DNA of 64,000 nucleotides, taken from NCBI RefSeq assembly GCF_000174815.1, contig NZ_ACNN01000026.1:124001-188000 (forward strand), written 5' to 3'. Origin of the DNA: Porphyromonas endodontalis ATCC 35406 (lineage in GTDB: Bacteria > Bacteroidota > Bacteroidia > Bacteroidales > Porphyromonadaceae). This document shows positions 1 through 64,000 of the stretch, in pieces (positions within the stretch are counted from its first letter, which is position 1; every line of letters begins with the position of its first letter). The notes beneath the pieces were generated by a model that was not told the origin of the DNA, searched no databases, and saw only the letters and a list, made by a program, of their open reading frames with translations. The position numbers and the translations under genes were made by a program.

Positions 1-1
1 A

Positions 2-1276
2 CAAGATATTACGCTGATGGATCCCGATCCTAAGCGTTTGAGTGGATTGTCGAATTCTGCAGAGCTTCTTGCCGTGGTGGGCGATCCCACAGACGCGCAA
101 GACCTACGCGATTGCAATGTGCAGCATGCCGATCTTTTCATCAGCGTGATGCCGGACGAGCCTACCAATATCTTGGCATGCACTTTGGCAGCTTCTATCG
201 GAGCTCCGGAGACGATAGCACGTGTAAGTAACCATCGATATTTAGCTCCGGAATACACACGTTTTTTCGAGGGGCTTGGCGTTACCAGTCTTATTTATCC
301 AGAAGAACTTGCGGCCGAGGAGATCAATATAACCTTCCAAAACCCTTGGGCGAGACAGTATATAGAGCTCTTTAATGGCAACATTGTACTCCTAGGTGTA
401 AAGGTGCGCAATGGGTCCGAACTCGTGGGAAAGAAGCTGATCGAACTCCCCCATGTGGAACGGAAAAAATTCCATGTGGTGGCCATTAAACGTGGTACTG
501 AGACCATTATCCCCTCGGGGCAGACCTCTATAGAACACGGAGATATTGTCTTTTTTACGGCCATAGGCAGCGATATAGACGAAGTAAGGCAACTAGCCGG
601 AAAGAAGAAAGTAGAGGTAAAGCGCGTGGTCGTGATGGGAGCCAGTAGCATCGCCATGCGTACCATTGCCAAAGCGAATAGAAGTATTGAGTTTATTCTA
701 TTCGAGAAAGAAAAACGCCGTATAGAGGAAATTCGGGACAAACTCCCCTCTAATGTTACCCTCTATCATGGGGATGGTAGAGATCCTGCTTTACTTGAGG
801 AGGTGGGGATACGAAACGCCCAGGTTTTTATGGCTCTAACGGAGAACTCCGAAACAAACGTACTGGCCTGCCTGGCTGCCAAACGCTACGAGGTATTCAA
901 AACTATTGCCAAAGAAGAAAATATAGACTACATACCTCTAGCAGAACGGCTTGATATAGGTACTATTATCAACAAAAAACTGATAGCTGCCGGCTACATA
1001 TACCGCTCTCTCTTGGGACAGGATACAAGCACTGTGAAGTGTCTGACGATAGCCAATGCCGATGTTGCCGAGATTGTAGCACGCCGTGGCTCTCCCATTA
1101 CAGGAAAGCCCGTAAAAGACTTGGCACTCCCCAAAGGAATTACTCTAGGGGGGATGGTGCGCAATGGTGTACCTCATATGATTGATGGTAATACTATTAT
1201 AGAACCCTACGATTTGGTAGTTGTATTCTGTTACGAGCTTGCTATCGACAAGGTAAAAGCTCTATTCGAGGAGTAA
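2..1276 (+). CDS. trkA: Trk potassium uptake regulator TrkA (5' end outside window)
   Basis: Cytosolic NAD-binding gating subunit of the Trk potassium transporter. The reading frame is open to the window edge (codons for QDITL precede the first ATG at 17), so about 20-30 N-terminal residues, including the first Rossmann glycine motif, lie outside; 424 residues are visible against roughly 446 in the family. The visible order is the rest of RCK domain 1, a TrkA_C domain, a second RCK domain beginning near RVVVMGASSIAMR, and a second TrkA_C domain at the C-terminus. The second glycine motif reads GASSIA rather than GxGxxG, as is often seen in the second repeat. The gene lies 13 bp before trkH, so the two probably form an operon. 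Confidence 0.95.
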   Translation, partial: QDITLMDPDPKRLSGLSNSAELLAVVGDPTDAQDLRDCNVQHADLFISVMPDEPTNILACTLAASIGAPETIARVSNHRYLAPEYTRFFEGLGVTSLIYPEELAAEEINITFQNPWARQYIELFNGNIVLLGVKVRNGSELVGKKLIELPHVERKKFHVVAIKRGTETIIPSGQTSIEHGDIVFFTAIGSDIDEVRQLAGKKKVEVKRVVVMGASSIAMRTIAKANRSIEFILFEKEKRRIEEIRDKLPSNVTLYHGDGRDPALLEEVGIRNAQVFMALTENSETNVLACLAAKRYEVFKTIAKEENIDYIPLAERLDIGTIINKKLIAAGYIYRSLLGQDTSTVKCLTIANADVAEIVARRGSPITGKPVKDLALPKGITLGGMVRNGVPHMIDGNTIIEPYDLVVVFCYELAIDKVKALFEE

Positions 1277-1289
1277 ACCACAAGCACAT

Positions 1290-2783
1290 ATGTTCTCGGT
1301 TCTTCACGCTCAAAGATCTAAGTCATCGGGGATTAATTTCCCCTTTATTGCCTCGGTTGTTGGCAGTATGTGTCTTTTTGAGACCCTCTTTCTGTCGATC
1401 TGTTTTTTTGTTGCATTGTATACACGAGGGGGAGATGCACTCCCCTTTCTCTATACAATTGGCATCATGGCAGTTGTAGGGTCGTTTCTTTTCTTCTATG
1501 GGAAACTCGCAAAAAAGAATCGGAATACAGGGATCCGAGAAGGGATGCTGTCGGTTACAACAACTTGGCTAATACTCTCTTTGATAGGAATGCTTCCCTT
1601 TGTCTTTGGGAGTTATACCCCTACTGTTATTGACGCTTTCTTTGAGACTGTATCCGGCTTTACCACTACCGGAGCTACCATATTCACCTCAGTACATCAG
1701 TTGCCCCATGGGATTCTGCTTTGGCGTAGCCTTATACAGTGGCAGGGAGGTATTGGTATCGTTGTCTTTACCTTGGCCCTTATGCCTACACTAGGCTCTG
1801 GAGGAGGATTGCTCTATAATGCGGAAACTACGGGTATCAAACACGATCGTTTCATGCCGCGTATCACCGAGGTGGCAAGAAGACTTTCGATTGTTTATTT
1901 GGGGCTAACGGCTCTACTTACCATCCTTCTAATGTGTGGAAAAATGAATTTTTTTGAGTCCATTTGCCATGCATTCACTTGCGTCTCTACGGGAGGATAT
2001 TCTACTCGAGACAATGGTATTTTAGAGTTCAATTCTCCCTATATAGAGTACCTCATTACCCTATTCATGTTCATTGGGAGCCTTAATGTTACCCTGCTCT
2101 ACTTTACCTTTTTCGGGAAAAAACCCGGCAAACTTTTCCGCGACGAAGAGTTTCGCTGGTTTACTATATTCGTGGGGATTTGCATCGTACTTTCTACGGC
2201 TTGGCTTTCGTACCAAAACCTGTTCGACACGGCCGAAAGTACCTTCCGTCACGCTGCTTTCCAAGTCATCTCCCTAATTAGTAGTACTGGATATGTTACG
2301 GCAGATATGAATGAGTGGCACCCTCTTTTCTTCTGTTTAGGGATGATAATGATGGCGATCTGTGGATGTGCAGGGTCTACAGCCGGAGGGCTTAAAATGA
2401 GCCGTTTTATGGTGATGATGAAGAACCTAAACAACGAGTTTAAGAAGCGAATCCACCCCAAGATGGTAACGAATGTGCGCTTCAATGGCAATAGTATCTC
2501 GGGCGATTATGTGGTGCAGGTGCTTGCTTTTATCTCCTTGTACATCACGCTGATCTTGATTGGCACCATCGCCTTAACCATTTCTGGCAACAACTTTATT
2601 ACAGCCGCCTCTTCCGCCTTCACCTGCATCAGTAACGTAGGACCTTCGTTCGGTAAGTTCTCTATGCATTTTGCCTATGCTACAGGGTTTGAAAAGATTA
2701 TTTTGAGCTTCATCATGTTGGCAGGGCGTCTAGAAGTCTTTACAGTAATCTGCATCCTGCAACCATCTTTCTGGCGTAAATAA
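1290..2783 (+). CDS. trkH: Trk potassium uptake membrane subunit TrkH
   Basis: Ion-conducting membrane subunit of the Trk system. The 497-residue protein is rich in hydrophobic helices and shows the four pore-loop segments expected of a TrkH/KtrB channel: TTTGATIF, STGGYSTRD, SSTGYVTAD and SNVGPSFG. These supply the filter glycines. The length is normal for the family. It follows trkA after 13 bp, which supports a two-gene operon in which TrkA gates TrkH. A short hairpin with a T-rich tail follows the stop codon. Confidence 0.96.
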   Translation: MFSVLHAQRSKSSGINFPFIASVVGSMCLFETLFLSICFFVALYTRGGDALPFLYTIGIMAVVGSFLFFYGKLAKKNRNTGIREGMLSVTTTWLILSLIGMLPFVFGSYTPTVIDAFFETVSGFTTTGATIFTSVHQLPHGILLWRSLIQWQGGIGIVVFTLALMPTLGSGGGLLYNAETTGIKHDRFMPRITEVARRLSIVYLGLTALLTILLMCGKMNFFESICHAFTCVSTGGYSTRDNGILEFNSPYIEYLITLFMFIGSLNVTLLYFTFFGKKPGKLFRDEEFRWFTIFVGICIVLSTAWLSYQNLFDTAESTFRHAAFQVISLISSTGYVTADMNEWHPLFFCLGMIMMAICGCAGSTAGGLKMSRFMVMMKNLNNEFKKRIHPKMVTNVRFNGNSISGDYVVQVLAFISLYITLILIGTIALTISGNNFITAASSAFTCISNVGPSFGKFSMHFAYATGFEKIILSFIMLAGRLEVFTVICILQPSFWRK

Positions 2784-2790
2784 CTCTTCT

Positions 2791-2816
2791 GCAGCCGAAG
2801 GGGCTGTCTCCTTTTT
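2791..2816 (+). terminator. Probable terminator of trkAH
   Basis: Stem CAGCC (2792-2796) and GGCTG (2802-2806) with a 5-base loop, followed by a pyrimidine/T-rich tail ending in five Ts. It starts 8 bp after the trkH stop. The stem is short, so confidence is moderate. Confidence 0.55.
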
Positions 2817-3102
2817 ATCTCCTGACATTTTCGGATCATGTGTGCCGGAGGGGCTTCTATCCCCTCTGTATGCCCCTCTCTTGCCCTAAAGGAGAAAGAA
2901 TTCTACCTGAGAATAGGATATTTTCTGGGCAAGATTGAGCGCGAAACCAGGTAACTTATGGGAGAATCTCACGCAGTAGGGAAAGGGAAATTAGGCTCTG
3001 CTCTACCCTCCCGATTACTTGATTTTCTTGCTCCTTATTGAGCAGGTTAAAAGGGATGGCTACCGGCTCTTGTGGGACGAGGAGACTAGGTAAACAAAAA
3101 GG

Positions 3103-3138
3103 GAAACAACGAACTCCCAAAACGGACTCCGTTGTTTC
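3103..3138. repeat. Inverted repeat, 9-bp arms
   Basis: GAAACAACG (3103-3111) and CGTTGTTTC (3130-3138) are perfect complements with an 18-base spacer. It lies 13 bp from a second, longer palindrome. It could be part of the transcription end of trxA on the minus strand, or an extragenic palindromic element. No T-run follows on either side. Confidence 0.6.
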
Positions 3139-3151
3139 TCAGTCTATCAAT

Positions 3152-3186
3152 AGGAAGATTCCATCCCCGAGGGGAGGAATCTTCCT
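3152..3186. repeat. Long near-perfect palindrome downstream of trxA
   Basis: Arms AGGAAGATTCC (3152-3162) and GGAATCTTCCT (3176-3186) enclose a second stem, TCCCC (3164-3168) with GGGGA (3171-3175), giving 16 paired bases with one bulged A and a GA turn. It starts 44 bp after the trxA stop, so it may serve as the end or stabilising hairpin of the trxA transcript, although no T-run follows on either strand. Confidence 0.7.
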
Positions 3187-3230
3187 GTTATATCAGCCCC
3201 AATATCTCAGGGGTAAGGTTCTGATTCTTC

Positions 3231-3545
3231 TTAGAGAAGCTTCTCTGCCTCTGCAATTAGGGTAGCTTTTGATTGTGCTCCCACGAGCTTATTCTGCACC
3301 TCTCCATTTTTGATAAACAAGATGGTAGGGATATTGCGTACACGGAATTGTGCAGGCAAGTCTTGGTTACTATCTACATCTACCTTACCTACGATGATGC
3401 GTCCATCATATTCGGTTGCAAGCTCGTCAATCATAGGACCAACAAGCTGACAAGGACCACACCAAGTAGCCCAAAAATCTACGATCATAGGTTTACCTTC
3501 GGCAAGAAGTGCCTCAAAGTTCGTATCAGTTATTTGCATTGCCAT
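3231..3545 (-). CDS. trxA: Thioredoxin
   Basis: Small cytosolic dithiol-disulfide oxidoreductase of 104 residues, the classic thioredoxin length. The active site WCGPC falls at residues 28-32 after the conserved IVDFWATW strand, and the cis-proline segment NIPTILF follows further on. It transcribes away from dnaE in the same direction; a Bacteroidota -7 box lies at 3585-3592, between the two genes, so trxA may have its own promoter as well as read-through from dnaE. Confidence 0.97.
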   Translation of the reverse strand: MAMQITDTNFEALLAEGKPMIVDFWATWCGPCQLVGPMIDELATEYDGRIIVGKVDVDSNQDLPAQFRVRNIPTILFIKNGEVQNKLVGAQSKATLIAEAEKLL

Positions 3546-3584
3546 AGTTCAAACTGTTCTTTAGTTACTAATTTATTTATACTA

Positions 3585-3592
3585 CAAATATA
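3585..3592 (-). promoter_or_regulatory. Candidate -7 box for trxA
   Basis: On the minus strand this reads TATATTTG, matching the Bacteroidota -7 consensus TAnnTTTG. It lies 40 bp before the trxA start and just overlaps the area of the dnaE stop. I see no good -33 TTTG at the expected spacing. Confidence 0.4.
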
Positions 3593-3594
3593 CT

Positions 3595-6500
3595 CTATTT
3601 TACGGAATAAGGGATCTCGAATGACTCCAAAAGATCTACCAACCAAGTACCCAGAGTGAATGCTCTCTCGGTCATTAGGTACCTCTCTATCGGATTGCCA
3701 AACTCATCACAGAAGGATATGATAAGCTTTGTTTGGGCATTATTGGCTTTCTCACTACCATGGGCATCTATCTCGGTGATAAACTCTTTGACAAACAATT
3801 CGTCGATCTCTTTATAGGGGATAAATAACTCAACCTCTTTGATTGAAGAATAGTATTCGTCGGTCAGAAGTTCAATTGAGTTGAAAGAAAGGTCGAATCG
3901 TTCCGGTTCATCGGGCTTCTTGAATTGCCACAGCTTTACACTGGCATGGCAGATCAGGAAGATCTCGGTTTTGAGGAAATGTTTGTATTCAAGGTACTGT
4001 TTCCCAAAGAGGGCAAACTCATGAGAACCGGACAAATCTTCGAGGGTGAAGCGACCATAGGGCTTGTTTGTCTTGGTCAGCCCTTCCATCACATTTGTGA
4101 CCAATCCGGCAAATACCATCCTGGTGTCTTTGAATTCCTCCAAGTCCTTTTTGTCGAGATCATCGAGCTTTACGGTACAAAGCTTATCTAGGATAAGGCG
4201 GTAAGGCTCCAGGGGATTCGAACTAATATAGATACCAACAAGTTCGTACTCTTTGCTGAGTTTGGTAAGATTATTCCAAGGCTCGGCTTGGGGGACTTCC
4301 GGTTCTGGGATCGAAAGTTCCTCACTCTCTCCAAAAAGCCCCATGCTCTGAGACGAACTCTCCTCTTGCACAATGCGACCATAGGCAAGCAGGGTGGCTA
4401 TAAATGAATCCTCACGGGAGTTGACAGGAGGTGCAAAGAAGCTCTCTCTCTCAATACCGAAGCTATCGAAGGCGCCGGAGAGAGCGAATGCTTCCATCGT
4501 TTTTCTATTGATAAACTGTCGGGGGATGCGAGCAACAAAGTCGTAGATGCTTGTAAAGGGACCATTTTGCTCTCGGTCTTCGATGAGTTTATCGATTGTT
4601 GTTTGGTTTACCCCTTTGATGCCACTAAGTCCAAAGCGTATATCGCCGTTGCTATTGACACTGAACTTTTGCATTGATTCGTTTACGTCGGGAGAAAGAA
4701 GGCGGATACCCATTGCCTTGCACTCCTTCATGAGTTTCGCTATTTCCGGAGCATTGCTGAGGTTGCAACTCAAGTTGCCCGCCATAAACTCACTCGGATA
4801 GTGCGCCTTGAGGTAAGCCGTTTGGTAAGCCAACCAGCTATAACAGGCAGCATGACTCTTATTGAAGGCATATTTGGCAAAGTCCTCCCAGTCCATCCAA
4901 ATCTTCTCTAGGACCTCTTTGGAATGCCCATTCTCTACGCCCCCTTTGAGGAAGTCTGCCTTGAGCTTCTCCATCTCCTCAATTTTCTTTTTCCCCATCG
5001 CCTTGCGGAGGGAGTCACTCTGGCCACGTGTGAAATTGGCCAGAGAGCGAGATAGAAGCATTACCTGCTCTTGGTATACGGTTACACCAAAAGTCTCCTC
5101 AAGTATTTCCTTGGTTTCCGGCACATCGTAGATGATCTCCTCTCTACCGTGCCTTCGGGCAATGTACTGAGGGATATACTTCATCGGCCCCGGGCGATAG
5201 AGAGCATTCATTGCAATGAGCAGCTCAAATCGATCGGGTTGTAGCTCTCTCAGATACTTTTGCATCCCTGCGGATTCGAACTGAAAGATCCCCACCATTC
5301 GTCCCTCGCAGAAGAGTTTGAATGTCTTCTCGTCGTCTAGAGGGATGTGGTCTATGTCAATATCCTTATGGAATCGGTGTTTTACATTCTCCAATCCCTC
5401 TCGGATGATACTGAGCGTTTTGAGTCCTAAGAAATCCATTTTGATAAGACCTGTGGACTCGATCACCTTACCCTCGTACTGGGTAATCAATACCTTTTCT
5501 CCGTTCTCATCGAAAGAAGTCGAAATAGGGATTACGTCGCTTATATCATACTTCCCGATGATCACTCCACACGCATGAACCCCAATATTGCGAATACTCC
5601 CCTCCAACTTCTGTGCATACTTGAAGGTATCTTGTATCTGAGTATTGCTCCCGACCTGTAGTTTCTTTAGCTCGGGTACGACTAAAGTAGATAGTTCGAT
5701 AGTTACGTTGCCCTTTGCATTTTCATAGCCGGGCGTCTTGTGTATAAGCTCCATATCGCTATCACTAAACTTATCGGGGATGAGCTTAGTAATGCGTCGG
5801 CTCTCTTCTACCGGTATATGTTTTAGGCGCGCAACGTCGGCAATCGAGCTTTTGGCTTTCATTTCGCCAAAGGTGATGATCTGAGCCACGTTTTTGTGTC
5901 CGTACTTCTCGGTAGCCCATTGGAGGATCTTTGCACGCCCGGAGTCGTCGAAGTCTATGTCAATATCCGGGAGGGAGATACGATCCGGATTGAGGAATCG
6001 CTCGAAAAGCAAGCCGTATTTCAGTGGGTCTAGATTCGTTATCTTGAGGCAATAGGCTACGGCCGAACCTGCTGCCGAACCACGCCCCGGCCCCACACAC
6101 ACTCCCATGTCTCGAGCTGCCTGAATGAGGTCTTGCACGATAAGGAAGTATCCGGGGAATCCCATCGACTTAATCGTGTTCAACTCAAAGTCAATCCGCT
6201 CCTTTACCTCCTCGGGGATGGGGTCGCCATAGCGCATTTTTGCCCCTTCGTAGGTGAGGTGCTGGAGGTATTTGTCGGCATCATCAAACCCTTCGGGCAG
6301 TGGGAAGTCCGGCATAAGTGCCGGGTTTTCGATGGTATAGAACTCTACTTTGTTTAGGATTTCCAGCGTATTGGAGAGAAGTTCGGGGCGATCTGCAAAC
6401 ACGGCATTCATCTCCTCTTGAGTTTTGAGCCACTCTTGCTGCGAATAACGCATACGCTGAGGGTCGTCTAGATCTCTCTTCGTACCCAAGCAAATGAGCA

Positions 6501-7350
6501 TATCGTGCGCCGTGGCATCCTCCTGATTGACAAAGTGGACATCATTCGTTGCCACTACCTTTACCCCTGTACGCTCTGCAATATCGTAGATCACTTCGTT
6601 CACAGCCAGCTGCTGCACAAAGGTCTCTCTATTGGCATTTGGGTCATCCGTTTGATGGAGTTGCACCTCTAGGTAATAGTCTTCTCCAAAGATGTTTTTG
6701 AACCAACGAACGGTCTCTTCTGCTCGCTCGGGATGCCCTCCTAGGATGTGTTGCGGGACTTCTCCTCCCAAACAGGCACTCATTACGATAACCCCTTCGT
6801 GGTATTGCTCAAGCAAATCTTTGTCGATACGGGGGCGATAATACTCCCCTTCGGTAAATGATGCGGATACCATTTTGCAGAGATTGAGGTACCCTTGTTT
6901 GTTCTTGGCAAGGAGGATGAGATGCCACCCACTTCGGTCTATGGAGCGGCTGGGGTTGTAGGGATCCGGCACGTCCTTGTCTTTGTCGAAGCGGGTGCGT
7001 CGTGCGCAATAGGCCTCACAGCCGAAAATCGGCTTAAACATCTGACGCTCTACCTCACTTATCTCCTGTTCCAATTTCTCTATTTCTTCCTTATCCTCAG
7101 GGGTGGGCGACTCCTTTTTTTGCAGCTCCTTTATCTCTTTTTTGAGTGCGGAGATGCGAGAACGATGCTTTGAATTGACCTTGTTGCACTCATCGAAGAA
7201 TGTTTTAATCCCAAACATAACTCCATGATCCGTAAGGGCAATACCGGGCATACCATCCCCGATGGCTTTTTTTACGAGAGCCGAGACGGAGGCTTGCCCA
7301 TCAAGGATTGAGAATTGTGAGTGAACGTGTAGGTGGACGAAAGGAACCAT
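3595..7350 (-). CDS. dnaE: DNA polymerase III alpha subunit
   Basis: Replicative DNA polymerase catalytic subunit, 1251 residues from the ATG chosen here. The N-terminus carries the PHP domain (FVHLHVHSQFSILDG). The polymerase core includes GPGRGSAAGS and the metal-binding PDIDIDFDDSGR. C-terminal to that are the helix-hairpin-helix and OB-fold regions. The open frame extends 16 codons further upstream to a TTG at 7398, but the ATG at 7350 puts the PHP motif at the usual distance from the N-terminus, so I prefer it. The protein is of DnaE rather than PolC type: no exonuclease insert is visible. It lies upstream of trxA on the same strand. Confidence 0.96.
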   Translation of the reverse strand: MVPFVHLHVHSQFSILDGQASVSALVKKAIGDGMPGIALTDHGVMFGIKTFFDECNKVNSKHRSRISALKKEIKELQKKESPTPEDKEEIEKLEQEISEVERQMFKPIFGCEAYCARRTRFDKDKDVPDPYNPSRSIDRSGWHLILLAKNKQGYLNLCKMVSASFTEGEYYRPRIDKDLLEQYHEGVIVMSACLGGEVPQHILGGHPERAEETVRWFKNIFGEDYYLEVQLHQTDDPNANRETFVQQLAVNEVIYDIAERTGVKVVATNDVHFVNQEDATAHDMLICLGTKRDLDDPQRMRYSQQEWLKTQEEMNAVFADRPELLSNTLEILNKVEFYTIENPALMPDFPLPEGFDDADKYLQHLTYEGAKMRYGDPIPEEVKERIDFELNTIKSMGFPGYFLIVQDLIQAARDMGVCVGPGRGSAAGSAVAYCLKITNLDPLKYGLLFERFLNPDRISLPDIDIDFDDSGRAKILQWATEKYGHKNVAQIITFGEMKAKSSIADVARLKHIPVEESRRITKLIPDKFSDSDMELIHKTPGYENAKGNVTIELSTLVVPELKKLQVGSNTQIQDTFKYAQKLEGSIRNIGVHACGVIIGKYDISDVIPISTSFDENGEKVLITQYEGKVIESTGLIKMDFLGLKTLSIIREGLENVKHRFHKDIDIDHIPLDDEKTFKLFCEGRMVGIFQFESAGMQKYLRELQPDRFELLIAMNALYRPGPMKYIPQYIARRHGREEIIYDVPETKEILEETFGVTVYQEQVMLLSRSLANFTRGQSDSLRKAMGKKKIEEMEKLKADFLKGGVENGHSKEVLEKIWMDWEDFAKYAFNKSHAACYSWLAYQTAYLKAHYPSEFMAGNLSCNLSNAPEIAKLMKECKAMGIRLLSPDVNESMQKFSVNSNGDIRFGLSGIKGVNQTTIDKLIEDREQNGPFTSIYDFVARIPRQFINRKTMEAFALSGAFDSFGIERESFFAPPVNSREDSFIATLLAYGRIVQEESSSQSMGLFGESEELSIPEPEVPQAEPWNNLTKLSKEYELVGIYISSNPLEPYRLILDKLCTVKLDDLDKKDLEEFKDTRMVFAGLVTNVMEGLTKTNKPYGRFTLEDLSGSHEFALFGKQYLEYKHFLKTEIFLICHASVKLWQFKKPDEPERFDLSFNSIELLTDEYYSSIKEVELFIPYKEIDELFVKEFITEIDAHGSEKANNAQTKLIISFCDEFGNPIERYLMTERAFTLGTWLVDLLESFEIPYSVK

Positions 7351-7441
7351 ACTATATCGATTGTCGTTGCTCTGAATGTGATCTCTACTTATCTGCAAAG
7401 GAGAAAAGCTGTGGTTTCTCTTCGGGGAGAAGAGCCTGCTA

Positions 7442-7449
7442 CAAAGTTA
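7442..7449 (-). promoter_or_regulatory. Candidate -7 box for dnaE
   Basis: The minus strand reads TAACTTTG, fitting TAnnTTTG, about 90 bp before the preferred dnaE start. A matching -33 element is not clear, so this is tentative. Confidence 0.35.
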
Positions 7450-7499
7450 GGCGATTTGCTTTATTCGTCCACCATCTCGCAGGGTAATTGACTTGTCGC

Positions 7500-7653
7500 A
7501 AAAAGCTCATGAGCTTTCATCAAATTTCTAATGAGCTTTTAGTAAAAAGCTAATGAGCTTTTGTCGGATTCCTCATGAGCTTTTGAGAGAAAGCTAATGA
7601 GCTTTTATAAGAATGGTCATTAGCAATCGCCTGAGTGGTCATTAAGAATAGAG
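7500..7653. repeat. 22-bp-period direct repeat array built on AAAGCTnATGAGCTTT
   Basis: Seven consecutive 22-bp units can be laid out from 7500. Units 1 to 5 share the core ATGAGCTTT at a fixed position; units 6 and 7 keep only GGTCATTA at the equivalent position and look decayed. Unit 1 contains a perfect 16-bp palindrome, AAAGCTCATGAGCTTT (7502-7517); units 3 and 5 have the same palindrome with one change. The spacing is close to two helical turns, which would put each core on the same DNA face. The array sits in the non-coding stretch between dnaE and an accessory-looking gene pair. Function unknown. Confidence 0.8.
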
Positions 7654-7661
7654 AAAAAGGT

Positions 7662-7928
7662 TCATATTGAGGAGGAAGAGGCAGAGATGAAGAAGCTCTT
7701 CCGCTTGATGGTTTTTTGAAAACGTCTAGAGAGCATTGACAAAATAATGGGTGTTTGTCCATTGCCAGCACACAAACAAATCCACACCCAAATCACTGAC
7801 CAAAAGATTGTGAAGGATATGGAGAGGTTGATACTACAAAGAAGTATGTAGCCCAAAACTGAAAGAACTTGCTTCGTGTTTAGTGGAGCAAGTTCTTTAC
7901 ATTTTATGACTTTTTTCTCAATAGTCAT
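7662..7928 (-). CDS. Doubtful small hydrophobic ORF, possibly a gene remnant
   Basis: An 88-codon open frame with a hydrophobic centre (about residues 24-56) and a Cys-containing stretch, CLCAGNGQTP. I do not recognise it. Against it being a real gene: its 5' half is written across a 12-bp perfect hairpin (7862-7898), its C-terminus is low-complexity Ser, and it runs towards the repeat array. It may be a remnant of a transferred gene. Recorded with low confidence because it is the only open frame of any size in this gap. Confidence 0.2.
   Translation of the reverse strand: MTIEKKVIKCKELAPLNTKQVLSVLGYILLCSINLSISFTIFWSVIWVWICLCAGNGQTPIILSMLSRRFQKTIKRKSFFISASSSSI
7862..7898 (-). terminator. 12-bp perfect hairpin, possible terminator of the methyltransferase gene
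   Basis: AAAGAACTTGCT (7862-7873) and AGCAAGTTCTTT (7887-7898) are perfect complements around a 13-base loop. Read on the minus strand, the hairpin comes about 60 bases after the stop of the methyltransferase gene and is followed after two bases by TTTT. It may end the accessory transcript before dnaE; it could equally be the end of a small mobile element. Confidence 0.5.
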
Positions 7929-7957
7929 ACCGCTTCTTTTTTATCACAATTTCGCCA

Positions 7958-8755
7958 TCATCTTGGAGGTTTCACGGCAACAACAGAAAACAGCATCGGT
8001 ATCTCGCCATTCTTTCCTGCGATTTTGAATGTTCCGTTCTTTTCAGCAGTCATATTCCCAAATAGATTGAAAGGCGAATAATCATACTCTCCGAAAGACT
8101 TTATCTGCAAATCATTACAGAGCAAGCCATTCAGCACCACAGCCAGCCCGTGGTTCCATGTAACGGTCTTTTGCCGATTGTTGGTTTCTGAATCAGTGTA
8201 GGTGGCTTCTTCAACAACATAGGGTTCTTTGCGTGAATAGGCATATCGGACTTGCGAAAAATCTTCATTGAACATCCACAATACAGGGTGAAATTCCACG
8301 AAAACGAACTTCCCTCCATCTTTCAGCATTCGTGAAACCACCTGTCCCCATTGGACTAAGTCGGGCAACCAATTAACAACGCCATAAGATGTATATACAA
8401 TGTCAAACTGTTGCCCTTGCAGCACGGCAGGTGCATCGTAGATGTTGCAGCAGCAGAATTGTGCATTCAGTCCTAATTCCTCATTCAAAGACTTTGCCGT
8501 TTGTATAGCCTCTTCTGAGAAATCCACTCCCACTACATTGGCTCCCATCTTTGATAAGGAAAGCGTATCCATGCCGAAATGGCATTGGAGATGCAGAATA
8601 GACTTTCCCCGAATATCACCCAGCAAGGACAAATCCAAGTCGGGAACAGACTTTACCTCTCTTTTGAACTTGTCCAAATCATAAAATGAAGAATGCAGAT
8701 GAATTTTTGTTCTTGCATTCCATGCTTCCTTATTTGTTTTATAATAATCTTCCAT
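7958..8755 (-). CDS. Class I SAM-dependent methyltransferase
   Basis: A 265-residue soluble protein with a Rossmann-like methyltransferase fold. Motif I region ILHLQCHFGMDTLSLS is followed by the acidic end of strand 2 in VVGVDFSEEA, then DIVYTSYGVVNWLPD as the motif IV region. The substrate cannot be told: the sequence is of the broad Methyltransf_11/25 type. It lies downstream of the AlkD-like gene on the same strand with a 93-bp gap. Base composition looks more AT-rich than the flanking dnaE and glycosyltransferase genes, and both genes sit beside a repeat array, which suggests acquisition by transfer. Confidence 0.85.
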   Translation of the reverse strand: MEDYYKTNKEAWNARTKIHLHSSFYDLDKFKREVKSVPDLDLSLLGDIRGKSILHLQCHFGMDTLSLSKMGANVVGVDFSEEAIQTAKSLNEELGLNAQFCCCNIYDAPAVLQGQQFDIVYTSYGVVNWLPDLVQWGQVVSRMLKDGGKFVFVEFHPVLWMFNEDFSQVRYAYSRKEPYVVEEATYTDSETNNRQKTVTWNHGLAVVLNGLLCNDLQIKSFGEYDYSPFNLFGNMTAEKNGTFKIAGKNGEIPMLFSVVAVKPPR

Positions 8756-8848
8756 CGTTTATTTCTTGTGATTTAACTTCGTATTCTTACATTACAACTT
8801 CATTTTGAGCATCGGGAAAGAGCTCCCCCAAGTGTATAGCGCGAGCTT

Positions 8849-9463
8849 TTATTTCAATAACTTTGTTGCAAGTTTATAAGTGAACATAATTCGGGAATTG
8901 GATAAATCCCATTGTTGCACTTCCTGCCGTATCAATTCTGCGTGTTTCTTGCTTATATCCCTTAAAGCATTTCCAACGGATTTCCGAAGATATTCGCTTT
9001 CGTGTCCCTTGTGCTTAGCGATTAGAGCAATAGCTACCGATGGGTTTTCTTTGAAGAATGGGCGACTTGTCCAAATTCTCAACCCTTCGGTTACAGCACG
9101 GATAACATTCGGATTATCATCATTTATCCACTCTTCGATGAGGGGTAAAGACGCTTCATATCCTCTATATTTGCAAACCTCATCAAATGCCTTTGCAAGC
9201 ATTTCCTGCACACGCCAATTCTCATCAGTACTTACTTGTTCTTGAAGAAAACAAAGGGCTTCATTATCCGTTGTTGCTAATCGTCCCAATATTGTTGTTG
9301 CCAACATGCGGACTTGATAGGATTCTTGCTTGAATGTGTCAAGGGCAAATTCAAAACATTGTTTTTCTGAATAAGCAGAAAGGATTTCATCAGCTCCATC
9401 AAGGATATGCTGAAATCCATGCTCTATTTGCAGTATCTTGTTCAGTGTTTTATTGACTTCCAT
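8849..9463 (-). CDS. AlkD-like DNA alkylation repair / HEAT-repeat protein
   Basis: A 204-residue all-helical protein made of repeated two-helix units, typical of the AlkC/AlkD superfamily. The segments ENWRVQEML, NPNVIRAVTEGLRIWTSR and EYLRKSVGNALRDISKKH fit that family, the last resembling the LRKAIGWALR element. AlkD enzymes excise bulky or cationic alkylated bases; some relatives have lost glycosylase residues and only bind DNA. I cannot align the catalytic Asp with confidence, so activity is open. It precedes the methyltransferase on the same strand; the pair looks like an accessory insertion between dnaE and the glycosyltransferase. Confidence 0.75.
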   Translation of the reverse strand: MEVNKTLNKILQIEHGFQHILDGADEILSAYSEKQCFEFALDTFKQESYQVRMLATTILGRLATTDNEALCFLQEQVSTDENWRVQEMLAKAFDEVCKYRGYEASLPLIEEWINDDNPNVIRAVTEGLRIWTSRPFFKENPSVAIALIAKHKGHESEYLRKSVGNALRDISKKHAELIRQEVQQWDLSNSRIMFTYKLATKLLK

Positions 9464-9541
9464 CGCTATCTATGCTATATAACTAAATCCAATTTGTCAT
9501 AATTCAATAGGGCATTCTCCTTTACTATTGGACTAGTGGCG

Positions 9542-9549
9542 CAAATGTA
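9542..9549 (-). promoter_or_regulatory. Candidate -7 box for the AlkD-like gene
   Basis: The minus strand reads TACATTTG, fitting TAnnTTTG, about 80 bp before the AlkD-like start. No clear -33 element. Confidence 0.4.
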
Positions 9550-9658
9550 CTTGATTTATTACGAAAAGATACCGAGCGGCGAGATTGGGGAGACATTTAG
9601 CTGCTTACTTCTGTGAGGTTGCCCATGGAAGAGAGAGAGGGGTTCGGTGAGAATCTCC

Positions 9659-9666
9659 TACCTTTG
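9659..9666 (+). promoter_or_regulatory. Candidate -7 box that places the glycosyltransferase start
   Basis: Reads TACCTTTG, an exact match to TAnnTTTG, 17 bp before the ATG at 9683. An open frame extends upstream to an ATG at 9647, but that would lie before this box, so transcription from here supports the later start. Confidence 0.55.
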
Positions 9667-9682
9667 CCGGAGATTAAACGTT

Positions 9683-10543
9683 ATGGATAAGACAGCCTAC
9701 ACTCCACGTCGCATTGCTGCCATTACAATGGCAAGAAATGATGATTTTTTTCTCAATCGCTGGGTACGCTACTATGGAGAAGCACTCGGTTATGAACACC
9801 TATATATATACCTAGACGGACTGGAGCAGGCAATTCCCTCACGAGCTATCCCCGAACAGGTAAAACGTTGGGAGCATCGTACGTTATCCCGAGCTCAAGG
9901 AGATAAATATCGTATCGGCTTGCTCAGCTCTCTTGCACAGCAGTTGTTCGCCAAGGGATACGATCTCGTAATAGGCTGCGACGCTGATGAGTTCCTTATC
10001 GTAGATCCCCAAAGAGAAATGGGACTTGTAGAGTATCTTTCTCGGCAAAATTTGCCCTCGTGTGCTAGTGCATTAGGACTGGATTTGGGGCAGTGCATCG
10101 GGGAAGAAGAGACGTTGGATAGCACTCGTTCTATCCTTGCTCAAAGGCACTACGCCGTATTGAGTTCGCGCTATACCAAGGCTGTCATTTTGGCTCGTCC
10201 CTTGCAATGGGGGTCGGGGTTTCATCGAGTTAAGGGGCATAATTATCATATTCTGCCCGATTTATACCTCGTTCACACGGGATACTGTGACTTAAAACGT
10301 CTCCAACTCCGTACGCAAGATACTCAGAGGACGGATGCCTCTTGGGAAGCCCACCTCAAGCGCAGAGCCAAAACGATCTATTATACTACGCACCGCAAGG
10401 CAATCTCTGCAGACAAAATACTCTCCCGTGCTCGACGTTGGCAAACGCTCTACCGCCCCCTATACGCCCTAAACAAACCCAAAATGCCTTGCCCTCCTCG
10501 GGTTGTACGTCTCCCCTCTCGCTTTTCGCAGATTGAGATCTAG
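9683..10543 (+). CDS. Glycosyltransferase family 2-like protein
   Basis: A 286-residue soluble protein starting IAAITMARNDDFFLNRWVRY, the N-terminal pattern of the Glyco_tranf_2_4 group (GT2/GT92-like). The probable metal- and nucleotide-sugar-binding acidic motif is GCDADEFLIV. The family transfers sugars to cell-surface glycans; donor and acceptor are not known here. The chosen ATG lies just after a strong -7 box; a 12-codon upstream extension is possible but less likely. It stands alone, 120 bp before yitT. Confidence 0.8.
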   Translation: MDKTAYTPRRIAAITMARNDDFFLNRWVRYYGEALGYEHLYIYLDGLEQAIPSRAIPEQVKRWEHRTLSRAQGDKYRIGLLSSLAQQLFAKGYDLVIGCDADEFLIVDPQREMGLVEYLSRQNLPSCASALGLDLGQCIGEEETLDSTRSILAQRHYAVLSSRYTKAVILARPLQWGSGFHRVKGHNYHILPDLYLVHTGYCDLKRLQLRTQDTQRTDASWEAHLKRRAKTIYYTTHRKAISADKILSRARRWQTLYRPLYALNKPKMPCPPRVVRLPSRFSQIEI

Positions 10544-10607
10544 GCTTTTGGCTGTAACTCCCCCTTCAGCTCTCTTGAGAGACCAGAGTAACTAGTCCAA
10601 ATTTCCC

Positions 10608-10615
10608 TACCTTTG
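10608..10615 (+). promoter_or_regulatory. Candidate -7 box for the yitT operon
   Basis: Reads TACCTTTG, an exact -7 consensus match, 47 bp before the yitT start. No clear TTTG at the -33 spacing. Confidence 0.5.
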
Positions 10616-10662
10616 TATCCAAACAATTAGGTGATATAAACGAAGAAACCCTATTCATCCGG

Positions 10663-11574
10663 ATGAAAATGAGAAGGAATCCATTCATCTCCAATCCAAC
10701 AATCACGGGGAAGCAAGTTGCCAACGATTTATTTTTGGTGCTCATCGGTGCTATCCTTCAGGCCGCCGCCTATTCCATTTTTATTGCACCGGCAGGGATT
10801 GTACCCGGGGGTGTATATGGTATCAGCATTGGTATCAATCACCTAACAGAGGGGCTTTGGTCACTCTTCCCCGAGGGGCTGCCCATTGGTAAAGTCTCCC
10901 TGTGCTTCAATATCCCTCTATTCCTGCTGGCGGCTCGTAAGCTTGGCATTTATTCGGGAGGGAAAACCATCGCTACATTCCTACTCATTGCCCTGCTGAC
11001 CGACCTTATCACAACACATATAACCAAAGGGCTCCCCATTATAGAAGACGACCCCTTCCTTGCCGCTGTTTACGGAGGGGCGATTTTGGGGCTGGGTGTA
11101 TTCTTCACCTTTAGAGCAGGGAGCACGAGTGCCGGTACCGATGTACTGGCTCGAGTTTTGGGCAAGGGGCGCAATATCAAGACCAGCAACCTCATTATCC
11201 TCATCGATTCTCTTGTGGTACTATTCGGGCTTATCGTCTTCCGCGATTTGAGAGTACCCCTATACTCCCTTGTTACCATCTTTGTGTATGGTAAGGTACT
11301 AGACCTGATGAACCCCGAGAATCCCAACAAAGCCATCTTTATCATCTGCGAAAATCCGCAAGAACTACGCGCTCTTATTATAGACGAACTACAGCTCCGA
11401 GCTACTTACCTACATGGTAGAGGGATGTATGCAGGTGTAGAGCGCGATATTATCTTTATGATTGCAGAGCGCAAAGATGTACCTCGGCTCAAACAATATG
11501 TGCTAGAGAAAGATCCAAAGGCTTTCATCGCTACCGCTAATGCAACCAACGATACATTACCCCCATTAATATGA
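10663..11574 (+). CDS. YitT family membrane protein (DUF161 + DUF2179)
   Basis: A 303-residue integral membrane protein of the YitT family. The N-terminal two thirds hold about five to six hydrophobic segments with the repeated Gly-rich pattern typical of the family (GIVPGGVYGISIG and RAGSTSAGTDVLAR). The last 80 residues form the soluble DUF2179 domain (RGMYAGVERDIIFMI). Transport function is suspected for the family but not established. Its stop overlaps the start of the cyclophilin gene by 4 bp, so the two are translationally coupled. Confidence 0.88.
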   Translation: MKMRRNPFISNPTITGKQVANDLFLVLIGAILQAAAYSIFIAPAGIVPGGVYGISIGINHLTEGLWSLFPEGLPIGKVSLCFNIPLFLLAARKLGIYSGGKTIATFLLIALLTDLITTHITKGLPIIEDDPFLAAVYGGAILGLGVFFTFRAGSTSAGTDVLARVLGKGRNIKTSNLIILIDSLVVLFGLIVFRDLRVPLYSLVTIFVYGKVLDLMNPENPNKAIFIICENPQELRALIIDELQLRATYLHGRGMYAGVERDIIFMIAERKDVPRLKQYVLEKDPKAFIATANATNDTLPPLI

Positions 11575-12266
11575 AAAGACTTGTACTCTCTTTCCTCTGT
11601 CTCATCTCCCTCACTACCCTACTCAAAGCTCAAGATACAGCTCCCCTTACCAACGAAGCAACCTTCTTTGTAAAGGTAGAGACCAACAAGGGAAATTTCG
11701 TGGTTGCTCTCTATGATGGCACTCCACGCCATCGAGACAATTTCTTGCAGCTAGTTCGCGCTCATAGTTACGAGGGTACGCTCTTCCATCGTGTCATCGA
11801 CCGCTTTATGATACAAGGGGGGAACCTAATGACCCGAGGGGCTACTGCGTCTACAGATGTGAGCCAAGACACCATAAGTACACGCATTCCGCACGAAATT
11901 GATCTCACACGCTTCTTTCATAAACATGGGGCGTTGTGTGCGGCTCGCGAAGGAGATGAGGTGAATCCGGAAAAAGCCTCTTCATCTACTCAATTCTACA
12001 TTGTAACGGGGAATTACTTTACCGATCTTGATCTTGATGAGCTGGAGGCTCGCACCGGACGCAAGTACACACCCGAGCAACGAGAGGCTTACAAGCTCTA
12101 TGGAGGAACACCCCACCTCGACAATGGCTACACCGTCTTTGGCGAAGTGGTAAGTGGAATGAACGTGGTAGAGGAGATACAACGTGTAGCTACCGACGAC
12201 CAAAACAGACCTCGTAAAGATGTTATCATCAAGAAAGTAAGCATCGTTGCCAAACCTAAGAAATAG
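11571..12266 (+). CDS. Exported cyclophilin-type peptidyl-prolyl isomerase
   Basis: Proline isomerase of 231 residues that assists protein folding outside the cytoplasm. A signal peptide is evident (MKRLVLSFLCLISLTTLLKA, then QD). The cyclophilin core follows with FHRVIDRFMIQGGN, containing the catalytic Arg, then SSSTQFYIV and YTVFGEVVSGMNVVEEI. An inserted loop around residues 140-180 is usual for Bacteroidota homologues. It overlaps yitT by ATGA and is followed after 17 bp by the RsmI-like gene, suggesting one transcript. Confidence 0.93.
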   Translation: MKRLVLSFLCLISLTTLLKAQDTAPLTNEATFFVKVETNKGNFVVALYDGTPRHRDNFLQLVRAHSYEGTLFHRVIDRFMIQGGNLMTRGATASTDVSQDTISTRIPHEIDLTRFFHKHGALCAAREGDEVNPEKASSSTQFYIVTGNYFTDLDLDELEARTGRKYTPEQREAYKLYGGTPHLDNGYTVFGEVVSGMNVVEEIQRVATDDQNRPRKDVIIKKVSIVAKPKK

Positions 12267-12283
12267 GAGCATTCTAACGTCTT

Positions 12284-12997
12284 ATGACAAACTCTTCCGG
12301 CATCCTCTATATGCTACCTGTACCCATTGCAGAGGGTAGTATAACGGACTTTTTTCCTCAAGCGAATGCTCCCATAATAGAGCAACTAGATCTATTCTTT
12401 GTCGAAAATATCCGCTCGGCACGTAGGGCAATTAGGCTCTTTTGTCCCCATAAACCGATAGATCCCATCACCTTTATAGAGATCGGGAAACATGCCGATG
12501 AGGCGACCCTTAGTGAGGCTTTTCTTATGATGGAGAAGGGTGAGTCTGCGGGAGTACTCTCCGAAGCCGGATGCCCCGGAGTGGCAGACCCCGGAGCCAG
12601 AGTAGCTCGTCTAGCCCATGAGCACAAGATACGAGTGGTACCCCTTATAGGCCCCTCTTCTCTCCTACTAGCTTTGATGGCATCCGGTCTTAATGGCCAA
12701 TGTTTTGCCTTCTCCGGTTATTTACCCAAAGAACCTACAGAGCTAAAGAAAAGCATTGCGAAGCTAGAGAGGCGCATTACGGAAGAAGGGCAATCTCAAC
12801 TATTCATCGAAACTCCCTATCGCAACGAAAAGATAATGGAGAGTTTGCTTGCCCATTGCCGCCCTACTACTCGCCTCTGCGTTGCTCAAGATATTACGGG
12901 GCAAGAGGAGCATATAGAGACTCGCTCCATCGCTCAGTGGCGCAAGAAACCCATCTCGCTAGCGAAGGTCCCTACCCTTTTCATCCTAGGAGCGTAG
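12284..12997 (+). CDS. RsmI-like SAM-dependent methyltransferase (tetrapyrrole methylase fold)
   Basis: A 237-residue protein of the tetrapyrrole methylase superfamily, closest in pattern to RsmI, which 2'-O-methylates C1402 of 16S rRNA. Visible family motifs are SEAGCPGVADPGARV and GPSSLLLALMASGLNGQ, then FIETPYRNEKIM. The N-terminus (GILYMLPVPIAEG) differs from canonical RsmI, a variant common in Bacteroidota, so the exact rRNA target is inferred. It lies 12 bp before another RNA methyltransferase gene. Confidence 0.82.
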   Translation: MTNSSGILYMLPVPIAEGSITDFFPQANAPIIEQLDLFFVENIRSARRAIRLFCPHKPIDPITFIEIGKHADEATLSEAFLMMEKGESAGVLSEAGCPGVADPGARVARLAHEHKIRVVPLIGPSSLLLALMASGLNGQCFAFSGYLPKEPTELKKSIAKLERRITEEGQSQLFIETPYRNEKIMESLLAHCRPTTRLCVAQDITGQEEHIETRSIAQWRKKPISLAKVPTLFILGA

Positions 12998-13009
12998 AGG
13001 AATAGCACT

Positions 13010-14449
13010 ATGGAAGACCTTATTCCCCCCTTGCCTTGTGACTTTGTTCATCAGATTGAGCAGGATTTCCCTCAAGAGGTAGCGACTCTTTTATCCGCAT
13101 TAGATCACACTGAGCCTGTTGTAAGTCTTCGTCTCAATATCCGCAAATGTGCGCGTTACAAAGCGTCTCCTTCACTAGCTTACCCTTCTACGCCGATCCC
13201 TTGGTGCCAAGAGGGATATAGACTTGAGGGACGCCCATTTTTCGCTCACGATCCCCTCTGGCACGCCGGCATGTACTATGTACAAGAGGCTGCCTCTATG
13301 GCTCTCGCCCAGCTTGCGCCTCTCATCCCTAAGCGTCCCATAGAGGTGTTAGACCTGTGTGCTGCTCCGGGGGGAAAGTCAACTCTTTTGCTCAATATTT
13401 TATCCGAGAATAGTACCCTCGTTGCCAACGAACCAATTCCCAAACGTGCTCAGATCCTCCGGGAGAACCTCATGAAATGGGGCTATCCCAATACAATAGT
13501 TACCAATAATTATCCGGATCAGTTGGCAGCAACGGCGGCTAAGTTCGATATGATTGTAGTAGATGCCCCTTGCTCGGGTGAAGGGCTCTTCCGCAAAACA
13601 CCGGAGGCTCGTCTGGAATGGTCGCTCCAATCGGTAAACGAATGCGCCTTGCGTCAGCGAGAGATCCTCGATGCTGCTTGGACTATGTTACGCCCCGGTG
13701 GCATGCTTGTATATTGCACTTGCACCTTTAATAGACACGAAGACGAAGAGCAAGTGGAATATCTCTTGCGAGAATACAATGCAAGCCTCATCGCCGCGAT
13801 CACCCCTCCCGAAGAATGGCATTGGATTGAGGGGAAAGGAGGAGTGGGATGGCACTTCCTCCCTGGCATGACAATGGGAGAAGGATTTTATTTCGTCGCT
13901 TTCTACAAGCCTCAAGAGGGGGATAATAGTTCCTCTCCTCCTCCCTCCAAAGCAGTAAAAAAGAAAGCAGGACGTAGAGAAACATCCGGTATCTCATTTT
14001 CTGATATAGATAGACGCTGGTTCCTTTGCGAAGAGGGGGACGAAAGGGAAGCAGGAAAGTTCGTGACCTCTCCCATCGCTCCTGAGTTGATACAATGGAT
14101 CCCCCCACAGCTTCTTCCTAAGTACCAGGAATTGGCATCCTCACAGGCCATCCGCATTCTATCTGCAGGGGTTTCTGTGGGAGAATCTAAGGGAAAAGAA
14201 ATAGTTCCCTCTCCTCTACTCCCTTACAGCCAGCTTTGCAACATCTCAGCCTTCCCTACCATAGCTCTTGAGAGGGAGCAAGCATTGGCGTATTTGGCTG
14301 GAGAAACTCTTGCATCTCATCCTTCGACTCCCAAGGGGTTCTGCCTCGTTTGCTACGAAGGGATTCCCCTTGGTTTTGTCAAAAACATTGGGTCAAGGTA
14401 CAACAATCTCTATCCCAAACCTTATCGTCTAAGGAACCTACCTCAGTAG
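13010..14449 (+). CDS. RsmB/RsmF-type rRNA cytosine-C5 methyltransferase
   Basis: NOL1/NOP2/Sun family enzyme of 479 residues that methylates C5 of cytosine in rRNA. The SAM site is LDLCAAPGGKSTLLL; the two cysteines of the mechanism are in VDAPCSGEGLFRKTP and LVYCTCTFNRHEDEEQ. The C-terminal third (from about residue 310) is the RsmF-like extension ending in a PUA-like domain (GFCLVCYEGIPLGFVK). The pairing with an RsmI-like gene upstream suggests a small rRNA-modification operon. A hairpin follows the stop immediately. Confidence 0.88.
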   Translation: MEDLIPPLPCDFVHQIEQDFPQEVATLLSALDHTEPVVSLRLNIRKCARYKASPSLAYPSTPIPWCQEGYRLEGRPFFAHDPLWHAGMYYVQEAASMALAQLAPLIPKRPIEVLDLCAAPGGKSTLLLNILSENSTLVANEPIPKRAQILRENLMKWGYPNTIVTNNYPDQLAATAAKFDMIVVDAPCSGEGLFRKTPEARLEWSLQSVNECALRQREILDAAWTMLRPGGMLVYCTCTFNRHEDEEQVEYLLREYNASLIAAITPPEEWHWIEGKGGVGWHFLPGMTMGEGFYFVAFYKPQEGDNSSSPPPSKAVKKKAGRRETSGISFSDIDRRWFLCEEGDEREAGKFVTSPIAPELIQWIPPQLLPKYQELASSQAIRILSAGVSVGESKGKEIVPSPLLPYSQLCNISAFPTIALEREQALAYLAGETLASHPSTPKGFCLVCYEGIPLGFVKNIGSRYNNLYPKPYRLRNLPQ

Positions 14450-14488
14450 TTTTCCCCCGTTCTACTCTTACTCTGCCTAGGGGGAAAA
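14450..14488 (+). terminator. Hairpin after the rRNA methyltransferase gene
   Basis: TTTTCCCCC (14450-14458) and GGGGGAAAA (14480-14488) are perfect complements with a 21-base loop, starting at the base after the stop codon. No strong T-run follows, so it is a terminator or transcript-end stabiliser. Confidence 0.5.
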
Positions 14489-14554
14489 TCCATCCTATTA
14501 GCTTAATCCCTAGGAGAAAGCAACTAAGAATAATGGTATAAGCGTATGTTTGAC

Positions 14555-14562
14555 TACTTTTG
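14555..14562 (+). promoter_or_regulatory. Candidate -7 box for queF
   Basis: Reads TACTTTTG, fitting TAnnTTTG, 31 bp before the queF start. I see no preQ1 riboswitch-like sequence between it and the gene. Confidence 0.45.
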
Positions 14563-14592
14563 TAGAGACAAACGGAATATACTATAAGTTCT

Positions 14593-15054
14593 ATGGATAG
14601 ATCAGAAGAGGGGCTTGAGCTCCTTGGTAAAAAAACGGAGTATAAAGGAGATTATGCTCCGGAGGTCCTGGAGGCATTCAGCAATAAGCATCCCCAACGT
14701 GATTACTGGGTTCGATTTGTCTGCCCGGAGTTTACGGCTCTTTGCCCCATTACGGGGCAACCCGACTTCGCCACAATCTACATCGATTACATCCCAGACG
14801 AACGCATGGTAGAGAGCAAAAGTCTCAAACTCTACCTCTTCAGTTTTCGTTCGCATGGTGCTTTTCACGAAGATTGTGTCAATATCATCATGGATGATCT
14901 CATCAAGCTGATGAATCCTAAATACATAGAGGTAACCGGAGACTTTAGCCCTCGTGGAGGGATTAGTATTGTGCCCTTCTGTAACTATGGACGCCCCGGG
15001 ACGCAATATGAGGCTATAGCTCGTGAGCGACTGCTCCGCCATGATCGCCATTAA
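14593..15054 (+). CDS. queF: NADPH-dependent 7-cyano-7-deazaguanine reductase
   Basis: Reduces preQ0 to preQ1 in queuosine biosynthesis. At 153 residues it is the short, single-domain QueF type. The substrate-binding and catalytic region [19 protein letters not shown] contains the nucleophilic Cys (in TALCPITG) and an Asp nearby; the QueF signature [16 protein letters not shown] follows, then HEDCVN. It is followed after 23 bp by a lipid kinase gene on the same strand. Confidence 0.95.
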
Positions 15055-15077
15055 TCATCATTCTCTAGAAGACTTTC

Positions 15078-15983
15078 ATGCTCAAGCCTAGTCGCATACT
15101 TGCCATCATTAATCCCATCTCCGGAGTTGGCTCCAAGACCCGTATCCCGGGGCTTCTTGCAGATGCCTACAACTCAAGAGAAGAAGAGCTACTCATCACC
15201 TATACAAAAGGAGAGGGTCATGCCACTCGCCTAGTAAAGGAGGCAATAGAAAATGATATAGATAGTATTATTGCTGTGGGTGGAGATGGTACCATCAACG
15301 AGATTGCGAGTGCATTGCATGGCTCTCACGTCAAAATGGGAATAATCCCCAAGGGGAGTGGTAATGGTTTAGCACGAGCTTTGGGACTCCCTCTCTCCAG
15401 CGATGCCGAGGCTGTTCGAGTAATCACAGAAGGGCATACCACAGCCATAGATACAGGTTTGGTTGATGGTAAACCCTTCTTCTGTACTTGCGGCGTGGGA
15501 TTTGATGCGGAGATGACCAAGCGGTATGCCGAGACTTCGCGCCGAGGGCTGATTACTTACATCAAAGCGGCCATTGATGAGTACATCGCTTTCCGTCCTC
15601 AACAGTACCGCATTACCATTGACGGCGAAATCGTTGAGACGAAAGCCTTTCTTGTTACGGCAGCCAACATAGATCAATACGGCAATAACTTCTATATAGC
15701 TCCGGATGCAAGTCCCTCCGATGGGTTACTCGATCTTGTCATTCTACGCCCCTTCGATCCCCTACTCGCTGGGCATGTTGCCTTGCAACTTGTAACTAAA
15801 AATATCGACAAAAACAGTTGTGTCGATAGCTATAGAGGGGCTAATATTGTGATAGAGCGGGAGTGCGATGATAAAGCCCCTGCTCAGATTGACGGAGAGT
15901 CTGTACTGGCCGGCAATCGTATAGAGATTGGCGTACGCAAACAGAGTCTTCTCGTTTATACTCCCCAGTCTGCTGAAAAATGA
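15078..15983 (+). CDS. Diacylglycerol kinase-family lipid kinase
   Basis: A 301-residue member of the DagK/YegS lipid and sphingosine kinase family. It shows the opening motif INPISGVGSKTR, the nucleotide-binding GGDGTINEIA and the following PKGSGNGLARALGLP. The exact lipid substrate cannot be told; YegS-like and sphingolipid-linked kinases share this pattern, and Bacteroidota make sphingolipids. Its stop overlaps the exchanger gene by 4 bp (ATGA). Confidence 0.88.
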   Translation: MLKPSRILAIINPISGVGSKTRIPGLLADAYNSREEELLITYTKGEGHATRLVKEAIENDIDSIIAVGGDGTINEIASALHGSHVKMGIIPKGSGNGLARALGLPLSSDAEAVRVITEGHTTAIDTGLVDGKPFFCTCGVGFDAEMTKRYAETSRRGLITYIKAAIDEYIAFRPQQYRITIDGEIVETKAFLVTAANIDQYGNNFYIAPDASPSDGLLDLVILRPFDPLLAGHVALQLVTKNIDKNSCVDSYRGANIVIERECDDKAPAQIDGESVLAGNRIEIGVRKQSLLVYTPQSAEK

Positions 15984-16990
15984 GTACACTTCTTAGTATT
16001 GGCATGTTGCTCGGGGGGCTGGCTCTGGTTTTTTATGGGGCCAACTTTTTGACCGATGGGGCTAGCTCTATTGCCCGACGGATGCAGGTATCGGCTCTTG
16101 TTATTGGGCTTACAGTTGTCGCTATTGGCACTTCTACCCCCGAACTTGCCGTCAACCTCTCTAGTGCCATACAGGGGAAAGAGGGCATTGCATTAGGGAA
16201 CGTCTTAGGAAGTAATATCTTCAATATTTTGAATATCTTAGGTATTACGGCTATCATTACTCCTCTTCGGGTCGGTAAGAGCACATTGTATGCCGAGATC
16301 CCTATAGTGTTTGTTATCTCCATTGCTCTCATTCTACTTGCTAATGACACACTCCTACATAATAGCACCATAAATAGCCTTGATCATGGTGATGGTCTTG
16401 TGTTGCTTCTTTTCTTTTTCCTCTTTATGTGTTACACCTTCTACATAGCCCGTAAAAAGGGCACAAAGGGAAAAGGTGCGACACAGCAACCCGACAGTAA
16501 TGCTCCTCAAATCAAAATTTATGGTTGGTGGCTATCTATCGGGATGGTAATAGGGGGCCTTGTAATGCTCATCGTTGGAGGAAATTTATTCACGGAAGGA
16601 GCCTCTGCCATTGCTCGCGCTCTAGGAGTTAGCGAATCCGTAATAGGGCTTACTCTCGTTGCGGTGGGTACCTCTGTTCCCGAACTTGCCACCTCCATTG
16701 TAGCAGCACGAAAAGGAGAAGTAGATATGGCAATAGGCAATATCGTTGGTAGCAATATCTTTAATATTGCACTAATCCTCGGGACAACTGCCACTATTCG
16801 CCCCATTGAAACCGGAGGCATTACCCTTCTAGATTATGGAGTAATGCTGCTCGCTGTTGTACTACTCTTTCTTTTTACTCTATTTTACGGTAAGCGCGAG
16901 ATTAAACGATTGGAGGGGGTAGCGCTTCTTTCGGTCTACATCATCTATACTGTTTGGCTAATCCTCCAAGAAACCTCTTACTTAGCATAA
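15980..16990 (+). CDS. Calcium/sodium antiporter, CaxA/YrbG family
   Basis: Inner-membrane exchanger of 336 residues with about ten helices. Both inverted alpha repeats are clear: GLTVVAIGTSTPELAVNL with GNVLGSNIFNIL, and GLTLVAVGTSVPELATSI with GNIVGSNIFNIAL. These carry the ion-binding Glu and Asn residues. A charged cytoplasmic loop separates the halves at about residues 155-178. Translationally coupled to the lipid kinase upstream; 6 bp before the FHA protein. Confidence 0.94.
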   Translation: MSTLLSIGMLLGGLALVFYGANFLTDGASSIARRMQVSALVIGLTVVAIGTSTPELAVNLSSAIQGKEGIALGNVLGSNIFNILNILGITAIITPLRVGKSTLYAEIPIVFVISIALILLANDTLLHNSTINSLDHGDGLVLLLFFFLFMCYTFYIARKKGTKGKGATQQPDSNAPQIKIYGWWLSIGMVIGGLVMLIVGGNLFTEGASAIARALGVSESVIGLTLVAVGTSVPELATSIVAARKGEVDMAIGNIVGSNIFNIALILGTTATIRPIETGGITLLDYGVMLLAVVLLFLFTLFYGKREIKRLEGVALLSVYIIYTVWLILQETSYLA

Positions 16991-16996
16991 AACAAC

Positions 16997-17533
16997 ATGA
17001 AGTACATACTGTGTCCCTATTGTAAGAAGCGCCTTGAGGCTACTTGGATTCGGAGTGTTTTGGATAAGAATGGACATGTAGATACTCCTTGTCCCGGATG
17101 CCATAGACAACTCGCCTTTACCCTACGTCCGCCCAAAGCTTCTAAGCAAACGGAAGGCGAGAATACAGGTCGTTTGTGCAAGCGAGAAGAGGGGCAACCT
17201 CTTGCTTATTTACAGGTTGTAGAAAATGTATTTGGCTATTCGGCACAATTTCCCCTCTACGAGGGGCTCAATAGGATAGGTCGTTACAACGATAGACATA
17301 CGGAAATTGAGGTCGCCATTCGCACGGCAGACCCAAGCCTTGATCGCAATCAATCGCTACTAACCATAGAGAAAGATAAACAGGGGAATGTAGTTGCTAT
17401 CCTTATGGATGATGATAGCATGACAGGGACCTTTGTGAATGCACGCGAACTTGACCCAGGTGAGAAACGCCAACTCTCTGATGGAGATGTAATAACCCTA
17501 GGGGCTACATCTCTTATTTTTTCCATAAAGTAA
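16997..17533 (+). CDS. FHA-domain protein with N-terminal zinc ribbon
   Basis: A 178-residue cytosolic protein. Residues 6-35 form a four-Cys zinc ribbon (CPYC at 6-9, CPGC at 32-35). After a linker, residues 85-178 look like a forkhead-associated domain: GLNRIGRYN, LDRNQSLLTIE, DDSMTGTFVN and LSDGDVITLG match the order GR, S/H, GT-N, L-dGD. FHA domains bind phosphothreonine peptides, so it may read a Ser/Thr kinase signal, though no such kinase is seen in the window. It lies 6 bp after the exchanger and 21 bp before gmd. Confidence 0.85.
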   Translation: MKYILCPYCKKRLEATWIRSVLDKNGHVDTPCPGCHRQLAFTLRPPKASKQTEGENTGRLCKREEGQPLAYLQVVENVFGYSAQFPLYEGLNRIGRYNDRHTEIEVAIRTADPSLDRNQSLLTIEKDKQGNVVAILMDDDSMTGTFVNARELDPGEKRQLSDGDVITLGATSLIFSIK

Positions 17534-17554
17534 ACTTTGCCATAAGAGTGAGAT

Positions 17555-18721
17555 ATGAGTACACCTACCTCTAGAAAAAAGGCCCTTATCACCGGAGTCA
17601 CAGGGCAGGATGGAGCCTATTTGAGCGAATACCTACTCAAGCGAGGATACGAAGTTCACGGGCTGAAGCGCCGCTCTTCTCTATTCAATACAGAGCGGGT
17701 AGATCATCTGTACCAAGATCCTCATCTAGAAGGGCGAAACTTTTACCTTCACTATGCCGATATGACAGATGGGCAGGGGCTAACTCGTCTCATTGGGGAG
17801 ATTGCTCCGGATGAGGTATATAACCTTGCAGCACAAAGCCATGTAAAGGTTAGCTTTGAGCTACCGGAATATACTGCCGATGTTGTCGCTTTGGGTACTC
17901 TTCGCCTGCTAGAGGCAATACACCTCCTCCGTATGGAAGATAAAGTGCGTTTCTACCAAGCCTCTACCAGCGAACTATTTGGGCTTGTGCAAGAGATGCC
18001 TCAGAGAGAGACAACCCCATTCTACCCCCGAAGCCCCTATGCCGTTGCCAAACTCTATGCCTATTGGATTACGGTGAACTACCGAGAGGCATATGGAATA
18101 CATGCCAGCAATGGTATTCTCTTTAACCACGAATCACCTCTCCGTGGAGAGACCTTTGTAACTCGTAAGATAACCAGAAGTGCCAGCCGCATTGCCATGG
18201 GATTGCAAGATCGGCTCTACCTAGGGAATCTTTCGGCACGACGGGATTGGGGGCATGCCAAAGATTATGTGCGCTCTATGCATCTCATCTTGCAACGCGA
18301 TACTCCTGACGATTATGTGGTAGCTACGGGAGTTACCACAGAGGTACGTACCTTCGTTCAACTCGCTTTTTCTGAGATCGGGTTTACTATTGAATTCCGC
18401 GGAGAAGGATTGAATGAAGAGGGGGTGGTTACCGCTATAGATGCCGATCGCGTAGCTCAATCTGTGGGAGAAGAATTTCTCTCTCACGCACGCAGCTTAG
18501 TTGGGAAAGCCATCGTTGCCGTAGACCCTGCCTATTTCCGTCCTACTGAGGTAGAGGTTCTTTTGGGAGATGCAACTAAGGCTCGCAACCTTCTGCATTG
18601 GCGACCGGAGTATACTCTTGCTGATATTGTACACGATATGATGGAAAGTGACGTGCAACTCATGAAGCGAGAAGCCTACCTAAAGCAGGGAGGATTTTCC
18701 ATCTACAACTACTTTGAATGA
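17555..18721 (+). CDS. gmd: GDP-mannose 4,6-dehydratase
   Basis: First step from GDP-mannose to GDP-L-fucose, forming GDP-4-keto-6-deoxymannose. The 388-residue short-chain dehydrogenase has the NADP site [15 protein letters not shown], the STSELFG segment, the catalytic YAVAK and the substrate-binding [15 protein letters not shown]. It is slightly longer than E. coli Gmd because of an insert before [16 protein letters not shown]. It is followed after 21 bp by fcl, which completes the pathway. Confidence 0.96.
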
Positions 18722-18742
18722 AAACTTTCCGCCGTTATACTT

Positions 18743-19828
18743 ATGGATAAGAGTGCTCGTATCTACATTGCAGGTCACCGCGGACTGGTAGGTAGTGCCA
18801 TCTATAGAGAGCTCAAGCGACAGGGATACAAAAACCTCATCACTCGTACCCATTCGGAGCTTGACCTCCTTGATGCTGTAGCTGTTCGCAAGTTTTTCGA
18901 CGAAGAGCAGCCTCAGTACGTATTCCTTGCAGCAGCTTTTGTTGGAGGGATACTTGCCAATAGTCGCTATCGGGCAGATTTTATCTATAAGAACCTAGGG
19001 ATACAACAAAATGTGATTGGCGAGAGCTATCGCCATCATGTGGAGAAACTCCTCTTTCTAGGGAGTACTTGTATTTACCCAGCCAATGCCCCCCAACCCA
19101 TGAAAGAGGACTGCCTCCTGACCTCTTCTCTAGAGTATACCAACGAGCCTTATGCTATTGCCAAAATCGCAGGGCTCAAGATGTGTGAGAGCTTCAACCT
19201 ACAATATGGTTGCAACTATCTTGCCGTAATGCCTACCAATCTCTATGGTCCCGGGGACAATTTTCATCTCGAAAATAGTCATGTACTACCGGCTATAATG
19301 CGCAAAATGCATTTAGCGAAACTTCTTCGCCATGCAGATTTGGAAGCCTTACGACACGATATTGCTTTGCGTCCAATCTCGGGATTGAACAAAAACTCCT
19401 CCCTGGCTCAAATTACCGAGCGTCTTGCCTTCTTTGGTATCACTTCGGATGAACTTGTACTTTGGGGATCGGGCTCTGTTTTACGGGAGTTTATGTGGAG
19501 TGAAGATATGGCAGCAGCATGTATCTACGTGATGAATCACGTTGATTTTCCTCATCTATCGGCAGATGCTCCTAAAGGAGAAATCCGCAATTGTCATCTC
19601 AATGTGGGCACAGGCGTAGAGCATTCTATCTCTCAAATTGCTGAAGAGGTACGAAAGGCTGTCAACTTTGAAGGCACTATTGCCTTCGATCATATTCACC
19701 CCGATGGTACCCGACGAAAACTTACAGATCCCTCTCGCCTCAAAACCCTTGGATGGGAATACACCACCTCTATAGAAGAGGGGCTTCCCAAATTGTACCA
19801 ATGGTATTGTCAAACGAATACTCTATAA
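18743..19828 (+). CDS. fcl: GDP-L-fucose synthase
   Basis: Epimerase-reductase that converts the Gmd product to GDP-L-fucose. It shows the NADP site GHRGLVGSAI, the STCIYP segment with the catalytic Ser and Cys, and YAIAK. At 361 residues it is some 40 longer than E. coli Fcl owing to an insert at about residues 192-235, usual in Bacteroidota. With gmd it makes the fucose donor used for surface polysaccharide and glycoprotein O-glycans. Confidence 0.96.
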   Translation: MDKSARIYIAGHRGLVGSAIYRELKRQGYKNLITRTHSELDLLDAVAVRKFFDEEQPQYVFLAAAFVGGILANSRYRADFIYKNLGIQQNVIGESYRHHVEKLLFLGSTCIYPANAPQPMKEDCLLTSSLEYTNEPYAIAKIAGLKMCESFNLQYGCNYLAVMPTNLYGPGDNFHLENSHVLPAIMRKMHLAKLLRHADLEALRHDIALRPISGLNKNSSLAQITERLAFFGITSDELVLWGSGSVLREFMWSEDMAAACIYVMNHVDFPHLSADAPKGEIRNCHLNVGTGVEHSISQIAEEVRKAVNFEGTIAFDHIHPDGTRRKLTDPSRLKTLGWEYTTSIEEGLPKLYQWYCQTNTL

Positions 19829-19877
19829 AACTACTCCCACAACAATACGAACTTATTTTCTTCCGTTGATAGATTGT

Positions 19878-21176
19878 ATGCTTACTCCAGAAATAGAAGC
19901 TCAGTGTATTGAGCTTATCAAAAACGAAGTTGTACCCGCTACAGGATGTACAGAGCCTGTAGCCGTAGCTCTAGCTGCAGCACAAGCTGCCAAAACTCTT
20001 GGGGAATCTCCTACGTCCATAGAAGTTCTCTTGAGTGCCAATATGCTCAAAAATGCCATGGGAGTAGGCATCCCCGGTACGGGAATGATTGGGCTTCCCA
20101 TTGCTGTTGCTCTAGGAATTATTTTGGCAGACCCCTCGAAGGATCTTACCATACTAGAAAACTTTAGCCAAGAGCAACTGGCTAAAGCAAAAGCCTTAGT
20201 GGAGAAAAAGATCATGTCTATACGTCTCAAAGAAGGCGATATAGATAAGCTCTATATAGAAATTAACCTCCAAGGGGCTAACCATACAGCAAGCACAATT
20301 ATCCAAAGTAACCACCGCAATATCGCTTACATACGTCGGGATGATGAGGTTCTCCTAGATCAGCTCTCCGGAGATAATTGTTCTGCACAAGGGGCTAGTG
20401 ACGAAGCAGAAGCCCTACAGCTTACTTTTGACCTAGTCTATGAGTTTGCCACTACAACTCCCTTAGAGAAACTTACTTTTATACAAGAGGCTGCTCGACT
20501 CAATAAAGCAGCAAGTGAATTTGGTCTCAAAGGCTCTTACGGTCACTCTGTTGGACAGATGATACAAGGGGATTGGGGAAAGAAATATCTCGGGAACTCG
20601 GCTCTCACGGAGATGCTTACCTACACAAGTGCAGCTTGCGATGCCCGTATGGATGGTGCTCCCGTTACCGTTATGAGTAACTCAGGTAGCGGTAATCAGG
20701 GAATCACAGCAACCCTACCCGTACTAACCTTTGCACAGCATGAGGGTGCAAGCGAAGAGCAGACTATACGAGCACTAGTACTCAGCAACCTTATGGTGAT
20801 CTACGTAAAGCAGAAATTAGGTCGCCTATCAGCTCTCTGTGGATGTGTTGTAGCTGCAACAGGATCAAGCTGTGGATTGACCTATCTGATGGGTGGTAGT
20901 CGAGAGCAAATCGAGTTTTCTATAAAAAATATGGTGGGCAACATTACGGGGATGCTGTGCGATGGAGCCAAACCGAGCTGCAGTATGAAGGTCTCAAGTG
21001 GAGTATCCACCGCCATGTTCTCAGCCCTACTTGCTATGGAACACAAAGTTGTAACCAGTAGTGAAGGCATTGTAGATGAAAGTGTTGACTCTACTATAAG
21101 TAATCTTGCAAGCATTGGCCGTGTAGGGATGAATGAGACGGATCGACTTGTACTCGACATCATGACTCAAAAATAA
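19878..21176 (+). CDS. L-cysteine desulfidase / serine dehydratase alpha-family protein (UPF0597)
   Basis: A 432-residue protein of the CyuA/YhaM (UPF0597) family, iron-sulfur enzymes that break down L-cysteine to pyruvate, ammonia and sulfide. Family features are NEVVPATGCTEPVAVALAAA at the N-terminus, SNSGSGNQGI, CGCVVAATGSSCGLTYLMGG and LCDGAKPSCSMKV; the conserved Cys residues in the last three probably hold the 4Fe-4S cluster. The open frame starts with a TTG four codons earlier; the ATG at 19878 is preferred. Cysteine desulfidation fits a sulfide-producing anaerobe, but that is inference. Confidence 0.88.
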   Translation: MLTPEIEAQCIELIKNEVVPATGCTEPVAVALAAAQAAKTLGESPTSIEVLLSANMLKNAMGVGIPGTGMIGLPIAVALGIILADPSKDLTILENFSQEQLAKAKALVEKKIMSIRLKEGDIDKLYIEINLQGANHTASTIIQSNHRNIAYIRRDDEVLLDQLSGDNCSAQGASDEAEALQLTFDLVYEFATTTPLEKLTFIQEAARLNKAASEFGLKGSYGHSVGQMIQGDWGKKYLGNSALTEMLTYTSAACDARMDGAPVTVMSNSGSGNQGITATLPVLTFAQHEGASEEQTIRALVLSNLMVIYVKQKLGRLSALCGCVVAATGSSCGLTYLMGGSREQIEFSIKNMVGNITGMLCDGAKPSCSMKVSSGVSTAMFSALLAMEHKVVTSSEGIVDESVDSTISNLASIGRVGMNETDRLVLDIMTQK

Positions 21177-21218
21177 CATTAAGCTTCCCTGTAAAGTATT
21201 CAACCCTTCTAATCATAT

Positions 21219-22964
21219 ATGGATTCTACTTTCTCTCCTTCAAAGACTGTTCTTCCACAGCGCATGTCTTTCTCTGCATTTGTTCGCCTTGTAGTGCTCA
21301 ATTGGTATTGGTTTGCCCTATCATTGGTAGTAGCTTTTGGCTTTATCAAGATGTTTGGGAATAGTTCTGCTATTGGGAACAATAAGTACCGCATGGCTGT
21401 AATGACACGCTTCCCTATACAGACTTCTAAATCTGATAAGGTTTTCGTGGATGCGAACTCAGGAAAAGAAGCTCCTCTTTGGAAGCATACTCCCGCATTT
21501 GATGCTGCTCAAATCTATGGATGGATTGTCTCGGCCGACATTATCTATCGAACAGGAAAGAGAGAGGGTTTCGAAGTAGAATACGCTCAACGAAGCGGTT
21601 TTTCTTCTCGCGATATATACAATCACATCCCTTTCAGACTTATTTTCCCCGATGCTGCCGATGCCGACTACTTTACCTTGGTAGTACGACAAGAGGCTGA
21701 CGGATTACAACTCTCCCAAATAAAGGGGGTATATCAAGGGAAGGAGCTAAAAGGGACGGGTTCATACACCATACTATTGCCTTGGAATAGTACTGTTGAG
21801 ACCCCTGTAGGGAAAGTAATACTACAAGACAACCCAGGATGGGAAGAATACGGAATAAGATCCTATGCCTTAGACAAACCCATCTATATCACACGTAGAA
21901 GTGTAATAGAAACTCGTGCCCAGTACGACTGGGATATGGTGATTGATAATACACTACCCAATTTCCTCAATGTGGAAGTCTCTACCACAGGCTCCGCTCG
22001 ACGTGCAAAACAGATTCTTGCTGGAATGCTGGTCGATTTAGACTCTCTAGTGCGCTACAATGTAACGCTCGACTTAGACAAAGAGCAAGAAATGATAGAA
22101 GCCGCTCTTCGTAGGTTAATGCACCCCGACTCTCTTTCTCCCAGCCTTACAGCAGAAAGCCGTACACAAGAGATAAAAGAACTGCAACAGAGGCTTGCTC
22201 GTACTATAAGTAATCGGGAGGTGCTACGCTATGATCATTTGATTGAAGTTACCGCATCCCCTGCTATTCAGCCATCTCCCGTAGGAGCATTCTCGGTCAA
22301 GATCATCTTTTTGCTTCTAGGGCTGATTATTCCTACTGTATTAATCTATTATGCTTGGCTCTTACGAGGGAGTGTTTTGGAACCTCGGCAACTATCCCCC
22401 TTCTGGCAGAAAGCCCTTATCTCAACGCTTCGTCTGCATCGCAAGAGAGGGAACTACTCAGATACTCCCGAAACGATTGATGCCCTCCGTTTTACGCTTC
22501 AATCTAACCTGGAAGAGGATACCGATGCCCGTCCTATACTGTTTACCACTCCATCTAAAAGCTCAAAAGCACAGAAACGATTGAATAAGTTGGTGGCTGA
22601 TCTTGCTGCAAGTTACTCGTTGGGAGGAGGAAATACAGGAAAAATAGTACATCTTCTCCACGCCTCCAATAATTCTGTGCCTACCCTATCTCACGCTCGC
22701 ATTATAGAACAGGGGTACTGGGGTGGTAAACAATTTTCTCAAGACCTAGCTCCTGCAGAAGCGGAGAGAAAGACCCCTACCCTCTTGATAGCACCCTTCG
22801 ATTCGGTTCACCTATTGGCTTCTCAAGTTGCCCAAATAGTTGTAGTGGTTGAGCAAGATCAGAGTAGGACCACTCTACTCTCGGATCTCGAGCATTCTCT
22901 GTCTCAAGGCACTCCGCCTATCCATGCTCTGTGGGTATGCAATATTTTTCCATTTTTCCGCTAA
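21219..22964 (+). CDS. Wzz/Wzc-like polysaccharide co-polymerase with degenerate kinase domain
   Basis: A 581-residue inner-membrane protein in the layout of a Wzc tyrosine autokinase: short cytoplasmic N-terminus, TM1 (about 26-45), a large periplasmic region (about 50-355) ending in a coiled-coil stretch (about 287-340), TM2 (about 361-381), and a cytoplasmic C-terminal domain of 200 residues. That domain begins with DALRFTLQSNL and PILFTTPSKSSK, matching the EAFRxLRTNL and VTSxxPGEGKS regions of BY-kinases, but the Walker A lysine context and the A' VDADLR are missing, and no Tyr-rich tail is present. Probably a chain-length or export regulator without kinase activity. It sits three genes after gmd-fcl, consistent with a surface-glycan role. 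Confidence 0.7.
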   Translation: MDSTFSPSKTVLPQRMSFSAFVRLVVLNWYWFALSLVVAFGFIKMFGNSSAIGNNKYRMAVMTRFPIQTSKSDKVFVDANSGKEAPLWKHTPAFDAAQIYGWIVSADIIYRTGKREGFEVEYAQRSGFSSRDIYNHIPFRLIFPDAADADYFTLVVRQEADGLQLSQIKGVYQGKELKGTGSYTILLPWNSTVETPVGKVILQDNPGWEEYGIRSYALDKPIYITRRSVIETRAQYDWDMVIDNTLPNFLNVEVSTTGSARRAKQILAGMLVDLDSLVRYNVTLDLDKEQEMIEAALRRLMHPDSLSPSLTAESRTQEIKELQQRLARTISNREVLRYDHLIEVTASPAIQPSPVGAFSVKIIFLLLGLIIPTVLIYYAWLLRGSVLEPRQLSPFWQKALISTLRLHRKRGNYSDTPETIDALRFTLQSNLEEDTDARPILFTTPSKSSKAQKRLNKLVADLAASYSLGGGNTGKIVHLLHASNNSVPTLSHARIIEQGYWGGKQFSQDLAPAEAERKTPTLLIAPFDSVHLLASQVAQIVVVVEQDQSRTTLLSDLEHSLSQGTPPIHALWVCNIFPFFR

Positions 22965-22991
22965 TCCACTCAAAGACTACCCTCTTCCCTT

Positions 22992-24170
22992 ATGATCATC
23001 AATAGTCTTCTCGATACAGACCTGTACAAGTTTACCACAGGCTACGCTTATGCCAAACTATTCCCCTATGCCTATGGACACTTCAAGTTCATAGATCGGG
23101 ATCATCGCATCTATCCCAAGGGGTTTGCCCAATTGCTGAGAGAAGAAATTGACCATATGTCTCGAATTGTCCTAAGTGATAGCGAAGCGCAGTTCATAGC
23201 CCATCGAATGCCCTATATCCCCCCCACTCACATTGATATGCTAAGAGGGTTTCGTTTCAATCCCGATGAGCTTACCATCACACAAGACAGCGAGGGGCAT
23301 CTGTATATAGATGCGGAGGGGCCTCTCTATCGGGTAACTCTCTGGGAAACACCCATCCTAGCTCTAGTAAGTGAATTGTACTATCGGGTAATGAATATAA
23401 CTCCGGACGAAGAGTACATGCAGCGAGTGGCTATAGACAAAGCTACCCGACTAGAAAAGGAGAAACTTAACTTCTCGCTATTCGGGATGCGCCGACGCTT
23501 TAGCTACGAGGTAGAAGACCAAATCACACGTATCATGCAAGAGTATGCTCCACAGCACTTCTTTGGTACAAGCAATGTGCACTTTGCGCACAAATACAAC
23601 CTCAATGTATCGGGGACTCATCCTCACGAGTGGATCCAATTCCATGGAGCCATATACGGCTACAAAATGGCAAACTATATGGCAATGGAAGACTGGATCA
23701 ACGTCTATGACGGAGACCTAGGGACTGTGCTAACAGACACCTATACGACGGATGTTTTCTTGAGGAATTTTAGCAAAAAACATGCCCAGCTATATACGAG
23801 TTTGCGCCATGATAGTGGAGATCCTTTCCAATTTGTGGACAAAGCAATTGCCCGCTATCGAGAGCTAAAAGTAGATCCGAAAATCAAATACATCATCTTC
23901 TCCGATAGTCTCAATGTGGACAAAGCGATAAGGATACGGAACTATTGTGCAGATCATATCCGTTGCTCTTTTGGTATTGGCACTAACCTTACCAACGATA
24001 CCGGTTGTGGTGTAGCCCCATCAAACATTGTAATGAAACTATGGCGCTGCAAGATGACCGAGCGAGAGGAGTGGAGCTACTGTGTAAAACTTAGTGACGC
24101 TCACGGGAAATATACAGGCGTGCCCGAAGAAATTAATTTGGCTCGTCTCACATTAGGGATTAACGACTAA
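22992..24170 (+). CDS. pncB: Nicotinate phosphoribosyltransferase
   Basis: Salvages nicotinate to nicotinate mononucleotide, using PRPP and ATP. The 392-residue sequence opens with LLDTDLYKFTTGYAYAKLFP and contains SGTHPHEWIQFHGA, whose His is the phosphorylated residue in this family, and the phosphate-binding region LRHDSGDPF and FSDSLNVDKA. Length is normal. It lies 24 bp before nadD, which uses its product. Confidence 0.96.
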   Translation: MIINSLLDTDLYKFTTGYAYAKLFPYAYGHFKFIDRDHRIYPKGFAQLLREEIDHMSRIVLSDSEAQFIAHRMPYIPPTHIDMLRGFRFNPDELTITQDSEGHLYIDAEGPLYRVTLWETPILALVSELYYRVMNITPDEEYMQRVAIDKATRLEKEKLNFSLFGMRRRFSYEVEDQITRIMQEYAPQHFFGTSNVHFAHKYNLNVSGTHPHEWIQFHGAIYGYKMANYMAMEDWINVYDGDLGTVLTDTYTTDVFLRNFSKKHAQLYTSLRHDSGDPFQFVDKAIARYRELKVDPKIKYIIFSDSLNVDKAIRIRNYCADHIRCSFGIGTNLTNDTGCGVAPSNIVMKLWRCKMTEREEWSYCVKLSDAHGKYTGVPEEINLARLTLGIND

Positions 24171-24194
24171 TCATCCCCCGAAAGCCCCATTGAC

Positions 24195-24770
24195 ATGGAG
24201 AGAATGAAGCCCCAAATTGCCCTCTTTGCAGGTTCTTTTGATCCCATACACATTGGGCACATGGCGCTAGCCAATTATATCCTCTGCCATAACAAAGGGA
24301 TAGAGCAACTTTGGTTTGTACCCACCGCTCAAAACCCGCTTAAGCCCAGAGCTACGGAACTCTCCTTTACGCGGCGATGCCATCTTATCGAAGAAGTGAT
24401 AGCCAATGACTCTCGCTTTTCTTGCTGTCGCATAGAGGAGACTTTGCCCGCTCCTCATTACACGATATACACTCTAGACAAATTGAGGGATCATAACCCT
24501 CAATACCAATTTATCCTCATAATGGGAGCCGATAATTGGCTTAGTATAGAGCACTGGTATCATTGGAGAGAATTGATTGAGCAATACCCTATCTTAGTTT
24601 ATCCACGCCCTGGATACACTCTCCCCAGAGAGGCGGGAAATAGCAATGTCACTCTACTACACGATGCTCCGCTAATGGAGATCTCTTCTTCTGAAATCAG
24701 ATCTGCTCGGCATAAGGGGGAAGACCTCCGCTACTGGATGCCTCGCCCCGAACTTTTTGAACTTCTCTAA
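24195..24770 (+). CDS. nadD: Nicotinate-nucleotide adenylyltransferase
   Basis: Converts nicotinate mononucleotide to deamido-NAD. The 191-residue nucleotidyltransferase has GSFDPIHIGHMAL, the (H/T)xGH ATP-binding motif, and ISSSEIRSAR near the C-terminus. A second ATG three codons in (MKPQIALF) is an alternative start. With pncB it forms an NAD salvage pair. Confidence 0.95.
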   Translation: MERMKPQIALFAGSFDPIHIGHMALANYILCHNKGIEQLWFVPTAQNPLKPRATELSFTRRCHLIEEVIANDSRFSCCRIEETLPAPHYTIYTLDKLRDHNPQYQFILIMGADNWLSIEHWYHWRELIEQYPILVYPRPGYTLPREAGNSNVTLLHDAPLMEISSSEIRSARHKGEDLRYWMPRPELFELL

Positions 24771-24784
24771 TCCCTTATCAATCA

Positions 24785-24958
24785 ATGCCCAGACCTCGAC
24801 GCAAACTTTCTGCCCTGCAAGTAACCTGCATTTCGGCTATTTGGTTTGTAATTGCAGGCTGGCTTTTTTCGTCCGTTAGGCTGGATATTTTTTCAATATT
24901 AGCCATCATTCTTTCGGGAATCATCGTATTTATTGCCTTGTATAAGAGTCGCCGATAA
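24785..24958 (+). CDS. Small two-helix membrane protein, 57 residues
   Basis: ATG 14 bp after the nadD stop, TAA at 24956-24958. The product starts with a basic segment (MPRPRRKLSA) followed by two hydrophobic helices, about residues 12-30 and 34-53, and a basic end (YKSRR), giving a hairpin with both ends in the cytoplasm. I do not recognise a family. The tight spacing to pncB-nadD, the positive-inside pattern and the lack of any other use for this gap support a real gene. Confidence 0.6.
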   Translation: MPRPRRKLSALQVTCISAIWFVIAGWLFSSVRLDIFSILAIILSGIIVFIALYKSRR

Positions 24959-25036
24959 TTCCTTCCAATCTCTTAGGATACACACATCACGGGGCTATTG
25001 CTTCGACCATAATGCCACTATTCTACTAGTTATTCG

Positions 25037-25044
25037 TACTTTTG
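25037..25044 (+). promoter_or_regulatory. Candidate -7 box for dapB
   Basis: Reads TACTTTTG, fitting TAnnTTTG, 49 bp before the dapB start. The -33 element is not clear. Confidence 0.45.
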
Positions 25045-25093
25045 AGGGTAGATTAAGAATGAAACTGTACTCGTCTCAGATATATTAAGACTC

Positions 25094-25819
25094 ATGGATA
25101 TACTATTAGTAGGCTATGGACGCATGGGAAAAGTCATCGAAAAAGAGGCTATACGAAGAGGACATCGTATTACAGGGATTTTCGATGCTGATGGTGGATG
25201 CTTTACGGAGCAACAGCAATTGCCACCTGCCGATGTCTGCATCGAGTTTACAACTCCTCAGACTGCCTATAAAAACTGCCTACATGCAATCAATAAAGGA
25301 TTACCGGTAGTATCGGGTACAACGGGTTGGCGCGATGATGTACAGAAGCTACAAGAGACCATTTTGAACTCTAAGAGCGGCACATTCTTCTATGCCAGTA
25401 ATTTTAGTTTAGGGGTAAATATCCTCTTTGAACTCAATAGGCAACTTGCCCGAATCATGCAGAAGGCTCCTGAGTACAGCGTTTCTCTTGAGGAAACGCA
25501 CCATGTGCACAAACTTGATGCCCCTAGTGGTACTGCTATCACTTTGGCAGAAGATATAATAAAGGAGTCTCCTAATTTGGAAGGATGGGCACTTGCCCCC
25601 AATTTAGATCCTCATACACTCCCGATAGAAGCTAAGCGAATAGGAGAGATTCCCGGTATTCATAGCATCAAGTGGCATTCTCCAGTTGACGAACTAACTC
25701 TTTCCCACGAGGCATTCGGAAGAGAGGGGTTTGCCCTTGGAGCTGTACTCGCTGCCGAATATGCCGTGACACATCATGGTGTACTCTCCATGAGAATGAT
25801 GCTCGGATTTTGTGACTAG
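25094..25819 (+). CDS. dapB: 4-hydroxy-tetrahydrodipicolinate reductase
   Basis: Second committed step of the lysine and diaminopimelate pathway, needed for peptidoglycan. The 241-residue protein has the nucleotide site LVGYGRMGK, the SGTTGW segment and the DapB signature EETHHVHKLDAPSGTAI with the catalytic His-His and Lys. Length is normal. The two signal-peptidase genes follow on the same strand. Confidence 0.95.
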   Translation: MDILLVGYGRMGKVIEKEAIRRGHRITGIFDADGGCFTEQQQLPPADVCIEFTTPQTAYKNCLHAINKGLPVVSGTTGWRDDVQKLQETILNSKSGTFFYASNFSLGVNILFELNRQLARIMQKAPEYSVSLEETHHVHKLDAPSGTAITLAEDIIKESPNLEGWALAPNLDPHTLPIEAKRIGEIPGIHSIKWHSPVDELTLSHEAFGREGFALGAVLAAEYAVTHHGVLSMRMMLGFCD

Positions 25820-25861
25820 ATCCTCCTAATCAAAGAACTAAGAACCTAATATTAAGCATAT

Positions 25862-27271
25862 ATGCAACACAATAGCACACAGAAGAAAAACCTATTAACC
25901 CGACGCAACATTGTAGGGGTTATTGTGTCTCTCCTCTTTATCGCGTTTGCCATTTGGGCAGGTTGGCTATGGTTGATTTTCCTTCCCCTTATCATAGACT
26001 ATTACTTCTTTCATAAGATCAAATGGAATTGGTACAACTCCATCCAAAACAACCTGTTGCGTAATATCTGTGCCTGGCTCTGCGATATTGTTTGCTGTGT
26101 TATTGGGGTGGCTTTACTCAATATCTACTTCTTCCAAAACTTTGCCATCCCCTCCTCTTCGCTTGAAAAGACCTTGCTTGTAGGGGATTACCTCTATGTT
26201 GATAAACTAAGCTATGGGCCTAGGCTTCCTAATACGCCTCTGGCCATCCCTCTTGTCCACAATACATTTTTGGGAGGGAAGAGCTATAGCGAAACACCTA
26301 CTCTCAAATATCGCCGCCTCCCTGGGCGAGGTCATGTAGAGCGTGAAGACCTGGTCGTTTTTAATTTCCCCGCCGGAGATACTGTGGCTGTAAAGGTTCC
26401 CAATCCCGACTACTATACCCTTATTGCGCTTTATGGGCGAGACGTCGTATGGAAAAATACATCTGAATTTGGAGAAATAGTGTATCGTCCCGTCGATCGT
26501 CGCGACCACTATGTAAAACGCTGCGTGGGAATGCCCGGGGAAACTCTACAAATCCGCAACAACGATCTCTATATCAATGGGGAAAAACAGGCTCGCCCCA
26601 AGTACATGCAGCTTAATTATTATGTACAAGCAAAGCCTGAAGGTTTGTCGGTACGAGACTTTGAAACTTTAGGAATTAGCGAAAGTGATCGCGGATACAT
26701 ACAGCTATCTCCCGAAACCTCGAGTTCCCTATCGAGCATGGGTTTTGACCTAGCCTTAGAAGGGGGTAAGAGCACTTTCTATCACTTCCCTCTTACTGAA
26801 GAAATGCTACAAAAGCTACAAAGCGACACTAGAGTGCTCAAAATCGTTGTGGAACCCGACAGCGAAGGATTTACCTATCCCGTAGAAGCCCACCTAGGAT
26901 GGAGCCGAGACAACTATGGTCCTATACTAATCCCCAAAAAGGGACTAACTATCAAGTTGTCTCCTAATAACCTTCTTCTCTACAAGCGTTGCATAGAAGC
27001 CTATGAAAGACACTCTGTAGCTATAGATAGCAACGGAGCTATTATGATTGATGGAGAGGCTAAGGATACATACACTTTTGCTATGGACTACTATTTCATG
27101 ATGGGAGATAATCGCCATAATTCTGCCGATAGCCGCTATTGGGGCTTCGTTCCCGAAGATCATGTCGTAGGCAAACCTGTCCTTCTTTGGCTCTCCTTGG
27201 ATAAAGACAAAGGCCTATTCTCTGGCAAAATTCGCTGGCATCGTATGTTTCGTAAGGTGACCAAATGGTAA
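25862..27271 (+). CDS. lepB: Signal peptidase I
   Basis: Membrane protease that removes signal peptides from exported proteins. Hydrophobic segments lie at about residues 18-50 and 66-92. The catalytic Ser is Ser100 in AIPSSSLEKTLL and the general base is Lys219 in HYVKRCVGMPGE; box E is MGDNRHNSADSRYWGFVP near the C-terminus. At 469 residues it is longer than E. coli LepB because of two inserts in the periplasmic domain (about 115-215 and 240-375), usual in Bacteroidota. Followed after 24 bp by a paralogue that lacks both catalytic residues. Confidence 0.95.
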   Translation: MQHNSTQKKNLLTRRNIVGVIVSLLFIAFAIWAGWLWLIFLPLIIDYYFFHKIKWNWYNSIQNNLLRNICAWLCDIVCCVIGVALLNIYFFQNFAIPSSSLEKTLLVGDYLYVDKLSYGPRLPNTPLAIPLVHNTFLGGKSYSETPTLKYRRLPGRGHVEREDLVVFNFPAGDTVAVKVPNPDYYTLIALYGRDVVWKNTSEFGEIVYRPVDRRDHYVKRCVGMPGETLQIRNNDLYINGEKQARPKYMQLNYYVQAKPEGLSVRDFETLGISESDRGYIQLSPETSSSLSSMGFDLALEGGKSTFYHFPLTEEMLQKLQSDTRVLKIVVEPDSEGFTYPVEAHLGWSRDNYGPILIPKKGLTIKLSPNNLLLYKRCIEAYERHSVAIDSNGAIMIDGEAKDTYTFAMDYYFMMGDNRHNSADSRYWGFVPEDHVVGKPVLLWLSLDKDKGLFSGKIRWHRMFRKVTKW

Positions 27272-27295
27272 TAACCACCTTCCCAACTTGGCGAG

Positions 27296-27859
27296 ATGGC
27301 ACCCAAAGAGAGAATCAAGAAGAAATGTCCGGCATGGAAATACTATGCCCTACCGCTCTTTTCTATCATCTTGGTAGTGCTACTGCGTCTTTGGGTGGGC
27401 TTTGTATACCATGTCCCCAAGGAAAACGAGGCTTTAGGGAAATATGCAGGACGTTACCACTTGATGGTGCGAATAGGGTCTCCCAAACGGGGAGAACTTG
27501 TTCTTGTAATTCTAGAAAATAAAGGGAAGAAAAGTGATACACATAAGCAGCCCTTGTTGGTTGCGGGGCTACCCGGCGATACCATCGAATCGTATGCAGG
27601 AGCTATCTATGTCAATGGCAAATCTTGGTACCCTTCACACGATCAGCAGCAACGCTCTTCTGCATCTAAAAGTATTGCTTCTTCGCACCTATTATCTCCC
27701 CCTTCGCCAGACTCTGATTCTTCAGATAGTACTTACTATCGTTTAGTACTTCGGCCTAATGAGTTCTGGTTACTAACCTACTCTATCCGTAACACCATGG
27801 ACTCTCGCCACTATGGCCCGATACATCGCAACCGGTTGTACGGCATACAAGCCCTATGA
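27296..27859 (+). CDS. Signal peptidase I paralogue lacking the catalytic Ser and Lys
   Basis: A 187-residue protein with one N-terminal membrane helix (about 17-36) and an S26-like domain. Three parts align with LepB: after the helix, VYHVPKENEALG takes the place of the IPSSSL serine box with no Ser; LLVAGLPGDTIE aligns with the VKRCVGMPGE lysine box, with Leu88 where Lys is expected; and RNTMDSRHYGPIHRNRLYG aligns with box E, although the GDN of GDNR is lost. A Ser-rich insert lies at about 120-147. It should not be an active peptidase of the usual mechanism. It overlaps wbqC by 4 bp. Confidence 0.75.
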   Translation: MAPKERIKKKCPAWKYYALPLFSIILVVLLRLWVGFVYHVPKENEALGKYAGRYHLMVRIGSPKRGELVLVILENKGKKSDTHKQPLLVAGLPGDTIESYAGAIYVNGKSWYPSHDQQQRSSASKSIASSHLLSPPSPDSDSSDSTYYRLVLRPNEFWLLTYSIRNTMDSRHYGPIHRNRLYGIQAL

Positions 27860-28491
27860 TATTATCTACAGCCTACGCTCCTCCGATACAATACTTCGCA
27901 AAATTAGCCTCTGGTAGAGTACTACTTGAGGCCTGTGAGCATTACATCAAGCAGACCTATCGCAATAGGTGTCGTATACTAGCGGCTAATGGCATGCAAG
28001 AGCTAAGCATTCCGGTAGAGCAAGGAGCCTCTGAGCAATGCCCCATCCGTGAAGTACGCATATCAGAGCACAATAATTGGCGTGCAAGACACTGGCAGAC
28101 CCTAAAAAGCTGCTATGGTATGGCACCTTTTTACGAGTATTATGCTCCCGATATTGAGCCATTCTATCGAAAGCGATATACGTTCTTGTACGACTTTAAT
28201 CTGGAGTTAATCGAGCTTATTGCGGGGCTAATGCATCTAGATATTTCAATCGCAGAAACAGAGACTTATCAAGCTACCTCTCCCGAGGATTTTCGTCTCT
28301 CTATACGTCCCAAGAAGCCTCCTTTCGACCCCTATTTTAATGCCCAAGTCCCCTACTATCAGGTATTCAAAGGGGAAAATAGTGCAGACTTTACACCTAA
28401 TCTGAGCATTTATGATCTACTTTTCAATGAGGGGCCTCTAGCCCCAATTCTACTCAAAAAGTCGATTATCTCTCACCCCTCTATCCTGTGA
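27856..28491 (+). CDS. WbqC-like family protein
   Basis: A 211-residue soluble protein of the WbqC family. Family hallmarks include the early YAPPIQYFAKLA segment, CRILAANGMQELSIPV, the central NWRARHWQTLKSCYGMAPFYEYYAPD, and the late PYYQVF. WbqC-type proteins occur in O-antigen and glycan loci, but their reaction is poorly defined. It is translationally coupled to the dead LepB paralogue (ATGA) and meets dnaA tail-to-tail with a single base between the stop codons. Confidence 0.85.
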   Translation: MILSTAYAPPIQYFAKLASGRVLLEACEHYIKQTYRNRCRILAANGMQELSIPVEQGASEQCPIREVRISEHNNWRARHWQTLKSCYGMAPFYEYYAPDIEPFYRKRYTFLYDFNLELIELIAGLMHLDISIAETETYQATSPEDFRLSIRPKKPPFDPYFNAQVPYYQVFKGENSADFTPNLSIYDLLFNEGPLAPILLKKSIISHPSIL

Positions 28492-28492
28492 A

Positions 28493-29908
28493 CTAACACT
28501 GTAATTGCTGCTCTAGTTTGGAGATCGTTGTAGCAAATTCGTGGTCTATGGATATAGCATCGCGAGTAGAATTACAGCCATGGATAACGGTAGCATGACT
28601 TCTCCCTCCTAGATAATGCCCAATGCTGGAAAGGGATTCTTTGGTATGCTTATTAGCCAAGAACATGATAATATGGCGAGCCATAACAATGTCTTGACGG
28701 CGGCTTTTCCCCTTTACTTGATGTGCTGGGATGTGGAAGTTCTCACATACAAGCTTTTGTATATTCTCCAACGTTACCTCTCTCTCCTCCATCCGTATGG
28801 TACGAGACAAAATCTCCCGACTAAATGAAAGGTCTATGGGGCTACCTGTAACGGAGGCACTCAAAAAGATACTAGAGAGCACTCCATCTATCTCTCGTAC
28901 ACTATGGGAAGCGTTCTTGACAATAAAGTCACTCACCTCTTCTGTAAGGACAACTCCTCCCTGACTTGCCAGCTTATTAAGGATCTCCCGACGAAGACAA
29001 AGATCCGGGCGTTTGATCTGCGCTGTAAGAGAGCCTGCCATACGAGAGACAATACGCTCACTCAACGCATTAAAGTCACTCACGGAGCGATCCGATGTGA
29101 GAACAATCTGCTTGCCAAGGGAATACAAGTGATTGAATATCTCAAAGAAAGCCTGCTGCGAACGTTCTTTCCCCTCCAATTCTTGTATATCATCAAGCAA
29201 TAATACATCTATCTGCTGATAGTACTTGATGAAGTCGGGTACCTTCTTATTCTTACTTGCCGCTGTAAATTGCTGTACAAACTGCAACGTAGTGACGTAG
29301 AGCACGCGCAAGTCCGAATGTTGACGAAGGATTTCCCACCCCATGGCATTCATCATATGCGTCTTCCCAACTCCTGGAGGGCCATAAATAAAGAAAGGGT
29401 TCATCATAGCATCTCCCGGCTCTACACAAATGCGACGAGCAAGAGAAAGAGCTACATCATTAGACTCTCCACGGATAAACGAATCGAATGTAAAAGGAGG
29501 GAGTAACTTCGTGTCCCATTGAGTGGGATTTGTTGCCCCGACATCGTTGTGAGGGACTGAAATACCTTGAGGGATACTTGCAGGGGATGTAGATAAAGAA
29601 GCTTCGGACATAGAGGTCAGTAGACAACCCTCTGCCGTATTATTGGAAGTGCTATCCACCATTGCGAGGTACCTCAGTCGAGCATGTTCACCAAGTACAG
29701 ACCGCAAGGCCTGCTGCATTTGGATTGCAAAATTCTGCTCAATGTATTCGCAGAAAAAGGCACTAGGCACCTTCACTACGATGGTATTATTCCCCTCTAA
29801 GCGCACGGGCTCTATGGGATGAAACCAAATATTAAACTGCTTGGAAGGAATATGAGAACTCAAGTGTACGAGACACTCTTGCCATATGCTATTTACGTTC
29901 TGTTCCAT
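28493..29908 (-). CDS. dnaA: Chromosomal replication initiator protein DnaA
   Basis: Binds origin DnaA boxes and opens the DNA duplex. The 471-residue protein has domain I (about 1-90), a variable linker (about 90-135), the AAA+ domain with Walker A GPPGVGKT at 176-183 and Walker B VLLLDDIQEL, and the C-terminal DNA-binding domain with the DnaA signature GGRSHATVIHGCNS. It has its own promoter about 260 bp upstream. No dnaN or recF is adjacent, which is common in Bacteroidota. Confidence 0.97.
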   Translation of the reverse strand: MEQNVNSIWQECLVHLSSHIPSKQFNIWFHPIEPVRLEGNNTIVVKVPSAFFCEYIEQNFAIQMQQALRSVLGEHARLRYLAMVDSTSNNTAEGCLLTSMSEASLSTSPASIPQGISVPHNDVGATNPTQWDTKLLPPFTFDSFIRGESNDVALSLARRICVEPGDAMMNPFFIYGPPGVGKTHMMNAMGWEILRQHSDLRVLYVTTLQFVQQFTAASKNKKVPDFIKYYQQIDVLLLDDIQELEGKERSQQAFFEIFNHLYSLGKQIVLTSDRSVSDFNALSERIVSRMAGSLTAQIKRPDLCLRREILNKLASQGGVVLTEEVSDFIVKNASHSVREIDGVLSSIFLSASVTGSPIDLSFSREILSRTIRMEEREVTLENIQKLVCENFHIPAHQVKGKSRRQDIVMARHIIMFLANKHTKESLSSIGHYLGGRSHATVIHGCNSTRDAISIDHEFATTISKLEQQLQC

Positions 29909-30530
29909 ATTCTCTCTTTAGACGTTCTATATTCTTGTTTCAATCCTTATCATACCTTCCTCAGAGAGAGGGGAAACTCCCCCTAGGGAGAGAAAATCTA
30001 CCCGCCTTAAGCTTCCCAATAACAAGGGTAACAACGTGGCGTAATCAACCTCTCCTTCCTATCTATCCGAAGGTGTAATTTGGTCTTTCAAGATAGTATT
30101 ACCTATCTCTCCACTTCACTCTGAATGAACAAGGAGAATCAGTATTTCCCTTCGTTCAATCACATCGCAAAACTAGTGCTTATTTTTGGGCTAAACAAAC
30201 CGAGAAAATCCACAATGAGGCTAATGATATAGCTAACTACCTATAGAATCAGCACCTTGTATAACCACTTATAGACTATGAAGAGAATTGTGCTCAAATT
30301 CCTATATATCAATTAGATAGAAAGAAGTTATTTTATGAAACGACAAGTTATCAACAATCAAGAAAAAGCGTAAGTCCCTTACTATATTGCACTTTAGGTG
30401 TGTAACAACATGGGGAGAAGAGCCCTCTTTGATAATCAGACAAAGTACAACTTTATAGACTAGATTATAAAGAGAAAATAGCCATACGGCTTATTTGTTT
30501 CTAGGCATAAATCCATTAGTTTTCGAGGCT
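29909..30530. other. 622-bp non-coding region upstream of dnaA
   Basis: AT-rich, no convincing gene. It holds the dnaA promoter (30168-30199) and a leader of about 250 bases. One near-consensus DnaA box, TTATCAACA (30348-30356, 8 of 9 bases), could bind DnaA for autoregulation. A cluster of boxes, as expected for an origin, is not seen. Confidence 0.5.
30168..30199 (-). promoter_or_regulatory. dnaA promoter
   Basis: The minus strand has TTTG at 30199-30196, a 20-base spacer, then TAGTTTTG at 30175-30168. This matches the Bacteroidota -33/-7 arrangement. It implies a start near 30160 and a dnaA leader of about 250 bases. Confidence 0.65.
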
Positions 30531-31682
30531 TCAATCAAAGGTATGGATACTCTGTGGGAGAATATCAAGAAGGAGTTGAGCATTATAGAGATCATCATAA
30601 CGTGGCGATAAGAGTTTTACCCTTCGTTCTTCTTCTTCCAATGTAAACTCTTGAGAAGCAATGGCACAAGCTTGATGTAGAATATCCTCATCACTCTTTA
30701 CTCTATAGACACACTCCTCTAGTCCCGTTCCGTAGACCATCTCTTCGTTTGCTATAACATAACGACCGGAATAAAGGGCATTAAGGAGTTTCAATTTAAG
30801 CCCCGTTGGCTGACTTGTAACTAAGATATGTGCAGAAGCCTGCTCAATAAGACGCTCCATTCGCTCTCCCGACACGTTGGCTTCCAAACGAACATTTTCG
30901 CTTCTCTGCACACATTTTTGGAGGCTAGGCGATGGATCTCGTCCTGCTACTACGAGAGGAAGGGGAAGTTGAGGGGCTAGGCGAATCAATCTCTTTGCCG
31001 TAAGTTCATTCTCTAATACAGAGAGTTTGCCATGAAATAAAAAGTAATCCCCCTTCCCCAGCTGGTTCTTTACCTTCTGATCTCCATGAAAACCCGAAAT
31101 CCATTGCACCTCTACTCCTGGGTAATGGTGAGCAAAATAATCTCGCTCTCGGGGGGTAATTGCTAGAATATGGTGTGCATAAAGAAGGTTCTTCTCAAAG
31201 AGACGCAGTCGATAACTCTCAAGGGCAAAATAGAGCTTCTTAAATAGACTTCGAGTACCCTTTGCCAGATAGTGATAATACTCGTGCTCTATGTTGCAGG
31301 CTCGGACAATACGAAGCCGATTGCTAAGAGCAGGGTGTGACAAAAAATGACACGTATGCAATCCCTCAAAGAGAATAGGTGCATCATCCTCCAAAAGATG
31401 GGAGAGAAGGTTTTGAGAACGACGGCTATAAATGATATAGGGCTCACGTGATAATGCGGAAAATATCCCCCTAAGACGCGGATAGTAATAGACCTTTTCA
31501 CACAAATTCTCCAGTTCCTGTTGCTCGGGTCTGCCATACTGATAGCAATGAAGTATTATGCTGACTCCTCGGTCGGCAAGAGCCTTTATCTTATAGTAAA
31601 CATCTATTACTCCTCCATAATCAGCAGGATAGGGAACGTCAAAAGATACTATATGTAATCGTCTTTCCATGGTATTGACCAT
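30531..31682 (-). CDS. Glycosyltransferase, GT4-like fold
   Basis: A 383-residue GT-B type glycosyltransferase. The N-terminus (LHIVSFDVPYPADYGGVIDV) has the usual acceptor-side glycine-rich loop, and the C-terminal half shows YFLFHGKLSVLENELTAKR, PLVVAGRDPS and the late LKLLNALYSGRYVIANEEMV, the position of the nucleotide-sugar-binding E-x7-E region. Substrates unknown. The start codon overlaps the dprA stop (TAATG), indicating coupling; an internal ATG four codons later is an alternative. Confidence 0.8.
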   Translation of the reverse strand: MVNTMERRLHIVSFDVPYPADYGGVIDVYYKIKALADRGVSIILHCYQYGRPEQQELENLCEKVYYYPRLRGIFSALSREPYIIYSRRSQNLLSHLLEDDAPILFEGLHTCHFLSHPALSNRLRIVRACNIEHEYYHYLAKGTRSLFKKLYFALESYRLRLFEKNLLYAHHILAITPRERDYFAHHYPGVEVQWISGFHGDQKVKNQLGKGDYFLFHGKLSVLENELTAKRLIRLAPQLPLPLVVAGRDPSPSLQKCVQRSENVRLEANVSGERMERLIEQASAHILVTSQPTGLKLKLLNALYSGRYVIANEEMVYGTGLEECVYRVKSDEDILHQACAIASQEFTLEEEERRVKLLSPRYDDLYNAQLLLDILPQSIHTFD

Positions 31683-32788
31683 TATGATTTAGCATAGAGG
31701 CCTCCGGGGAGAGGCTTAATGAAGCCGTCAAACTCAAGCGTGAATAATTTATTAGATAGCTCAGCTGCAGACATTCCCAAGCGCATGAGAAGATCATTAA
31801 AGTGTATTGTTTCTTCCTCTACAATGAGGCGTAATACAGGGTCGTCCGGAAGATCTTGAGGAACAAAGAGAGAAGATGAGCTTTCCTCTTCCCCTCCATT
31901 ACTCTTTCCCCACCCTAATACGGATATGATGCTATCAGCATTAACGGCAGGGATAGCCTGCATAGAAGCTATAATACGATTGCACCCCACAGAGGTAGAA
32001 TCTGTAATACGCCCCGGAACGGCGAATACTTCCCGACCGTACCCCGAAGCCATTGCAGCAGTAAGAAGCGAACCTCCACGGTCAGCACTCTCTACTACAA
32101 GGGTGGCGTGAGAAAGGCCTGCTACAATACGATTACGCCCCACAAAATGGTGACGCTCTACTTTACTTCCCCAAGAATACTCGCTAAGTAATCCCCCTTT
32201 TTTGACCATCTCGATAGCGATATTGCGGTGAGCCGCTGGATAAATCCTATCTAAACCATGAGCTAATACTCCGATGGTAGGGATCCCTAAGTCAAGAGCT
32301 ACTTTGTGAGCCTTTACGTCGATACCAAATGCCAACCCACTAATCACCACGAGATCGGGCAACTTGTTTGCCAAATCTTCAAGCAGGACTTCTACTGCTT
32401 TTAAGCCATAACGAGAAGCGCGCCTTGTTCCCACTACACTGATGCAATGAGGAGAGTGCAAAGCGTCTCTATTACCAAAATAAAAGAAGGCAGGAGGTGG
32501 GTCTGCACACTCTGCAAGTAACTGGGGATAGTCCACATCCCCTAATCCAAAAGTATCAATGTGCTTTCTTTTGGCCTCCTCTACCTCCCGCTTGGCACTC
32601 TCAAGGAGCTCAGAAAGAGAAAGGTGTGACACCACACGCCTATAAAGCGCAGGTGCCACACCTTCTAAAATAGCCGGATTGGAAAATATGTCGCAGACAT
32701 CATCTACAGCATCTAAGATACGACGGAGAGTAATAGCACCTACTCCCTCTATCCGACTTAGGGCTAAAAGATAAGCTGCCTTACCCAT
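31682..32788 (-). CDS. dprA: DNA-processing protein DprA
   Basis: Loads RecA onto incoming single-stranded DNA during natural transformation. The 368-residue protein has an N-terminal HhH-like region (about 1-60), the Rossmann core with VVGTRRASRYG, VISGLAFGIDVKAH and HGLDRIYPAAH, GLLSEY and VGRNRIVAGLS, and a C-terminal winged-helix domain (about 300-368). Its presence suggests transformability, which needs other genes not seen here. It follows purL after a short gap and is coupled to the glycosyltransferase. Confidence 0.94.
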   Translation of the reverse strand: MGKAAYLLALSRIEGVGAITLRRILDAVDDVCDIFSNPAILEGVAPALYRRVVSHLSLSELLESAKREVEEAKRKHIDTFGLGDVDYPQLLAECADPPPAFFYFGNRDALHSPHCISVVGTRRASRYGLKAVEVLLEDLANKLPDLVVISGLAFGIDVKAHKVALDLGIPTIGVLAHGLDRIYPAAHRNIAIEMVKKGGLLSEYSWGSKVERHHFVGRNRIVAGLSHATLVVESADRGGSLLTAAMASGYGREVFAVPGRITDSTSVGCNRIIASMQAIPAVNADSIISVLGWGKSNGGEEESSSSLFVPQDLPDDPVLRLIVEEETIHFNDLLMRLGMSAAELSNKLFTLEFDGFIKPLPGGLYAKS

Positions 32789-32809
32789 CAGCTTCCCAAA
32801 AACTAGTTA

Positions 32810-35800
32810 TTAATGCTTCTTCAACCAACTCAAAGCATTAGCAAAAGCCTCCATCCAAGGGGTTACTTCATGCGAACCATCAGGATAGAAACCGCACTGC
32901 CAGGGGAATACAGATCGCTCTGGGTGTGGCATAATGGCTAGGTGGCGACCATCATCACTGCAAATGGCAGCGACTCCTTCCGGAGAGCCATTAGGATTAC
33001 CGGGATAGGTCTTATAGTCGTATTGAGCAACAACATTGTACTTATCAACAGGAGCGTCAAAGGCAAAACGACCTTCGCCATGAGCACACCAGACTCCGAG
33101 GGTAGCACCGGCAAGTGAACCCATCATTATCGAATTGTTTTTGGGAATTGTTAGCCCAACAAAGCAGCTCTCAAATTTCTGCGACTCATTGTGCAACATT
33201 TTGTGTCGAGGTCTCTTGTCTGCATAGAGTAGCCCAAGCTCAGCCATCAGTTGACAGCCATTGCAAACTCCCAAACTTAGGGTATCGGGGCGAGCATAAA
33301 AAGCATCAATAGCCGCTTTTGCGCGTTCATTGTACAAGATGCCTGCAGCCCATCCCTTGGCAGAGCCTAGTACGTCACTATTAGAGAATCCACCACAGAA
33401 AACAAGCATCCGTACATCCTCTAAGGTCTCGCGCCCAGAGGTAAGGTCCGTAAGGTGTACGTCCTTTACATCAAAACCTGCAAGGTGAAGGGCGTAGGCC
33501 ATCTCACGCTCCCCATTCGTACCCTTATCTCGTAAAATGGCAGCGACAATACCCGAGTGGTTGCTCCGGTCTGCATCAAGCCCTAAAGAAGTTTTCTTCC
33601 CCGAGAATTTCTGAGGTAGACGATAGCAGATAGGTTGAATAGGATAATTATTAAAACGCTCCTGAGCAAGTTTCTCTGTTGATTGATAACAATCCAATAA
33701 GAATGATGGGCGATACCAATCCGTACGAGCCTTATCTATATCGATAGTAATCAATTTATCTCCCTTCTTAATCAAGAGAGTACGCTCTTCGGAGGGAGTC
33801 GCAATTACAGAGAAAGCAACGCCCATTTCATCTAGCACCCTCTGAGCCTTATCAAGATTATTTACTTGGAGTAGTACCCCGGGATTCTCTGCATAAAGGA
33901 GCTTGGTAAGATCTTCTTCTACTAGCTCTGAGAGGTCAATAGAGAGCCCTCCCTTGGTATTGGCAAAACACATCTCAAGCAATGCCGTTAGCATCCCCCC
34001 TGCCGATATATCATGCCCGGCAAGTACAAGATCTTTCTTAATCAGGGACTGTACCGCAGCAAAAGCATCTGCAAAATACTCCGCATTAGCAACCGTTGGA
34101 GCAGATTCTCCAACCTTTCCCAGACTTTGGAAGAAAGCAGATCCGCCTAATGCAAGGGGCGCAAAACTAAAGTCTATGTACAAAAGAGACGAACCGGCAA
34201 CAGGCTGAATAACTGGTGTTACAATCTTACGGACATCGCTTACCGGAGCTGCTGCCGATATAATAACCGTACCAGGGCTTACGACGGATGGCTCTGTCGG
34301 ATACTTTTGTGTCATAGAGAGAGAGTCTTTCCCTGTGGGGATATTGATACCCAACTCTATGGCAAAGTCCGAACAAGCCTCCACAGCACGATACAAACGA
34401 GCGTCTTCCCCCTCATTGCGGCAGGGCCACATCCAATTGGCACTTAGCGAAACGCTCTGTAATCCTTCGGTAAGAGGAGCAAAAACGATATTGGTCAAAG
34501 ACTCAGCAATAGAGAGTATTGAACCCGTAGCAGAGTCTATAAGTCCTGCTTGAGGCGCATGCCCAATAGTTGTAGCATAACCCTTCTCTCCACGATAATC
34601 GAGAGCAATAGCACCAAGATCTGCAAGAGGGAGCTGTAGCTCTCCACAACATTGCTGGCGTGCAACGCGCCCTGTCACAGATCGGTCTACCTTATTGGTA
34701 AGCCAATCTTTACAGGCAACGGATTCCAAACTGAGCACACCTTGGAGATACTTCTCGGGTGCTTGAGCGTCGTATGTAGCGTCTTGATAAGAATGCTCCA
34801 GTGTAGAGTCTCTCATGATAGTACGCGGAGGCTTTGCAAGCATATCCTCTACAGCAAGATGGATTGCTTCTTCTTTGGTAGATTTTCTTCCAAAGCAAAG
34901 CTCGTGACTATCGGTCGTTTTACCCACCTTATATATAGGAGCTTTCTCTCGTGCAGCAATAGCAGCAATTCGCTCATAGTCTTTTTCTTCGATGAGCAAG
35001 CCCATGCGCTCTTGACTCTCGTTGCCAATAATTTCCCTATCAGATAGGGTGGCATCCCCTACGGGAAGCGCGTCAATATCAATCTCCCCACCCGTGGCTT
35101 CGATAAGTTCTGTAAGGCAGTTAAGGTGCCCACCGGCTCCGTGATCGTGAATACTAATGATAGGATTATCGTCACTCTCGGCAAGAGCTCGCACCACATT
35201 TTCTACACGTTTTTGCATCTCCGGATTGGCTCTTTGTACGGCGTTGAGCTCAATGCCGGCACTGTACTGCCCTGTATTTACAGAACTTACAGCACCACCG
35301 CCCATACCGATACGGTAGTTGTCACCACCCAATACCACAACCGTCTCTCCTGCCTTGGGCTCCTCTTTTATAGCATCACGTTGTCGAGCATAACCAATCC
35401 CCCCGGCAAGCATAATTACCTTGTCGTAGCCATAACGTGTAGCCTTGTCATCTTCTTGATGTTCGAAGGTAAGTAGTGACCCCGTAATAATGGGCTGACC
35501 AAACTTATTCCCAAAGTCACTGGCTCCATTGGAGGCCTTTGTAAGAATTCCTTGAGGATGCTGATAAAGCCAAGGGCGAGCCTCCATAGACATAGGAATG
35601 GCAGACTGGAGACGAGGATAACTTGTCATATATACAGCCGTACCAGCCACAGGGATTGAAGCCTTCCCCCCTGCCATGCGATCTCGTATCTCCCCACCAG
35701 TACCCGTAGCTGCGCCATTAAAGGGCTCTACCGTTGTGGGGAAATTGTGTGTCTCTGCCTTGAGAGAGAGTACAGTATCTATCGGTTTGGTGGAGAACAA

Positions 35801-36496
35801 TGAAGGGCGATCTCCACAAGATGGGGCAAATTGCTCCACCCTTGGCCCCTTGATAAAAGCTACATTGTCTTTGTAAGCGGATACCAAACCATTGGGATTA
35901 GCTTCCGAAGTAGCCTTGATCATGGAGAAAAGAGATTGCTCCTGCTCCTCTCCATCAATAACAAAGGTGCCATTAAATATCTTATGTCGGCAATGCTCCG
36001 AGTTTACCTGAGAGAAGCCAAACAACTCACTATCCGTAAGCTTACGTCCCAAACGCTTTGAAAGATTTTGAAGGAAATCAATCTCTTTTTCGCTTAGAGC
36101 GAGCCCCTCAGATTGGTTGTAGGCTGCAATATCATCTATGTATGCAATGGGAGCCGGAGTTGCATCTGTATGGAATATAGATGCCCCAGGAGCATGGTAC
36201 ACACATTCGGTCATAGGATCGAATATGGGTTGCTCTTCCTTAACACGTCTAAGCAACTCAATACGCGTAATCCCCTCAATACCCATGTTTTGAGTAATCT
36301 CTACAGCATTGGTACTCCAAGGAGAAACGATCTCACTACGAGGGCCGATATAATCTCCTTCGGCCTGCACTGTGGGGATAACTTTGTCCTCTAAAGCAAA
36401 AAGCCACTGGAGCCTCTCAAGGTCTTGATCAGAAAAAACACCACTATGCTCCACGGCATAGAGGATATCGCACTGCGAGGGGAAATAACTAATCAT
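32810..36496 (-). CDS. purL: Phosphoribosylformylglycinamidine synthase, single-chain form
   Basis: Fourth step of purine synthesis: FGAR + glutamine + ATP to FGAM. The 1228-residue protein is the large single-chain type with a glutaminase domain at the C-terminus. The synthetase part shows QVNSEHCRHKIFNG, KAETHNFPTTVEPFNGAATG and AGGHDISAG-like HDISAGGMLTALLEM; the amidotransferase part has the nucleophile in LGVCNGCQLMAELG and a late PHPERS with the His. It leads an operon with dprA 21 bp downstream. Confidence 0.97.
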   Translation of the reverse strand: MISYFPSQCDILYAVEHSGVFSDQDLERLQWLFALEDKVIPTVQAEGDYIGPRSEIVSPWSTNAVEITQNMGIEGITRIELLRRVKEEQPIFDPMTECVYHAPGASIFHTDATPAPIAYIDDIAAYNQSEGLALSEKEIDFLQNLSKRLGRKLTDSELFGFSQVNSEHCRHKIFNGTFVIDGEEQEQSLFSMIKATSEANPNGLVSAYKDNVAFIKGPRVEQFAPSCGDRPSLFSTKPIDTVLSLKAETHNFPTTVEPFNGAATGTGGEIRDRMAGGKASIPVAGTAVYMTSYPRLQSAIPMSMEARPWLYQHPQGILTKASNGASDFGNKFGQPIITGSLLTFEHQEDDKATRYGYDKVIMLAGGIGYARQRDAIKEEPKAGETVVVLGGDNYRIGMGGGAVSSVNTGQYSAGIELNAVQRANPEMQKRVENVVRALAESDDNPIISIHDHGAGGHLNCLTELIEATGGEIDIDALPVGDATLSDREIIGNESQERMGLLIEEKDYERIAAIAAREKAPIYKVGKTTDSHELCFGRKSTKEEAIHLAVEDMLAKPPRTIMRDSTLEHSYQDATYDAQAPEKYLQGVLSLESVACKDWLTNKVDRSVTGRVARQQCCGELQLPLADLGAIALDYRGEKGYATTIGHAPQAGLIDSATGSILSIAESLTNIVFAPLTEGLQSVSLSANWMWPCRNEGEDARLYRAVEACSDFAIELGINIPTGKDSLSMTQKYPTEPSVVSPGTVIISAAAPVSDVRKIVTPVIQPVAGSSLLYIDFSFAPLALGGSAFFQSLGKVGESAPTVANAEYFADAFAAVQSLIKKDLVLAGHDISAGGMLTALLEMCFANTKGGLSIDLSELVEEDLTKLLYAENPGVLLQVNNLDKAQRVLDEMGVAFSVIATPSEERTLLIKKGDKLITIDIDKARTDWYRPSFLLDCYQSTEKLAQERFNNYPIQPICYRLPQKFSGKKTSLGLDADRSNHSGIVAAILRDKGTNGEREMAYALHLAGFDVKDVHLTDLTSGRETLEDVRMLVFCGGFSNSDVLGSAKGWAAGILYNERAKAAIDAFYARPDTLSLGVCNGCQLMAELGLLYADKRPRHKMLHNESQKFESCFVGLTIPKNNSIMMGSLAGATLGVWCAHGEGRFAFDAPVDKYNVVAQYDYKTYPGNPNGSPEGVAAICSDDGRHLAIMPHPERSVFPWQCGFYPDGSHEVTPWMEAFANALSWLKKH

Positions 36497-36565
36497 CGCT
36501 ATTCGGTAATAAAAAATAAATCTGGTATCCTAAATTCTCTCCCTTGAGAAAGTGCAGGAACTCCA

Positions 36566-36573
36566 CAAAAGTA
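36566..36573 (-). promoter_or_regulatory. Candidate -7 box for purL
   Basis: The minus strand reads TACTTTTG, fitting TAnnTTTG, about 70 bp before the purL start. No clear -33 element. Confidence 0.45.
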
Positions 36574-36613
36574 GGAAAAATCTCGCATCTAGCGAACATT
36601 CTTGCGTGAGAGC

Positions 36614-36651
36614 ACAAAAAAAAGGGAGACTTATTTTGAGTAAAGTCTCCC
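36614..36651 (-). terminator. Rho-independent terminator of rpiB
   Basis: GGGAGACTT (36624-36632) and AAGTCTCCC (36643-36651) are perfect complements around a 10-base loop; on the minus strand the stem is followed directly by a run of Ts (A-run at 36616-36623 on +). It lies 33 bp after the rpiB stop. Confidence 0.8.
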
Positions 36652-36683
36652 CCGTAATATCTATAGAGATTTTCTTTCTGTTC

Positions 36684-37118
36684 TTAACAAAGAGGAATCT
36701 TTGCTACACGAGCTTCATGCCGTCCCCCCTCAAAATCTGTAGAGAGGAATGCCATTATAATCTTCTTAGCCTCATCCAACGAAACAAATCGAGCAGGGAG
36801 CGAAAGCACATTGGCATTATTGTGTGCTCTACCCAGTGCCGCAATCTCTTCGTTCCAAGAAAGTGCAGCACGCACATGGGGATGCTTATTGAGAGCCATA
36901 GATATGCCATTACCCGAGCCACATATGGCAATCCCCCACTCTAGCTCGCCACTATCAATAGCCTCTCCCAATTTGTGTGCAAAATCGGGATAATCGGCAC
37001 GCTCTTCGCTGTAAGTGCCAAAATCTTGATACTCAATACCCAGGTCTGTGAGGATCTTCTTCACCTCTTCTTTGAGAGCAAAACCGGCATGATCCGAACA
37101 CAATCCAAATCTCTTCAT
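36684..37118 (-). CDS. rpiB: Ribose-5-phosphate isomerase B
   Basis: Interconverts ribose-5-phosphate and ribulose-5-phosphate in the pentose phosphate pathway. The 144-residue LacAB/RpiB protein has LCSDHAGFALKEEV at the N-terminus and ICGSGNGISMALNK with the catalytic Cys. Single gene with its own terminator and a candidate -7 box about 100 bp upstream. Confidence 0.94.
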   Translation of the reverse strand: MKRFGLCSDHAGFALKEEVKKILTDLGIEYQDFGTYSEERADYPDFAHKLGEAIDSGELEWGIAICGSGNGISMALNKHPHVRAALSWNEEIAALGRAHNNANVLSLPARFVSLDEAKKIIMAFLSTDFEGGRHEARVAKIPLC

Positions 37119-37216
37119 AGCAAATAAAAAACTTCTTTATTTTATCTCTTTCGTAAAATCCTTAGCCCTTTTTCCACGATGCCCCGGATAAAAAATTATC
37201 TCCTTTTTGCGCACGA

Positions 37217-37224
37217 CAAACATA
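37217..37224 (-). promoter_or_regulatory. Candidate -7 box for rpiB
   Basis: The minus strand reads TATGTTTG, fitting TAnnTTTG, 100 bp before the start of rpiB. Confidence 0.35.
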
Positions 37225-37313
37225 GGGGAATGAGCCACTTCATACACCCACTAGAGGGTAGCAGCACTCATTCCCCAAGCCATTGATGGATAGGCTTAGA
37301 CCTATCTATTTGC

Positions 37314-38042
37314 TTAAATCTTGGTTACAAGATCTTCGGGTACACCATCTCCCAATGTTGTATTGAGGCGGTATCCCTTCCCATGTACGTTCTTAATTTC
37401 GAGAGAGGGGTCTTCCTTCAAGATTTTGCGTAGCTTGGTAATGTATACATCCATACTACGTGCATTGAAGTAATTGTCGTTCTCCCAAATTGTTTTAAGG
37501 GCATAGTTGCGCTCCAAAGTTTCGTTTGCAAAAGAGCAAAGGAGACTGAGAAGCTGACTTTCCTTAGTGGTGAGTTTAATCACCTTTTCACCAATTGTAA
37601 GCGTTTGCTTCTGTATGTCAAAAAAGAACTTACCCAACTGATAGTAGGGCATTATCTTAGACTCAACTCCCTTTACACGTCGCAATATAGCTTCGATGCG
37701 AGCTAATAATTCATCGAGACTGAATGGCTTTGTTACATAATCATCAGCCCCTACTTCAAAGCCATGAAGCACATCACCTTTCTCTGTTTTTGCTGTGAGG
37801 AAAATAATGGGCACCATAGTATTGATTGCACGAATGTCCCTAGCAAGAGTAAAACCATCCTTACGAGGCATCATTACATCAAGGATACAGAGGTCGTACT
37901 CTGTCTTCTCAAAGTTATGAAGCCCCTCTTCACCATCGCGAAAGAGATGCGTTTCAAATCCCTTGGTATCAAGATATTCCTTGAGTAAGAGACCTAGATT
38001 GTCATCGTCTTCGCAGAAAAAGATTTTCGTTTTTTCATTCAT
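37314..38042 (-). CDS. rprY: OmpR-family response regulator RprY
   Basis: Two-component regulator of 242 residues. The receiver domain has the acidic pocket CEDDD near the start, the phosphorylated Asp55 in LCILDVMMPRKDG, and Lys in VTKPFSLDELL. The C-terminal winged helix (about 140-235) ends in VYITKLRKIL and HGKGYRLN. The sequence and the neighbouring kinase match the RprX/RprY pair known from Bacteroides and Porphyromonas, linked to oxidative-stress and envelope responses there. It follows rprX after 66 bp. Confidence 0.92.
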   Translation of the reverse strand: MNEKTKIFFCEDDDNLGLLLKEYLDTKGFETHLFRDGEEGLHNFEKTEYDLCILDVMMPRKDGFTLARDIRAINTMVPIIFLTAKTEKGDVLHGFEVGADDYVTKPFSLDELLARIEAILRRVKGVESKIMPYYQLGKFFFDIQKQTLTIGEKVIKLTTKESQLLSLLCSFANETLERNYALKTIWENDNYFNARSMDVYITKLRKILKEDPSLEIKNVHGKGYRLNTTLGDGVPEDLVTKI

Positions 38043-38108
38043 AGCTACTTATTATTGATTGTTTCTTTTTATTCTTAATCCCTCTATAATAGAAAATCTA
38101 AAGGAGGA

Positions 38109-39701
38109 CTATTGTTCATCTAAGGGAGCGTCTTCGGTGGGCAACTCGAAGATCATGGTTGTTCCTATCCCTATCTCACTTTCTACTTTTACATGCCCTT
38201 TCATAGATTTGACTGTGGCTTTTACATAGGAAAGCCCCAATCCAAAACCTTTTACATCGTGTATATCTCCCGTATCTACTCGATAATACTGACGGAATAT
38301 ATTACGTTGGTCCTTACGCGATATGCCAATACCATTGTCTTTTATCTCAATGCGAAGCACTTTGGGCTTAGGATTTGATGTAGATAAATAAAGCCTAGGA
38401 GGCACATTGGGTTTGGAGTACTTAATGGCATTGTCCAACACATTAAATATAATGTTTTGAAAGTGCATCTTATCCACGTTGAGATAACTATTCTTCGCAC
38501 GTAAGTCCGAAGTCATTACTCCCATTTTCTCTTCGCACTTAAAGGAATAGACCGTAATAGCATCTTCGAGCAGGCTATGAGCATCAAATAAAGAGGGATT
38601 AAATCGTACTCTACTCTCATTGACAAGCGTAAACTGCAAAATCTTCTCTATCAAGAAAAAGAGCCGCTTAGTCTCGCTTTGCATTGCCCCAAGTAAACGA
38701 TGACGGCGTGCAGGATCTTTTACAAGTACGTCATCATCAAGCATCTCAGATGCTAATTTTATTGATGTTACAGGGGTCTTTAGCTCATGGGTCATGTTGT
38801 GCACAAAGTCTTTTCGCCCTCGCTCAAAACGTTGCTGGCGGACAAAGAAAACTAGAGCTACGGCAAATACTAGCAATAAGACCAGTGTAGTAAATATGGT
38901 AGCAACTGTGTAGGTATGTGTTGTGATATATCTATCATGCTCGTAAAAGACAACATCTACGAACCCCTGTCCAGAATTGCTCATTGCAATCTTATCGAAA
39001 AGGGTATGCCGTACACTATTCTCCGGAGTAGCAAGAGCGTTGTGAGAAGGACCTTTTTCATACACCAAATGGTTCTCTTTATCGTAAATACGAACTATAA
39101 AGTCTTCGTATACGCCCACACTCTCTAGCGAATATTTGAGACAAGCATCGAGATAAGAGTAAGAAATCTTGTCGAAAGAGGGATGAATATCACTCTCCAA
39201 GTCTATAATAGAACTCAGTATTACTTCGTTAAGTGCGTCTTGATGAAATAAGTAAGCATCAAGCAATCGTTTCTGAATTCCCATTGTAAACAGCGAACGA
39301 GAATCCGTTACAACGGGAGGAGGCGGTGGGAGGGTATCTTCTAAATATGCCATTGAGCGATTAGAAAAACGAGAGCGATTGGCCGAAGAATTCCATGAAA
39401 CAAGATCTTTGATACGCTTATCAAGCACAGAAGGTAATGCCCTACGCTCCTCTTCTCGACAATCCTCTTGCACCTTACAAACCATATTACGAAGGTCGAG
39501 CTGACTAGCAACAAACTGTGCCACAGCCTCTCGCTCCACCTCCTCTACAGCTTGATCTACAGCATTCTTTATATTAGAAAGAAAATACTCCTGACGCATC
39601 TCATGCATATCTCGTAGGAAACGGAACTGCATATAGAGTGATACAGCCAAAGCCAAAACAGGTAGAACGAAAAGAATTATGACCCAACGCTTCTTAAACA
39701 T
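38109..39701 (-). CDS. rprX: Sensor histidine kinase RprX
   Basis: Membrane sensor kinase of 530 residues, partner of RprY. TM1 is at about 7-27, a periplasmic sensor region follows, and TM2 is at about 265-288. The phosphoacceptor His305 lies in NMTHELKTPVTSI. The ATPase domain shows FNVLDNAIKYS (N box), IKDNGIGIS (G1) and GFGLGLSY (G2). A proline-rich stretch (PPPPPVV) sits in the sensor domain. The complete kinase is present here, unlike genomes in which RprY is an orphan. Confidence 0.92.
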   Translation of the reverse strand: MFKKRWVIILFVLPVLALAVSLYMQFRFLRDMHEMRQEYFLSNIKNAVDQAVEEVEREAVAQFVASQLDLRNMVCKVQEDCREEERRALPSVLDKRIKDLVSWNSSANRSRFSNRSMAYLEDTLPPPPPVVTDSRSLFTMGIQKRLLDAYLFHQDALNEVILSSIIDLESDIHPSFDKISYSYLDACLKYSLESVGVYEDFIVRIYDKENHLVYEKGPSHNALATPENSVRHTLFDKIAMSNSGQGFVDVVFYEHDRYITTHTYTVATIFTTLVLLLVFAVALVFFVRQQRFERGRKDFVHNMTHELKTPVTSIKLASEMLDDDVLVKDPARRHRLLGAMQSETKRLFFLIEKILQFTLVNESRVRFNPSLFDAHSLLEDAITVYSFKCEEKMGVMTSDLRAKNSYLNVDKMHFQNIIFNVLDNAIKYSKPNVPPRLYLSTSNPKPKVLRIEIKDNGIGISRKDQRNIFRQYYRVDTGDIHDVKGFGLGLSYVKATVKSMKGHVKVESEIGIGTTMIFELPTEDAPLDEQ

Positions 39702-39942
39702 ACAACCTCCTTACCTCTTTGCTCTCTCTTATGCAATACAATACATCAGGGGATAATTTCTTTTGTTATGGAACAACGCAAACCCTCCTTGCCCTCGGAA
39801 AATCTGCGAATTCGGGTACTTGAGGATACTCCCAAACGCGATAATTAGCTTTCTATTTACACCCTCTCGCATCATCTTACAAGTACAAAAATAACAATAA
39901 TCCCCTAATAGGCAAGAGGTTTAATAATATCTCTTTTAAAAA

Positions 39943-40006
39943 CCTTTCTGTCAGGCTCCAAAGAAGTCTTGAAAATAAGTAATAAAGGATATACTAGACA
40001 GAAAGG
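39943..40006. repeat. Inverted repeat, perfect 10-bp arms
   Basis: CCTTTCTGTC (39943-39952) and GACAGAAAGG (39997-40006) flank 44 bases of AT-rich sequence; a further CAGAAAGG copy occurs at 40030-40037. It lies upstream of rprX. It might be an operator, an RNA hairpin or the arms of a small element. Confidence 0.6.
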
Positions 40007-40147
40007 GGATTCCTCTCCGTAAAGAAAAACAGAAAGGCAATCAAGCCCCCCTTTATGATACCCTCAACAATTCTAATAGGCAGATAAAACTCACTTTTCC
40101 TCGCCCTGATCGTCCATACCAAGAGAGTGGGTTTCTCTCTCTCCTCT

Positions 40148-40190
40148 TAAAAAAAAAGAAGCACTCTGCAATTCTATGCAAAGTGCTTCT
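40148..40190 (-). terminator. Terminator of tRNA-Pro
   Basis: AGAAGCACT (40157-40165) and AGTGCTTCT (40182-40190) pair; on the minus strand the stem is followed by a run of ten Ts (A-run at 40149-40157 on +). It lies 12 bp after the tRNA 3' end. Confidence 0.8.
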
Positions 40191-40201
40191 TCCAACTTTT
40201 G

Positions 40202-40276
40202 TCGGGATGACTAGATTCGAACTAGCGACCCCACGCCCCCCAGACGCGTACTCTAACCGGACTGAGCTACATCCCG
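40202..40276 (-). tRNA. tRNA-Pro (anticodon GGG)
   Basis: Minus-strand cloverleaf of 75 nt. Acceptor arms CGGGATG and CATCCCG pair fully, discriminator A. D arm GCTC/GAGT, anticodon stem CGCGT/GCGTG with loop CTGGGGG giving anticodon GGG, T arm GCTAG-TTCGAAT-CTAGT. The CCA end is not encoded (CA follows the discriminator), as is usual in this phylum. A complete -33/-7 promoter lies just upstream and a strong terminator downstream, so it is a single-gene unit. Confidence 0.93.
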
Positions 40277-40287
40277 AACAACGGCTG

Positions 40288-40319
40288 CAAAGGTAGATAC
40301 TTTTTTTCTACTGACCAAA
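40288..40319 (-). promoter_or_regulatory. Promoter of tRNA-Pro, overlapping the end of aroB
   Basis: Minus strand: TTTG at 40319-40316, 20-base spacer, TACCTTTG at 40295-40288. Transcription would start about 5 bases before the tRNA. The -33 box lies inside the last codons of aroB, so the tRNA can be made independently of alaS-aroB. Confidence 0.75.
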
Positions 40320-41390
40320 CATTTCCCGATAAAAATCGAGAGATTCTTTGAGTAAGTCGTCCGTACAAGAGAGTTTCTCCATCTGACCCAGAGACTTAAA
40401 GGCAATAATAGAAACAGTATCATCCTCATTTTTTTTATCCTGATGAAGGAGAGACAGGATAGTAGGATAATGTTTACAAGAAAAAGTATAGGGAGAAAAA
40501 TATTCCCTCATAAGGGCGATAAGATCTGAGAGATAACTTTTATCAGCACCAAGCAAAACATGTGAGAGATAAAGTTCACATACGAGCCCGATAGCCACGG
40601 CCTCACCATGCCGCAGTACCCTACTTGAACTTTCTTGAGCCCGGATATGCGATAGCCCCTCCACTCCATGTCCGAGGGTATGTCCGAGGTTTAGCCATTG
40701 GCGAAGCCCCTTATCGGTAAAATCGGCCTCCACAAATTGCTCTTTGAGAGCCACACTCCTATTTATGAAGGGGAGCCAAGAGTCTATACTACCAAGAGGA
40801 TCGAATCCTTTGATTTCTTTCCATAGATCTCCCGAGGAGAGAAGTCCATATTTCACCAATTCCCAATACCCCGAGAGTATCTCCTCTTGCGGCAGGGTAG
40901 ATAGGAATTGAGGATCTATCATCACAGCTTTGGGGAGAGAAAAGGCTCCTAACAGATTCTTTACCCCGGCATAATCAACCGCCGTTTTTCCTCCGATAGA
41001 AGCATCAATCATGGCCATGAGAGTGGTAGGCACATAGACACAAGGTATACCTCTCTTATATATAGAGGCAACGAATCCCAGAAAGTCGAGCAAGGCTCCT
41101 CCTCCCACAGCTACCAATAGCGTTGAACGCGTAGCCGATCGTGCAAGAAGCCAATCAATCGTTTCTTCCACACGAGAGAGGGATTTCACTCCTTCTCCAC
41201 CAGGGATCACAAGACGGTCGCAAGGCTCTACACAAGCCCATAGGGGAGCGAGACGCTGGGCAGCCTTTACTGCGACCTCTTCATCTACAATCGCTAGACA
41301 ACGGTCAAAGTCTCCCTTTGCATAGAAAGGTAGCCACCTTTCGTTAAGCACATCTAGAGCAATGTAAGAGGGAGAGGTCGCTAATGACAT
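40308..41390 (-). CDS. aroB: 3-dehydroquinate synthase
   Basis: Second step of the shikimate pathway. The 360-residue protein shows IPGGEGVKSLSRVEE, the NAD/substrate region VPTTLMAMIDASIGGKTAVD, YWELVKYGLL with the metal-binding Glu, and LGHTLGHGVEGL with metal-binding His. Length is typical. It starts 3-4 bp after the alaS stop, so the two genes form an operon. Confidence 0.95.
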   Translation of the reverse strand: MSLATSPSYIALDVLNERWLPFYAKGDFDRCLAIVDEEVAVKAAQRLAPLWACVEPCDRLVIPGGEGVKSLSRVEETIDWLLARSATRSTLLVAVGGGALLDFLGFVASIYKRGIPCVYVPTTLMAMIDASIGGKTAVDYAGVKNLLGAFSLPKAVMIDPQFLSTLPQEEILSGYWELVKYGLLSSGDLWKEIKGFDPLGSIDSWLPFINRSVALKEQFVEADFTDKGLRQWLNLGHTLGHGVEGLSHIRAQESSSRVLRHGEAVAIGLVCELYLSHVLLGADKSYLSDLIALMREYFSPYTFSCKHYPTILSLLHQDKKNEDDTVSIIAFKSLGQMEKLSCTDDLLKESLDFYREMFGQ

Positions 41391-41393
41391 AGC

Positions 41394-44015
41394 TTATCTA
41401 GCGTGGGCATCCACCCGAGAGAGGATTAGCTCTAGAGCCTGGGGGAGCCCATTAGCGTCTTTCCCCCCTGCTGTAGCAAAGTGGGGCTGTCCGCCACCAC
41501 CACCTTGGATCAGGCGGGCAGCCTCTTTTACGAGATTGCCGGCATGGAGCCCCAAGGTAACCGCCTCCTCACTCAACATTACGGAGAGAAGCCCTCTTGC
41601 ACCCTCTGTGGTTGCTGCCACAAAAACGAAAGGCTCTTGCAACTCGCCTCGCAATTGGAAGGCTATATCCTTGATTATGTCGGCCTTTTCTTCTCCTTGC
41701 AGTACAAATAAGCGATAGCCGGAACGCTCGATGCTCGATGCCAAAAGTTCTTTTTTGAGCCTTATTGCATGGGATCGTTGCAGAGTATCAAGTTCGGATT
41801 TGAGGGCGCTCTCTTCACTGAGGAGCTTCTGCAAAGCCTTTACTACATCTGGAGTATTGTTGAGAAGAGCTTTTATCTCCTTGAGCGTATCCTCTTGTTT
41901 GTAGAGGAAAGCCTCTGCATTAGTTGCGGTAACGGCTTCGATACGACGTACTCCGGCAGCAATCGAACTTTCGGACACAATACGGAAAGCCCCAATCATA
42001 CCCGTAGAGGGGACGTGAGTACCCCCGCACAATTCGATAGAAGTGCCATACTTCATAACGCGTACTTCTTCGCCATATTTCTCTCCAAAGAGAGCCATAG
42101 CCCCCATAGCACGAGCCTCGGCAATAGGTATATTACGATGCTCTTCTCTCGGATAATCGGCACGTACTGCCTGGGTTACTAGCTCCTCTACTTGGCGAAT
42201 CTCCTCGGGGGTGAGTTTATTGTAGTGCGAGAAGTCGAAGCGCAACACCTCAGGACTCACAAAAGAGCCCTTCTGCTCTACATGCTCCCCAAGTACCATG
42301 CGAAGGGCTTGATGCAAGAGATGCGTTGCAGTGTGGTTGGCCTCTGCCATGCGACGACGCTCCTGATCGATCTCAGCACGGAAGGTTTGTCCGGGATCAT
42401 TAGGGAGTTTAGGCATGAGATGTACGGGGAGGTTATTTTCACGTTTTGTATCTACGATGGCATAACGCATGCCCTCTTCGTCTACAAGAATACCGGAGTC
42501 GCCTACCTGTCCCCCCATCTCGGCATAGAAGGGAGTAGCAGAGAGTACAACTTGATAGAAGTCTTTATTCTTTTGCTTTACGTGGCGATAGCGAAGTATA
42601 GAGCAGTCTGCCTCCGTCTGATCGTACCCAACAAAGAGAGTTTCCCCCTCTGCGAGAGTTACCCAATCGTCCGTCTCAAGTTGAGCGGCACTCCGTGCTC
42701 GAGCTTTCTGCTCTGCCATCTCACGATCAAATCCCTTTTGGTCAAGAGTCATACCATGCTCACGCAAGATCAATTCCGTCAAGTCTAGAGGGAAGCCGAA
42801 TGTATCGTATAGCACAAACGCATCGTGCCCCGAGAGTTGTCCCTTATTTCCCAACTCTTCTATTTTCTTATCAAGGAGTTTGATGCCAGCCTCCAGTGTA
42901 CGCAAGAAGCTCTCTTCCTCCTCTCGCATCACCTTTTGGATAAGCTCTCTCTGTGCTATTAGTTCGGGATAAGCCCCTCCCATAGACTCAATAAGAGTGG
43001 GCAGGAGAGCATACATAAAGGCTTCTCTACGCCCTAAGAAAGTGTATCCATAGCGTACAGCACGACGCAAAATACGACGAATAACATAACCGGCCTTGGC
43101 GTTGGAGGGGAGCTGACCATCTGTAATTGCAAATGCAATAGTGCGCACATGGTCTGCAACTACGCGCATCGCCACATCACTACTCTCCTCTTTCCCATAG
43201 GGAATACCCGAGAGCTGGGCAACGGCTCCAATCAAGGGTTGAAAGACGTCGGTATCGTAGTTAGAGCGTTTCCCCTGCATGGCCATACAAAGACGCTCAA
43301 AGCCCATACCGGTATCAATTACTTTGTGCGGAAGAAGAGATAGAGAGCCATCTGCCATACGATTATATTGCATGAATACAAGGTTCCAAATCTCTACTAC
43401 TTGGGGGTGATCTCGATTTACGAGCTCCCTACCGGATTGCTGCATACGCTCCTCGTCGCTTCGCAAATCAATATGAATTTCGCTACAAGGCCCACACGGA
43501 CCTGTCTCTCCCATCTCCCAGAAGTTATCCTTTTTATTACCATCGAGAATCCGTTCTTGGGGGAGGAAGCGTCCCCAATAGGAGGCTGCTTCGTTATCTC
43601 TCTCTGAACCATCGCTCTCAGCTCCCTCAAATATGGTAGCATATAAGCGGTCGGCAGGAATCCCCAAACGCTCGTGCAAGAACTCCCATGCCCACGAGAT
43701 AGCCTCTTCTTTGAAGTAATCACCAAAAGACCAGTTACCGAGCATCTCAAACATAGTATGATGATAGGTATCGTGCCCTACCTCCTCGAGGTCATTGTGC
43801 TTACCACTCACGCGAAGACACTTCTGAGCATCTGCAATGCGCGGATACTTTGCCTCCACATTCCCAAGGATTATATCTTTGAATTGATTCATCCCAGCAT
43901 TGGTAAACATAAGGGTAGGATCGCCCTTAACTACCATAGGGGCAGAGGGTACTATATGGTGTTGCTTCTCAGCAAAAAATGCCACAAAAGCGGCACGTAT
44001 CTCATTCGCAGTCAT
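41394..44015 (-). CDS. alaS: Alanyl-tRNA synthetase
   Basis: Charges tRNA-Ala and edits Ser and Gly mischarging. Full length at about 873 residues. The N-terminal class II core has [12 protein letters not shown] and GFERL (motif 3 region); the editing domain has [12 protein letters not shown] and [10 protein letters not shown], the four zinc-binding residues; the C-terminal region ends with [15 protein letters not shown] of the C-Ala domain. Two adjacent ATGs exist at 44018 and 44015; the second fits family N-termini (MTANEIR). Confidence 0.97.
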
Positions 44016-44057
44016 CATATCTGTATAATATGGTTCTCTCTTTATTTCTTATGCGTG

Positions 44058-44065
44058 CAAAGGTA
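44058..44065 (-). promoter_or_regulatory. Candidate -7 box for alaS-aroB
   Basis: The minus strand reads TACCTTTG, an exact match to the common -7 form, about 45 bp before the alaS start. The -33 region is not clear. Confidence 0.55.
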
Positions 44066-44149
44066 CAAATTAGCTACTATATGGCATCTCTAGGGATAAA
44101 AAAAGCCTCCCCAAAAAGAAGAGAGACCCCATGGGTGAGTATCAAAAAG

Positions 44150-44189
44150 AGAAAGCCCTCATATCTGAAATCAGATACAAGGGCTTTCT
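44150..44189 (-). terminator. Terminator of the Ig-like lipoprotein gene
   Basis: Outer stem AGAAAGCCCT (44150-44159) with AGGGCTTTCT (44180-44189), inner stem ATCTG/CAGAT around AAAT within 44162-44177. On the minus strand a T-rich stretch follows (plus-strand AAAAAG before 44150). It starts 30 bp after the stop codon. Confidence 0.75.
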
Positions 44190-44218
44190 TACTAAATCCT
44201 TAAGAGAAAAAAGTTATT

Positions 44219-45142
44219 TCATTTTTCATAAGGGATGCTATAAGGCATACGTTTGCTAAGAGTAGTAGCAGATTTAGATTGCAATTCCGAAATTTGAAGA
44301 GTCACATGTTCATACTCTTGACCATTTCGCGCCGTCTGCTTTTTCATGAACATAAGAGCATCCAACCCACGGGCTTTATTCTCACCACCAGCAGCAGGTG
44401 TTCCATCCTTCAGTTTAGCATCAAGTTTCTGGTTATCAACAAAACCAAAGAGATCGAGAAGATTTTTCTGGGTGTCCTTCTTCCAAAAACCTAATTGATA
44501 GCCTGCTTCAGCAGAGATAAACTTGGGGCCTGACGTAGGATTATGAACAAAAGTTACACGTCCTAGCACAGATTGAACTCCGTCTTTAGCAACAAAGAGA
44601 TATGTTCGCTCCGAGTTCTTGTCATCATCATAAGCTGTAAACTCCCAATTTATAGACCCATAAGCCTTTAGCAATTCAGCTTTCCAATCCTTCATCATCT
44701 CAAACTTCTTGTCGCTAGGAATATAGATCTCTTTCCCCAGGAAATTCTTAGGATCGAAAGTTACATCTTCTCCTTTTTTCACTGTAACAGCAACTTCCAC
44801 TTTAGCTTTACCGGAAGTAAAAGTAACCTTAGCAGTACCAGCAGCCTTAGCCTCAAGAGCTGTGTTAGAAGCTGCTACAACGTTCTGATCAGAACTTGTT
44901 ACCGTGAAACCAGCGGGTTTAGCAACCACAACGAGAGCACCATCTGCTGCAGAAGCTGCATTAGTAGTAATCGCTACTTTGTCGCCAACACTCATAGTAA
45001 GAGCAGTAACATCCTTTCCTCTCTGCTTTACTGTAATGGAGTCTTCAACCTTAGGGTCTTTCCCTTTACATCCCACGGCAACCATACCTACGATTGCCAA
45101 GGCACCAAGTGCCGCAAAAAACTTTTTCATTTTCAATTTCAT
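44219..45142 (-). CDS. Lipoprotein with bacterial Ig-like domain, function unknown
   Basis: A 307-residue exported lipoprotein. The signal peptide ends in VAVGC, with Cys25 as the lipidation site. Residues about 35-125 look like a BIG2-type Ig-like domain (LTMSVGDKVAITTN, VVAASNTALEAKAAGTAKVTF, KVEVAVTVKKG). The C-terminal 180 residues (from FDPKNFLGKEIYIP) resemble nothing I recognise. It is a stand-alone gene with a strong consensus promoter and a strong terminator, which suggests an abundant product. Confidence 0.8.
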   Translation of the reverse strand: MKLKMKKFFAALGALAIVGMVAVGCKGKDPKVEDSITVKQRGKDVTALTMSVGDKVAITTNAASAADGALVVVAKPAGFTVTSSDQNVVAASNTALEAKAAGTAKVTFTSGKAKVEVAVTVKKGEDVTFDPKNFLGKEIYIPSDKKFEMMKDWKAELLKAYGSINWEFTAYDDDKNSERTYLFVAKDGVQSVLGRVTFVHNPTSGPKFISAEAGYQLGFWKKDTQKNLLDLFGFVDNQKLDAKLKDGTPAAGGENKARGLDALMFMKKQTARNGQEYEHVTLQISELQSKSATTLSKRMPYSIPYEK

Positions 45143-45481
45143 TTAGTGTTAGACATATCTAAATTGTTCATTATCTGCACGCTAGTAGGATCCTCCCGAG
45201 ATCCGGAGTTTTTGACACACAAGCCCCAAAAACCCAGCCTCTAAAAAGAGGAAGCCCAACGCCGCAAAGATAGCAATTTATTTATTCCTCACAATAGCTG
45301 AGACGAAAAGAAATCGTCGATATTCTAGTATTATGAGGCGATAAAAAAGGGAGAATAATGCAGAAAACCCACCCATCCCCCAAGAGAGAGGACGAGTGGG
45401 TATAAAAGTAGTACATTATCTATTTCTCTCTACCGTAGCCCCTTTATCCAAGAAGTCCGAGGGGGAGAGAAAGGAAGTGCT
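45143..45481. other. Gap between tsf and the lipoprotein gene
   Basis: About 340 bp. It contains the lipoprotein promoter (45265-45294) and, nearer tsf, a weak hairpin ACCCAC (45367-45372) with GTGGGT (45396-45401), a possible tsf transcript end. No further gene is seen. Confidence 0.5.
45265..45294 (-). promoter_or_regulatory. Promoter of the Ig-like lipoprotein gene
   Basis: Minus strand: TTGT at 45294-45291 with TTG at 45294-45292, a 19-base spacer, then TATCTTTG at 45272-45265. Matches the Bacteroidota -33/-7 pattern; the transcript would have a leader of about 115 bases. Confidence 0.7.
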
Positions 45482-46306
45482 TTACTCTGCGTTCAGTGTT
45501 ACGCGACGGAAAGCATTCACTGTAAGAGTCTTACTTGCTGTCTTGAGGTAAGCTTCCACATCCATCTTGCCATCACTAATAAAAGCCTGACGTAGGAGGG
45601 TATTTTCCTTGTAGTACTTCTGTAGGGCACCTTGGGCAATGCGATCGATAAGCTCGGGTTTCTTCCCTTCTTCGAGGGCTTTCTCACGAGCAATCTTTAG
45701 CTCACGCTCTACCACTTCTTGGGGAACTTCTTCCTCACGAACAGCAACGGGATTCATAGAAGCAATCTGCATAGCTGTCATACGAGCCATTTCTTGATCA
45801 ACAGCTTCGTTGAAAGCAGCAACAACAGCAAGCTTATTCCCCGGGTGGATGTAAGAAATTGTATGCTCAGCCTTTACGAATTCATAAGCTCCGAGCTCCA
45901 TCTTTTCTCCTGTAGTACCGGTGCGGTCTGTGATGTGATCGGCCACCGTGCGACCATCAGCAAGAGCAAGAGCAAGGAGTGCTTCTTTATTCTCAGGCTG
46001 CTTAGCCATTGCCACGTTGAGTATATCCTTAGTCAATTGGATATGCCCTTCGTTCTTAGCAACGAAGTCAGTTTCGCATTGAAGAGATACGATTGCTGCA
46101 AACCCAGTAGCGTGGTCTGCAAGTACGCACCCTTCGGCAGCTTCACGATCGGAACGCTTAGCAGCTACAGCCTTACCCTTAGCACGGATAATCTCCATAG
46201 CCTTGTCGAAGTCTCCATTTGTTTCTTCGAGGGCGTGCTTGCAGTCCGTAAGCCCTGCTCCACTCATCTTGCGGAGCTTTGCAATATCTTGGATTGAAAT
46301 AGCCAT
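45482..46306 (-). CDS. tsf: Elongation factor Ts
   Basis: Nucleotide exchange factor for EF-Tu. The 274-residue protein starts with a UBA-like domain (IAKLRKMSGAGLTDCKHALE), followed by the conserved DFDKAMEIIRAKG and LQCETDFVAKN. Length is normal. It follows rpsB after 38 bp, the near-universal rpsB-tsf pair. Confidence 0.97.
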   Translation of the reverse strand: MAISIQDIAKLRKMSGAGLTDCKHALEETNGDFDKAMEIIRAKGKAVAAKRSDREAAEGCVLADHATGFAAIVSLQCETDFVAKNEGHIQLTKDILNVAMAKQPENKEALLALALADGRTVADHITDRTGTTGEKMELGAYEFVKAEHTISYIHPGNKLAVVAAFNEAVDQEMARMTAMQIASMNPVAVREEEVPQEVVERELKIAREKALEEGKKPELIDRIAQGALQKYYKENTLLRQAFISDGKMDVEAYLKTASKTLTVNAFRRVTLNAE

Positions 46307-46344
46307 TTCCTTTATTTCTAGTATGTTTTCTGAAAAGAGTGTTG

Positions 46345-47214
46345 TTATTCGGCAGCAGGAGCTTCAGCTTCTACACTGGGTGCTTCGGTTTCTGCGCTAG
46401 TAGCTTCGGGAGCCTCTTTTGAGGTCTCCTTAGAGCGCTCACGACGAGCACCGGCACGCGTACGACGACCCGAGCGGGCTCCTTCTACAGCTGCTTCATC
46501 TTTTACCTCTTCTTCTACATTCTGAGACTTGTACTCGGTAAGCCCTTCGCTAATGGCACTACACATAGCACCCATGATGAGCTCAACAGTTTCTCTAGAG
46601 TCGTCATTAGCAGGGATAACATAATCCACAAGTTTAGGATCTGCATTGGTATCTACGATAGCAAATACAGGGATACCCAAACGAGTAGCTTCGCGCACGG
46701 CAATGTGTTCTTTGATGATGTCTACAACAAAGAGAGCCGAAGGCAAGCGGTTCATATCTTGGATAGAACCTAACGTCTTCTCAAGCTTAGCACGCTGACG
46801 CTCTACTTGGAGCTTTTCGCGCTTTGAGAGGTTGCTATAGGTACCATCTTCCTTCATCTTGTCTATTTGCACCATCTTCTTTACCGCTTTGCGGATGGTG
46901 GGGAAGTTGGTAAGCATACCGCCCGGCCAACGCTCTACTACGTAGGGCATACCTACAGACTTCGCGAGCTCTTCGACGGGTTCCTTTACTTGTTTTTTGG
47001 TTGCTACGAACAAGATCTTCTTGCCGTTGCGTGCCATATTGCGGATAATCTCGGTAGACTCCTCTATCTTAGCAACTGTCTTGTGGAGGTCGATAATATG
47101 GGTGTTATTACGTTCCATGAAGATATAGGGAGCCATAGCGGGATTCCACTTGCGGGGTTGGTGTCCAAAGTGAGCCCCGGCTTTGAGTAGCTGTTCGAAT
47201 GTGATCGATGCCAT
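46345..47214 (-). CDS. rpsB: 30S ribosomal protein S2
   Basis: Small-subunit protein S2, 289 residues. Core signatures are LLKAGAHFGHQPRKWNP, GMLTNFPTIRKAVKK and PVFAIVDTNADPKLVDYVIP. The last 60 or so residues (from about 228) are a low-complexity tail of Lys/Arg then Glu/Ala/Pro (ending EAEAPAAE), beyond the folded S2 core; such tails occur in Bacteroidota S2. It lies in the order rplM-rpsI-rpsB-tsf, with 236 bp separating it from rpsI. Confidence 0.97.
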   Translation of the reverse strand: MASITFEQLLKAGAHFGHQPRKWNPAMAPYIFMERNNTHIIDLHKTVAKIEESTEIIRNMARNGKKILFVATKKQVKEPVEELAKSVGMPYVVERWPGGMLTNFPTIRKAVKKMVQIDKMKEDGTYSNLSKREKLQVERQRAKLEKTLGSIQDMNRLPSALFVVDIIKEHIAVREATRLGIPVFAIVDTNADPKLVDYVIPANDDSRETVELIMGAMCSAISEGLTEYKSQNVEEEVKDEAAVEGARSGRRTRAGARRERSKETSKEAPEATSAETEAPSVEAEAPAAE

Positions 47215-47410
47215 ATTGTTTGTTTCGTTTACGTTCTTGATTGATTAAACCATTGATTTTGCAACCACTTGGTAGGGTTCTACCTCCCATTTGTACCCAC
47301 CGGATGTATGTACAAGAGATGGTGAAAAAGAGCCATCCAAGCAGTTTAGATACTAAACGCGAGTAATCTGTATTCTTCCCTTCTATCGTGCCAAAAAAAT
47401 AATCTTTGTT

Positions 47411-47425
47411 TCTCCGTAACGGAGA
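47411..47425 (-). repeat. Small hairpin after rpsI
   Basis: TCTCCG (47411-47416) and CGGAGA (47420-47425) pair around TAA, 25 bp after the rpsI stop on the minus strand; a run of seven Ts follows about 10 bases later. It may be a weak or partial terminator between rpsI and rpsB. Confidence 0.4.
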
Positions 47426-47450
47426 GCAGTAGAGGGGAAAGAGAAGGAGA

Positions 47451-47837
47451 TTAACGCTTGCTGAATTGGAATCTCTTACGAGCCTTGGGACGACCTGGCT
47501 TCTTACGTTCTACCACGCGAGGATCTCGAGTTACGAAACCTGCAGCGCGGAGCGTAGCCTTGTCTTCGGGGTTGATCTTGATAAGGGCACGTGTGATAGC
47601 AAGGCGAGCAGCTTCGCTCTGACCCTTAAAACCTCCACCACGGAGATTTATCTTAATGTCGTACTTCTCAGCAACTTCGAGCTTGTTGAGTGGCTGACGC
47701 ACTACAAACTGCAAAATGCTAGAGGGAAAGTAATTAGCAAGATCCTTCTTATTGATTACAATCTTGCCTGTGCCTTCGGTTACATATACACGTGCTATGG
47801 CACACTTACGACGGCCTATTGCATTAATCTGTTCCAT
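47451..47837 (-). CDS. rpsI: 30S ribosomal protein S9
   Basis: Small-subunit protein S9, 128 residues. It starts MEQINAIGRRKCAIARVYV and ends in the basic RPKARKRFQFSKR that reaches the decoding site. An ATG one codon earlier (47840) is possible; the second fits family N-termini. It follows rplM after about 10 bp. Confidence 0.97.
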   Translation of the reverse strand: MEQINAIGRRKCAIARVYVTEGTGKIVINKKDLANYFPSSILQFVVRQPLNKLEVAEKYDIKINLRGGGFKGQSEAARLAITRALIKINPEDKATLRAAGFVTRDPRVVERKKPGRPKARKRFQFSKR

Positions 47838-47848
47838 CATCCGAGGGG

Positions 47849-48304
47849 TTATTTAAGAGTGTTGATGTCAATAGTACGAGGCTGCTGAGCGGCATGTGCA
47901 TGCTCACTACCTTCGTATACGTAGAGATTGTTGAGGAGCTTATCACCCAACTTATTCTTGGGGAGCATACCCTTTACTACTTTGCGGAAGAGACGATCAG
48001 ACCCCTTCTTCTGGAGATCACGGGGGCTAAACTCGCGCTGACCACCGGGGTAGCCACTATACTTGAGATAAACGCGATCTTCCCACTTCTTGCCCGTGAG
48101 CACAACCTTTTCGGCATTGATGATGATAACGTTGTCGCCACAATCTACGTGTGGAGTAAAGCTGGGTTTGTACTTGCCACGAAGAAGCTTTGCTACTTTG
48201 GAGCACAAACGACCCAAGCTCTGACCATCGGCGTCCACAATCACCCATTCCTTGGATGCAGTTGCCTTGTTCACCGATACTGTCTGGTAACTTACAGAGT
48301 TCAT
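47849..48304 (-). CDS. rplM: 50S ribosomal protein L13
   Basis: Large-subunit protein L13, 151 residues. Core signatures include WVIVDADGQSLGRLCSKVA, HVDCGDNVIIINAEKV, and VKGMLPKNKLGDKLLNNLYV. First gene of the r-protein operon, behind a 200-base leader. Confidence 0.97.
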   Translation of the reverse strand: MNSVSYQTVSVNKATASKEWVIVDADGQSLGRLCSKVAKLLRGKYKPSFTPHVDCGDNVIIINAEKVVLTGKKWEDRVYLKYSGYPGGQREFSPRDLQKKGSDRLFRKVVKGMLPKNKLGDKLLNNLYVYEGSEHAHAAQQPRTIDINTLK

Positions 48305-48504
48305 TTCTTCTTTTACTTACAATTGTGTTACTTACTACTCCTCTTCCGGCTCAACACTACGCGGCTTATAGCCTCTACCATTGTCACCCACTACCTCGCA
48401 ATCTAGAGGGCTTGGACAGGGTCCTCTCTTCGAGTAGTACCAAGGCAGAGACTCGCTCAGCACCTTGCCATTATTGGAGCTTCTTTATCTTTCGATAATA
48501 ATCA
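48305..48504 (-). promoter_or_regulatory. Leader of the rplM operon with competing hairpins
   Basis: About 200 untranslated bases between the promoter and rplM. Visible stems in the RNA: GGCAAGG (48469-48463) with CCUUGG (48445-48440); CCUUGG instead with CCAAG (48415-48411); GGAC/GUCC; CCUC/GAGG; GGCU/AGCC. The first two are mutually exclusive, as in r-protein autoregulatory leaders. No ligand assignment is possible from sequence alone. Confidence 0.45.
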
Positions 48505-48510
48505 GCGCGG

Positions 48511-48540
48511 CAAAGGTACAAAATTCCACTCTAATAGCAA
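48511..48540 (-). promoter_or_regulatory. Promoter of the rplM-rpsI-rpsB-tsf operon
   Basis: Minus strand: TTG at 48540-48538, a 19-base spacer, TACCTTTG at 48518-48511. Full match to the Bacteroidota promoter pattern. Confidence 0.75.
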
Positions 48541-48728
48541 CTATATTTCTGCCCTATTCCCTCAGATTTATTAGGCAGAAAGCCCCTCCCACTTTGCCTG
48601 AGAAATATTTTTTTCTTAGCCTGTAGCGATTTATTTATCAGGCAGCGTTTTTTGAGCGTTTCACGCCCACTATACAGCCCCCTTGACCCATATCTACCAA
48701 AGTATCGCATTCTTCGGGGGCGAATCTG

Positions 48729-48736
48729 TACCTTTG
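48729..48736 (+). promoter_or_regulatory. Candidate -7 box for the cobalamin genes
   Basis: Reads TACCTTTG, 58 bp before the CbiG-CobM start. The 190 bp upstream, shared with the divergent r-protein operon, holds two AGGCAG/TGCCT-type short inverted repeats but nothing I can identify as a cobalamin riboswitch. Confidence 0.5.
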
Positions 48737-48793
48737 TGACGAAAAAACAGGAGAAAAAAGTACATAGCACCCCGATATAATTGCACCTCAGTT

Positions 48794-50629
48794 ATGAGTA
48801 AAGAGAAGAAAGAGACTGCCCTAGTAGTAATCTCAGAAGCGGGGCTAAAGGTCGCTCGTACCATACAAAAAGAACTCCCCAACGCCATCATTTACTACAA
48901 AGGAGAGGCCGAGGGCACCTATTTTATCAGCTCCTATCAGACCTTTGTAGAGGAACACTTTGGAGAATGCTCTGCCCTCATTTTTGTTGGAGCTCTAGGC
49001 ATCTGTGTGCGTTGTATTGCAGCTCAGGTGGCTCACAAATACCACGATCCGGCTGTGGTGAACGTGGATAGTACCGGCAAATTTGTGATACCCGTACTAT
49101 CCGGTCACGTGGGAGGCGGCAACGAATTGGCACGCCACTTGGCCGGCATTACGGGCGGAGAAGCCATTATCACAACCCAAAGCGACAATCAAGACCTCTG
49201 GGCTTTAGACCTTCTCGCTGGTCAGTGGGGATGGCATACCACCATCTCTCCCCAAGAGATGAATCAGGCGATATTTGCATTCGTGGGAGGGAAAAAGACC
49301 GCACTACTACTAGAGGTACGAACCTCAGGCGCTGAGCATTTAGAAGCTTCTCGCCCTCCCCATGTAGATATATTCTACCAATACGAGGATATACCTCTTG
49401 CAAAATATGACCTCCTTATCTCCGTGGGGTATAGCATCTATTCTCCTCAGAATATTCTTCACTTAGCATACTATACTCCGCTTCTTACGCTCGGGGTGGG
49501 TTGTAAACGAGACTGCCCTACCCTTGGTGTTAGTGATACGATAGAGCAAACTCTAATAAGTGCAGGCATTTCTCCCCTTGCTATCGGCGAGATTGCCACG
49601 ATAGAACTAAAAAAAGATGAGCCTCTCATAGCTCATCTTGCCAAGCACTTTACCTGCCCCTCTCCCCAAATTTATACGGCATCACAACTTGGTGAGATAG
49701 AGGTACCACACCCCTCGCAAAAAGTATACGAGACTACCGGAGTATGGGGCGTAGCTGAGGCTTCCGCTCTTGCCTCCTCTCAAAAGGGGCGACTTCTTAT
49801 CGAGAAGACAAAAGGTTCCACCAAAAACGAAAACGACTTCACCTTTGCCGTAGCTCTCCCCCTTTCGTGCGATCGCTCTCAAGGGCATATCGAAATTGTA
49901 GGGGCAGGCCCCGGGGATCCGGAGCTAATCTCGGTACGAGGGAAAAAGATGCTCCAGAGAGCCGACCTAATCCTCTACGCGGGGAGTCTTGTACCCCGAG
50001 AGCTAACTCTTTATGGAAAAGAGGGGGCTGTGATACGAAGTTCGGCCAATATGAATCTCGAGGAACAGTTCTCTCTAATGAAAGAATTCTATGACAAGGG
50101 ACTCTTTGTGGTGCGACTACACACGGGAGACCCTTGTATTTATGGGGCAATTGCCGAGCAAATGGCGTTCTTCGACCGCTATAATATGAGTTATCACATC
50201 ACCCCGGGGATTTCTTCATTCCAAGCTGCCGCTGCTGCGCTACGCTCGCAGTTTACCATTCCCGAGGAGGTGCAAACCATTATACTCACACGTGGCGAGG
50301 GGCGCACTCCCATGCCCGAACGAGAGCAACTCCACCTACTGGCTCGCTCCCAAAGCACCATGTGCATATACCTAAGTGCAGTCATTGTGGAGCGAGTACA
50401 GGCAGAATTGCTACAAGTTTACCCTCCCAATACGCCCGTTGCAGCCTGCTATAAACTCACACACAAGGAGGAACGAATCTATCGAGGAGAGCTAAGCCAA
50501 CTTGCTCAACTGGTGCGCGAGAATAATCTCACCCTCACAACCCTACTCGTAGTAGGCAAGGCCATTGATCACCGCGAGGGGGTATCACGGCTCTATGCAG
50601 ACGAGTTCAAACATCTCTTCCGCAAATAA
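48794..50629 (+). CDS. Fused cobalt-precorrin 5A hydrolase and precorrin-4 C11-methyltransferase (CbiG-CobM)
   Basis: Two consecutive corrin-ring steps in one 611-residue chain. Residues 1 to about 345 are CbiG: IFVGALGICVRCIAAQ, VIPVLSGHVGGGNELARHLA and TLGVGCKRDCP are hallmark segments. From about residue 364 the CobM/CbiF methyltransferase follows, with IEIVGAGPGDPELISVRG, YAGSLVP, VRLHTGDPCIYGAIAEQM and PGISSFQAAAAAL. CobM methylates C11, and CbiG then opens the lactone at the next step of the anaerobic route. The fusion order is common in Bacteroidota. Followed after 22 bp by another fused cobalamin gene. Confidence 0.93.
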   Translation: MSKEKKETALVVISEAGLKVARTIQKELPNAIIYYKGEAEGTYFISSYQTFVEEHFGECSALIFVGALGICVRCIAAQVAHKYHDPAVVNVDSTGKFVIPVLSGHVGGGNELARHLAGITGGEAIITTQSDNQDLWALDLLAGQWGWHTTISPQEMNQAIFAFVGGKKTALLLEVRTSGAEHLEASRPPHVDIFYQYEDIPLAKYDLLISVGYSIYSPQNILHLAYYTPLLTLGVGCKRDCPTLGVSDTIEQTLISAGISPLAIGEIATIELKKDEPLIAHLAKHFTCPSPQIYTASQLGEIEVPHPSQKVYETTGVWGVAEASALASSQKGRLLIEKTKGSTKNENDFTFAVALPLSCDRSQGHIEIVGAGPGDPELISVRGKKMLQRADLILYAGSLVPRELTLYGKEGAVIRSSANMNLEEQFSLMKEFYDKGLFVVRLHTGDPCIYGAIAEQMAFFDRYNMSYHITPGISSFQAAAAALRSQFTIPEEVQTIILTRGEGRTPMPEREQLHLLARSQSTMCIYLSAVIVERVQAELLQVYPPNTPVAACYKLTHKEERIYRGELSQLAQLVRENNLTLTTLLVVGKAIDHREGVSRLYADEFKHLFRK

Positions 50630-50651
50630 GAAAAAGTCTATCCACTCTTAT

Positions 50652-52466
50652 ATGATTCTCGTCTTTGGAGGTACAACAGAGGGGCGTATAGCTATTGACA
50701 GGCTCACCGAGGGGGGAAAACCTTTTTACTACTCCACACGTGGAGAGCAACAGAAGGTAGAAGAGCCCCTTGTGCAGCGCATTACAGGAGCCATGGATGC
50801 CCCTGCCATTGAGGAGTTTTGTCGTACACACGAGATCCGTCTTATCATAGATGCAGCCCACCCCTTTGCCCAAGAGCTACATAGAAACATAGGAGTGGCA
50901 AGTCTATCGCTGGGGATACCCGTTATCCGTTTGGAGAGAAACTATCCCCCTCATGCCCAGGATATAACTTACTGCTCGAGCTACGAAGAGGCTGTAGATA
51001 GGATGCTTGCGGATGGAGTTAGGCATCTGCTGGCTCTCACTGGCACTCAAACCGTTGGGAAACTTCGTCGATTTTGGCAACAGCGCAAGACAACATTCCG
51101 CATCCTATCACGCCAAGAGTCCCTCGATATTGCCTGCAAAGAGGGATTTCCTGAGCAACAACTGATCTTCTACACGCCCGAAGAGGGGGAAGATGCACCC
51201 ATTAGCCGAATTCATCCTGATGCCATCATAACCAAAGAGAGTGGAGAAAGTGGTGGTTTTTTAGAGAAAATAGAGGCTGCCCGACGTGCAGGCATTCGTA
51301 TTTACGTTGTAGTGCGCCCACCACTCCCCCCACACTTTCATCTCGTTGAGGGGCAACATGGATTATACCGCATGGTACGCCGTTATATCCCGGACTACTT
51401 CCCTCTCAAACGAGGATACACCACAGGGACGTGTGCCACAGTCACAGCCAAAGCTGCCCTTATGGCTCTACTCTACGAGAGTGAAGAGCAAGAAGTAGAG
51501 GTAGCCCTACCCGATGGCGAAATTATAACGCTCCCTATTGAGAGCATAGAACGCCTATCTCCCACCAAGGCTCGTGCAACCATCCGAAAAGATGCAGGAG
51601 ACGACCCCGATGTGATCCATGGGCACATCATTGCAGCTACAGTAGAGCTTGTAGCGGGGGATGAACTACGCTTTTTGCAAGGTGAGGGCGTAGGCGTAGT
51701 TACCTTGCCCGGATTAGGACTTCCCATTGGCTCTCCTGCTATCAATGCCACGCCCCGCCGTACTATCACACAAGAGCTCCGAGCCCTTTATCCCGAGGGT
51801 GGTATTGATGTAACCATAAGCATTCCGGATGGGGCAGCTCTTGCGGCCAAAACATTCAATCCTCGCTTGGGCATAGTAGGAGGGCTCTCTATTATCGGCA
51901 CCTCCGGTATCGTAAAACCCTTTTCCCACGAGGCTTTTGTGGACTCCCTTCGCAAGGAGTGTAGCGTGGCTTTTGCCCTTAGCCCCTCCCGCCTTGTTAT
52001 GAACTCAGGAGCCAAAAGTGAGGCTTATATAAAAGCCCTTTACCCCCAGTTGCCCCCTCAAGCCTTTGTGCATTACGGCAATTTTATTGGTGATGCTCTC
52101 AGTATAGCCCAGGAGATGCACTTTGCTTCGGTTAGCCTAGGTATCATGGTAGGTAAGGCGGTCAAGCTGGCAGAGGGTAACCTAGACACCCACAGCAAGA
52201 AGGTCGTTATGAACAAGGATTTTCTGCACAAAGTAGCTTACGAAGTAGACACTAGCTCCGATACACATGCCTTGATTGACGAGCTAACCATGGCGCGAGA
52301 GCTTTGGGGCATTCCCTACATCCAAGAGCGAGATCGCCTCCTCCTTGCCCTCCTCCAGAGGTGCCACTCCGTAACAGCCTCACAGCTATCTCCCAATACC
52401 CCCATCATACTACACCTTATAAGCGAAGGAGGAGAAACGATACTCTCCTATCCCGAGAAAATATAA
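50652..52466 (+). CDS. Fused precorrin-6A reductase and cobalt-precorrin-5B methyltransferase (CbiJ-CbiD)
   Basis: A 604-residue fusion. Residues 1 to about 245 are CbiJ/CobK (MILVFGGTTEGRIAID, IIDAAHPFAQELHRN, ITKESGESGGFLEKI); from about 250 CbiD follows (KRGYTTGTCATVTAKAAL, DAGDDPDVIHG, EGVGVVTLPGLGLPIG, GYGNF-like HYGNFIGDAL). CbiD methylates C1 and CbiJ reduces the ring, adjacent steps in the anaerobic pathway. The open frame extends 29 codons upstream into the preceding gene; the ATG at 50652 gives the normal CbiJ N-terminus. Confidence 0.93.
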   Translation: MILVFGGTTEGRIAIDRLTEGGKPFYYSTRGEQQKVEEPLVQRITGAMDAPAIEEFCRTHEIRLIIDAAHPFAQELHRNIGVASLSLGIPVIRLERNYPPHAQDITYCSSYEEAVDRMLADGVRHLLALTGTQTVGKLRRFWQQRKTTFRILSRQESLDIACKEGFPEQQLIFYTPEEGEDAPISRIHPDAIITKESGESGGFLEKIEAARRAGIRIYVVVRPPLPPHFHLVEGQHGLYRMVRRYIPDYFPLKRGYTTGTCATVTAKAALMALLYESEEQEVEVALPDGEIITLPIESIERLSPTKARATIRKDAGDDPDVIHGHIIAATVELVAGDELRFLQGEGVGVVTLPGLGLPIGSPAINATPRRTITQELRALYPEGGIDVTISIPDGAALAAKTFNPRLGIVGGLSIIGTSGIVKPFSHEAFVDSLRKECSVAFALSPSRLVMNSGAKSEAYIKALYPQLPPQAFVHYGNFIGDALSIAQEMHFASVSLGIMVGKAVKLAEGNLDTHSKKVVMNKDFLHKVAYEVDTSSDTHALIDELTMARELWGIPYIQERDRLLLALLQRCHSVTASQLSPNTPIILHLISEGGETILSYPEKI

Positions 52467-52526
52467 AACCTCCCCTCTTTACTAAGAGAGAAGGTTATCA
52501 GATTTTCCCCTAATCAGGGGGTAAAA

Positions 52527-53678
52527 TCAAAAACGGAAGCGGGGAGTAAGCGCAAGATTTAGCTCTAGAGAGTGGCTAAAACGCTTGGGGGATCCCTCCA
52601 AATCGAGGAGATGATACCACCCCCGAGCCACGAATGCCATCTGCACAAGAGGGGTAGAAAAGAATTGGTAATGCGCTCGAATCCCCAGAAACGAAGTCCG
52701 CTCTTGATCCCGAACCAAGGGCCCCTCCCAAAGCACCCGACTATTAACAAAGGGGCCTCCCATGGGAGAGACAAAGTGACTACCCTGCCAATAAGCAAGC
52801 TCTGTGAGCAAATGTTTTCTTTGATATCCCAAGGTGACATAAAAGGCATGCCCCATAGGCGCAGGAGCCTCTGCCCTAAGAAGAGAGGGCAGATAATACG
52901 TAGCCGCCTCCATTCTGCCATGCGATAATGCCCAGGAAGCACGTAACCCGATAGCTGACGCCAAGTAACTATGCACCGTATCATGACGATGCCAACTTAT
53001 CTCTCCCCCTCGGTGTGTAGCTACCACCTGCCCTATAGCACTCAGAGAATAGGTGCTTTTTTCCACAATAGGGAGGTCAAGAGAGAGTCCCATGGTAAAT
53101 GCTTCTTGATGCCGATCGGCTCGGAAGGTGAAGCTCTGCCAGTCAATCCAAAAATCGCTCTTGAGCCAAGGATAATTGGCCTTTAACTGCACGCCCATCT
53201 CCGGATCGGCAGAATAATGCAATTCGGGATTGTACAAAGGCTGGATAAGTTGGTGCGCTTCGCTATTATCCACTCGCCCCACTCGCACCTCAAGATGGGG
53301 ATTGGCGCGAAGAAGGACACCGAAGAGAGGAACAAGATGAGGTACGGCGCTTACGGTCGATTCGTCCGTCCAATGGGGCAGCTCAGCCCACCATGTACCC
53401 GTAGGATAGCGTCTTGCTCCAAAGAAACCCGTGGCATGGGCTCCCACTTCTATTGCAGCTCCTGAGAGCACTTCGGGCATGGAGTAGGCAACAGTCCCCT
53501 GCAAACGATACCCAGGGAGCGTGTAGCCTGTACCATAAGATTGGGCATATTCATTGTTTCGAAAGAAACCTTCAGCTCCAAGATTGGCACTCCACCGAAG
53601 AGAGTCTTGAGCCTGCAACCCACTCCCAAATAGGCTCAAACAACAAAGGAGCAATAGGTAGTGGAGAAAATGTTTCAT
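52527..53678 (-). CDS. Predicted outer-membrane beta-barrel protein
   Basis: A 383-residue exported protein. From the ATG at 53678 the signal peptide is MKHFLHYLLLLCCLSLFGSG, cleaved near LQAQD; an upstream extension to 53729 would bury this peptide and is rejected. The mature part alternates aromatic and polar residues in the way of transmembrane strands and ends in a terminal Phe (LTPRFRF), the Omp C-terminal mark. I cannot assign a family with certainty; it may be distantly related to Wzi-type capsule assembly barrels. It starts 4 bp after the methyltransferase stop, so the two are co-transcribed. Confidence 0.7.
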   Translation of the reverse strand: MKHFLHYLLLLCCLSLFGSGLQAQDSLRWSANLGAEGFFRNNEYAQSYGTGYTLPGYRLQGTVAYSMPEVLSGAAIEVGAHATGFFGARRYPTGTWWAELPHWTDESTVSAVPHLVPLFGVLLRANPHLEVRVGRVDNSEAHQLIQPLYNPELHYSADPEMGVQLKANYPWLKSDFWIDWQSFTFRADRHQEAFTMGLSLDLPIVEKSTYSLSAIGQVVATHRGGEISWHRHDTVHSYLASAIGLRASWALSHGRMEAATYYLPSLLRAEAPAPMGHAFYVTLGYQRKHLLTELAYWQGSHFVSPMGGPFVNSRVLWEGPLVRDQERTSFLGIRAHYQFFSTPLVQMAFVARGWYHLLDLEGSPKRFSHSLELNLALTPRFRF

Positions 53679-53682
53679 CGTA

Positions 53683-54576
53683 TTAAACTCTGCGGAAAAG
53701 ATAAATAAGCGAACTCGCGGCACGCGCATCCATCAGAGTCCGCACGTTACCCCAAAGCCCAATTGCCACTGCCCGAAGCCAAGCATTTAGGCCTTTACGC
53801 CCTCGTTGTTGCTGGGTCATGAGAGCAATATAATAGACATCAAGCCACATAGGGCGGAGCTTCTCCAAACGGAATCCGTACCGTTCGGCAAGAGTTATCA
53901 GGCTATCGGGGGTAAAGTGCCATACGTGGCGGGGAACATCGTAAGCAGCCCACTCGCTTTGTAAGAGCTGAGCATCGTAGCTTGTAGGATTGGGGACAGC
54001 TATCAGTAAAGCTCCCCCTTGAGTGACAAGTTGGGATAGGCGTTGCATGTGATCCTCAAGGTCTACAATGTGCTCCAGAACGTGCCAAAGCGTAATAACC
54101 TCGAAGGAGCGATCTGCCCAGTCGGTGTGCAACAAAGCCTCTGAGGGCGTGAGTGAAAACTTTTCTTTAGCAAACGCACGAGCCTCGGCATCCTGCTCTA
54201 CACAAGAAACTTGATAGCCCAGTTGTTGCATGTGATGAGCGAAGTATCCCGTACCACAACCCACGTCCAAAAGGCGAGGAGAAGCACCCTCTATATGAGG
54301 GGTAGCTCGCTTTACCAACGTCCCCTTCTGCTTGAGCATCCTGCGCCTAGCGGCATGGTAAAGGCGATTCATCAGCCCCTTGTGCACATCGCTATGCGAT
54401 ATGTAGTTATTGCTTTTATAGTAGGCTCCCAACCCCTCTTTTACGGGAAGGGATCCAGTCATAATAAGCCCACAATGACTACAACGCACAAGAGGGAAAC
54501 TCTTGCTACTTACCAAATGATCCGAAGCAATCCCCATAGGAGTTTGCTGCTGATGGTGACAAATAGGACAGATCAC
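53683..54576 (-). CDS. Class I SAM-dependent methyltransferase with N-terminal zinc ribbon
   Basis: A 297-residue protein. Cys3, Cys6, Cys32 and Cys35 form a zinc ribbon; the methyltransferase core follows with LLDVGCGTGYFAHHM (motif I) and VITLWHVLEHIVDL, typical of the Methyltransf_23 group. Such proteins often act on sugars or lipids in surface glycan pathways; the substrate here is unknown. It lies between mazG and the outer-membrane protein gene on the same strand. Confidence 0.85.
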   Translation of the reverse strand: MICPICHHQQQTPMGIASDHLVSSKSFPLVRCSHCGLIMTGSLPVKEGLGAYYKSNNYISHSDVHKGLMNRLYHAARRRMLKQKGTLVKRATPHIEGASPRLLDVGCGTGYFAHHMQQLGYQVSCVEQDAEARAFAKEKFSLTPSEALLHTDWADRSFEVITLWHVLEHIVDLEDHMQRLSQLVTQGGALLIAVPNPTSYDAQLLQSEWAAYDVPRHVWHFTPDSLITLAERYGFRLEKLRPMWLDVYYIALMTQQQRGRKGLNAWLRAVAIGLWGNVRTLMDARAASSLIYLFRRV

Positions 54577-54610
54577 AGAAGAAATAACTAAGAATAATCT
54601 CTGGTCAAGA

Positions 54611-55405
54611 TCAGTTTTGCGAGTGCTTTAGATGTTTTGCTTCCTCCCAAAGGGCATCCATTTCAGCAAGAGTGAGATCCTTTATATCTCGACCTTGGGC
54701 TTTGGCTTGGCTCTCTATATAACCGAAACGAGATATAAACTTACGATTGGTTCGCTCCAATGCATTATCAGGATTGACCCCATAGAGCCGAGCCGCGTTC
54801 ACTACTGCAAACAACAAATCGCCGAACTCACCTTCGACATCTTCGGCATCTTTTGTCTCTAGAGCTTGGCGTACCTCCTGTATCTCCTCCTGCACCTTTG
54901 TCCAGACTTCCTGCGCTTCTTCCCAATCAAAACCCACGGCTCGAGCTTTGTCTTGGACGCGATAAGCTTTTACCAGAGAGGGCAAGGAGGTGGGGACTCC
55001 AGAGAGTACCGTTTTGTTTCCTCCCCGCTCTTGCTGTTTTATCTGCTCCCATTGCGAGGTCACTGCCGAGGCTGTATTCACAACACTCTCGCCGTACACA
55101 TGAGGATGGCGGAAGATAAGTTTATTACAAAGAGTGTTGCATACATCCGCAATATCGAAGCGGTTTTCCTCCTGAGCCATTAGGGCATAAAAACAAATAT
55201 GAAGGAGCACATCACCGAGCTCCTTCTTCATATCCTGATAATCTTCTTGCAAGATAGCCTCCGAGAGTTCGTAGACCTCCTCTATCGTATTGGCTCTGAT
55301 ACTCTCTTTAGTTTGCTCCCGATCCCAAGGGCATTGCGCCCTTAGGGTATCGAGAACATCTAGAAGGCGAGCAAAAGCTTCAAGTTTCTCTGCCTTGCTA
55401 TTCAT
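54611..55405 (-). CDS. mazG: Nucleoside triphosphate pyrophosphohydrolase
   Basis: House-cleaning enzyme that hydrolyses non-canonical NTPs to NMP and pyrophosphate. The 264-residue protein contains both MazG repeats: LRAQCPWDREQTKESI with ELGDVLLHICFY, and then GEFGDLLFAVVNAAR, whose Glu and Asp residues bind magnesium. Length matches E. coli MazG. It starts 6 bp after the dsbD stop. Confidence 0.94.
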   Translation of the reverse strand: MNSKAEKLEAFARLLDVLDTLRAQCPWDREQTKESIRANTIEEVYELSEAILQEDYQDMKKELGDVLLHICFYALMAQEENRFDIADVCNTLCNKLIFRHPHVYGESVVNTASAVTSQWEQIKQQERGGNKTVLSGVPTSLPSLVKAYRVQDKARAVGFDWEEAQEVWTKVQEEIQEVRQALETKDAEDVEGEFGDLLFAVVNAARLYGVNPDNALERTNRKFISRFGYIESQAKAQGRDIKDLTLAEMDALWEEAKHLKHSQN

Positions 55406-55411
55406 TGTTGT

Positions 55412-57511
55412 TTATTCTTGTGGCGAGGGCGATGCAAGAGAAGGAATGGGCTTACCATCCTTGCGAGCCGCAAACTCTTTCTTCCCATTCTCTAAGAAGT
55501 GAACGTATTTGCTGATATCCAAATCATGCTGATACGAAGGACCAAGAGGCATCCCTACATGGTCTATAGGAACGTAGAAAGGTTGCGAATTAGCACCAAA
55601 CTTACTACGCTGCAGATAGCTCCACTTGTCGCCCACGGTGCGTAGTTTTCGAGTCTTTCCATTCTCTGTAACCTCTATAACCTCGGGCAATTCCGTCTTA
55701 TCGTCGACCATCAAAGTAATCACAACATAATCTTCATCGAGTATCTGCTTTACCTTGTCATCAATCCAAACGTTATTCTCCATCTCGCGGCAGTTGACAC
55801 ACCCATAACCGGAGAAGTCAAGCAGAATAGGCTTGCCCATCTCACGCGCTTTGACCACCCCTTCTTCATAATCGGTGTATTTTGCATGTACTTCGCCCTC
55901 GTAGAGGTTAAAATCTTGCGTATAAAGAGGAGGAGCAAAAGCACTAATAGCCTTAAGAGGTGCACCCCAAAGCCCGGGTATCATATAGACGGCAAACGAC
56001 AGCGATATGAGAGCTAAGAAGAAACGCCCTACTCCCACTTTTTCCATAGGCGTATCGTGGGGGAAACGAATTTTCCCAAGAAGATAAAAACCAAGGCAGG
56101 CAAAAATCACAATCCACAATGCGAGGAAAGTCTCACGGTCTAAGATACCCCAGCCATATGCCAAATCCGCAATGGAGAGGAACTTGAGAGAGAGAGCCAA
56201 TTCGAGGAATGCCATTACAACCTTTACCGAATTGAGCCATCCACCACTCTTTGGCAGTCCTTGGAGCATATTGGGGAATATGGCAAAGATGGAGAAGGGA
56301 AGAGCCAAAGCCAAGGCAAAACCAAACATACCCAACGCCGGCCCTAGGTATTGCCCCATAGAGGCAGCCTGTACAAGGAGCGTACCGATGATGGGACCCG
56401 TACACGAGAATGAGACGAGTACCAATGTAAATGCCATGAAGAAGAGGCTCACAAAACCCGTTGTTGAGTCACTCTTGCTGTCCATCTTATTGGTCCACTT
56501 AGAGGGAAGAACCAATTCAAATGCCCCAAAGAATGATACTGCAAAAAGTACCAATAGAGCAAAGAAGATAAGGTTGAAAACGGCATTGGTAGCAAGCTCA
56601 TTTAGCTTACTTCCTCCGTAACCAATGGTTACAGCCAAGCCCAATACTAAATAGATAATGATGATGCCCATCCCATAGAGGATAGCGTCGCGAACTGCTT
56701 TTTTACGCTCTTTAGTCCGCTTAAGGAAGAAGCTCACCGTCATGGGGATCATCGGCCAAACGCAAGGAGTTATAAGGGCCACTAACCCACCCAAGAAGCC
56801 GAAAATGAAAATCTGCCAGAGAGAAGCATCTGCCCGACTTAGGGATTCATCCCCATAGGCTTTGAGTGTATCAATTACAGGGGTCCATAGAGCTTCTGCG
56901 TCTCCTCCCGCAGAGGAAGTAGCTGCAGCAACTAGCGCACTATCAGCCACTACGGCACTCGTACTATCGGCTAGCACAGCATCAGTAACCCCATCGGCCT
57001 CAGAAGTTGCATCTACAGCCTTAGACTTGAGATCTTTGGGCGAAAAAGAAACTTCAATCCCATCCGGAGGAAGACACGCCTCATCGTTGCAAGCTTGAGA
57101 TTTTACACCGACCTCTATAGCAAACTTATCGGCATCTGTAACAACGATTTTCTGACGAAAAGTAACGGTTCCATCGAAAGAGCGCACTGTCATCTCAAAC
57201 TGCTTTTCATACGCCTCGTGAGGCTTACGATCGGCAACAAAACCCCCTACACGTTTTGCTCCTTGGAGCTTGTAAAACTTAAACTCCGTAGAGTTGGGGC
57301 CATCTTCCGGCATATTCTGATCATAAATATGCCAACCAGACTTGATTTTTGCAGAAAAAACAAGGGTCTTTTCTGCCGTACCTTTATCCTCTAGAGAGGC
57401 TTTCCAGGTAACGATGTCATTCTGCATCTGAGCCTTAGCTGCCCAAGAGAAGAGCAATGCTAGGCTACAAAAAAAGCTTAGGAAAGAAAGATTCTTTATT
57501 TTCTGATACAT
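55412..57511 (-). CDS. DsbD-type thiol:disulfide interchange protein
   Basis: Carries reducing power across the inner membrane to periplasmic thiols. The 699-residue protein has a signal peptide, an N-terminal DsbD-alpha-like domain (about 28-155) with the pair CNDEAC, an Ala/Ser-rich linker (about 170-225), a membrane domain of eight helices with the two redox Cys in ITPCVWPMIP and SFSCTGPIIG, and a C-terminal thioredoxin-like domain with C571-VN-C574. All redox cysteines of the relay are present. Upstream of mazG in the same operon. Confidence 0.93.
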   Translation of the reverse strand: MYQKIKNLSFLSFFCSLALLFSWAAKAQMQNDIVTWKASLEDKGTAEKTLVFSAKIKSGWHIYDQNMPEDGPNSTEFKFYKLQGAKRVGGFVADRKPHEAYEKQFEMTVRSFDGTVTFRQKIVVTDADKFAIEVGVKSQACNDEACLPPDGIEVSFSPKDLKSKAVDATSEADGVTDAVLADSTSAVVADSALVAAATSSAGGDAEALWTPVIDTLKAYGDESLSRADASLWQIFIFGFLGGLVALITPCVWPMIPMTVSFFLKRTKERKKAVRDAILYGMGIIIIYLVLGLAVTIGYGGSKLNELATNAVFNLIFFALLVLFAVSFFGAFELVLPSKWTNKMDSKSDSTTGFVSLFFMAFTLVLVSFSCTGPIIGTLLVQAASMGQYLGPALGMFGFALALALPFSIFAIFPNMLQGLPKSGGWLNSVKVVMAFLELALSLKFLSIADLAYGWGILDRETFLALWIVIFACLGFYLLGKIRFPHDTPMEKVGVGRFFLALISLSFAVYMIPGLWGAPLKAISAFAPPLYTQDFNLYEGEVHAKYTDYEEGVVKAREMGKPILLDFSGYGCVNCREMENNVWIDDKVKQILDEDYVVITLMVDDKTELPEVIEVTENGKTRKLRTVGDKWSYLQRSKFGANSQPFYVPIDHVGMPLGPSYQHDLDISKYVHFLENGKKEFAARKDGKPIPSLASPSPQE

Positions 57512-57528
57512 AGGCTAATGTAATTAGT

Positions 57529-58521
57529 TCAGTCTATTTTTTTGAGAGAATCGAAAGAAAGGTCATTCTCACTTTCTGTTCGTTTTTCGATGATTTTGCG
57601 CTCTGAAGTAGTCAAACGACGGCGTAGTAACTTGTAAAAAAAGGAGGGAATAGGCGACTCAAAACGGAGTTTTTCCTTCGTTATAGGATGCAATAGCACT
57701 AGCTCTTGTTGGCTTAAGGCGATAGAGGGAGCCCCTTTGATCACGCCTTTGCTTTCGCCAACTAAGGGATACTTCTTCTCGTTGAGCTGACTGCGAATAC
57801 CATTATAACGCCCTAGTAAAGAGATCCGGAGAAGAGTACGCCACTGCCCTCTCTCCTCCACCAGATAGGTAGCTCGAGAGCGGCGAGAGACCACCACCTT
57901 CTTTTTGGTGTCCTTATCTCCCACCGTTTTTTTAGGCTTGGGAGGGGGAGCAAACTCGCCTTTTTCTTCGGGAACAACGCCTTCGACCAAGGCGGAAAAA
58001 GTCTGACTCAAAATGTATTTCTCCCAATTATCTAAAATCTCCTGCTGCACTTCCCTATCACGAGCAAAGAGGATTAATCCTCGTGTGTCCCGATCAAGTC
58101 GATTGAGTAGGAATATCTTTTCCCGAGCATCTCCACTCTTATAGTGGTCTGCAACAATCCGGTATACTGTATGTCTATCCCCGGGTTTGGAAGCGATCGT
58201 AGGGATCCCCGGCTCTTTTTGCACAAGGATAAACCAATCGTCTTGCCATAGTACTTTCACCTCTGTATTGTCCAATACAGGAGCAAACCCCACACTATAC
58301 ACAACTACTTCGTCCCCTACTGCTACTGGGGCGTTGTGCTCAGAAACGACCTGACCATTGACCTTTATACAACGATCTCTTAGGTATTGTTTGTGGGTCG
58401 TTCGGCTACTCTCGGGGAGCAACTGAGAGAGCATACCCATAAGTGTAGTAGCCTCAGAAGCTGTCCCTTGCACTATTACACGACGATAGCGCCGTGGAGT
58501 TCCCTTTTTATTATAGGTCAT
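57529..58521 (-). CDS. RluA-family RNA pseudouridine synthase
   Basis: Isomerises uridine to pseudouridine in rRNA or tRNA. The 330-residue protein has an N-terminal S4 domain (about 30-75, RDRCIKVNGQVV) and a catalytic domain with LNRLDRDTRGLILFARD, which holds the catalytic Asp. A Lys/Pro-rich insert at about 198-218 interrupts the catalytic domain. The motif has Arg instead of the common Ser in RLDRDTSG. It overlaps the membrane protein gene upstream by 4 bp. Confidence 0.87.
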   Translation of the reverse strand: MTYNKKGTPRRYRRVIVQGTASEATTLMGMLSQLLPESSRTTHKQYLRDRCIKVNGQVVSEHNAPVAVGDEVVVYSVGFAPVLDNTEVKVLWQDDWFILVQKEPGIPTIASKPGDRHTVYRIVADHYKSGDAREKIFLLNRLDRDTRGLILFARDREVQQEILDNWEKYILSQTFSALVEGVVPEEKGEFAPPPKPKKTVGDKDTKKKVVVSRRSRATYLVEERGQWRTLLRISLLGRYNGIRSQLNEKKYPLVGESKGVIKGAPSIALSQQELVLLHPITKEKLRFESPIPSFFYKLLRRRLTTSERKIIEKRTESENDLSFDSLKKID

Positions 58522-58877
58522 TTATTACGAGATTTACTATCCCCACGACTCAATGCTATATTGCTATAAAGCATGAATACGCAAGCCACTGAAAAAAAGA
58601 GGATCCACAACTCACTCTTGAAAAATAGGCACACAGTACCCGCGAGCCAAAGCAATCCGGAAAAATGAGCTAGACGAATGAGACGCCTAATTCGGAGCGT
58701 ATCTTTACCGGCTCGATAGGCTACTACTGCCCACAAATACCCCAAGGAACCCAAGAGAAGGATGTAACGAGCATGAGGCCATACAACAAGAATCCGTAGA
58801 ATAAGCCCTGCAAGAAGTATAGAGGTGCTTACGGTGTAGACAATTGCATTGAGCCAAGATGAATTAGTTCGTCGCAT
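58518..58877 (-). CDS. Hypothetical membrane protein with four predicted helices
   Basis: A 119-residue protein with hydrophobic segments at about 10-30, 34-53, 70-84 and 87-106, and basic ends. I do not recognise a family. It is coupled to the pseudouridine synthase by an ATGA overlap and follows the DivIC-like gene after 24 bp, so it is probably translated in a three-gene unit. Confidence 0.65.
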   Translation of the reverse strand: MRRTNSSWLNAIVYTVSTSILLAGLILRILVVWPHARYILLLGSLGYLWAVVAYRAGKDTLRIRRLIRLAHFSGLLWLAGTVCLFFKSELWILFFSVACVFMLYSNIALSRGDSKSRNK

Positions 58878-58901
58878 ATATACTCCTGATTTATCTCATT
58901 T

Positions 58902-59264
58902 TTAATCTTGATGAGAAGTAGTGTCTACAATCAAAAAAGTAACCTCTCCAGGCTTCTCAAAGTTGTACTTTATCCGAGCAATACGCTCCAACTCTTCGCG
59001 TTCATTGAGTTGCTGAAGAGCCAAACTATCCTGCTCAAATTTTTTCCTTGCATCTCGTACAGAGTGCTTAAGGCGCGATATGGTAGCTCTGTGCTCTATC
59101 TGCTTAAAGACACTTGCCTCACCAAAAGCAAGCTCCGTTACAGACAGGAGAACAAAACAAGCAAGTGCCAATACCCACGGATGTGCCGCATTGTATCGAT
59201 CAATACGCTTGAGAAAATCTCGTGTGCGTGCTGCCACTCTATTGCCCAACTTCTTACCTATCAT
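58902..59264 (-). CDS. FtsB/DivIC-like septum formation initiator
   Basis: A 120-residue single-pass membrane protein: cytoplasmic basic segment, TM at about 28-47, then a coiled coil (about 55-92) and a short C-terminal part (EELERIARIKYNFEKPGEVTF) that is characteristic of the FtsB/DivIC family. These proteins link FtsL, FtsQ and the septal peptidoglycan synthase. The position in a small operon outside the dcw cluster is normal for FtsB. Confidence 0.82.
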   Translation of the reverse strand: MIGKKLGNRVAARTRDFLKRIDRYNAAHPWVLALACFVLLSVTELAFGEASVFKQIEHRATISRLKHSVRDARKKFEQDSLALQQLNEREELERIARIKYNFEKPGEVTFLIVDTTSHQD

Positions 59265-59604
59265 AGTTTATACAAAACACTCTGTCCTCTAAGATTGTTT
59301 TCTTACCTCTCCCGCCCTTCGTGGTATTCCGGAAGATTTGGATACAACCATATTCTAGGTACAAAAATACATCTTTTCCCTTAACTTCCCTCAGTTTTTA
59401 AAAGAATGTGTCCATTGGTCCAATTCCCCTTATGGGAAGCCTAAAATCCGACTCTACACTTTGATGTTTCTCCACACTAGGTAAAAACATAAAAAATCCT
59501 GCCCTGTAAGAAAAAAGTTCTTGCCCTAAAATCACCTCCAAAACCAGCCTAAAAAAGAAAAGAAATAGGGCAGAGAATACGGATTAATAGAGCAAAAAAA
59601 CAAA
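59265..59604. other. Gap between coaD and the DivIC-like gene
   Basis: About 340 bp, AT-rich. A minus-strand TATTTTTG (59369-59362) may be the -7 box of the DivIC-like operon. TGCCCTA (59522-59528) and TAGGGCA (59566-59572) form a weak inverted repeat after coaD. No gene is seen. Confidence 0.45.
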
Positions 59605-60057
59605 CTAGAGGACAAAGCCGGGAGGGAGCATGCCAGAAACATCGTGACCATGGTTGATAAGTTCTCGAATAGCCCCACTACTAACATGAGACAAATGTTG
59701 AGCTGTAAAGAGGAATACAGTCTCTATACCCGTAAGACAACGATTAATGTCTGCCAAAGAGCGTTCGTACTCGTAATCAAGTCCGGAACGGATCCCTCTA
59801 AGAAGCACCGTAGCCCCCACTTCTTTGGCAATATCCGCTGTAAGCCCTGTATAAGCGATTACTTTGATACGCTTTTCTTCTGCATAAAAAGAAGAGATTT
59901 GGCGAAGTCGCTCCTCTGAAGTGTAGAGGGGTTGTTTCTTGTCATTAACACCAATAGCTATAACCACAGAGTCGAACAAACGCAGACCTCGCGTTACAAT
60001 ATCGGCATGGCCAATGGTAAAGGGATCAAAAGACCCGGCAAAGAGAGCAGTAGTCAT
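59605..60057 (-). CDS. coaD: Pantetheine-phosphate adenylyltransferase
   Basis: Penultimate step of coenzyme A synthesis. The 150-residue nucleotidyltransferase has AGSFDPFTIGHADIV with the TxGH ATP motif, LLRGIRSGLDYEYE and HVSSGAIRELINHGHDVS. Length is typical. It follows parE after 63 bp on the same strand. Confidence 0.95.
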   Translation of the reverse strand: MTTALFAGSFDPFTIGHADIVTRGLRLFDSVVIAIGVNDKKQPLYTSEERLRQISSFYAEEKRIKVIAYTGLTADIAKEVGATVLLRGIRSGLDYEYERSLADINRCLTGIETVFLFTAQHLSHVSSGAIRELINHGHDVSGMLPPGFVL

Positions 60058-60120
60058 TAGAACAAAATCTTAGGTTCAAGGTGTAGGATAAAAGAGAATC
60101 TACCAAGAGAAGGCTTCTTG

Positions 60121-62058
60121 TTACTGCTCATCTTCCATCACAAGGTTCTCTATGATGAAATCTTGTCTATCCGGCGTATTCTTGCCCATGTAGAAGTCGA
60201 GCAAATGCTTATAAGTATCCTCTTTTCGTAGGGTTACCTGGCGAAGTTTGATATTTTCTTCTGTGATAAGCTCCTTAAACTCATCGGCAGAAATTTCTCC
60301 AAGCCCCTTAAATCGGGTAAGTTGTGCCTTCTTTCCCAAGAGGTGAAGAGCCTGGTCACGCTCCTCATCGCTATAGCAGTAGTAGGTATATTCCTCCGAG
60401 GTTGCTTTCTCTCCCTTCGTCTTACGTTTCTTTCTTTGGGCAATCTCCCCTGGGGGTAAAGCCACACGATAGAGAGGAGTCTCAAGGATGTAGACATGCC
60501 CCTTACGCACCAAATCGGGGAAAAACTGAAGGAAAAAGGTGAGCATCAATAGGCGAATGTGCATACCATCATCATCGGCATCGGTAGCAATAATCACCCT
60601 GTTGTAGCGTAGCCCTTCTAGCCCCTCTTCTATATTGAGAGCAGCCTGCAACAGGTTAAACTCCTCATTTTCGTAAACGATTTTCTTGGTCAACCCAAAG
60701 CAATTGAGCGGCTTCCCTCGTAGGCTAAAGACGGCTTGATACTTCGGGTCTCGGCTTGTCGTAATAGAGCCACTTGCCGAGTTTCCCTCGGTAATGAAGA
60801 TGCTCGTACGCTCAGGTTCCTTATCCTTTAGTTTGGTATCATTGAGGTGAATGCTACAATCTCTCAGCTTCTTATTATGAAGGCTCGACTTCTTTGCTCG
60901 CTCTCTTGCAAGCTTAGCCACCCCACTCATGGACTTGCGCTCCCGTTCACTCTCCTGTATCTTCTTGAGCATTACGTCCGCCACATCGGTATGGATGTGT
61001 AAGTAGTCGTCAAGTCGATCCTTGAGGAAATCTCCAACGAACTTCTGTATACTCACCCCATAGAGAGGCTCATCCTTGTACTGATGCTCCTCGGGAACCA
61101 TATCCTTAGAGCCCAGTTTTGTCTTTGTCTGGCTCTCAAAGGTCGGTTCGATCACCTTGAGACTGACGGCAGCAACAATCCCGGAGCGAATGTCCGAATA
61201 GTCAAAGTTCTTAGAAAAATGCTCCTTAATGACACGTGCTACCGACTCTCGAAAGGCAGAGAGATGCGTCCCCCCTTGGGTTGTATTTTGACCATTAACA
61301 AAGCTATAAAACTCCTCTCCGTACTGGTTGATATGGGTAATAGCCACCTCTATATCATCTGATTGCAAATGGATCACAGGATAGAGGGGGTCGCCCGTAA
61401 GATCCTCATTCAAGAGGTCTTGCAGGCCATGACGGCTAAGAAACTTCTTGCCATTATAAATAATGGTAAGACCGGCGTTGAGAAAGGTGTAGTTGCGCAA
61501 CATGGCCACAACGTACTCTTCCCGGAATTGATAGTTGCGGAAAAGTGTAGCATCGGGGGTAAAGCATACCTCAGTGCCCTGCGGCTCATCACAAGGCACA
61601 ACTTCGCCATCATACAAAATCTTAGCCCGCTCAAACTCTACACGTTTGGTCTGACCTTCTCTACGAGATTGAACGGAAAAAGAGGAAGAAAGCGCATTTA
61701 CCGCCTTGATACCAACGCCATTAAGCCCAACTGATTTCTTGAAAGCGCGAGAGTCCATCTTGGCCCCCGTATTCATCTTACTTACGGCATCTATAAGTTT
61801 GCCCAGGGGGATACCTCGGCCATAATCGCGCACAGAGACAGCACCTTCGGCGATGGTAACCTCAATTACCTTACCCTGCCCCATTACAAATTCGTCTATC
61901 GAATTGTCTATTACCTCCTTGAGTAGAACATATATACCATCGTCACTCGCCGAACCGTCGCCCAGCTTCCCGATGTACATACCGGGCCTGCGACGAATGT
62001 GGACATCCCAATCTAGGGTGGTAATACTACCCTCAGTGTATCCCGTAACTACTTCCAT
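60121..62058 (-). CDS. parE: DNA topoisomerase IV subunit B
   Basis: ATPase subunit of a type IIA topoisomerase, here called ParE by its 645-residue length and lack of the GyrB insert. The GHKL ATPase has [26 protein letters not shown] and [15 protein letters not shown]; the TOPRIM part has [11 protein letters not shown] with the catalytic Glu, SLRGKPLN and [12 protein letters not shown]. The usual EGDSA reads EGNSA here. It is followed by coaD, and its ATG overlaps the stop of the acetyltransferase gene by one base (TAATG). Confidence 0.92.
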
Positions 62059-63185
62059 TACAACTTTTTAATGAAAGCTCTACGTGTCTTATGGTGCTTA
62101 CGCTCGAAATAATCCCACTGCATCTGCACCGACATATTGGTCTCTAGCTCCGGATTGCTCTCGGCATATTCCACACCAAACTTTTGGTATATGGGTATCA
62201 AGTCGTTGAAGAGAAGTGCATTGACTCCTCGGTTCATATATTCGGGCAAAACCCCCATCAAATAGAGGTCAATCACTCTTGGTCTCCCCTTTAAGGCTCT
62301 CAATAAATGAATGAAACCAAAGGGGAAAAGCTTGCCATTCGCGAGCTTGAGGGCTTTACTCAAGTTAGGCATAGAGATAGCAATACCCACTACTTTTTCG
62401 TCTTTCTCTCGCACAATGAGCGTAACGAACTCGGGACGAAGCATTGGGATATAGAGTTTGGTATAGTACTCAATCTGAGCAGGACTCAGCTCCGAATAGC
62501 CGTAAAGATTACTATAAGCCTTATTGATGGTTTCGAAGACTGCAGGGCCATAAGGGAGTAGCTCCTTGCGATCTTTAACCTTAACTACGCGCAGGCCATA
62601 CTTCTCTCGTACAATCTTAGAGATGCGGATGTGCTTCTCAGGAATTTCTTTAGGGATATATATTTTAAACTCCTTCCAGTCCTGATCCTTGATAAAACCG
62701 AGACGCTCTAACTGCTTGGGATAGTAGGCATAGTTATAGATGGTGCTCATCGTCCCCAATTGGTCGAAGCCCTCTATAAGCATCCCCTCTTTGTCCATAT
62801 CGGTGAAACCCATAGGCCCCTGCAGCATTTCCATTCCCTTGCTTCTAGCCCAATTCTCTACCACTTCAAAGAGGGCATCTACCACGGCATTATCGTTGAT
62901 AAAGTCGAGAAAGCCAAACCGAGCATTGCTCTGGTTCCAGGTTTCATTGGCTCTATGATTGATAATACCGGCAATGCGTCCTACAATGTGCCCATTGCGG
63001 TATGCTAAAAAATACGCAGCTTCGCAAAACTCAAAGGCAGGGTTGCGATCCTTATCAAGAGTCCCCAGCTCATCGTCAATAAGCACGGGTACATGGTACG
63101 GATTCTTCTTGTAAAGCTCATTCCCAAACTGCACAAAGCGTTTGAGTTCTGACTTATCCTGTACTTGTCTAATCTCTACTGCCAT
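62058..63185 (-). CDS. Large GNAT-family acetyltransferase-like protein
   Basis: A 375-residue protein whose first 200 residues include a GNAT-like fold ([21 protein letters not shown] is the likely acetyl-CoA side) and whose second half has a further domain ending in [16 protein letters not shown]. It resembles the YghO-like Bacteroidota group, whose acceptor is not known. Coupled to parE by a one-base stop/start overlap, so parE expression may depend on it. Confidence 0.75.
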
Positions 63186-63228
63186 AATAATCTCTGTAAG
63201 TTGTATTGTGGAAAACTGAGTGTGTCGA

Positions 63229-64000
63229 TTATACTTTTTTCTCTACAATGGCTTGTACTACATTGAGCGCATAATCTCCAAAGTGCTCGTATTCATCTAT
63301 TATATCAAGGTAATACACCGACTGCTGATAGGGATATACGTGATTGTCGAGATCCTGCATATTTTTCTGTTTCAGGTCATCACGCATATTGTCTATCTCA
63401 TTTTCTATGTTGTAAGACTGGTGGGCGGCATCTGCTCCGGGGTTGCTCATTTGTAGTACCTCTATCATATGTAGAGCACTCTTTAGCACTACTTCGTGTA
63501 GAGCAAGAAGGTTCTCTACCAAGAGCGGTTCGAAGGAAGTATTGCTACTATTGCGCTTCTTGAGAGACCTTGCGATATTGAAACAGGTGTCTCCTAGGCT
63601 TTCTATCTCAGTGGCCGCGCGCATCATCACACGTACTTCCTGCTTGGCATCACTACTCAAGTCCCCATCCGAGAGGGCATTAAGATAGTTGACAATCTCT
63701 ACCTCTACGCGGTCACAAATATTCTCGAACTTCTCAATCCGATTAAAGGTATTGTTAAATTCTGTAGAGTCCGTAGTTGAGATAAGCACTCTATCCATCT
63801 GCAACATCTCTAGCACACGATTACTATAGGAGCCGAGTTCCTTATGCACTTGGATGAGAGAAAGCTCACTCGTGGAGAGCATACGTGTGGAAATGAATTG
63901 GAGGTGACGGTCTTCGTCTTCCCCAGGGATTGAGGTCTTGGGAGAGCGGATCACTCGCTCGCAAATCTTTACATAGATTGGGACGAACCAAATCATCAGC
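63229..64000 (-). CDS. Na/phosphate cotransporter family protein, C-terminal part (5' end outside window)
   Basis: The last 256 residues or so of a longer protein; the frame continues past the window edge. The first visible residues (MIWFVPIYVKICERVI) look like the end of the last membrane helix, after which comes a PhoU-like helical domain of about 210 residues (NRIEKFENICDRVEVEIV, ATEIESLGDTCFNIARSL, DIIDEYEHFGDYALNVV). This layout, NptA-type transporter followed by PhoU, is common in Bacteroidota. It is 43 bp upstream of the acetyltransferase gene. Confidence 0.85.
   Translation of the reverse strand, partial: LMIWFVPIYVKICERVIRSPKTSIPGEDEDRHLQFISTRMLSTSELSLIQVHKELGSYSNRVLEMLQMDRVLISTTDSTEFNNTFNRIEKFENICDRVEVEIVNYLNALSDGDLSSDAKQEVRVMMRAATEIESLGDTCFNIARSLKKRNSSNTSFEPLLVENLLALHEVVLKSALHMIEVLQMSNPGADAAHQSYNIENEIDNMRDDLKQKNMQDLDNHVYPYQQSVYYLDIIDEYEHFGDYALNVVQAIVEKKV

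Follow-up and report, generated by a model that had tools for sequence, protein, structure and literature searches.

The array upstream of dnaE

The window analysed here is a stretch of 64,000 nucleotides from the genome of Porphyromonas endodontalis ATCC 35406. It contains the dnaE gene on the minus strand and, next to it, an array of short tandem units. The features of this region are as follows.

3595..7350, minus strand: dnaE (DNA polymerase III alpha), neighbour of the array, with the Pfam domains PHP, DNA_pol3_alpha, finger and HHH_6; start codon at 7350 taken from the conserved N-terminus
7442..7449, minus strand: possible -7 box of dnaE, TAACTTTG, a consensus match only
7500..7653, no strand: whole array, made up of seven units of 22 bp built on the dyad core CTMATKAG; candidate dispersed operator array for the HU-HIG protein from G000:C9:31141-31620, with 85.7% identity across 84 bp to the array before that gene
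7500..7521, plus strand: unit 1, AAAGCTCATGAGCTTT, a 16-bp perfect palindrome
7522..7543, plus strand: unit 2, AATTTC-type left half
7544..7565, plus strand: unit 3, AAAGCTAATGAGCTTT
7566..7587, plus strand: unit 4, ATTCC-type left half
7588..7609, plus strand: unit 5, AAAGCTAATGAGCTTT
7610..7631, plus strand: unit 6, TCATTA core in register, diverged outer halves
7632..7653, plus strand: unit 7, TCATTA core in register, diverged outer halves

Since dnaE is read from the minus strand and has its start near 7350, the array is located upstream of this gene, 150-303 bp before its start. The array begins approximately 50 bp upstream of the possible dnaE -7 box (7442-7449). The Bacteroidetes -7 consensus is TAnnTTTG, and no good candidate for a -33 element of dnaE was seen beside this box. 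On the far side of the array from dnaE, Pfam identified a methyltransferase followed by a DNA-alkylation-repair (HEAT) protein, and a terminator-like hairpin of 16 pairs with a T-rich tail (7862-7898) was observed in the stretch that separates the array from the methyltransferase gene.

Re-reading of positions 7500-7653, together with shuffling, confirmed the arrangement described in an earlier note on this DNA: seven units of 22 bp stand in exact register (7 x 22 = 154), with ATGAGCTTT common to units 1-5, AAAGCTnATGAGCTTT present in units 1, 3 and 5, and GGTCATTA present in units 6 and 7. The mean pairwise identity was 0.60 for units 1-7 and 0.72 for units 1-5, yet at only 60% identity the 22-bp spacing is kept without indels. 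The identity at lag 22 reached 87/132, the best stretch within 7200-8000, whereas 1000 dinucleotide shuffles of the same region, each scored at the best of lags 12-60, gave a mean of 52.4 (sd 2.1) and a maximum of 61; the window array is far above chance expectation. In a lag scan of the full 64-kb window (66-bp frame, lags 12-65), the array was the sole stretch scoring at least 38/66, and TRF called it with a period of 22/44.

The core of each unit in the array is the dyad CTMATKAG. In the left outer halves of units 1-5, AAAGC and AATTCC types alternate, and the right outer half is GCTTT. Since the TCATTA of units 6 and 7 fits the core TMATKA in register, the core can be read as two half-sites forming a dyad, with outer halves that may be of either the AAAGC or the AATTCC type. 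The earlier note had regarded the array as drifting at its dnaE-distal end. Units 6 and 7 do differ from the others, but they are better read as another combination of half-sites around an in-register TCATTA core than as simple decay.

Further copies in the P. endodontalis genome

We searched the whole genome for the repeat at 22-bp spacing, as the earlier note had proposed, and found copies in four arrays. BLAST with the window array returned matches at C9:30905 (86% over 84 bp) and C31:117977 (79% over 57 bp), while AAAGCTNATGAGCTTT, searched as a pattern allowing one mismatch, occurred at seven places in four arrays, the fourth of them at C33:146.7k; the reversed control of this pattern gave zero matches in the genome. 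The repeat family of the window, referred to here as family A, is present on C12 (the window), C9, C31 and, in more diverged form, C33. The three further loci lend indirect support to the earlier proposal of a chromosomal site occurring at several loci. The similarity between the window and C9 is limited to the array, and the flanks are unlike. Where copies of one array occur at several loci of a genome, the order of their units is kept.

When 20 stretches of this genome, each of 20 kb and three of them (L131, L132 and L137) picked for known hits, were scanned by lag, 22 proved to be the commonest tandem period. Further repeat families were found in the genome, namely B (GACGTCAT), C (TTCCGTGCGGAA) and, weakly, D, and the arrays of these families occupy gaps between ordinary genes. 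The family-D arrays are weak 22-bp arrays with TGCCC and A/T-rich stretches (L130:7775-7880 and L133:9490-9600); their sites lie upstream of pyrG and between DUF59-like and LpxH-like genes, as named by eye.

The array had also been thought to mark the edge of an insertion carrying the AlkD/methyltransferase pair, and a comparison of dnaE upstream regions in strains with and without this pair had been suggested. The comparison did not bear this out. An array was found within 600 bp upstream of dnaE in 5/22 scored relatives, which lacked AlkD/methyltransferase homologs there, and neither protein was matched by tblastn (E 1e-3) in any of the 25 loci obtained from the dnaE search of the relatives (L097-L121, flanks up to 1.5 kb). 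In P. endodontalis itself the array is not restricted to the gene pair, as the same family is present at three other loci. Likewise, a plasmid-type iteron or a recombination target gained no support, the sampled arrays being located in many ordinary intergenic gaps.

An HU-HIG gene behind the C9 array

The array copy on C9 ends approximately 120-140 bp ahead of the start of a gene at C9:31141-31620 and adjoins a promoter-like TACCTTTGC. The encoded protein belongs to the HU-HIG family of the HU superfamily (PF18291, E 3.9e-17, 62.9 bits against a cut-off of 26.2) and also matches PF00216. Two more P. endodontalis paralogs exceed the PF18291 cut-off, and two of these three proteins exceed that of PF00216. 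In a PDB comparison for the HU fold, a weak match to the HU structure 1p51 was obtained (E 0.3), and the AlphaFold model of a related protein from a viral contig had a mean pLDDT of 52.9, too low for use. The HU superfamily, HU-HIG (PF18291) included, was reportedly surveyed by Burroughs et al. in 2017. Downstream of the C9 HU-HIG gene we noted a 279-codon gene (L131:10724-11563) with a nucleotide-cyclase-like N-terminal motif, recognized by eye only.

Among the HU-HIG upstream regions, the best match of the window array is the one at L182 in its own genome (85.7% over 84 bp, E 2e-23). The window array has both properties that we propose for the cognate array of an HU-HIG protein, a period of 21-23 bp and the same repeat before an HU-HIG gene of the same genome. 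No HU-HIG relic was detected in the window by tblastn (E 0.1) with three HU-HIG proteins of this genome. The C9 gene pairs with family A, and the C31:70160 gene, which is 91% identical to it, pairs with a variant of A. The HU-HIG gene at C12:51514 pairs with family B, and that at C20:33730 pairs with family C, of which L125 and L141 are dispersed copies. The two weak family-D arrays, which fall below the 35/55 cut, match no HU-HIG upstream region.

Arrays upstream of HU-HIG genes in Porphyromonas

To cover the genus, 26 Porphyromonas genomes were searched. At E 1e-4, PF18291 had at least three matches in each of the 26 genomes among the matches listed, canonical HU included, and a protein search with the C9 HU-HIG revealed arrays before many homologs. 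Among the matches listed, 74 of 132 HU-HIG upstream regions (600 bp) showed a best lag of 21-23 at a score of at least 34/55, near-identical genes of close genomes and duplicates being counted separately, while 31 of 1320 random 600-bp segments reached the same level. Of the 132 regions, 52 were taken from loci whose flanks extended to at most 1500 bp and 80 were fetched; canonical-HU-like rows, second copies of one gene and several places near contig ends were omitted. Block-shuffled upstream regions yielded 0 arrays on average (ten sets). Of 79 strong arrays before HU-HIG genes, 74 had a period of 21-23 and 5 had other lags, and the median distance from the array end to the HU-HIG domain match was 100 bp. 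Because the random segments may themselves contain dispersed arrays, this control is conservative. The remaining 58/132 upstream regions lay outside this lag range or below this score, including those of two P. endodontalis paralogs on C31.

Arrays were also scored upstream of other genes in the relatives, with counts of 5/22 for dnaE, 0/23 for PhoH and 6/23 for pyrG. Their presence before pyrG and dnaE indicates a background in upstream regions that is higher than in random segments. A conserved position of the array upstream of dnaE was considered and rejected: at 5/22 relatives, against 6/23 for pyrG, the position is suggestive, but no conservation is claimed. In the genome G008, an HU-HIG gene with a preceding 22-bp array sits just upstream of dnaE (L098:54-230 and 772-1074), and two dispersed arrays of this genome (L153) match the array of that gene.

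In the genome G005, which we take to be P. gingivalis ATCC 33277, 11 of the 15 scored HU-HIG upstream regions carry an array at the same threshold, and a 23-bp repeat is located upstream of the HU-HIG gene at 961562. The genome G016 has three HU-HIG genes with equal domain scores and similar arrays before all of them (G016:C1:562659, 1225183 and 2091020), probably a recent duplication of the gene together with its array.

Covariation of arrays and HU-HIG proteins

For the paralog-pair and dyad analyses, and for matching of arrays, three extra HU-HIG genes inside known loci were added, giving 135 upstream regions. Among HU-HIG paralogs of the same genome, the arrays were unlike in 182/190 pairs and similar in 8/190; six of the similar pairs had a protein identity of 79-100%, and the other two had 26 and 33%. 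Between genomes, alike arrays (E<1e-3) were found in 32/86 pairs with a protein identity of at least 80%, in 5/24 at 70-80%, in 4/111 at 60-70% and in 18/2910 below 60%, a trend that is weakened by the fact that the upstream DNA of orthologs may be alike through descent or recent transfer. Taken as comparisons of sequence, these data suggest that each HU-HIG family member may have its own set of landing sites.

The array period follows the HU-HIG protein clade. On the protein tree of 74 genes, the period changed 8 times, against a mean of 20.6 in shuffles, and 0/200 shuffles were as low, although the tree rests on few alignment columns and near-copies inflate the clustering. Of ten arrays with a 21-bp period, nine fall in a single HU-HIG clade, whose proteins are longer (open frames of 211-233 codons). 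In addition, dyad symmetry of the consensus unit reached at least 6/7 pairs in 43/78 cases, compared with 10% in column shuffles.

Dispersed arrays and their possible partners

With the window array as the BLAST query, matches in the genus were confined to 3/26 genomes, because the repeat sequence differs by species, and lag scanning was therefore used. The two matches outside P. endodontalis were judged by eye, L014 as a related repeat and L015 as coding-like. In 40 stretches of 20 kb from ten other genomes of the genus, arrays of lag 21-23 were detected in 8/10 genomes; in the sampled parts of G009 (80 kb) and G014 (60 kb), there was none at 39/66. The repeat sequences vary between and within genomes, the arrays differ in copy number and their units vary. 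Most of the arrays shown consist of approximately 3-6 units of fixed length, and the 23-bp array of G005 has some fifteen.

We assembled a set of 53 dispersed arrays (at least 35/55 at lag 21-23) from the 60 stretches and the window, all away from known HU-HIG genes; four arrays adjoining such genes were excluded. Of these, 26/53 matched one of the 135 HU-HIG upstream regions (E<1e-3, 600 bp), against 0-8/53 for array-free segments and 0-1 for shuffled upstream regions (ten draws each). The best match was in the own genome for 16 and in another genome for 10, and 20 had some match in their own genome. Permutation of the labels (5000 rounds) gave a mean of 1.8 own-genome matches and a maximum of 13. 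All five P. endodontalis arrays in the set matched an HU-HIG upstream region of the same genome, a count biased upward because L131, L132, L137 and the window had been picked for known arrays. The best match was in the same genome for three of the five, the window included, and in G013 for both family-C arrays. The main figures are those for 600 bp; post hoc widening of the upstream regions to 900 bp increased the matches from 26 to 29 and the best matches within the same genome from 16 to 19.

No HU-HIG upstream match was obtained for 27/53 dispersed arrays at 600 bp or for 24 at 900 bp, the latter being 8/10 in G016, 8/9 in G001 and G025, 5/14 in G012, 2/2 in G011 and 1/2 in G015. Their partners may be other proteins, genes that have been lost or HU-HIG genes outside the sample. 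The main palindrome of G016, GAGGGATATCCCTC, was absent within 900 bp before the six HU-HIG genes of this genome that were examined. In G016, approximately ten 22-bp arrays were seen in 100 kb (L167-L171, e.g. L169:6939-7044), most of them with CTGAGGGATATCCCTCAG; the CTGAGGGATATCCCTCAG arrays have about four units in a kept order, and an HU-HIG partner was not found for them. G001 and G025 carry composite arrays (L172, L174-L178) in which CCACGTGG at 22 bp stands beside CTTCGGAGG at 21 bp, and few HU-HIG genes were present in these genomes among the matches listed, none with a matching upstream array.

Forty-four of the dispersed arrays could be placed between two predicted genes, and the gap was co-directional for 29 of them, divergent for 8 and convergent for 7; all gaps of the same stretches numbered 135, 31 and 30. 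The count omits 9/53 arrays, namely 7 that fall within short predicted frames (90-151 codons) and 2 that lie at the ends of stretches. No orientation bias of the dispersed arrays was found relative to these gaps.

Comparison with known repeats and binding proteins

BrickBuilt is described, in the part of the paper available, as a minisatellite/MITE of P. gingivalis with a 23-nt unit, a leader, a tail and IS5-like inverted ends (Klein et al. 2015, PMC4596501). BrickBuilt_14 adjoins PGN_0872, listed in Table 1 of the same paper as a PF00216 DNA-binding protein, and in the sections available the repeat is not tied to its neighbouring protein (PMC4596501). BrickBuilt and the arrays reported here are both intergenic tandem arrays of fixed unit length at many loci. 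However, the window array has seven units of 22 bp rather than 23 nt, with another sequence, and no leader, tail or inverted ends were seen at it: no flanks are common with C9 and no end sequence lies nearby. The BrickBuilt end GAGACCTTTGCA, with at most 2 mismatches, was not found within 800 bp of the array, and its total in the window was 8 against 6.15 expected. We infer that the 23-bp repeat of G005 is the BrickBuilt unit, which fits the position of BrickBuilt_14 beside PGN_0872, and the BrickBuilt minisatellite is probably another HU-HIG array.

HU proteins are low-specificity DNA packagers. The arrays resemble ParR/parC and plasmid iterons, in which regularly spaced sites precede the gene of the binding protein, in that regularly spaced sites stand before the gene of the proposed binder; they differ in being chromosomal, in having many dispersed copies and in involving an HU-type protein. 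The canonical HU PG0121 of P. gingivalis, of about 10 kDa, is reported, in the part of the source available, to bind with little discrimination, and studies have addressed how an HU protein regulates at an inverted repeat (PMC3969353). This type of HU and HU-HIG belong to the same superfamily, but lower-scoring, mostly canonical HU rows rarely show the 21-23 bp period (1/14, and weakly). In the open-licence literature, we found no paper on the DNA targets of HU-HIG or on its link to these repeats, and prior work may exist elsewhere; in the part available of one paper, the HU-HIG domain is named for one gene in a table only (PMC11035120).

Origin and proposed role of the window array

Judged from sequence, the window array probably represents dispersed operator sites of a sequence-specific HU-HIG protein, the one encoded at C9:31141-31620. 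An HU-HIG homodimer would bind each dyad, and a spacing of 21-23 bp, about two helical turns, would line up adjacent dimers along the same helical face, bound side by side, so that phased dimers could fill the array. The earlier suggestion of a dimeric protein on each unit along one face is supported indirectly by the same repeat at several loci and by the match to the HU-HIG upstream region. An array at the promoter of the HU-HIG gene itself might serve autoregulation, and dispersed arrays such as that before dnaE could provide extra sites for local chromosome shaping or for modulation of nearby promoters. Since gaps on the promoter side of genes hold no excess of dispersed arrays, an architectural role would be as likely as classical gene regulation.

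Several other explanations were weighed against this one. It is unlikely that the arrays are a minisatellite within a MITE-like mobile element such as BrickBuilt, spread by transposition and having no protein partner of their own. In favour of such an element, an array that recurs within a genome keeps its unit order from locus to locus, and BrickBuilt does possess a leader, tail and IS5-like inverted ends, according to the part of its description available (PMC4596501). However, the similarity between the window and C9 stops at the array edges, the frequency of GAGACCTTTGCA in the window (8 vs 6.15 expected) and its absence within 800 bp of the array give no sign of element ends, and the association with HU-HIG genes, the paralog-specific sequences and a period that tracks the protein tree would be left unexplained. 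We regard as quite unlikely a scenario in which another regulator binds the arrays and controls the HU-HIG genes among many targets, HU-HIG not being the binder. The location of arrays near promoters would fit it, as would the approximately half of the dispersed arrays for which no HU-HIG partner was found; nevertheless, a single regulator cannot account for unlike repeats in 182/190 same-genome paralog pairs or for a period that changes with the HU-HIG clade.

Slippage could have produced a neutral, decaying tandem repeat, in line with the variation among units and the differences in copy number, but this origin is very improbable given the indel-free spacing of the window array at 60% unit identity and the recurrence of one period class across many unrelated repeats and genomes beside one gene family; the scatter of periods that slippage predicts is absent, with 74/79 strong arrays at 21-23. 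Equally improbable is an RNA or single-stranded hairpin element, of the terminator or REP-like kind, in place of a protein operator. The units are often palindromic and a separate terminator-like hairpin lies at 7862-7898, but the outer halves of units 2 and 4 are mismatched, so that those hairpins are not formed, no Rfam match was found at 7350-7960 and convergent gaps are not favoured.

Arrays beyond Porphyromonas

In the genomes reached via named loci, 6/15 HU-HIG upstream regions had a best lag of 21-23, 2 of them at a score of at least 34, and in the other 9/15 the best lag lay outside this range; one further region was too short to score. Outside the genus, strong scores were obtained for Bacteroides cellulosilyticus (40/55) and Tannerella forsythia (41) and a weaker one for Lutibacter agarilyticus (33), while in P. 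somerae (L383), of the same nominal genus, the best lag of the HU-HIG upstream region was not 21-23. Among the lower-scoring, mostly canonical HU rows, a best lag of 21-23 was found in 1/14, and weakly. In a class-wide draw of 60 genomes, an HU-HIG match (E 1e-14) was found only in P. endodontalis and two others, of which G069 had a best lag of 21-23 in 10/13 upstream regions (6 at a score of at least 34) and G058 in 0/1. A scan of IMG/VR yielded four HU-HIG genes (L408-L411), all with a best lag of 22 (scores 33, 46, 51 and 35), on contigs that are classed as viral and are perhaps prophages of Bacteroidales. The occurrence of the array with HU-HIG in other genomes and in viral contigs shows that the pairing is not limited to Porphyromonas, although many HU-HIG genes elsewhere lack an array.

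A broader reading, to which we lean only slightly, is that Bacteroidota, Porphyromonas above all, may possess several orthogonal HU-type proteins per cell, each with private satellites of dyad arrays at its own gene and at scattered intergenic sites, with a spacing set by clade and a sequence co-evolving with the protein. Minisatellites including BrickBuilt would then be multi-channel, sequence-specific landing sites of a nucleoid or centromere-like kind, and prophages would carry them too. If each paralog reads its own palindrome in a phased array, the expanded HU-HIG family of Bacteroidota would gain both a function and a DNA code open to direct testing. Published, unexplained minisatellites would be accounted for, natural orthogonal DNA-binding parts would become available, and the joint change of a chromosomal protein and its scattered sites could be studied across species.

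Eighty dnaE loci (894 kb), mostly from other Bacteroidota but including P. somerae, one Porphyromonas MAG and one Chlorobiota, contained at 41/66 one lag-22 repeat (part of an 11-bp series), zero of lag 23 and six of lag 21; by comparison with coding repeats, the last have a period that is a multiple of three. The window array had no DNA match among phage records. Among plasmid records it had one match, in Prevotella nigrescens, 77% identical in two pieces and without an annotated gene; lags 21-23 are not raised there, and one AAAAAGCTCTTAAGCTTTTTT palindrome is readable.
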